Positions 1 through 22,438 of a stretch of DNA of 22,438 nt are shown piece by piece. How positions within the stretch are numbered: position 1 is the first letter of the stretch; every line of letters starts with the position of its first letter. The stretch is from a virus, in IMG/VR virus record IMGVR_UViG_3300036791_000360, positions 1 through 22,438 of that record. The stretch is one strand, 5' to 3'. Both the position numbers and the translations under genes were made by a program. A model generated the notes under the pieces. The model was not told where the DNA came from. It did no database searches and saw only the letters and a list, made by a program, of their open reading frames with translations.

Positions 1-107
1 CTGCGCGGTGTAGTGGGCGGCCGCGGGGCGGTCGCGGCTACGGCACCGGATTCCGGCTTATCAAGTATTTTCTGGACGCGATTAGGACTGCGGTCCTGTA
101 CAGATAA
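1..107 (+). CDS. Possible 3' end of an upstream gene (partial)
   Basis: Frame 3 is open from the window edge to a TAA at 105-107. It reads as a Gly/Arg-rich stretch followed by a plausible C-terminus, GTGFRLIKYFLDAIRTAVLY plus R. A promoter-like TTGACA follows the stop within a few bases, which fits the end of a gene. Frame 1 is also open to 114, so the choice of frame is uncertain. No family is recognised. Confidence 0.25.
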   Translation, partial: ARCSGRPRGGRGYGTGFRLIKYFLDAIRTAVLYR

Positions 108-110
108 ATG

Positions 111-139
111 TTGACAGTGGGGGCGGGAGGCGCTAGGCT
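111..139 (+). promoter_or_regulatory. Candidate sigma70-type promoter for the early genes
   Basis: A perfect -35 hexamer TTGACA lies at 111-116. A weak -10 (TAGGCT, 134-139) follows 17 bases later. Just upstream, GTACA and TAAAT precede GTTGACAG, and the same word order recurs at 4006-4024 before another gene group. A small AGGAC/GTCCT hairpin lies at 84-97. The rest of 140-350 holds a good Shine-Dalgarno-like AAGGAGGT (155-162) but no convincing gene, only ORFs shorter than 40 codons. Confidence 0.4.
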
Positions 140-352
140 GCATCTGTTGAAACGAAGGAGGTGCTGCGGATCGGATGGATGACTGCTAGGGGCCCCGGCA
201 AGACAGGACATGAGTCCTTGCGCAGCGGCTTCGACGGATCGGCAGCAACGCCGATTCCCGCGCGGCGATGGTCGTTTGCATCGCGCACAGTCGCCTAGGA
301 TTTTGGCAAGTCAGACAGTCGCGCGGGAATGGAAAAGCGTAATTCAGCGAAG

Positions 353-389
353 GGCGACTCATGGGTCGCCACACGCTGCATTCCGCAGC
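353..389 (+). promoter_or_regulatory. Two-hairpin leader, divergent copy 1
   Basis: Hairpin 1 pairs GGCGAC (353-358) with GTCGCC (365-370). Hairpin 2 pairs GCTGC (375-379) with GCAGC (385-389). They are followed by CCGAAAGGGAAACAAC and the ATG at 414. The order of parts (stem, stem, GAAAGG, start) matches the leaders at 1011, 2016 and 3179, but the core sequence between the stems is not conserved here, so membership is probable rather than certain. Confidence 0.45.
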
Positions 390-413
390 TGCTTCCTCCG
401 AAAGGGAAACAAC

Positions 414-725
414 ATGTCTATCACAAAGCACGAAGCCATCGTCTCTATCGCGCAGACCTTGCTGCGATCAAACAATCTTCCAATCAACCGCGACACAATC
501 GCGATCGAAGTAGAACGCGCTTTCGGGCTTGTAGTCACGCCAGCTAACTATGACGGATCGGACCGGTATCTGCGACACGAAGCCGAATCTGAGCTTGCCC
601 GTCGGTATATGCTCGCGGAAGGTTTCCAACAACTTGCCGCAAGCGATCGTGGAAGCCGCGATGACTACGGCTCGCAATTCAATCAAGATTTCCGCGACTG
701 GCACAATGCCGGGGTGGAGTCATGA
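414..725 (+). CDS. Small hypothetical phage protein (103 aa)
   Basis: I do not recognise this family. The frame is open from 210, but the ATG at 414 is chosen because it alone has a strong ribosome-binding site (GAAAGGGAAACAAC at 400-413), the signal used across this region. The product is soluble, mixed charged, and begins MSITKHEAIVSIAQTLLRSN. Its first half looks helical (KHEAIVSIAQTLL, then DTIAIEVERAFGL), and the acidic C-terminus is rich in Asp, Asn and Arg. There are no membrane segments and no cysteines. The stop overlaps the next start (CATGA at 721-725), so the following gene is probably translationally coupled. By position it is an early or accessory gene. Confidence 0.7.
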   Translation: MSITKHEAIVSIAQTLLRSNNLPINRDTIAIEVERAFGLVVTPANYDGSDRYLRHEAESELARRYMLAEGFQQLAASDRGSRDDYGSQFNQDFRDWHNAGVES

Positions 726-892
726 ATACCGATAACGCCTTCGACCCAGAAAGCAAAGAAGCAAACGAGCGGCGTGAATTCATCGAGTCGCAAACGGACT
801 ACACCGAGCTTTATCAAGCAATGCAAGCTTTGGTGCAAAAACGCGGTGTGATCGATGACGATCACGCCTTTAGCGATTGGGCTTTGGCCTAA
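722..892 (+). CDS. Small acidic hypothetical protein (56 aa)
   Basis: The ATG at 722 overlaps the previous stop (ATGA), which decides the start and implies coupled translation. The product begins MNTDNAFDPESKEANERREF. It is charged and probably helical, ending in an acidic stretch (DDDHAFSDWALA). No motif, membrane segment or known family is visible. The TAA at 890-892 is followed directly by GAAAGGGAAAC, the ribosome-binding signal of the next gene. Confidence 0.55.
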   Translation: MNTDNAFDPESKEANERREFIESQTDYTELYQAMQALVQKRGVIDDDHAFSDWALA

Positions 893-905
893 TAGAAAGG
901 GAAAC

Positions 906-1007
906 ATGATGACCAACAAAAACCTAGACCGGTTAAGCGAAATTACGTGGCATGTATTAATGCTTGAATTTGCCGCGCTTCTGATCGTTCTTTGGTTGAT
1001 CAGCTGA
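906..1007 (+). CDS. Single-span membrane microprotein (33 aa)
   Basis: The ATG at 906 follows GAAAGGGAAAC (895-905). An ATG one codon later is an alternative start. The peptide has a short polar N-terminus (MMTNKNLDRLSEITWH), then one hydrophobic segment, VLMLEFAALLIVLWLI, that reaches the C-terminus. It probably sits in the inner membrane as a tail-anchored peptide. A role in host takeover or superinfection exclusion is possible but not shown. Its stop is followed at once by the leader hairpins that precede the gene at 1075. Confidence 0.55.
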   Translation: MMTNKNLDRLSEITWHVLMLEFAALLIVLWLIS

Positions 1008-1010
1008 TCC

Positions 1011-1052
1011 CGCGACGGCGGCGCCGCGGCGCCGCTATCGGGCGATCTGCCC
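1011..1052 (+). promoter_or_regulatory. Two-hairpin leader, copy 2
   Basis: The copy has a constant word CGCGACGG (1011-1018). A variable stem follows, GCGGCGC (1018-1024) paired with GCGCCGC (1029-1035) across a CGCG loop. Next comes the constant CTATCGGGCGATC, with hairpin 2 as GGGC (1040-1043) and GCCC (1049-1052). GAAAGGGAAACAA and the ATG at 1075 follow. Compare the copies at 2016 and 3179. Confidence 0.6.
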
Positions 1053-1074
1053 TATTTCCTCGAAAGGGAAACAA

Positions 1075-1812
1075 ATGGCCTATTCAATCCAGCTTACGGA
1101 AAAATCGCGCAATAGCAAAACCGGGCCTATCCCGGTATCAACAACTTCGAATGAAACCTGCCCGGATGCATGTCCACTCAAAGCTAACGGATGTTATGCG
1201 GAAGGTGGGCCTCTGGGAATTCTCTGGCGCGCTTTGTCTGGCTCAGTCGCTGGCGAAACATTCCAGAGTGGGCGCAATAACATCCAATCGCTGACTTGGA
1301 AACAATTCTGCGCCAAGGTGGCAAGCTTCGCCACCGGTACACTCTGGCGCCACAATCAAGCGGGCGATCTTCCTGGTATCGGCGATCGTATTGACGGCAA
1401 GGCGTTAGCGCAATTGGTTGACGCCAACGAATCGTCGGGCGCGCGCGGCTTCACCTATACGCACAAGCCAATCAAGGGCCCGCATGGCCAAAACAACCAA
1501 AAAGCCATCATGGCCGCGAATATGCGCGGCTTCACGGTCAACCTTTCAGCCAACAACTTGGCTGAAGCTGATACCTTGGCAACCGCTGGCATCGGTCCTG
1601 TTGTTGTTGTGCTGCCTGCCGAGGTGCAAGGGAAACAGGATGACTTGAGAACGCCGGATGGGCGCAAGGTTGTTGTTTGCCCGGCGACATACCAGAAAGA
1701 CGTCTCTTGCCTGACTTGCCAGCTTTGCCAACGGCAAAGAAGCACAATCGTCGGATTTCCCGCGCATGGGGCAAACAAGCGCAAAGCTAGCGCAATCGCA
1801 ATGAAAGGATAA
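1075..1812 (+). CDS. Conserved phage protein with cysteine clusters (245 aa)
   Basis: The start is set by GAAAGGGAAACAA immediately upstream. Near the N-terminus the protein has C29, C33 and C40 in the context TCPDACPLKANGCYAEGG. Near the C-terminus it has C202 and a C212/C215/C218 triplet (SCLTCQLCQ), followed by IVGFPAHG. This arrangement recurs in a widespread but uncharacterised phage protein family, as I recall it. The cysteines suggest a metal or iron-sulfur site. The GCYAE context is reminiscent of phage Gp37/Gp68-type radical-SAM-like proteins, but the order is not the canonical CxxxCxxC, so I do not call it an enzyme. It sits among small early genes. Its last codons (ATGAAAGGA) also form the ribosome-binding site of the next gene. 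Confidence 0.8.
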   Translation: MAYSIQLTEKSRNSKTGPIPVSTTSNETCPDACPLKANGCYAEGGPLGILWRALSGSVAGETFQSGRNNIQSLTWKQFCAKVASFATGTLWRHNQAGDLPGIGDRIDGKALAQLVDANESSGARGFTYTHKPIKGPHGQNNQKAIMAANMRGFTVNLSANNLAEADTLATAGIGPVVVVLPAEVQGKQDDLRTPDGRKVVVCPATYQKDVSCLTCQLCQRQRSTIVGFPAHGANKRKASAIAMKG

Positions 1813-1817
1813 CGGCC

Positions 1818-2012
1818 ATGAAAATGTCGGACGATTTGTTTGATGATCTGCGGGCTGCGATCAATGCGGCCGGCGGCCTAGTCCCGGAAGCCAGTATGCG
1901 CAATCGATGGGACGCGCTTTGGCGTTCCGGCTTTAATGTGAGCCAGCTTTACAAGGCCGGCCTGAATGATGATCACATCGATACTGCTTTGCGTCGCATA
2001 GCGAGGAGATGA
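1818..2012 (+). CDS. Small hypothetical protein (64 aa)
   Basis: The ATG at 1818 has GAAAGGATAACGGCC before it, inside the end of the upstream gene, so the two are probably coupled. An ATG two codons later is an alternative. The product begins MKMSDDLFDDLRAAINAAGG, is predominantly helical in appearance, and ends in a basic tail (ALRRIARR). The part NVSQLYKAGLNDDHIDTAL could form a small helical domain. No family is recognised. The third leader hairpin follows within a few bases of the stop. Confidence 0.65.
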   Translation: MKMSDDLFDDLRAAINAAGGLVPEASMRNRWDALWRSGFNVSQLYKAGLNDDHIDTALRRIARR

Positions 2013-2015
2013 TCA

Positions 2016-2061
2016 CGCGACGGGTGGCGCCACGCGCGCCACCTATCGGGCGATCCTGCCC
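2016..2061 (+). promoter_or_regulatory. Two-hairpin leader, copy 3
   Basis: CGCGACGG (2016-2023) is followed by stem GGTGGCGC (2023-2030) and GCGCCACC (2036-2043). Then comes CTATCGGGCGATC with hairpin 2 as GGGC (2048-2051) and GCCC (2058-2061). GAAAGGTAACGAAC leads to the ATG at 2079. Relative to copies 2 and 4, both arms of the first stem have changed together. Confidence 0.6.
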
Positions 2062-2078
2062 AATGAAAGGTAACGAAC

Positions 2079-3173
2079 ATGAAAAACGGCAAAATGCATA
2101 ACCTGCAGGAAATGGCGGCGGAGTTGGAACGCCGGGCCGCTGCCAAGCGCGACCTGATAGTGCCGACACCTAAATTGCAAGGACTTTTTATTGACGGCAA
2201 GTTTCAGCTTGACGTCGACGGCAAGGAACGCCTGACAGTCAATGATCTGGCGCACCGGCAAATCGGCGAGCATGCCGGAATCCCGGCAGTCTACTATGAC
2301 AAAATGCGCAAAGAGGCACCGGACTTGCTGGCTGATAACATCAACCGGTGGTTCCGAGATGAGCCGTCAAATCGCTTGGTTCGCACCATGGAGGGGCAGG
2401 TTCGCGCCTTTCTCTCCGACAAGTACAAGCCAATCGAAAACGAGGACTTGGCCTTGGCGACAATCCCGGCGTTGCTGGAATTGGACCTCGAGATCATGTC
2501 ATCGGAGATAACTGAGCGGCGGTTCTACATCAAAGCGGTTGACAAAACGGTAACGCGGGAACTGGCCAAGATCGGCGGCAATTTCGGCGATGGCAGGCAC
2601 GTCATCCTGCGCACCGTTTCGCCGGCCTTGACTATCAGCAACTCGGAAGTTGGATTCGGCGCCGCGTCTGTCCTTGGTGGCGTCTACGATGCATTTTGTT
2701 CCAACCTTGCATCGTTCGGTGAGCGTTCGGTACGCAAGTATCACGTCGGGGCCCGTAATGAGATCGGCGCCGATGAAACCTACGCGGTGCTCTCCGACGA
2801 GACCAAGAAACTAACCGATCAAGCGACCCTGGCGCAAATGACCGATGTAGTTAAGGCTGCATTCGATCGCGCGCGCTTTGATAGCTTGGTGGCCAAGATC
2901 GAAGGCACACAAGAGGACAAGATTGAAGGCGATCCGGTCAAAGTGGTTAGCTTCGCGGCCAAGAAATTCGGCCTCAACGAGACCGAGGGCAAGGACGTAT
3001 TGCGCCACTTGATCGAAGGCGCGTCCTTGACCCGTTTTGGGCTCTACAACGCGATCACGCGGGCATCGCAAGACGTCCCGGACTACGATCGCGCGTCCGA
3101 ACTCGAGCGCACCGGCGGCAAAATCATTGAACTGCCGGAGTCGGAATGGAGCGTCATCGGCAAAGCCGCTTAA
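2079..3173 (+). CDS. DUF932 family phage/plasmid-like protein (364 aa)
   Basis: The length and the succession of segments match DUF932 (phage/plasmid-like TIGR03299-type) proteins. These segments are an N-terminal basic helix, LTVNDLAHRQIGEHAGIPAV with a YYDKM continuation, NRWFRDEPSNRLVRTMEGQV, RAFLSDKYKPIENEDLAL, and a middle GFGAASVLGGVYDAFCSNL. The molecular function of the family is not established. Members are common in phage and plasmid accessory regions, often near replication or recombination genes. The ATG at 2079 is supported by GAAAGGTAAC. An internal ATG (2094, codon 6) lacks such a signal. The protein is soluble, with a charged C-terminal part and no membrane segments. Leader hairpins lie both upstream (2016) and downstream (3179), so it is probably expressed as part of the early run. 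Confidence 0.85.
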   Translation: MKNGKMHNLQEMAAELERRAAAKRDLIVPTPKLQGLFIDGKFQLDVDGKERLTVNDLAHRQIGEHAGIPAVYYDKMRKEAPDLLADNINRWFRDEPSNRLVRTMEGQVRAFLSDKYKPIENEDLALATIPALLELDLEIMSSEITERRFYIKAVDKTVTRELAKIGGNFGDGRHVILRTVSPALTISNSEVGFGAASVLGGVYDAFCSNLASFGERSVRKYHVGARNEIGADETYAVLSDETKKLTDQATLAQMTDVVKAAFDRARFDSLVAKIEGTQEDKIEGDPVKVVSFAAKKFGLNETEGKDVLRHLIEGASLTRFGLYNAITRASQDVPDYDRASELERTGGKIIELPESEWSVIGKAA

Positions 3174-3178
3174 GGTCC

Positions 3179-3227
3179 CGCGACGGTGGCCACCTGGAAC
3201 GGTGGCCACTATCGGGCGATCTTGCCC
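3179..3227 (+). promoter_or_regulatory. Two-hairpin leader, copy 4
   Basis: CGCGACGG (3179-3186) is followed by the longest variable stem, GTGGCCACC (3186-3194) with GGTGGCCAC (3201-3209) around loop TGGAAC. Then comes CTATCGGGCGATC, with hairpin 2 as GGGC (3214-3217) and GCCC (3224-3227). GAAAGGAGCAAACA leads to the ATG at 3246. Confidence 0.6.
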
Positions 3228-3245
3228 TATCGAAAGGAGCAAACA

Positions 3246-3467
3246 ATGTCCTGGAAACCGGAAGTTTTTGTGGAAGGTAAATGGTCGCGCAACGCCTTGG
3301 TGTTCGCCACCAAAGAAGAGGCGGAAGCTAGCGCGTTCAACCTGTTCTCGCGTTGGATGCTGACCGAGGACCATCGGGCCGTCGAAGTAGATGAGCCCGT
3401 AAACTACCGCTGGCACGATGGCCGCTTGGTGCACATTGCGGAAGCGGCCGGGGAGGGCGAGGTATAG
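3246..3467 (+). CDS. Small hypothetical phage protein (73 aa)
   Basis: The frame is open from before 3186, but the ATG at 3246 is chosen for its ribosome-binding site (CGAAAGGAGCAAACA). The product is a compact protein beginning MSWKPEVFVEGKWSRNALVF, with a helix FATKEEAEASAFNLFSRWML and an acidic C-terminus (AEAAGEGEV). The pattern is typical of short phage proteins that take an evenly spread beta-alpha-beta form, but I recognise no named family. It ends the first gene run. About 230 bases without a gene follow. Confidence 0.65.
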   Translation: MSWKPEVFVEGKWSRNALVFATKEEAEASAFNLFSRWMLTEDHRAVEVDEPVNYRWHDGRLVHIAEAAGEGEV

Positions 3468-3476
3468 GATCGGATA

Positions 3477-3545
3477 GGCGGCGCCCTTTCGCTCGGCTAA
3501 GGCCCCGGTGGGTCGAGAACAAAAAGGTTCCTCGGGCGCGCCGCC
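3477..3545 (+). other. Structured untranslated region with long imperfect hairpin
   Basis: GGCG+GCGCCC (3477-3486) can pair with GGGCGC (3534-3539) and CGCC (3542-3545), leaving a 2-base bulge. Smaller pairings lie inside and next to it: CTCG (3492-3495) with CGAG (3514-3517), GGTTCC (3526-3531) with GGAACC (3563-3568), and TTGGTT (3546-3551) with AACCAA (3565-3570). The last two exclude each other. No ATG-started gene is present between 3468 and 3694. Confidence 0.4.
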
Positions 3546-3571
3546 TTGGTTTGTTTAACCCAGGAACCAAC

Positions 3572-3669
3572 ACCGGGGACTTTTCCCCATCCCGAAACAC
3601 TTTTTCCCAGGCCCGAAACTTTTTCTAAGCCCCCTGACTTTTTTCTAAGCCCCCTGACTTTTTTCCATC
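3572..3669 (+). repeat. Five imperfect 19-20 bp tandem repeats with T-tracts
   Basis: The units begin at 3572, 3591, 3611, 3630 and 3650. The last two share CCCCCTGACTTTTTTC and the earlier ones are degenerate (GCCCGAAACTTTTTCTAAG at 3611). T-tracts of 4-6 bases start at 3581, 3601, 3620, 3639 and 3659, close to two helical turns apart. A GGGG/CCCC hairpin (3575-3588) lies in the first unit. The array ends just before the ribosome-binding site of the gene at 3695. Confidence 0.65.
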
Positions 3670-3694
3670 AACCATCCACGAAAGGAAACAACAA

Positions 3695-3970
3695 ATGACA
3701 CGAAAAACAATCACGCCGGATGATCGGCTACGCCAGGACAACGAACGTCTTCGCCGGAATAGTGATTTGCTGAAAGCGCAGATTGCAGTGGCGCTGAAAG
3801 CGAGCGGCGGCGAGATGCTGGGTAATTACGTGATCGAGCGACCGCATGTGCGATGGCGCGTCCGCGTGGTGGGCAGCGAGGATTGCTTAAGCTGCCACGA
3901 CTCGCTGGTGCAGGCACGCGCGGCCGTCAGACGCTACCAAGCTGGCGACAAGCGACATTCCCCCACATAG
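3695..3970 (+). CDS. Small basic hypothetical protein (91 aa)
   Basis: The ATG at 3695 is preceded by CGAAAGGAAACAACAA, the regional ribosome-binding signal. Residues about 9-34 (DDRLRQDNERLRRNSDLLKA) look like a short coiled coil or leucine-zipper-like helix. The remainder has a beta-rich middle (YVIERPHVRWRVRVVG), a CLSC pair, and a basic C-terminal helix (LVQARAAVRRYQ). The basic charge plus N-terminal coiled coil would suit a small nucleic-acid-binding dimer. With the repeat array immediately upstream, a regulator or origin-binding role is a possibility, not a demonstration. No family is recognised. Confidence 0.65.
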   Translation: MTRKTITPDDRLRQDNERLRRNSDLLKAQIAVALKASGGEMLGNYVIERPHVRWRVRVVGSEDCLSCHDSLVQARAAVRRYQAGDKRHSPT

Positions 3971-4013
3971 GCCGAAAAATCCCCAAAAAAAAGTTACCTC
4001 ACCCGTACATAAA

Positions 4014-4048
4014 TATGTTGACAGCCGCTCGCGTGCGAGCGCAACATA
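4014..4048 (+). promoter_or_regulatory. Bulged hairpin with embedded -35-like TTGACA
   Basis: TATGTTG (4014-4020) pairs with CAACATA (4042-4048). Inside it, CGCTCG (4026-4031) pairs with CGAGCG (4036-4041) around CGTG. Only the 5' side carries extra bases (ACAGC). A TTGACA lies at 4018-4023 in the same upstream context (GTACA, TAAAT, GTTGACAG) as the site at 111. No good -10 box is visible at 17 bases. It may act as a promoter, an RNA leader for the gene at 4079, or both. Confidence 0.45.
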
Positions 4049-4078
4049 CAGCTGTTTAACCGATGAAAGGAACACGCA

Positions 4079-4333
4079 ATGATGGACATCAGTTTTCATT
4101 CCAAGCGAAACGAATCGATGGAAGGCTCCCTGGAGGCTTTCGAAGACTTCCGGACAGCCTGGGCCGACCTCACTCTGAGCACCGGTGATCGCACTCTCAA
4201 CTTCACGATCTTTTTCAAGGGTCGAGAAGATATGCTCGCGTTCCTGGAGACGCTGGCCGAGGATTGCAAAGCCGCCTTGGCCAAATTCGATGTGGATGTG
4301 AAAAAGACCGCCGAGGACACCTGCCATGTTTGA
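4079..4333 (+). CDS. Small acidic hypothetical protein (84 aa)
   Basis: GAAAGGAACACGCA precedes the ATG at 4079. A second ATG follows directly and cannot be excluded as the start. The product is acidic: MMDISFHSKRNESMEGSLEA, a middle strand (TLNFTIFFKGREDMLAFL), and a C-terminal helix (EDCKAALAKFDVDVKKTAED). There are two cysteines, no membrane segment and no recognised family. The stop lies 8 bases inside the next gene, so the two are probably coupled. A bulged hairpin lies in the leader. Confidence 0.65.
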   Translation: MMDISFHSKRNESMEGSLEAFEDFRTAWADLTLSTGDRTLNFTIFFKGREDMLAFLETLAEDCKAALAKFDVDVKKTAEDTCHV

Positions 4334-4634
4334 AGTCAATTGGGCCCGCGTCCCGGTCCCGTACATGACGGACGGCCTCAAGCTCTATGTCGAGCGCGGC
4401 ATACTGCCCGGTGATTTCCTGACCGCGTTGCTCCGCAACGATCTGGTCGAGGCATTCGGCCGCGCCGACGACAACAACACCGCAGCAATGCGCGGCTGGG
4501 CCTCGTTCCTCTACAACGAGATGCCGCGCGGCTCCTGGGGCTCGCGTGCCACCGTAGAGGCGTGGTGCAGGACCGGCGGCCTTCTCGGCCAAGCAGCTTG
4601 CGCACCAAAGGAGGAAGGAAGGGTTCTGGACTGA
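4326..4634 (+). CDS. Conserved small phage protein (102 aa)
   Basis: The start overlaps the previous gene by 8 bases. The core VPYMTDGLKLYVERGILPGD, FLTALLRNDLVEAFGRADD, then LYNEMPRGSWGS and a C-terminal WCRTGGLLGQ, resembles a family of small phage and prophage proteins of unknown function. In those, a helix-rich body ends with a conserved Trp/Gly segment. The last about 15 residues (CAPKEEGRVLD) look unlike the family and may be variable. It is the last gene before a terminator-like hairpin, so it probably closes the early transcription unit. Confidence 0.7.
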   Translation: MFEVNWARVPVPYMTDGLKLYVERGILPGDFLTALLRNDLVEAFGRADDNNTAAMRGWASFLYNEMPRGSWGSRATVEAWCRTGGLLGQAACAPKEEGRVLD

Positions 4635-4657
4635 AGACCGAGCCACTGGAAGACATC

Positions 4658-4691
4658 AACCGGGGCGGCTATGCTGCCCCGGTTTCCTATT
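4658..4691 (+). terminator. Terminator-like hairpin at end of early region
   Basis: AACCGGGGC (4658-4666) pairs perfectly with GCCCCGGTT (4676-4684) around a 9-base loop, and TCCTATTT follows. The stem is strong, but the T-run is interrupted, so an intrinsic terminator is likely rather than certain. Confidence 0.55.
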
Positions 4692-4704
4692 TGGGGATAC
4701 CGGT

Positions 4705-4803
4705 ATGCCAGTCTCAACCCAAACGGCCACCATCCTGGCGGGTCAATCGCTGTCCAACGCGGTAGATAAGGACCGCGTTTTCACGGTCTATGTGGTGACC
4801 TGA
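4705..4803 (+). CDS. Short ORF, possible remnant of a small virion protein (32 aa)
   Basis: The ATG at 4705 has only a weak ribosome-binding site (GGGGATACC). The peptide starts MPVSTQTATILAGQSLSNAV and then ends quickly (DKDRVFTVYVVT). The opening is like the N-terminus of small phage proteins that normally continue for about 80-100 residues with a beta-rich body, so this may be a truncated relic. It may also be a genuine microprotein or chance. A GACCG/CGGTC pairing (4771-4788) lies near its 3' end. Confidence 0.35.
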   Translation: MPVSTQTATILAGQSLSNAVDKDRVFTVYVVT

Positions 4804-4817
4804 AACCTGGGGACGAG

Positions 4818-5000
4818 ATGAAGCACCCTTCCCCTCCCGTCCGCCATGCTGCGAGCCGCAAGAACCGGCGCAAGGCCTTGCACTTCGCCAAGAACCTGCG
4901 CGACGAGATCGAGTTCTTACTGCGCATGCGCGTCAACCTGCTTTACTGCCAGGACCGGGTGGAGAAGCTGATCAACCGGCTTAGAGCCGAGAGGCACTGA
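4818..5000 (+). CDS. Small basic helical protein (60 aa)
   Basis: The ATG at 4818 is preceded by GGGGACGAG. The product is strongly basic: MKHPSPPVRHAASRKNRRKA, then a long helix (LHFAKNLRDEIEFLLRMRVN, LLYCQDRVEKLINRLRAERH) with heptad-like leucines. It could dimerise as a coiled coil. It ends 1 base before the endolysin start, so it is probably co-transcribed with the lysis genes. No family is recognised and a lysis role is not implied by the sequence itself. Confidence 0.6.
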   Translation: MKHPSPPVRHAASRKNRRKALHFAKNLRDEIEFLLRMRVNLLYCQDRVEKLINRLRAERH

Positions 5001-5001
5001 C

Positions 5002-5649
5002 ATGGCGTGGCGTGTGGCAAAATCTCTCGAAACCCTACGTCAGCAAATCAACAATTCGCGGCCGACGCGCAGCCGGGCCTCCGACGGCACCATCGGCGAC
5101 GCCGCCCACGCCTCGCGCAAGTCCGATCACAATCCTTGGGTCAAGGACGGCACCATGGGGGTGGTCACCGCCTGGGACGTGACCCACGATCCCAAGGGCG
5201 GCGTCGATGCCCACGCGCTCGCCGAGCACATGCGCAACACCCGCGACCAGCGCATCAAGTACATCATCAGCAATCGCCGCATCTGCAGCAGCGATACATG
5301 GCAATGGCGCACCTACTCCGGCTCCAATCCGCACAGCGCCCACGTCCACATCAGCGTCAAGGACAGCAAGGGCCACTACGACGACGCCCGCGTCTGGAAC
5401 ATCGGGACGGCATTCGGCGGTCCGGAGCCGGAGACCGAGGACGACCCGATGAAGGCGGCGCTGCCGACCATTCGGCGCGGCGCGCGCGGCGAGAGTGTCA
5501 AAGTCCTGCAGAACCAGCTAAAAATCCCCGTCGATGGCGCCTTTGGGCCGGCGACCGAGGCGGCCGTAAAGGAGTTTCAGACCGGCAAGGGTCTGGAGGC
5601 GGACGGCATCGTCGGTTTCTATACGTGGCAGGCTTTACTCGGAGAGTGA
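5002..5649 (+). CDS. Endolysin: M15-like peptidase plus peptidoglycan-binding domain (215 aa)
   Basis: The ATG at 5002 follows GAGG at 4991-4994. Residues about 25-120 carry candidate zinc ligands in the order expected of M15-type (D,D-/L,D-) peptidases. These are SDH (H43), a VTAWDVTHD segment (D59) and a C-terminal HSAHVHIS (H114/H116). Residues about 150-215 form a PG_binding_1-like repeat (IRRGARGESVKVLQNQLKIP, then DGAFGPATEAAVKEFQ, ending GIVGFYTWQALLGE). There is no signal peptide, so release would need a holin. The two genes directly downstream encode single-span membrane proteins, which fits a lysis cassette. The exact bond cut and the subfamily are inferred. The fold assignment rests on motif order rather than overall similarity. 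A second M15-like domain lies in the protein at 20011. Confidence 0.8.
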   Translation: MAWRVAKSLETLRQQINNSRPTRSRASDGTIGDAAHASRKSDHNPWVKDGTMGVVTAWDVTHDPKGGVDAHALAEHMRNTRDQRIKYIISNRRICSSDTWQWRTYSGSNPHSAHVHISVKDSKGHYDDARVWNIGTAFGGPEPETEDDPMKAALPTIRRGARGESVKVLQNQLKIPVDGAFGPATEAAVKEFQTGKGLEADGIVGFYTWQALLGE

Positions 5650-5651
5650 CC

Positions 5652-5876
5652 ATGGGTCCCTCGGAAGAAGTCGGCAAGGTCGCTGTCGGAATCATCGAGG
5701 CGCTGAAAAATCAGCCGGCGGTGCTGGCGCTGATCGTCTTGAATGTCTTGTTTATTTGCTTTGTTTATTTCGGGATGCGGGAACAGCGCGCTGAAGCGGG
5801 GCTGCAGACGCGCACGCTGCTGGCCCACATCGACAAAGGGCAGGAATTGCTGTCGAAATGTGTGGTGCCGCCATGA
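5652..5876 (+). CDS. Single-span membrane protein, candidate holin or spanin (74 aa)
   Basis: The start at 5652 is fixed by GGAGAG 5 bases upstream and lies 2 bases after the endolysin stop. The N-terminus is polar (MGPSEEVGKVAVGIIEALKN). One transmembrane segment covers about residues 22-41 (PAVLALIVLNVLFICFVYFG). A charged helical tail of about 30 residues follows, with a Cys near the end. Length and topology suit a small holin or an inner-membrane spanin, and the lysis context supports either. No sequence family is recognised. Its stop overlaps the next ATG (ATGA). Confidence 0.7.
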   Translation: MGPSEEVGKVAVGIIEALKNQPAVLALIVLNVLFICFVYFGMREQRAEAGLQTRTLLAHIDKGQELLSKCVVPP

Positions 5877-5983
5877 GGCTGCGACTGCGCGAGTACAGGT
5901 TCTTCAACATGCTGGTGGCGGTGCTGCTATCGTGGGCGCTGACGATCGCTATCGTAGCAATAATCTGGGAGCTTTGGTGGTGA
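5873..5983 (+). CDS. Tiny membrane protein in lysis cluster (36 aa)
   Basis: The ATG at 5873 overlaps the upstream TGA. The peptide is MRLRLREYRFFNMLVAVLLS followed by WALTIAIVAIIWELWW. It has a basic N-terminus, one hydrophobic span and an aromatic C-terminal anchor. The basic end should stay in the cytoplasm, which suggests a bitopic inner-membrane peptide. It may modify the neighbouring candidate holin (antiholin) or form part of the pore, but this is inference from position. Its stop overlaps the next GTG start. Confidence 0.6.
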   Translation: MRLRLREYRFFNMLVAVLLSWALTIAIVAIIWELWW

Positions 5984-6180
5984 CTGATCCATTGGATTCG
6001 ATTAGCGACCTGATCGCGGCCCTCAACCGCATCGACGACACGCTACGTCAGGTGTCTGGTCTGGAGCAGGTGCCGGGCCAACGCTCGATCGTCCAGGTGC
6101 AGGACACGCGCCCGGTGATGCCGAAGCTGACCGCCAACCAGTGGCCTTTCCGCAACGGTGACGGATTTCCCACAAGCTAG
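5980..6180 (+). CDS. Small soluble hypothetical protein (66 aa)
   Basis: The frame is open upstream inside other genes. The GTG at 5980 is chosen because it overlaps the previous stop as GTGA. GTG at 5977 is an equal alternative, one codon longer. The product has an N-terminal amphipathic helix (DPLDSISDLIAALNRIDDTL) and an extended C-terminal half rich in Gln, Pro and Val (VQVQDTRPVMPKLTANQWPF). No family is recognised. It is the last of the tightly overlapped lysis-type group. Confidence 0.5.
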   Translation: MTDPLDSISDLIAALNRIDDTLRQVSGLEQVPGQRSIVQVQDTRPVMPKLTANQWPFRNGDGFPTS

Positions 6181-6206
6181 AACTTTTTGTGAAAGGTGTG
6201 GGTCAC

Positions 6207-7901
6207 ATGAACATCTTTGATCTTTTCAAATTTCGCGACCCGTCGTGGATGTTCATGTCCTACGACGGCAGCGGCGGCGGCGACGGCGGGAACGACAGCT
6301 ACGGTGGCGGTGGTGGTGGCGGCTACGGCGGTAACTACGGCGGGAGTTACGGCGGCTACGGCGGCAACACCTACAGCGGCTACGCTGGCAACTACGGAGG
6401 CAACTACGGCATCAGCTACGGTGGCGCCGACGGCACCGACCCGGGTACCGACCCGACCGATCCGACCGGCGGTAATCAGAGCCCATCCAGCTTGGCTGAC
6501 GGGAGCGTGCAGGGTCAGGAGCAGGCCGCCCGCGAGGCTTTTGCTTCCGCTGCCGGCGGCGGTGGAGTCAGCACCGATCTGAGCGATCCGACCGGCGGCA
6601 ATCAAAGCCCGACAGCTGACCCTAACGCCAACGATCCCAGCAATGAATTCGGTGGCGGCATCACTGATCCCGGCGCTGGCCAGCAGAATACGACCACCGA
6701 AGGCGGAAACTTTCCCGGCGCCGATACTGGCGGTGCGGAGCAGACTGGCGATCCTAATGCCAACGATCCCAGCAACGAATTCGGTGGCGGCGTGCAGGCT
6801 GGTGGCCAGCAGGATGCCCGCGCCACCGACGGCGGAAACTTTCCCGGCGCCGATACCGGCGGCGCGGAGCAGACCGCTCCAAGTGCGCAGGGCCAGAGCG
6901 GCCAGGGCATGTCGTTCGGAGATTATCTCCGGGCCGCCCTCGGCGGTGCGTTCAGCACACCAGCTGCGGCCGGAGAGTTGCCGACCGAAGGAATGCCCAA
7001 CCCTAACTTCATGCAGGGCTACAACGTGACCGGCCTACCGGCTGGCATGAAGGATCAAGGCCAATTCCCGAACGCGGCCAACAACTACAACTTGACCGGC
7101 CTACAGGCAGGCATGGGCCAGGGACCGTTCGTCAGCGGACCATTCCAGGACGGTCCGCCCGTTATGCCGGGCGGTCAATCTCTGACCGGAACCAGCCCGG
7201 CGCTGACCGGGCAAGCGCCGGGCTTAACCCCGCAGCAGGCGGCCGATGCCTTCGGCAATCCACCGGTAGTGAATCCTGGCGACACCATCATCGGACCGCA
7301 AAATCCAGTCAATCCACAGGTCGCAGACAATGTTCCGCTTCCAACCGCGGACCCTCGGCAGCAGGTCGCGGACAATGTTCCGCTTCCAATCCGAGACCCG
7401 CGGGCGGGGATAGGAGACGCCTCGCAAGATCAGTCGCAATTCCCCTATGGGCCCATAGGCGCGCCAAGCCAGGGGCAGCAAGGGCAGCAGCGGACGCAAG
7501 TCGCGTCACTGAATGACCCATTCCGGATCGGAACGTCCCAACCGCTTGGGCCAAATGACCCCCTGCCAGAAGGAGGTACGTGGTCGAACCCCATCACCCC
7601 CCGAGGGTCCTACAGCACTCTTTCCGACATCGCTACCGGTGGATACGCCCAGAACCAAGGTTCGTGGATTTCCAGTCTGGCGCAGCAGCAGGCGATGCAA
7701 CAGCCGGCAATGCAACAGCCGGCGGCGCCAGTGGCGGCGCCACAGCCGGCACCCGCTCCGCCACCGGGCGGATACGGGCCAGTGCCCGACACTGGCGGCT
7801 ACGTCAGCAGTGACTACGGGCCGGTGATCTTTCCCAACACACCCCCGGCGCCCGCATCGGACTACAGCAATAACCTCTTCGACCTGGGTGCCGCTCCGTG
7901 A
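6207..7901 (+). CDS. Gly/Pro/Asn-rich repetitive protein, probable virion component (564 aa)
   Basis: An ATG at 6189 is in frame, but 6207 has GAAAGG 10 bases upstream and gives MNIFDLFKFRDPSWMFMSYD. Residues about 25-75 are almost all Gly, Tyr, Asn and Ser. Then come two DPTGGNQSP motifs and a 43-44 residue tandem duplication (DPNANDPSNEFGGG to GGNFPGADTGGAEQT). Paired YNVTGLPAGM/YNLTGLQAGM and a 15-residue duplication (QVADNVPLPTADPRQ) follow. The C-terminal part is Pro/Gln-rich. It has no recognisable catalytic domain. Low complexity suggests an unfolded or fibrous linker-type structural protein. The DPTGGNQSP and DQSQFP words recur in the proteins at 20011 and 21603, which tie it to the ejection side of the particle. 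Its stop overlaps the terminase GTG. Confidence 0.7.
   Translation: MNIFDLFKFRDPSWMFMSYDGSGGGDGGNDSYGGGGGGGYGGNYGGSYGGYGGNTYSGYAGNYGGNYGISYGGADGTDPGTDPTDPTGGNQSPSSLADGSVQGQEQAAREAFASAAGGGGVSTDLSDPTGGNQSPTADPNANDPSNEFGGGITDPGAGQQNTTTEGGNFPGADTGGAEQTGDPNANDPSNEFGGGVQAGGQQDARATDGGNFPGADTGGAEQTAPSAQGQSGQGMSFGDYLRAALGGAFSTPAAAGELPTEGMPNPNFMQGYNVTGLPAGMKDQGQFPNAANNYNLTGLQAGMGQGPFVSGPFQDGPPVMPGGQSLTGTSPALTGQAPGLTPQQAADAFGNPPVVNPGDTIIGPQNPVNPQVADNVPLPTADPRQQVADNVPLPIRDPRAGIGDASQDQSQFPYGPIGAPSQGQQGQQRTQVASLNDPFRIGTSQPLGPNDPLPEGGTWSNPITPRGSYSTLSDIATGGYAQNQGSWISSLAQQQAMQQPAMQQPAAPVAAPQPAPAPPPGGYGPVPDTGGYVSSDYGPVIFPNTPPAPASDYSNNLFDLGAAP
6618..6878 (+). repeat. Tandem 132/129-bp in-frame duplication
   Basis: Copy 1 runs 6618-6749 and copy 2 runs 6750-6878 with one codon fewer. 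Both encode DPNANDPSNEFGGG at the start and GGNFPGADTGGAEQT at the end. The middle third has diverged. Confidence 0.8.
7317..7406 (+). repeat. Tandem 45-bp in-frame duplication
   Basis: The units at 7317-7361 and 7362-7406 encode QVADNVPLPTADPRQ and QVADNVPLPIRDPRA inside the Gly-rich protein. Confidence 0.8.
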
Positions 7902-9694
7902 GCACCATCCGCCAGGGCATCTACGATCTACTCGGCGCTGTCGAGATCGATACCAAAGAAAGCGGCCGAGGCCACGTCGACCCGTGGCTGTCGCAGCGCA
8001 TGATCATCGACGCCATCGCCAAGGGGCTATCAGAAGGCGTGCATGAATTTGTTATACTGAAATCTCGGCAGATGGCGGCTACGACTGTTTGCTCCGTCAT
8101 CGAACTTTTCTGGGCACTCGCCAACCCCGGTGTGCAGGGAGCCATCATTGCCGATCGAACAGACAACCTCGAGCGCCTTCGCAGGATTTTTGCGTCGCTG
8201 CTTGAAACGCTTCCGCCTGAGTGGCGATCGCCGGACCACCGGCTCGTACAAAACAACCGAAATGGACTGGCCTTCGCTAATCGTAGTGTTATCGATCTAC
8301 TTGCTGCTGGGAGTAATCCTGATCTTGGTGCTTCCCGCGCATTGAACATGATGCACGCCACCGAGTGCGCGCAATGGCGCAGCTTGGCCGGCGTGGAATC
8401 ACTCAAGGCATCGCTGGCGAGGCTCAATCCAAACAGACTGTATGTGTGGGAGTCGATCGCCAACGGCTTCAACTGGTACTACAACTTTTGCCAGCAGGCC
8501 AAAGAGGACCGCCACATGCGGTTCATCTTCATCGGCTTCTGGGCCAACCCCACCTACACCATCCCCAAGAAAGACCCCGACTACAAGATTTACTGGGACG
8601 GGCACCTGACCACGGACGAGATCAACCGGGCCAAATACGTCAAGCAACAATATGGCTACGTGGTGAAGCCGGAGCAGATTGCTTGGTGGCGGCGCGAGTC
8701 CGAGTTCCGCGCCGAGGAATACATGATGCGGCATTTCCCCTGGCACGAACGGGAATGCTTCATCGCGTCCGGATCCGGATTCTTCCCGGCCGCCCGCACG
8801 CTCGAGATCGCCGAGGCGCTCAATCCCGGCCCGCCGATGAAGGCCTACAAATACACGTTCGACGAACAATTTCTGGCGAGCCGAATCGAGCAGGTGTCAG
8901 ACCCCGAGGAGGCGAACCTGCGGGTCTGGGAGCCGCCCGAGGAAAAGGCCATCTACGCCATCGGCATCGATCCATCCGGCGGCGGTGGCGGCGAAGCCAA
9001 CGATCACGCCGTCGAAGTGTTCCGCTGCTACTCCGATCGCATCGTGCAGGTCGCCGAATTCCAATCAAACAGGCCGCTGACGTATCAACTAGCCTGGGTG
9101 CTCGCCCACCTCGCCGGTGCCTATCGCGACCATATGGCCAACCTGGAGGTGACCGGTATCGGAGCCGCGGTGTTGCCCGAGGTGCGCAACCTGCGCCAGC
9201 TGGCCGAGCGTGGCATTCTGCAGGCGGAGCCAAACAGCGACCCCATCTTGTCGATGATCGGACAGGTGCGCTGGTTCCTGTATAAGCGAGCCGACTCCAT
9301 GAGCGGAGTGGGCAACATTATCAACTGGAAAACCAACGCCGACAACAAACGGCAGATATTCAGCGAGGTGCGTGATAGCTTGATGCTGCGCCGCCTCGAG
9401 ATCAGATCGATCCGACTGATCCAGCAGATGCAGGCGATTGTCGAGGACGAAACCGGCTGGCTGGGGGCCGGCGAGGACACCGGAGCCAACGACGACCTTG
9501 TCTCGGCCCTCGTCCTGGCGCATCACGTCTGGGTCGAAATGCAGCGTCCCGGCTTGGTGGCGCGCGACTACACCTGGGACTCGGTCAAGGGGGAGAGGCC
9601 GCCGCAGAACCCCGGCACCATTTTGTCTTTTGCCTTCAGCCAACATCTAAAGAAAGTCAATGTGAAAGCCACTTCGCGAATTGATAGGTTCTGA
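7898..9694 (+). CDS. terL: Terminase large subunit (598 aa)
   Basis: This is the ATPase-nuclease motor that translocates DNA into the procapsid and cuts it. The GTG at 7898 overlaps the upstream TGA. A deviant Walker A lies at about residues 54-63 (LKSRQMAATT). The motif usually ends with Gly before its small residue, and here that Gly is Ala. The Walker B region is ALNMMHATECAQW with the catalytic Glu at 156, close to the HxSExAxW form seen in many phage terminases. The nuclease domain shows GIDPSGGGGGEANDH (D358), LEVTG (E417) and GANDDLVSAL (D532/D533), the expected three acidic sites. Length is normal for the family. No small terminase subunit is recognisable next to it. Confidence 0.93.
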   Translation: MSTIRQGIYDLLGAVEIDTKESGRGHVDPWLSQRMIIDAIAKGLSEGVHEFVILKSRQMAATTVCSVIELFWALANPGVQGAIIADRTDNLERLRRIFASLLETLPPEWRSPDHRLVQNNRNGLAFANRSVIDLLAAGSNPDLGASRALNMMHATECAQWRSLAGVESLKASLARLNPNRLYVWESIANGFNWYYNFCQQAKEDRHMRFIFIGFWANPTYTIPKKDPDYKIYWDGHLTTDEINRAKYVKQQYGYVVKPEQIAWWRRESEFRAEEYMMRHFPWHERECFIASGSGFFPAARTLEIAEALNPGPPMKAYKYTFDEQFLASRIEQVSDPEEANLRVWEPPEEKAIYAIGIDPSGGGGGEANDHAVEVFRCYSDRIVQVAEFQSNRPLTYQLAWVLAHLAGAYRDHMANLEVTGIGAAVLPEVRNLRQLAERGILQAEPNSDPILSMIGQVRWFLYKRADSMSGVGNIINWKTNADNKRQIFSEVRDSLMLRRLEIRSIRLIQQMQAIVEDETGWLGAGEDTGANDDLVSALVLAHHVWVEMQRPGLVARDYTWDSVKGERPPQNPGTILSFAFSQHLKKVNVKATSRIDRF

Positions 9695-9696
9695 CC

Positions 9697-10143
9697 ATGC
9701 CAATCGTCCGCACGTACTGCTGCCTGTTCTGCAACCACACTATGCGGGTGACGCTGGAGTCCTCGCAGTGGGACGAGCCACCGCCGGAATGTCCGGAGTG
9801 CGCGCTCAGGCCCATGGCCCAGGAGTTCGTCGCTCCGGCCATCGTCGGGTCGAACCGCGCCCGGGCGGTGGCGCTGGCCGAGGACATCGCCGCCAACGAT
9901 TACGGGGTCGCCGACATCAATCTGTCGAGCCGGGAAGGCATCGCGCCCAAGGTCCGCTACAAAGACGACAACCGCAGCACCAAACCTCAAGGCAACTGGG
10001 GCGGCGTCAATCCGGAGGCGCTTGAGTCGGCCGTCGCGCTGGGGCGACAAACCCGGATGGAACACGGCTCGAGCCTCGATATCATCAAGACAATGCCCGA
10101 CTACATCGCCAACTCCAAAAAATTATCAATCAAGGTGTGGTGA
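9697..10143 (+). CDS. Zinc-ribbon phage protein (148 aa)
   Basis: The protein starts MPIVRTYCCLFCNHTMRV and has a second cysteine pair in PPPECPECALRPM, so CxxC...CxxC is a likely zinc ribbon in the first 40 residues. The rest is soluble. It includes a helix rich in Ala (ARAVALAEDIAANDYG) and a conserved-looking GNWGGVNPEALESAVALGRQ. It lies 2 bases after the terminase and directly abuts the portal gene. It could be a DNA-packaging accessory or small terminase substitute, but only the zinc ribbon is supported by the sequence. Confidence 0.7.
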   Translation: MPIVRTYCCLFCNHTMRVTLESSQWDEPPPECPECALRPMAQEFVAPAIVGSNRARAVALAEDIAANDYGVADINLSSREGIAPKVRYKDDNRSTKPQGNWGGVNPEALESAVALGRQTRMEHGSSLDIIKTMPDYIANSKKLSIKVW

Positions 10144-11850
10144 ATGCTCAAGCTGCCGAAGGACGCCGAAACGCTTGGCCCGTGGGCGCAGGAAATCACC
10201 GACGAGATGCTGACCTCGGCGGACGAGCGCGCCATGGTCATCACCCGCGCCTCGCAATACTACTATCAGGGCTGCTACGACAGCCGCGCGGCGATCTACA
10301 ACAAGTGCAAGCCGTTCATCGACAAGCTGTCCGGCTTCCTGATGCAGCCGACCGATATCCGGTTTTCCATCATCTACGATTCGACCGAGCCCGAGGACGT
10401 GCTGCAGCGCGCGCAGGTGGCCGGCGAGAAGCTGACCGCCGATTACCGGCAGACCGACTCTGATATCAAATTCGCGGAAGCCGTCACCTGGGCCCTGATC
10501 AACGGATGTCAGATCATCAAGCACACCCCCGCCAAGGATGGATTCCGCATCGCTCCCGTGCATCCACAGCACTTTGGAGTTCTAAGCGAAACCACCCTCG
10601 CGCTCGACGATCAGGAGGCCTTCGTTCACGTCTCGTTTCCGACTGTGTCGCAGCTGCGATCGATGCTCGACGAAGGCGACTATCCCAACCCCGAGGAGAT
10701 CATCGCCCAGGTCCTGCAGGCCAACAAAGAGGAAAAATCCGACGAGGAGCCGACCTACTTTCACCAGATGATGGTGGGCGGCATGCAGCCGCTGGGCGAT
10801 CCTAACGACACTCCGAGCGCCGCCGGCATCGTGTCGGTGTTCCCCACTCCGACCCCGTGGCGGCCGACCAAGCGCATCTGGCAAACGGTGAGGTTCTGTG
10901 AAATCTGGATCAGGGACGCCGACCGCGGCGGCGACTACACGACGCTGCAGATGGTCTATCCAGACATCCTGATCGAGGGGAAACACACCCGCCGCAATCT
11001 GTCGAAAATCCCCGGACGCCAGCCGTTCGTGAAGGTCCAATCAGCGCCGACGCCGGGATACTTCTGGGGCCGGTCGCTGCTCGCCGACGTCCAGATGCTG
11101 CAAGACGTGCTGAACAAGCGCATGCGCGACCTCAAGGTCATGTGGGACCGCAACGCGAACGCCCCGCAAGTTTTCTCCGGCTTCACCAGCGTCACCGAGG
11201 AGCAGTATTTCAAGATCATCTCCGAGGGCGGCTTCATCAACGACCCCAACCCGAATGCAAAGGCGCAGAAGCTGACCGAGCCGCCCCCGCAGGGATACAT
11301 GGAAGAGCTCCAGTTCCTCTTTCAGCTGTTCGACGAGTCCTCCGGGTTCTCCCCGGTCATGTCCGGCCAGGGCGAGCCGGGCGTGCGCGCCGGCATCCAC
11401 GCCCAGACGCTGGTGCGGACCTCGAGCCCGCGGCTCATCGACCAAGCCTGCCGCATCGAACGGCAATTGGCCGAAAGCGGCTACCTGTCGCTGCGCCTGA
11501 TGCAGGCCCAGGACCCCAGCATCTACACCACCGACCAGGGCACCGAGTTCACGCTCGAGCAGCTGCCAGGGGACTTCCAGGTCGCGGTCGACTCGCATTC
11601 GGCCTCGCCGGCCTTCGCCGAGGACAACCGCCAAGTGGCGATCGCGCTCGCCCGCGCCGGTGCCATCGACTCCGAGGACCTGATCCGGATGTTGCATCCA
11701 CCAGGATCAGAACTGCTGCTGGCGCGGCTGCGAGACCGTCAGAAAGCGCAGAAAGATCAGGCCGAAAAGGATCACAAAGAGCAGCTGCTGCGGGACGTGC
11801 TGCACATGCCCCAGCACAAGCAGAGTGGACAGGGCGGCAAAAAAAGTTAA
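10144..11850 (+). CDS. Portal protein, podovirus type (568 aa)
   Basis: This is the dodecameric ring at one capsid vertex through which DNA enters and leaves. Evidence is length, position after terminase and before scaffold and capsid, and typical portal segments. These are an N-terminal helical region with YYYQGCYDS, the KPFIDKLSGFLMQPTDIRFS segment, a stem-like LLADVQMLQDVLNKRMRDLK, and QLFDESSGFSPVMSGQGEPG with VRAGIHAQTLVRTSSPRLID. The last is reminiscent of portal crown and channel helices of podoviruses. The C-terminal tail is basic and Gln-rich (KQSGQGGKKS). It starts 3 bases after its upstream neighbour's stop codon begins, so translation is probably coupled. Confidence 0.85.
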   Translation: MLKLPKDAETLGPWAQEITDEMLTSADERAMVITRASQYYYQGCYDSRAAIYNKCKPFIDKLSGFLMQPTDIRFSIIYDSTEPEDVLQRAQVAGEKLTADYRQTDSDIKFAEAVTWALINGCQIIKHTPAKDGFRIAPVHPQHFGVLSETTLALDDQEAFVHVSFPTVSQLRSMLDEGDYPNPEEIIAQVLQANKEEKSDEEPTYFHQMMVGGMQPLGDPNDTPSAAGIVSVFPTPTPWRPTKRIWQTVRFCEIWIRDADRGGDYTTLQMVYPDILIEGKHTRRNLSKIPGRQPFVKVQSAPTPGYFWGRSLLADVQMLQDVLNKRMRDLKVMWDRNANAPQVFSGFTSVTEEQYFKIISEGGFINDPNPNAKAQKLTEPPPQGYMEELQFLFQLFDESSGFSPVMSGQGEPGVRAGIHAQTLVRTSSPRLIDQACRIERQLAESGYLSLRLMQAQDPSIYTTDQGTEFTLEQLPGDFQVAVDSHSASPAFAEDNRQVAIALARAGAIDSEDLIRMLHPPGSELLLARLRDRQKAQKDQAEKDHKEQLLRDVLHMPQHKQSGQGGKKS

Positions 11851-11880
11851 TTCTCCCGCCCCTCACGTAGGAATCCGATC

Positions 11881-12360
11881 ATGCCGGATATCTTGGGTGC
11901 CGAAACCGGTGACATGGGCGGCCCTCCCAGTGCCCCCGGTCCAGGTCCAGGTGGGCCCGCACCGGGCGCTCCACCGGGAGGAGGCTCTCCGCCTCCTGGC
12001 GGAGGCCCGATGCTCGCCGCGCTGACCAGGGGCCAGCAAGGACCACAGCAATCAGCGCCGGGAATGGGCGCGCAGGCCGATGCGCTCAACAAGGTTTTCG
12101 GAGCGGTCAAGATGTTGGAGTCCGCGCTCGCAGGCCTCGGCGCCGGCAGCCCTCCGTACAAAGACACCCTCAAGGCCATCCAATCCCTGACCAAGCACAT
12201 CCCGCAGGGAAGTCCTACGGCAGGAGTTCAAAAGACGATGTTCAGTGATATGCTGCAGGGCACGATCAAGAATGCCCTGCTGCAAAAACTCGCGTCGGGA
12301 GGTCAGGGACAGCCCGGTCAGCAGGCGCCCAACCCATCCATGCCGATGCCAGGAGCATAA
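11881..12360 (+). CDS. Gly/Pro-rich small structural-region protein (159 aa)
   Basis: The start is supported by TAGGA at 11868-11872. Residues about 10-55 are Gly/Pro-rich (SAPGPGPGGPAPGAPPGGGS and on). A helical body follows (ADALNKVFGAVKMLESALAG, then PYKDTLKAIQSLTKHI and TMFSDMLQGTIKNALLQKLA), and the tail is again Pro/Gln-rich. This resembles small proteins found between portal and scaffold in podovirus-like genomes, but no named family is recognised. A role as scaffold cofactor or minor head protein is inferred from position. Confidence 0.65.
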   Translation: MPDILGAETGDMGGPPSAPGPGPGGPAPGAPPGGGSPPPGGGPMLAALTRGQQGPQQSAPGMGAQADALNKVFGAVKMLESALAGLGAGSPPYKDTLKAIQSLTKHIPQGSPTAGVQKTMFSDMLQGTIKNALLQKLASGGQGQPGQQAPNPSMPMPGA

Positions 12361-12362
12361 CC

Positions 12363-12551
12363 ATGGCCATGCAAAATAAGTCGTTCGAGCCGCCCATCTC
12401 ATCTCCGCCGCAGAAGCCGCCGCGAACGATTCTGCAGGTGGACAATCAATCAGAGGTCAGCGAGTGGGGCGCGATTCCAAAGGTCGTTCCAAAACCAGAA
12501 GGCGGCGTGCCAGTGCAAAGAACCATCGCAGGCAAGTCGGGTGAATCCTGA
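12363..12551 (+). CDS. Small Pro-rich hypothetical protein (62 aa)
   Basis: AGGAG (12351-12355) lies 7 bases before the ATG at 12363. The product is hydrophilic and extended, starting MAMQNKSFEPPISSPPQKPP. No domain is seen. The stop overlaps the next ATG (TGATG at 12549-12553), so the two are coupled. It sits between portal and scaffold and is presumably a minor head or assembly factor. Confidence 0.6.
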   Translation: MAMQNKSFEPPISSPPQKPPRTILQVDNQSEVSEWGAIPKVVPKPEGGVPVQRTIAGKSGES

Positions 12552-13096
12552 TGCCCAAACAGATCAGCGACGAAGAGTACGACTACCTACAATCACGCAA
12601 GCAGACCGCCGACTTCGTCGAGTCGATTTACAACGATCCAGCCCTTGCCGATGAGGCAAAGGCGCTGATCAAGAAGAAATACCCCAAGCTTCCGATCCCG
12701 GAATACGACCTCCGTCACGAGGTGCGCTCGACCTTCGCGGCCGAGAAGAAGCAGCGCGACGACGCGGAAGCAGAGCAGAGGAAGCGGCGGCAGAATGCCA
12801 ACTGGCAGAAGAAGCGCGCGGAGACGCAAGCAAAATACGGCTTCACCGACGATGGAATGAAAGACCTCGAGAAGATGATGGTGGAGCGCAACATCGGCGA
12901 TTACGATGCCGCAGCCACCTTCAAAGCCGCCAGGGACCCCAAGCCGATCGACGCCGAGTTCACCAGCCAGCGATGGGAGCACGACAAGAAACCGGGCTGG
13001 GCCGAGATGACCAAGGATCCCGAAGCGTGGGGGCGCAAAGAGATCATGGGCGCGATTCAGCGCGACCAGCAGCGGATGAAGAATCAGCAATACTGA
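12551..13096 (+). CDS. Probable scaffolding protein (181 aa)
   Basis: The product is highly charged and predicted to be nearly all helix. It starts MPKQISDEEYDYLQSRKQTA, has a Lys/Arg/Glu-rich centre (FAAEKKQRDDAEAEQRKRRQ, then NANWQKKRAETQAKYG), and ends in a short basic Gln-rich tail (QRDQQRMKNQQY). Composition, size and position directly before the capsid gene are typical of phage scaffolding proteins, which template procapsid assembly and are then removed. No sequence signature proves this. The start overlaps the stop of the previous gene. Confidence 0.75.
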   Translation: MPKQISDEEYDYLQSRKQTADFVESIYNDPALADEAKALIKKKYPKLPIPEYDLRHEVRSTFAAEKKQRDDAEAEQRKRRQNANWQKKRAETQAKYGFTDDGMKDLEKMMVERNIGDYDAAATFKAARDPKPIDAEFTSQRWEHDKKPGWAEMTKDPEAWGRKEIMGAIQRDQQRMKNQQY

Positions 13097-13126
13097 GATA
13101 AATCGTATATTGCAGGAGGCGCAAAC

Positions 13127-14164
13127 ATGGCGTTGATAGGAACTGGACTCGTCCCGGCAGGTCCGATCGGCCTCGAACTAACGGCGACAGTCCGCCGGGT
13201 GTTTGCAGAATGCGTTGTTGTTCTGCTCTACAAGCAGAATCCTCTGCTCAGTCTGCTGCTCAGAAATGCGATCCGTGCATCCGGCGGTATAGCACCATAC
13301 ACCCAGCCAGTGCAGACAGGCCGTTACGTCCAATCCACATGGATGGGACCAGCTGGAGCGTTTAGCCTGCCGCCCGATGTCGCCGCCACGCTCAACGCCG
13401 AGTTCAACATGTGCGCGCTGGCGACCCCTGTCACCAGCTTCGGCCTCGAACAACTCGTGACGCAGGATGCGATCGCGGTGTGCTCAAGGTTGATGCTCAA
13501 GATGAACGACATGAAGAACAGCGCGCTGGAGTCGCTTGCGGCGGCGCTGTTCGGATCGAACTTCACCGGTCCGGCGCCGGGCACGACCAACGTGCAGCAG
13601 ATGTTCGGGCTCAACGATGCCTATGGCAACATCGCGCTATCGCCGATCTACGGCGGGCTTGACCGAAACGTCTATCCCAGCTGGCAGGGCACCGTTGTCC
13701 CGGCCGCGGGCGCCATCCTCACCCGGCAGGCCTTCATCCAGAAGTTCCTGCAGGTCGCCAAGGCGTCCGGCGGCGAGGCCCCGGACTTCGCGGTGCTGTC
13801 GGTCGAAGACTGGTCAACGCTGATGACCGATTTCATGAGCCTGGAGCGGTACAACAACGATCCGAGCTCGCGTTGGGGCAAGGACGATCCGGTGAACTCC
13901 GGATTCCGCGGTCTGCTGCTGGGCGACACCCCGATCTTCTTCGACCTGAACTGCCCGGTCGGCACCGGCTACATTTTCAACTCGAAATATCTGACCACGG
14001 TGATCCACGAGGATTGCAACTTCGCCTGGACCGGCTGGTACTCGACCATCCCGCAAGGCCAGATTTCCAGCGTCGGCTTGACCTTGACCGCGCTCAATCT
14101 GGTTTGCTCCAAGCCGCCGACCGGCGCCATCCTGCAGGGAATTACTGGCGGCGCCCCATGGTAA
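13127..14164 (+). CDS. Major capsid protein, HK97-fold predicted (345 aa)
   Basis: The ATG has the strongest ribosome-binding site in the window (AGGAGG at 13114-13119, 7-base spacing), as expected of the most abundant virion protein. The order scaffold, this gene, then small head genes and adaptor is the classical one. Internal segments fit a coat protein: NAIRASGGIAPYTQPVQTGR, SALESLAAALFGSNFTGPAP, the FAVLSVEDWSTLMTDFMSLE helix, and VNSGFRGLLLGDTPIFFDLN. The HK97 fold is inferred from context, not from a signature motif. The stop is overlapped by the next start, read in another frame. Confidence 0.85.
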   Translation: MALIGTGLVPAGPIGLELTATVRRVFAECVVVLLYKQNPLLSLLLRNAIRASGGIAPYTQPVQTGRYVQSTWMGPAGAFSLPPDVAATLNAEFNMCALATPVTSFGLEQLVTQDAIAVCSRLMLKMNDMKNSALESLAAALFGSNFTGPAPGTTNVQQMFGLNDAYGNIALSPIYGGLDRNVYPSWQGTVVPAAGAILTRQAFIQKFLQVAKASGGEAPDFAVLSVEDWSTLMTDFMSLERYNNDPSSRWGKDDPVNSGFRGLLLGDTPIFFDLNCPVGTGYIFNSKYLTTVIHEDCNFAWTGWYSTIPQGQISSVGLTLTALNLVCSKPPTGAILQGITGGAPW

Positions 14165-14568
14165 AATATCTGCTGCTTGCACTCGCTCTTGCGCTTGCGG
14201 CGCCGGCACCGGCCGCCGCGCAGGGAGCGATTGCGTGCAATCAGTGGTCAATCATCCACGACGTTGGCGCGACATCCCTGACGCAACTCATCCCGCCCTC
14301 GCCCAACCAGCAAATCGGGCTGTGCGGCTACGCCATGGTGGCCACCGTCGCAGCGGCGGAACTGCAGCTTGCCTACGGCACCGGCACCAATTGCGGGGCC
14401 GGCACGAACAACATTTCGCCGGTGATTACGCTTCCGGTCGGCGGCACCTTCATCAACCGCAACAACAATATCGTAGAGCGCGCCCCGCCCGGAAATGCTA
14501 TCTGCTACCTGTCCACCTCGGCGGCTGGTTCCGTCATGGACGCGATCGTGTACTGGACCTATTTCTGA
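14158..14568 (+). CDS. Sec-signal-bearing four-Cys protein next to capsid (136 aa)
   Basis: The ATG at 14158 overlaps the last codons of the capsid gene. The N-terminus MVKYLLLALALALAAPAPAA+AQ is a textbook Sec signal peptide with cleavage likely after AAAQ. The mature part has exactly four cysteines (C27, C56, C79, C116), which could form two disulfides in the periplasm. It is rich in Gly, Asn and Thr with beta-strand-like alternation (AYGTGTNCGAGTNNISPVI, then VMDAIVYWTYF). Similar phage proteins without known role exist in structural modules. It could be a decoration protein that is exported by a side route, a superinfection factor in the periplasm, or an adhesin. Export is the visible part and function is open. 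Confidence 0.75.
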   Translation: MVKYLLLALALALAAPAPAAAQGAIACNQWSIIHDVGATSLTQLIPPSPNQQIGLCGYAMVATVAAAELQLAYGTGTNCGAGTNNISPVITLPVGGTFINRNNNIVERAPPGNAICYLSTSAAGSVMDAIVYWTYF

Positions 14569-14580
14569 AAGGAGCCGACA

Positions 14581-14865
14581 ATGGCAACGTCACAAGGCGG
14601 TAGCATTACGATCCTGGACGCCCCCTGGCATCCGACCATCACGCTGGCGATGGTACAGCTGTACGATCCTTCGATCACGGCCCTGAACCAGTGCGTCGTG
14701 CTGCCCGACAGCTGGACCGGACCGCCGCCCGGACCGCCGAACGGGACCAGCATCCCAGGCTCTGGCACGATCACGTTCGCGGCGCCCACTGGCGCCCCCG
14801 CCGAGCTTGCGCCCCCGCAGCCCGCCCCCGCCAACCATGGTCGGCGATCTACCGCACACACCTGA
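14581..14865 (+). CDS. Small Pro-rich hypothetical protein (94 aa)
   Basis: GAAAGGAGCCGACA precedes the ATG at 14581. The product starts MATSQGGSITILDAPWHPTI, with beta-type segments up to residue 45. It then becomes Pro/Gly/Ala-rich (PPPGPPNGTSIPGSG) and ends basic (NHGRRSTAHT). It has a single Cys and no recognised domain. Position between capsid and adaptor suggests a minor head or decoration protein. Confidence 0.6.
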   Translation: MATSQGGSITILDAPWHPTITLAMVQLYDPSITALNQCVVLPDSWTGPPPGPPNGTSIPGSGTITFAAPTGAPAELAPPQPAPANHGRRSTAHT

Positions 14866-14871
14866 ACATGA

Positions 14872-15567
14872 ATGTTGAATCAGTACATCACGGAGACGCA
14901 GGAACTGCTGAATGACCAGCTGGGGCAGTTCTTCAAGCTGCCCATGGTCACGCGCTACGTCAACAAATCGAGGCGCCGCATTGCCGGCGTCTCCGGCTGC
15001 ATCCGGTGCATGCCGCCCGGAACCCAGACCCACCCGCAGCAGGAAGTCTATCCGTTCTCCGATTGGATATCGCTGATCCAGGGCGTCATGCCGGGCGTCG
15101 AATCGATCCTCGCCTGCCGGTCGCTGGCGGTGGCGATCGGACCCCGCGGCTGGAAGCCGCTGTGGCGGCGGATTGTTTGGACCGACTTCCAGTCCCGATT
15201 TCGCATCTACAACGGGACGTTTTATGGAACCATCTCCGAGCCCGGATGGTACGCCCAGTATGGCGCCGGGCCGCTCGGCGCGCTCTACCTAGCCCCAATC
15301 CCGTCTCAGTCCACCACGATGGAGGTCGACCTGACGCTGATCCCGGCGCCGTTGCTGTCTGACGACGACATCGAGATCATTCCATATCCTTGGTGCGACG
15401 CCGTGCCTTACTGGGCAGCCACGTTGTTGTTGCTCGCCCAGCAGCGCCGCGAAGACGCCTCGGCCATGGCTTTGCTCTTCAACGCGGAGCTCCCGGCGTG
15501 TGCCGCTGTGGTGGCGCCTCAAATGATCCAATCTACTTACGCGCCAGGAATCCAACGCAGCGCCTGA
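14872..15567 (+). CDS. Tail adaptor / head-tail connector protein (231 aa)
   Basis: The sequence pattern fits the podovirus adaptor family (P22 gp4-like) that docks the tail below the portal. It has a helical N-terminus (LNQYITETQELLNDQLGQFF), YPFSDWISLIQGVMPGVESI and LACRSLAVA, then the highly typical WTDFQSRFRIYNGTFYG, WYAQYGAGPLGALYLAPIPS, and PYPWCDAVPYWAATLLLLAQ followed by QRREDASAM. The ATG at 14872 lies 6 bases after the upstream stop, with no strong ribosome-binding site, so translation probably depends on coupling. An ATG at 14868 opens only a 15-codon frame. Confidence 0.8.
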   Translation: MLNQYITETQELLNDQLGQFFKLPMVTRYVNKSRRRIAGVSGCIRCMPPGTQTHPQQEVYPFSDWISLIQGVMPGVESILACRSLAVAIGPRGWKPLWRRIVWTDFQSRFRIYNGTFYGTISEPGWYAQYGAGPLGALYLAPIPSQSTTMEVDLTLIPAPLLSDDDIEIIPYPWCDAVPYWAATLLLLAQQRREDASAMALLFNAELPACAAVVAPQMIQSTYAPGIQRSA

Positions 15568-15581
15568 TACAGGAGGTAGCC

Positions 15582-15749
15582 TTGGCTAATCTCGGGTTGG
15601 TGCTTCTGGTGTTCGGCTTTGTCTGTGCCGTGCTCGCGAGCGTGCTCGGTCCGCAGCAATGGCGCTTTCATCTCGGCTGGGCCGCGATCGCGTTCTGGCT
15701 GGCGGCCGAGATTTTCGGTGGGGTAGGTCGTATCTTCGGGACGCACTGA
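15582..15749 (+). CDS. Two-span membrane protein, holin-like (55 aa)
   Basis: The start is TTG at 15582, chosen because AGGAGGTAG (15571-15579) lies directly upstream. Two hydrophobic segments (LGLVLLVFGFVCAVLASVL, then WAAIAFWLAAEIFGGVG) are separated by a short polar turn (GPQQWRFHLG). Such two-span hairpins occur in class II holins, but this gene lies far from the endolysin, in the tail module. It could be a second holin, an antiholin or a membrane protein needed for DNA entry. No family is recognised. Confidence 0.6.
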   Translation: MANLGLVLLVFGFVCAVLASVLGPQQWRFHLGWAAIAFWLAAEIFGGVGRIFGTH

Positions 15750-15759
15750 CCAGGGTATT

Positions 15760-15780
15760 AATTTACCTGGGTGGTAAATT
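15760..15780 (+). promoter_or_regulatory. Perfect hairpin before the large tail gene
   Basis: AATTTACC (15760-15767) pairs with GGTAAATT (15773-15780) around TGGGT. It is A+T rich, unlike its surroundings. An in-frame GTG at 15771 lies in its loop, which makes that codon an unlikely start. Confidence 0.4.
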
Positions 15781-15800
15781 TCTCTTGGGACAGAAACCCG

Positions 15801-17441
15801 ATGCCCATTCAGTCGGCCAACCCGCCCGACATCACCACCGTCGACCAGTGGAAGGGGCTCAATCAGCAGTCTCTACGTGCCACCATCGACGACCAGGAAC
15901 TTTGGTGGAACGAAAATTTATACGCAGTAGGGCCCGGCGATCTTCGCTCATGCTGGGGCCGCGGCGGGGCCATCTACACGGCGCCTGCTGGCGTCACGAT
16001 CCTGCGCACCTTCTTCGGCTACTACGGATATCCCACGGCGTTCCTGACCCAGCCGCCACCGGGCCGCATGGGCTGGATGTTCCTCTCGGATGGGACCGTC
16101 GATGAGGTTGACGTCGACACCGGAGCAGTGACCCACGTTGGCGCCATCTGGCAACCCGTCTCCCCGTACTGGTTCGCCGACGCGGTGGTCTGGCGCCCGC
16201 GGTTCTTCGGCAACACACCGGGGCAGCGCGGCGGTGTCCTGTTCGGCTCTCCCAAGGGCATGTACGCCTGGGACGGCACCACGGTCTCCGCGCCCGGTCA
16301 GCCTGCCCCCGATTGGCTGACCTCCGCCAACGAACAGCCGGTGGTTTCCACCGTCATGCCGACAGGCCTGCCCGGGATCCTGGCCATGGAGGTCTATCAG
16401 AGCCGGGTGTGGGTCATGGGCGAGACGGTGATGTCGTTCTCGGCCGCATCGAACGGCTGCGACTTCTCGGTGGCCGGCGGCGGCGGATCGTTCGGCTATT
16501 CGGGCAACACCCTGACGACCATCTATCGCGACCTGCGCGCCTCGGCCTCCTACCTGTTCGTATTCGGAGATTCCTCGACCGACATGGTCAACAACGTCAT
16601 AACTTTCGGCGACGGCACCACGATCCAGTTCACCACCCAATTCAACTACCTGAATGTCGACCCGATGGTGGGTCACGCCTTCCCGCGCAAGGTCGGGCAC
16701 TCCGGTCGCTACTCGGTGCTGGCCAGCGGCGCGCGCGCGTACCCCTCGAGCGCAAACAGTCGCAACTCCGGCGGCGGACTCTGGTTGCTGCTGGGAGGGG
16801 AGGCGCAGGAGATCGGACAGAAGCTCACTAATCTTTGGATGACGCTCGACACCAGCCAGTTCTATCCGACCTTCGCCACCGTCACCATGTTCGGGCGCCG
16901 CATCGTGCTGCTGAACGGAATGTTCGTCGACCCGTGGGGCGTCAAGCGTTCCCTGATGCTGGGCTACGACGGCACCACCTGGACAATCATGTCGCAGGGG
17001 CTGAACCTGACCAACATAGGATATATCGAGCAGGACTCAATCTGCGATGTCTACGGCACCGACGGAAACTCGCTCTATCATTTGTTTGATCATCCCGATC
17101 CGACGCTCAAGAAAAAGCTGTCGACCAAGATGCTCAAGAACAAGGGTCCGCTCACGCACCTATCAATCAACAGCTGGAAACGGCTGTTCCTCGAGCTCTC
17201 CGACAAGTCGGGGCAAGGCGTCTCCATCATCGGCACGGTGACGACCGCGGGCGGCGGCGTTCCCAACGGCACCGAGGATGTTGCCTTTCAGCTGGCGGCG
17301 GGCACCGCCTCCGGCTTCGAAGCGCAGCCGCTGAACGGACAGGGCATCATGGCGGGTGTCGATCTTGAATCGTTCTCGCCCGACTTCATCATCGAGCGCA
17401 TCCACCTAGCAGGTGATTCACGCAGCCTGTTCGGCGCCTGA
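15801..17441 (+). CDS. Large beta-rich tail or DNA-stabilisation protein (546 aa)
   Basis: The frame extends to a GTG at 15771, but that codon lies within a hairpin. ATG at 15801 gives the natural-looking MPIQSANPPDITTVDQWKGL. The protein is rich in Gly, Thr, Trp and Phe, with repeated short strands such as GRMGWMFLSDGTVDEVDVDT, GGVLFGSPKGMYAWDGTTVS, MEVYQSRVWVMGETVMSFSA and RRIVLLNGMFVDPWGVKRSL. This pattern suggests a beta-propeller. Size, fold type and position after the adaptor recall the P22 gp10-like packaged-DNA stabilisation/tail tube-closing proteins of podoviruses, but I cannot confirm homology. No catalytic motif is visible. Confidence 0.7.
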   Translation: MPIQSANPPDITTVDQWKGLNQQSLRATIDDQELWWNENLYAVGPGDLRSCWGRGGAIYTAPAGVTILRTFFGYYGYPTAFLTQPPPGRMGWMFLSDGTVDEVDVDTGAVTHVGAIWQPVSPYWFADAVVWRPRFFGNTPGQRGGVLFGSPKGMYAWDGTTVSAPGQPAPDWLTSANEQPVVSTVMPTGLPGILAMEVYQSRVWVMGETVMSFSAASNGCDFSVAGGGGSFGYSGNTLTTIYRDLRASASYLFVFGDSSTDMVNNVITFGDGTTIQFTTQFNYLNVDPMVGHAFPRKVGHSGRYSVLASGARAYPSSANSRNSGGGLWLLLGGEAQEIGQKLTNLWMTLDTSQFYPTFATVTMFGRRIVLLNGMFVDPWGVKRSLMLGYDGTTWTIMSQGLNLTNIGYIEQDSICDVYGTDGNSLYHLFDHPDPTLKKKLSTKMLKNKGPLTHLSINSWKRLFLELSDKSGQGVSIIGTVTTAGGGVPNGTEDVAFQLAAGTASGFEAQPLNGQGIMAGVDLESFSPDFIIERIHLAGDSRSLFGA

Positions 17442-17477
17442 TTGACGGACCCCCCTCCCCAGGATTAGCCTCCCCGC

Positions 17478-17496
17478 CGCGGTCAACCCGACCGCG
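17478..17496 (+). promoter_or_regulatory. Hairpin before the microprotein cassette
   Basis: CGCGGTC (17478-17484) pairs with GACCGCG (17490-17496) around AACCC. No T-run follows, so it is not a standard intrinsic terminator. It may mark or protect the 5' end of the microprotein transcript. Confidence 0.35.
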
Positions 17497-17528
17497 AATC
17501 AAGAATGCACTTAAAAATGGAGGCCATC

Positions 17529-17570
17529 ATGGCTCGCAGAGGTCGAAGAGGCCGTCGGCGTCGGAGGTAG
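17529..17570 (+). CDS. Arginine-rich microprotein 1 (13 aa)
   Basis: The whole product is MARRGRRGRRRRR: ten Arg and two Gly in 13 residues. GGAGG (17519-17523) lies 5 bases before the ATG. The last two sense codons, CGG AGG, contain the GGAGG that serves the next ORF. Length, opening residues and charge are matched by the following ORF, which supports duplication rather than chance. Protamine-like DNA or RNA binding is the simplest inference, comparable in kind to the short basic J protein of microviruses. No homology is claimed. Expression is unproven. Confidence 0.55.
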   Translation: MARRGRRGRRRRR

Positions 17571-17574
17571 CACC

Positions 17575-17616
17575 GTGGCTCGCCGCCGAAGATATCGCAG
17601 ATATCGACGGAGATAA
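17575..17616 (+). CDS. Arginine-rich microprotein 2 (13 aa)
   Basis: A GTG start at 17575 has GGAGG (17563-17567) 7 bases upstream. The product MARRRRYRRYRRR has the same length and the same MARR opening as its neighbour, with Tyr in place of Gly spacers. The Tyr-Arg pattern could add base stacking to charge binding. The CGG AGA at its end makes the GGAG used by the next gene. It is in the same frame as the next two ORFs, divided only by stop codons. Confidence 0.5.
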   Translation: MARRRRYRRYRRR

Positions 17617-17619
17617 CCG

Positions 17620-17772
17620 ATGCCGCGCCAGTATGTCCGACCGGCCAATCTGGCGCGGGCGGTTAAGGTCAAGGATTGGAGAAAGCCGAACGAGGTAAAT
17701 TGGCGTCCACGGCTTCACTCCTATCGGATGACCCACACAGGCAATCGGATGCGACGAACGCGGAGGCTGTGA
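17620..17772 (+). CDS. Basic microprotein 3 (50 aa)
   Basis: The ATG at 17620 has GGAG (17609-17612) 7 bases upstream. The product is strongly basic with few acidic residues: MPRQYVRPANLARAVKVKDW, a middle RKPNEVNWRPRLHSYRMTHT, and the tail GNRMRRTRRL. It has Trp, Tyr and His spaced along it and looks more like a small folded or nucleic-acid-draping protein than the pure Arg peptides before it. The closing CGG AGG forms a Shine-Dalgarno sequence for the TTG directly after its stop. Family unknown. By size and charge it could be a DNA-condensing virion component. Confidence 0.6.
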   Translation: MPRQYVRPANLARAVKVKDWRKPNEVNWRPRLHSYRMTHTGNRMRRTRRL

Positions 17773-17817
17773 TTGGCAAAGCGCGCAGGAGCGCGGAGTG
17801 ATCGCAGAGGACGATGA
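17773..17817 (+). CDS. Arginine-rich microprotein 4 (14 aa)
   Basis: A TTG at 17773 directly follows the upstream TGA, with GGAGG (17762-17766) 6 bases before it. The product would be MAKRAGARSDRRGR, opening like the other members (MA, then two basic residues). Its stop (TGA, 17815-17817) overlaps the ATG of the next ORF. A competing GTG at 17769 overlaps the previous stop and would yield only 10 residues, so start use here is uncertain. Confidence 0.35.
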   Translation: MAKRAGARSDRRGR

Positions 17818-18262
17818 TGGCGAGACGCAAGAGGCGTTCCCATGGCGCCCGGACTCTGCCCAAAATCGCGCACGCCGTGCGCGGACGGAGGGGACGAAGA
17901 CACTGACCGAATTCGACCTTCACAAAGCCGTCGCGCAGTACCTTGATTGGTGCCTCGTGCCGCCAGCGTTCTACACCACATTTCCGGCCGGCTGGGACAA
18001 AATGAGCAAGACCCGCGCCGGTATGCTGTACGCAGCCGGGCTGAAAGCCGGCATTCCCGACATCCTCATCTTCTACAACGCCCGCACGATTGGAATCGAG
18101 TTAAAGGCCGGCAAGGGGAAGTTGTCGAAGATTCAGGTAAATACGATAGAGCAACTCACCGAGGCAGGTGTGTTTGTACAAGTTTGCAGGAGTGTGGAAG
18201 AAGTTGAGGAAGCATTGACAAGTCTACAACTCCCCTTGCGCGGAACAGTAAGGGCAGCATGA
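17798..18262 (+). CDS. VRR-NUC domain nuclease (154 aa)
   Basis: GTG at 17798 is the only usable start before the domain, with AGGAG (17787-17791) 6 bases upstream. An acidic, then basic, N-terminal extension (residues 1-35) overlaps two Arg-rich ORFs in another frame. From residue 37 the VRR-NUC pattern appears: LTEFDLHKAVAQYLDWC, MSKTRAGMLYAAGLKAGIPD (D88), then IGIELKAGKGKLSKIQ (E101, K103, Q113). Those residues match the metal-binding PD-(D/E)xK site of the family, which resolves branched or flapped DNA. In phages, stand-alone VRR-NUC proteins are frequent and usually sit with replication genes, so a place in the tail module is notable. It may process DNA before packaging. Its stop overlaps the next ATG. 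Confidence 0.8.
   Translation: MIAEDDDGETQEAFPWRPDSAQNRARRARTEGTKTLTEFDLHKAVAQYLDWCLVPPAFYTTFPAGWDKMSKTRAGMLYAAGLKAGIPDILIFYNARTIGIELKAGKGKLSKIQVNTIEQLTEAGVFVQVCRSVEEVEEALTSLQLPLRGTVRAA
17814..17906 (+). CDS. Arginine-rich microprotein 5, overlapping the nuclease gene (30 aa)
   Basis: The ATG at 17814 is followed at once by a second ATG, which better fits AGAGGA (17806-17811). The product starts MMARRKRRSHGARTLPKIAH and ends AVRGRRGRRH, a basic peptide with the MARR opening of the cassette. It lies in a different frame from the nuclease that starts at 17798, so this stretch would be read twice. The overlap could mean that one frame is merely a by-product of the other. The repeated MARR and good ribosome-binding site speak for it. 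Confidence 0.45.
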   Translation: MMARRKRRSHGARTLPKIAHAVRGRRGRRH

Positions 18263-18483
18263 GCGACGGCTTCATATCCCAGCATGATTGTTGGCACTGG
18301 CAACATTATTGGTCCTCGCCCTGGACCCAGCAGGTCGGCGGTGGTCTCGTCGCCGCGACCCCGCCCAACGCAGGCTTCACCGGCGGACCGCCCAAGACCA
18401 TCCCGCCGCCGCTCGTATCGATCCCCGGCAACCAACAAGTAAAGGTAGGCAGTCATGGCGCAGGACCAGAAACCGTGGCCTAA
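18259..18483 (+). CDS. Small Trp/Pro-rich hypothetical protein (74 aa)
   Basis: The ATG at 18259 overlaps the nuclease stop (ATGA). The N-terminus is unusually aromatic (MSDGFISQHDCWHWQHYWSS), with five Trp in the first 23 residues. The rest is Gly/Pro-rich (AGFTGGPPKTIPPPLVSIPG). No membrane segment or known domain is seen. It overlaps the next gene by 29 bases. By position it is a virion or tail-assembly component. Confidence 0.55.
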   Translation: MSDGFISQHDCWHWQHYWSSPWTQQVGGGLVAATPPNAGFTGGPPKTIPPPLVSIPGNQQVKVGSHGAGPETVA

Positions 18484-18748
18484 GATCGCTGACAGTCCGC
18501 CAGCCTATACGATGCACCCGGACGGAATCTTCCGCAGCGATCGCGCGCTCACCGGACCGCTGCGCATGGGCACCGCTCCCGGCGTCGGTCCCAAGAATCG
18601 GCTCGACGACGGCACTACTTCGTCCGACTTCGGCAGCGATCGCGTCTCGCCGCGAAGATTTGACCCCGCAGGAACCAGCAGCACGCGGGCGCCTGAGCGC
18701 GAGTCGTCAGCGCGCGTCTCGCGAGAGATACGAAAGACCAGCAAGTGA
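18455..18748 (+). CDS. Hydrophilic hypothetical protein (97 aa)
   Basis: AAAGGTAGG precedes the ATG at 18455, which lies inside the end of the previous gene. The product is extended and polar: MAQDQKPWPKIADSPPAYTM, then a Gly/Pro-rich middle, and a basic Ser/Arg-rich tail (RAPERESSARVSREIRKTSK). It is probably disordered. No family is recognised. The stop overlaps the next GTG start. Confidence 0.55.
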   Translation: MAQDQKPWPKIADSPPAYTMHPDGIFRSDRALTGPLRMGTAPGVGPKNRLDDGTTSSDFGSDRVSPRRFDPAGTSSTRAPERESSARVSREIRKTSK

Positions 18749-19140
18749 GCGCGGCCGACTTGCTGACCTATCCCAGTGATCCGCGCGCGCAAAGCTGGTG
18801 GGCGTTCGCTCATGCACAGAACCACAAGCCATGGATTGGCGTCTGGGAGACGGAGCGCGCCAGCTACTCGACCATTCCGTACCTGATCGGAAATTACTGG
18901 AAGGATCACGACAATCCAGCTTGGCGCTTGAATCACCAGTTCGCGCATTGGGACACCGTCTATCAGCCATCGCAGCCGGTCGGACCGTTCACGGCGCCGA
19001 TCGGACAAGACCTGCTGCACAGCGGTCCAACCGATCCGGTCCATGGAAAATTCTGGGTCTTCGCCAATCATACGGAGCATAAGCTGGTGGAAGACAACCA
19101 AGCCACGAACGGCTGGCCGTTCTATTATCCGTTCGGATGA
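18745..19140 (+). CDS. Hypothetical tail-region protein rich in Trp and His (131 aa)
   Basis: A GTG start at 18745 overlaps the upstream TGA (GTGA). The product is compact and aromatic: SDPRAQSWWAFAHAQNHKPW, IGVWETERASYSTIPYLIGN, YWKDHDNPAWRLNHQFAHWD, then VFANHTEHKLVEDNQATNGW near the C-terminus. It has no cysteines and no signal peptide. The pattern looks like a small folded virion protein, but no family is recognised. Its stop overlaps the following ATG (ATGA), so it is coupled to the GNAT-like gene. Confidence 0.6.
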   Translation: MSAADLLTYPSDPRAQSWWAFAHAQNHKPWIGVWETERASYSTIPYLIGNYWKDHDNPAWRLNHQFAHWDTVYQPSQPVGPFTAPIGQDLLHSGPTDPVHGKFWVFANHTEHKLVEDNQATNGWPFYYPFG

Positions 19141-19535
19141 AGCCGCGCCTGCTGGTCGAATCCGATCTTCCATGGATGATCGAACTGGCGCAGCGAAGAT
19201 TCCCCGCGTTCAACCCGGTTGCAGCGCGAAGCTGGTTCGTCAACGAGGTGCTGACGAACGACCGCTATTTCGCCATGCGCACCGAGGATGCGTTCCTGAT
19301 CGCGGTCCTGAGCTCCATGCCCTGGACGTCCAGAACCGAGGCCATCGTGCTCATCCTGATCACGGCCGATGACAAGCCCTGGCAGGTTGTGCGATTGCTC
19401 CGGGAGTCGATAAACTGGGCGCGGCAACGGAAAGCGGCGCATTGGCATTTCTGGATGGACGATGCCGATGCCGGGGCGCTCGCCCGTCGGGTCGGCGCCC
19501 GCGAGAACACAAGCAGATATCGGATGGACCTCTGA
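19137..19535 (+). CDS. GNAT-like protein in ejection-protein position (132 aa)
   Basis: The opening RLLVESDLPWMIELAQRRFP, the middle MRTEDAFLIAVLSSMPWTSR, EAIVLILITADDKPWQVVRL and the C-terminal WMDDADAGALARRVGARENT follow the strand-helix order of GNAT acetyltransferases. The usual acetyl-CoA loop (R/Q-x-x-G-x-G/A) is not clear, so it may be a non-catalytic GNAT fold. Podoviruses of T7 and P60 type carry GNAT-like proteins beside their internal virion proteins (T7 gp13 is an example, as I recall), which agrees with the neighbours here. The start overlaps the upstream stop. Confidence 0.65.
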   Translation: MKPRLLVESDLPWMIELAQRRFPAFNPVAARSWFVNEVLTNDRYFAMRTEDAFLIAVLSSMPWTSRTEAIVLILITADDKPWQVVRLLRESINWARQRKAAHWHFWMDDADAGALARRVGARENTSRYRMDL

Positions 19536-19547
19536 CAGGAGGCATCA

Positions 19548-20000
19548 TTGACCTACGTCCTCGCACCTATTTTAGGAACCGCGCTTGGCAGCCTTGCCAG
19601 CAGCATTTTCGGCGGCGGCGGCTCATCGACCGCCAATCCGAGCGCCGGCAGCGCCAGCGCGATCGGTATCTCCAACACGGCGCCGCTGGTGTTTGGCGCC
19701 GCCAAACAGGCCGGACAGGAAGCATCCACCAATGTCGCGAATCGCTACGGCTCGCTGGGCCTCGGCGATTCGACCATGGCGTCAATCGATGAGACGCAGG
19801 CCAAGACCCAACCGTTTGTGGGAGCCGCCACCAACATTGCCAACCTCGACCTATCGGCACAGAAGTTCAACGCCACCGCGGCGCAAAACTACCAGAACCA
19901 GATGCAGTCATTCCAAAACGAACTGAGCAGCTTCCTTGGCGGCAACGCCGGACAGGCGGCGGGTGGTGGGTTAGGGGCTGGAAACCCCTTCCAGATATAA
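19548..20000 (+). CDS. Putative internal virion / DNA-ejection protein (150 aa)
   Basis: A TTG start at 19548 has AGGAGG 5 bases upstream (19537-19542). The N-terminus is hydrophobic and Gly-rich (TYVLAPILGTALGSLASSIF followed by GGGG), able to insert into or lie on a membrane. The rest is Ala/Asn/Gln-rich helix (FNATAAQNYQNQMQSFQNEL) and ends with Gly-rich GGGLGAGNPFQI. Such layout is typical of small podovirus ejection proteins that enter the cell envelope with the DNA. This is inference from composition and position. Confidence 0.6.
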   Translation: MTYVLAPILGTALGSLASSIFGGGGSSTANPSAGSASAIGISNTAPLVFGAAKQAGQEASTNVANRYGSLGLGDSTMASIDETQAKTQPFVGAATNIANLDLSAQKFNATAAQNYQNQMQSFQNELSSFLGGNAGQAAGGGLGAGNPFQI

Positions 20001-20010
20001 GGGATAGGCC

Positions 20011-21600
20011 ATGTCCTATGTCAGCGGATCAGGGTCATATGGTGGATACGGTGGCGCTCTTGCCTCCCTGTTTGGCGGTGGCGGCGGCAACACGACTTTG
20101 AATGACTTGGTCGACCGCAATCCCTATCCCTCAACCGACCCGAATACGTTGCAGCCCGCGGTCGACTACAATCCCTATCCCTCAACCGATCCGAACACGT
20201 TGCAGCAGGTGGCCTCGAACGCACCGGCGCAAGTCGACCCGAATCAGGCATCGGCGCCAACCGGGCCCATGCTGGCGACCGCGCTCACCAATGCCCAGCT
20301 GGGCATCCCGCCGGTAACGACGGATCCCAACGATCCCACCGGTGGAAACCAAAGCCCGACCGAAGGCGGTCCAGATCAGCCCGCAGCCGACCAGCGCGCG
20401 CAGCCGTGGGGCACGCCCCTTCCGGGATCCGGCGGCCGGACGCCTCCGCCAGGGTACCGTCCTATATCGGACGCCCCCAACGCTCCCGGCGGGCAACCAC
20501 CCCCTCAAGGTGGCGGCCAGCAGGCCGCCCCACAGGGCGGCGGTGGCGGTATGCCCCGCCTGCCACCGGCGCAGCAGGGCGCGGGCGCCGTCGGCAACAT
20601 GGGCGGCGCCGCCGGAACGCCGCTCCCCCAGCTGATTGCGAGGATGATGCAGCGCATGCGCCAGCAGGGGCAGATTCCGCCATGGGCCCGTGGGCCCGGA
20701 GGCCTGACCCGGCCCGGCTACGGGGTCGGCGCCGGTCGCTACCCGATGCCCGGCCGCGGCCGTGCCCCATTTTCGCCACAATCGCCTCGGGCATTTGTTC
20801 CAAGAGAGGCCATGGGAGGTTCCTACGCGCCGCGCGGCCTGGGCGGAAGCCGCGGACCCGTCCCTCAGGGGCCCAATTACATGCAGCGGCTCTACCAGGG
20901 GGAATATCCGCCGCACGAGAGCACGATGCGGAACATCCAGACCCCCGCCGGGCCGATGAAGGTCAATCCGCTCGCTGCCGGCGATGTCCAGGGCTTCACC
21001 CGCGATTTGCAGCGACACGGCTTCCCGTTCGAAAAACCGTGGGGCTCGTACAATCGGCGCCGCATGCGGTGGTCCAACAACTGGTCGAGCCACTCCTGGG
21101 GCACGGCCTTCGACATGGACAACCAGGATGGTCCGATGTCGCCGCGCGCGCAGCGGTGGATGCAGCAGAACCCTGGCCTGTTCCAACAGCTGATGCGGCA
21201 GTGGAACATGAGCCAGCCGCTGCCCGGCCGTGATCCTCGCCACATCGAATGGAACGGACCCAACCCGCAGTATCATCCGCCGCAGCAGACGGCAGATGGA
21301 GGTGGTGGACCCTATGGGCCCGACATTGTTCAAACCTTCAGAAAATACGGCACACAGGTAGACGCGCAGGGGAATCCGATTCTGCAAGGTGGGGGCAAGC
21401 GGCTACAACCGGACCAGACACCTGTAACGACGGATTCCAACGACCCCACCGGTGGAAACCAAAGCTCGACCGGCAGCGGTCCGCCTGCGGAAAGTAAACC
21501 GCCGGACACCGCGCCAGCTAACGCTGACCCCGCCGGGCCCGATCTCAGCAGCATGTTCGCCGCAGATGACACCGAAGAAGACGACACCTCGGTAGCCTGA
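20011..21600 (+). CDS. Large Gly/Pro-rich virion protein with M15 peptidase domain (529 aa)
   Basis: The ATG at 20011 has AAGGGATAGG upstream. The N-terminal part (1-290) is low complexity: SYGGYGG, two 17-residue repeats with NPYPSTDPNTLQ, one DPTGGNQSP motif and long Gly/Pro/Gln runs. Residues about 310-415 hold a D,D-carboxypeptidase/M15-type domain: MKVNPLAAGDVQGFTRDLQR, then SSHSWGTAFDMD (H361, D368), and DPRHIEW (H411) supply the zinc ligands, with E413 next to the last. A second DPTGGNQSS motif follows, then an acidic tail. This is probably a virion-carried peptidoglycan peptidase that opens the wall during DNA entry, distinct from the soluble endolysin at 5002. Confidence 0.75.
   Translation: MSYVSGSGSYGGYGGALASLFGGGGGNTTLNDLVDRNPYPSTDPNTLQPAVDYNPYPSTDPNTLQQVASNAPAQVDPNQASAPTGPMLATALTNAQLGIPPVTTDPNDPTGGNQSPTEGGPDQPAADQRAQPWGTPLPGSGGRTPPPGYRPISDAPNAPGGQPPPQGGGQQAAPQGGGGGMPRLPPAQQGAGAVGNMGGAAGTPLPQLIARMMQRMRQQGQIPPWARGPGGLTRPGYGVGAGRYPMPGRGRAPFSPQSPRAFVPREAMGGSYAPRGLGGSRGPVPQGPNYMQRLYQGEYPPHESTMRNIQTPAGPMKVNPLAAGDVQGFTRDLQRHGFPFEKPWGSYNRRRMRWSNNWSSHSWGTAFDMDNQDGPMSPRAQRWMQQNPGLFQQLMRQWNMSQPLPGRDPRHIEWNGPNPQYHPPQQTADGGGGPYGPDIVQTFRKYGTQVDAQGNPILQGGGKRLQPDQTPVTTDSNDPTGGNQSSTGSGPPAESKPPDTAPANADPAGPDLSSMFAADDTEEDDTSVA
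20110..20211 (+). repeat. Tandem 51-bp in-frame duplication
   Basis: The units at 20110-20160 and 20161-20211 encode VDRNPYPSTDPNTLQPA and VDYNPYPSTDPNTLQQV, only a few substitutions apart. Confidence 0.85.
20311..20372 (+). repeat. Direct repeat copy A flanking the peptidase domain
   Basis: About 62 bases encoding PVTTDPNDPTGGNQSPTEGG recur with few changes at 21421-21482. The two copies lie before and after the M15 domain. Shorter versions of the DPTGGNQSP part occur at 6460 and 6585. Confidence 0.8.
21421..21482 (+). repeat. Direct repeat copy B flanking the peptidase domain
   Basis: This copy encodes PVTTDSNDPTGGNQSSTGSG and matches the copy at 20311 except at roughly ten scattered bases. 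Confidence 0.8.
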
Positions 21601-21602
21601 CC

Positions 21603-22438
21603 ATGGTCGACTTCACACAACCACAAAAGCAGCAGGACGACTCCGGTTACGACCAGAGCCAGTTCCCCGAGAACAGCGACTGGGACAAAATCGATCCCGC
21701 ACAGGACCGGCCGCGCCAGCCCTATTACGAATACCAGGGCGCCAAGCGGCGTCCGTCGCAGGATTGGGGCACCCCCAACCAAGCCAACCAATTCGCCGAA
21801 AACTACGGCCCCGCCATGCCGCAGGGGCAGTACTGGCCGACCATGCAGCAGCTGCCGAACTTGATGAAGTCGACCATGGGCGACATCAGCACGTTTTCTC
21901 TGCCGATGCAGCGCGGCGCCCTCAGTAGCATGCAGGGCACACTCGCGTACATGAAGGCGTACAAGGCCGCTTACGACAAAGAGCGGGACGCTGCTCCCAA
22001 GCGCGAATTGGAGCAGATATCTCTCAATTTGGCAAAACTCCACCAAGAAACCGACGCACAGAACCGGGATTATCACGATATCCTTGCCGGCACCGATCCC
22101 GGCAGCCCCAAACAGCATCAACAACTCTATGCGGCTGCGGCCAAGCATCAGGACCACTACTTGCAGAGCCTGCTAGAAGAGGGGGAGTATGAAAAGGCCA
22201 CCCATGTCCTGGCTGAACGGGATAAGTATTCCCAGGACTGGCAGAATATGCAGAAAGCGGTCGATGCCGACCTGAAGAATAAAGCCGACATCGAGAGGTC
22301 TAAAGCGGAAGCGGATCTGGCGAGAGAAAGAATCAGGAAGTCGCAAGAAAAGGACAGCGCAGGACAAGCGGGAACTTCCGTTCCTGAATATCCGAAAGGA
22401 GAAGCGCCTAACCCCTCCAAACTGGAGCAGCCCACAGC
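21603..22438 (+). CDS. Charged coiled-coil virion protein, 5' part only
   Basis: The ATG at 21603 lies 2 bases after the upstream stop. The frame stays open to the window end (278 codons), so the gene is cut by the edge. It starts MVDFTQPQKQQDDSGYDQSQ, contains the DQSQFP word also seen in the protein at 6207, then Gln/Met/Pro-rich sequence. From about residue 118 it becomes long charged helix (YKAAYDKERDAAPKRELEQI, DLKNKADIERSKAEADLARE). Following a peptidase-bearing protein and an ejection-like protein, it is probably the beginning of a large internal virion protein. No catalytic motif is seen in the part present. Confidence 0.7.
   Translation, partial: MVDFTQPQKQQDDSGYDQSQFPENSDWDKIDPAQDRPRQPYYEYQGAKRRPSQDWGTPNQANQFAENYGPAMPQGQYWPTMQQLPNLMKSTMGDISTFSLPMQRGALSSMQGTLAYMKAYKAAYDKERDAAPKRELEQISLNLAKLHQETDAQNRDYHDILAGTDPGSPKQHQQLYAAAAKHQDHYLQSLLEEGEYEKATHVLAERDKYSQDWQNMQKAVDADLKNKADIERSKAEADLARERIRKSQEKDSAGQAGTSVPEYPKGEAPNPSKLEQPT

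Follow-up and report, generated by a model that had tools for sequence, protein, structure and literature searches.

The phage genome studied here carries a run of short open reading frames (ORFs) for strongly basic peptides behind a large tail gene, and the question is whether such ORFs are genuine genes and, if so, what their products could do in a tailed phage. The window, i.e. the stretch of DNA analyzed, is a whole virus record of 22438 bases. According to the original prediction it holds five consecutive ORFs, each preceded by a Shine-Dalgarno (SD) sequence. All five are present exactly at the coordinates compiled in Table 1, and the sequence confirms an SD motif in front of each. In several cases the final arginine codons of one ORF contain the SD of the next. 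Arginine accounts for 9 of the 13 residues (69%) of ORF1 and for the same share of ORF2, and both peptides are free of serine and threonine. When the stretch was shuffled 5000 times with its dinucleotide composition kept, five tiling basic ORFs with SD sequences never occurred; no shuffle had more than three.

Table 1. Features of the cassette and of neighboring genes in the window.
Feature	Position	Strand	Description
Endolysin	5002–5649		12 kb from the cassette
Endolysin and membrane protein, together	5002–5876		distant from the cassette
Portal protein	10144–11850	+	PHROG 332 and SU10 portal; 32% identical to the MW202753 portal
Major capsid protein	13127–14164	+	PHROG 9953, E = 1.9e-18
Tail nozzle protein (predicted fold)	15771–17441	+	556 codons; probable start 15801 (residue 11, where the relatives begin)
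SD of ORF1	17519–17523	+	GGAGG, 5 nt upstream of the ATG
ORF1 (family B)	17529–17570	+	ATG start, 13 aa, MARRGRRGRRRRR, net charge +9
SD of ORF2	17563–17568	+	GGAGGT, within the end of ORF1
ORF2 (family C)	17575–17616	+	GTG start, 13 aa, MARRRRYRRYRRR, net charge +9
SD of ORF3	17609–17612	+	GGAG
ORF3 (family D)	17620–17772	+	ATG start, 50 aa, Arg-rich tail ..RMRRTRRL
SD of ORF4	17762–17766	+	GGAGG
ORF4 (truncated family E remnant)	17773–17817	+	TTG start, 14 aa, MAKRAGARSDRRGR
SD of ORF5		+	GAGG/AGGA, from sequence
ORF5 (possible family F remnant)	17814–17906	+	ATG start, 30 aa, MMARRKRRSHGARTLPKIAHAVRGRRGRRH; alternative start 17817 gives 29 aa
VRR-NUC nuclease	17903–18262 (or from 17798)	+	Pfam PF08774, E = 1.9e-7
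GNAT-type acetyltransferase	19137–19535		within the structural module; weak PHROG 1249 match

The cassette is flanked by the nozzle gene, which ends at 17441, and the VRR-NUC gene. An AlphaFold2 model of the upstream gene product (31 sequences, pLDDT 79.8) found its best matches in the nozzle proteins of Pa223, SU10, VP1, P22 (gp10) and T7 (gp12), with Z-scores of 19 to 25. For the Pa223 tail, Foldseek gave an E-value of 3.6e-16 and VIA a Z-score of 24.7 over 440 residues; the Z-score for P22 gp10 was 20.8. The assignment as a podoviral tail nozzle with the P22 gp10/T7 gp12 fold is well supported at the level of the predicted structure. With the preceding gene so identified, the cassette sits right behind the nozzle in the structural region, in keeping with its predicted placement in the tail module. 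Genes for the terminase, the portal and the major head protein are also present in the window. The major capsid protein is 36% identical to that of the uncultured phage record MW202753 and 26% identical to that of Myxococcus phage Mx8.

The VRR-NUC gene has no ATG. Its start is either the GTG at 17798, which overlaps ORF4 and ORF5, or the non-standard CTG at 17903, which overlaps the stop codon of ORF5 as CTGA. In the related locus L011 the VRR-NUC homologue starts directly after the last cassette ORF. A small nuclease follows the cassette in many relatives, with types that differ (VRR-NUC in some, as in the window); L012 (8658–9044) and L017 (8165–8623) have a different gene at this place, with resolvase-like sequence as judged by eye. 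In L005 a lysozyme-like gene on the minus strand (about 7700–8160) is inserted between the nozzle gene and an intact cassette. The gene named acyltransferase or GNAT in Mx8 and in Stenotrophomonas phage BUCT555 holds a place similar to that of the GNAT gene of the window.

A scan of IMG/VR with the nozzle yielded 5 and then 16 loci, and a set of small Arg-rich ORFs lies behind the nozzle in every locus with sequence there. We examined 41 IMG/VR contigs with this nozzle, which are partly non-independent since some are near-copies. Downstream of the nozzle gene each locus carries 2 to 7 small basic ORFs, the net charges of which add up to between +22 and +97. Such ORFs are 26-fold more frequent behind the nozzle than in the rest of the same contigs, and 61-fold with stricter limits. 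The nozzle search of genome-bin contigs gave no match.

The peptides were assigned to families A to G. Family A peptides comprise about 24 residues with the core LRMTRRARRIRAR. Those of family E have about 45–70 residues (54–63 in many relatives) and the motif LGPRSRVDPAG, family F is characterized by ..SPRPGGRTGPVR..RR, and family G (AAARRNLRKAR) is found behind the nuclease. In families D, E and F, conserved motifs with aromatic residues or proline lie next to the Arg tail. The fullest set of families occurs in L021; the window has lost A and G. To locate family A in all of IMG/VR we used a DNA pattern of its motif in which the Arg codons were left free. The motif was found in 35 loci, 33 of which are in contigs with the same nozzle, behind it; in the remaining two, L027 and L035, it follows directly behind the portal gene. 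In the family E scan of IMG/VR, 63 of 63 loci have a nozzle match ending 226–1438 nt upstream. Families A and E are locked to a place in the structural module beside the nozzle or the portal.

Substitution patterns were used to judge whether the peptides are made. Between the window and L001, ORF3 differs by six synonymous and one non-synonymous changes, compared with 0 and 7 in each of the other frames. For ORF1 the comparison with L005 gave five synonymous and one non-synonymous changes; the ORF1 peptide is identical in L001 and L005, and L002 has a 12-aa form. ORF2 is kept in L001, L002 and L005, with a pN/pS of 0.2 against L002. Other pairs from families A, D and E have pN/pS values of 0.04–0.49. 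Across 34 distinct sequences of the family A core, 4048 synonymous and 692 non-synonymous codon differences were counted, in a set that was picked by peptide pattern and therefore leans synonymous; the pN/pS pairs of families A, D and E were not picked in this way. The preponderance of synonymous changes argues that the peptides, ORF5 excepted, are translated from genes under selection for the peptide sequence.

The last two ORFs of the window differ from the others. An alignment with L001, L005 and L002 shows that roughly 120 nt have been lost from the interior of ORF4 in the window. The full-length counterpart has 54–59 residues and is intact in these three close relatives (55 residues in L001, the nozzle of which is 96% identical to that of the window). 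This alignment rules out ORF4 as an independent gene and identifies it as the remnant of a family E gene. ORF5 is open in the window, L001 and L005, with a pN/pS of 0.5–1.9. It shares DNA with the VRR-NUC ORF when the latter is extended upstream in frame, and that frame is equally conserved. ORF5 lacks a clear coding constraint and is uncertain as a gene; its resemblance to the end of family F (..GARTGPVR..RR) is weak. The view of the cassette as a series of genuine genes, for which synonymous bias of short Arg-rich ORFs in relatives had been proposed as support, holds for ORFs 1–3. The full-length form of ORF4 shows this bias as well; the truncated ORF4 of the window and ORF5 drop out.

Among named phages, two uncultured records from Manatee Spring, MW202753 and MW202825, have the nearest capsid and portal. 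Both have two unannotated 13-aa Lys/Arg ORFs with SD sequences behind the portal gene (MRKAYKKTRKTRR and MARAKRKGRKARK), and the strand opposite to these is annotated with hypothetical ORFs (4740–5038 in MW202753 and 25683–25943 in MW202825). Gene callers do skip such peptides, as had been anticipated. These phages share homologous portal, capsid, adaptor and nozzle proteins with the window. In contrast to the window, their basic pair, a Lys/Arg version, is located behind the portal and not the nozzle, and none of the longer D, E or F peptides were seen.

When IMG/VR was scanned with an alignment of the portal (A4), at least 586 relatives were detected; the portal of this distant sister group is about 30% identical to that of the window. 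We kept 80 of them, 72 with enough sequence. At least one Lys/Arg ORF, mostly of 10–15 codons, is found behind the portal in 71 of the 72 loci, and at least two in 56. The GC content of the loci ranges from 38 to 64%, and at 38–50% GC the same feature is built with lysine. In total, 141 basic ORFs were counted in the 28.8 kb behind the portal and 14 in 544 kb elsewhere on the contigs (133 and 1 with stricter limits), an enrichment of 190- to 2500-fold overall. Substitutions in the peptides fall mainly on the third position (53/58/201 and 48/82/210). CGT and CGC make up 82% of the Arg codons in the peptides compared with 60% in the portal gene, 77 of 90 peptides end with TAA and 86 of 90 start with ATG; the codon usage gives signs of high expression. 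An independent portal set from genome bins gave partial agreement: seven of its loci have room for such peptides, and among these four carry one or two near the portal and a fifth carries one 600 nt away. This search found nine loci in metagenome bins. They are likely mis-binned phage contigs, so no host was assigned from them.

L027 and L035 link the nozzle and portal groups, having a family A core identical to that of the nozzle group together with portals about 29% identical to that of the window. Taken with the Lys/Arg pairs, which also follow the portal, these exceptions place the peptides in the structural module, beside the DNA channel, in all cases.

Between the two peptides of the portal group (67–84 nt; alignment A5 with L088, L109, L009 and others) we observed a conserved, pseudoknot-like RNA with an AGGG/CCCT stem and a loop, GGCTNNCT, pairing with a downstream AGNNNRCC. 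It covaries, with 91.7% of cells paired and 25 both-side changes as against 6.1 in shuffles. Rfam at the gathering threshold gave no match for this RNA in five relatives. In L109 and its relatives, a G-rich/C-rich hairpin followed by TTGACA, terminator- and promoter-like by eye, is located just 3' of the second peptide.

The short peptides consist of about 60% Arg and Lys, with lysine sharing the role of arginine in genomes of lower GC content, and 7–9% hydrophobic residues. Those of 10–15 residues are built almost only from Arg, Lys, Gly, Ala, Ser and Thr, and the portal group, with 71 distinct short peptides, has one acidic residue among them all. AlphaFold2 did not predict a fold for family D (pLDDT 58). 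Searches with Pfam, PHROGs and NCBIfam profiles, which are weak for short biased sequences, gave no hit that passed the cut-off with families A, D, E, F and G. An equally weak search of PDB sequences gave no match for profiles A2 and A3. With tblastn, families A and E had no match among named phages even at an E-value of 10, although the low-complexity filter may hide matches. The papers found in a literature search do not report such a cassette in tailed phages. The N-terminus of histone H3 is similar to MARLKQTRRARR, which we take to be a coincidence.

Based on these observations we propose, with a probability of about 50%, that the products are unstructured basic virion-assembly peptides which would bind packaged or portal-channel DNA and act in a manner similar to J/VP8 or protamines. 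Place, charge, the missing fold in family D and the expression signs of the portal group make DNA binding the most economical reading. The ORFs would be expressed as late genes, and the peptides would be made in quantity beside the portal and nozzle proteins. Their Arg and Lys side chains could bind DNA without sequence preference, either packaged in the head or held in the portal-nozzle channel, and the bound peptides would neutralize the DNA or keep it in place. The longer peptides of families D, E and F, with a conserved non-basic part and an Arg tail, may attach to a protein of the head or tail in the manner of J/VP8. Expression level, presence in the virion and DNA binding of the peptides are what we infer here; the conservation of the genes, their fixed place and the selection at the peptide level are observed. 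If a T = 7 head held one set, with a charge of +51 to +60, per coat copy, roughly a quarter of the charge on a 41-kb genome would be balanced, an estimate that speaks to plausibility only.

Several findings count against this reading. In a survey, tailed phages, which package by motor, formed a group separate from the viruses that depend on charged protein domains (PMC7096446), so that a protamine-like cassette is unexpected there. In addition, the Arg codons of the window are unlike those of highly expressed genes: within the nozzle group, CGY makes up 53% of Arg codons in the basic peptides compared with 62% in the nozzle genes. Mx8 and BUCT555, the nearest cultured relatives by capsid (coat 25–27% identical), share the gene order of terminase, portal, coat, tail and a GNAT/acyltransferase-type gene. 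In both, a gene of roughly 530 codons in the nozzle position abuts the acyltransferase gene and there is no basic mini-ORF cassette, which indicates that the cassette is generally dispensable for this particle type.

The original prediction compared the peptides to protamines and to the J peptide of microviruses; the role in genome condensation or packaging that it suggested would be plausible. J/VP8 is rich in Arg and Lys and located inside the capsid, where a hydrophobic pocket of the coat protein takes up its C-terminus (PMC11281519). Like J/VP8 of phiX174 and Spiroplasma virus 4, the cassette encodes tiny Arg/Lys-rich peptides among structural genes, and genome binding would be plausible for them as well. 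However, J/VP8 is a single peptide, and its phage has no tail, a T = 1 capsid with a jelly-roll coat and a single-stranded DNA (ssDNA) genome, whereas the cassette provides 2–7 peptides to a tailed phage with terminase, portal, tailed-phage head protein and nozzle. In place of a hydrophobic C-terminus for docking, ORF1, ORF2 and family A end in Arg, Lys or His; only ORF3 ends in Leu. With protamines and baculovirus P6.9 the peptides share an Arg content above about half (ORF1 and ORF2), Arg runs with a few Tyr or Gly, the missing predicted fold (modeled for D) and the proposed charge neutralization. P6.9 is regulated via Ser/Thr phosphorylation (PMC12159748); ORF1 and ORF2 of the window offer no such sites, host and virus type differ, and no sequence family link to P6.9 or protamines was found. 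Since the cassette lacks defining features of both J/VP8 and P6.9, we class it with neither: the resemblance is one in kind, and a common descent is spoken against by the missing family match and the tailed-phage setting.

A less probable alternative, which we still take seriously, is that the peptides act in the infected cell on host or phage nucleic acid or on the ribosome, e.g. in nucleoid compaction, host shut-off, as RNA chaperone or as mimic of a ribosomal protein. Size, charge and missing fold would fit RNA or ribosome binding equally well, and the near-invariance of the 13-residue family A core between phages with portals only 29% identical suggests a specific partner beyond mere charge. 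Against it stands the place of the peptides, which in all relatives is next to portal or nozzle within the structural module. Pfam, PHROGs, NCBIfam and PDB sequences also gave no match to a ribosomal family or any other, weak as these searches are for short biased sequences. A mimic of the bS22/COX24-like type, considered as a candidate, found no support in Pfam or PDB sequences and survives only as part of this alternative.

The constant position directly behind the portal or nozzle gene, together with the aromatic and proline motifs next to the Arg tail in families D, E and F, would also suit a role in assembly or as minor components of the portal-tail channel, with contacts to portal, adaptor or nozzle and only incidental DNA binding. 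The narrow composition of the 10–15-residue peptides, however, appears too poor for specific protein contacts alone, and we regard this role as unlikely. Still less probable is control of translation or transcription, in which leader or spacer ORFs, or the RNA between them, would regulate the neighboring genes. The covarying RNA of the portal group and the coupling of the window ORFs, each SD lying within the end of the previous ORF, are in line with it. On the other hand, conservation acts at the amino acid level (third-position bias), the Arg codons of the portal group are common and not rare, stalling ones, and 2–7 different peptides per locus exceed the need of a leader.

Attack on membranes, also part of the original prediction, is disfavored. 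Phage-encoded cationic lysis peptides are known, such as gp28 of coliphage phiKT, and poly-Arg peptides are able to cross or disturb membranes. Unlike those lysis peptides, the short peptides are nearly without hydrophobic residues and hence not amphipathic, the endolysin and membrane protein genes are far from the cassette, and in L005 the cassette is unchanged by the lysozyme-like gene inserted before it on the other strand; we consider such a role very improbable. Chance Arg-rich frames in GC-rich DNA, of which the window holds a few others (at 3436, 10175 and 12464), are ruled out for ORFs 1–3 by the shuffles, the enrichment behind nozzle and portal and the synonymous bias, and argued against by the Lys version at low GC, which leaves this explanation a negligible chance overall and ORF5 as the only ORF to which it could still apply.

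The genes of the cassette are conserved and for the most part unannotated. Genes of 10–15 codons fall below the usual size limits of gene finders, yet at least 100 phage contigs share these in conserved form, and they provide a clean case of ultrashort phage genes that are real, widespread, kept in place and selected for their peptide sequence. They add several new peptide families. Protamine-like peptides are used on DNA by ssDNA phages and by many eukaryotic DNA viruses. To our knowledge, no multi-peptide protamine-like system has been described in any tailed phage. It is a tentative proposal, at less than even odds, that two large uncultured groups of motor-packaging tailed phages possess a dedicated system of this kind, in which 2–7 ultrashort basic peptides would be made in bulk, taken into the particle and used to neutralize or seal the packaged double-stranded DNA. 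The finding raises the question of whether some motor-packaging tailed phages, too, may place protamine-like peptides on their DNA.
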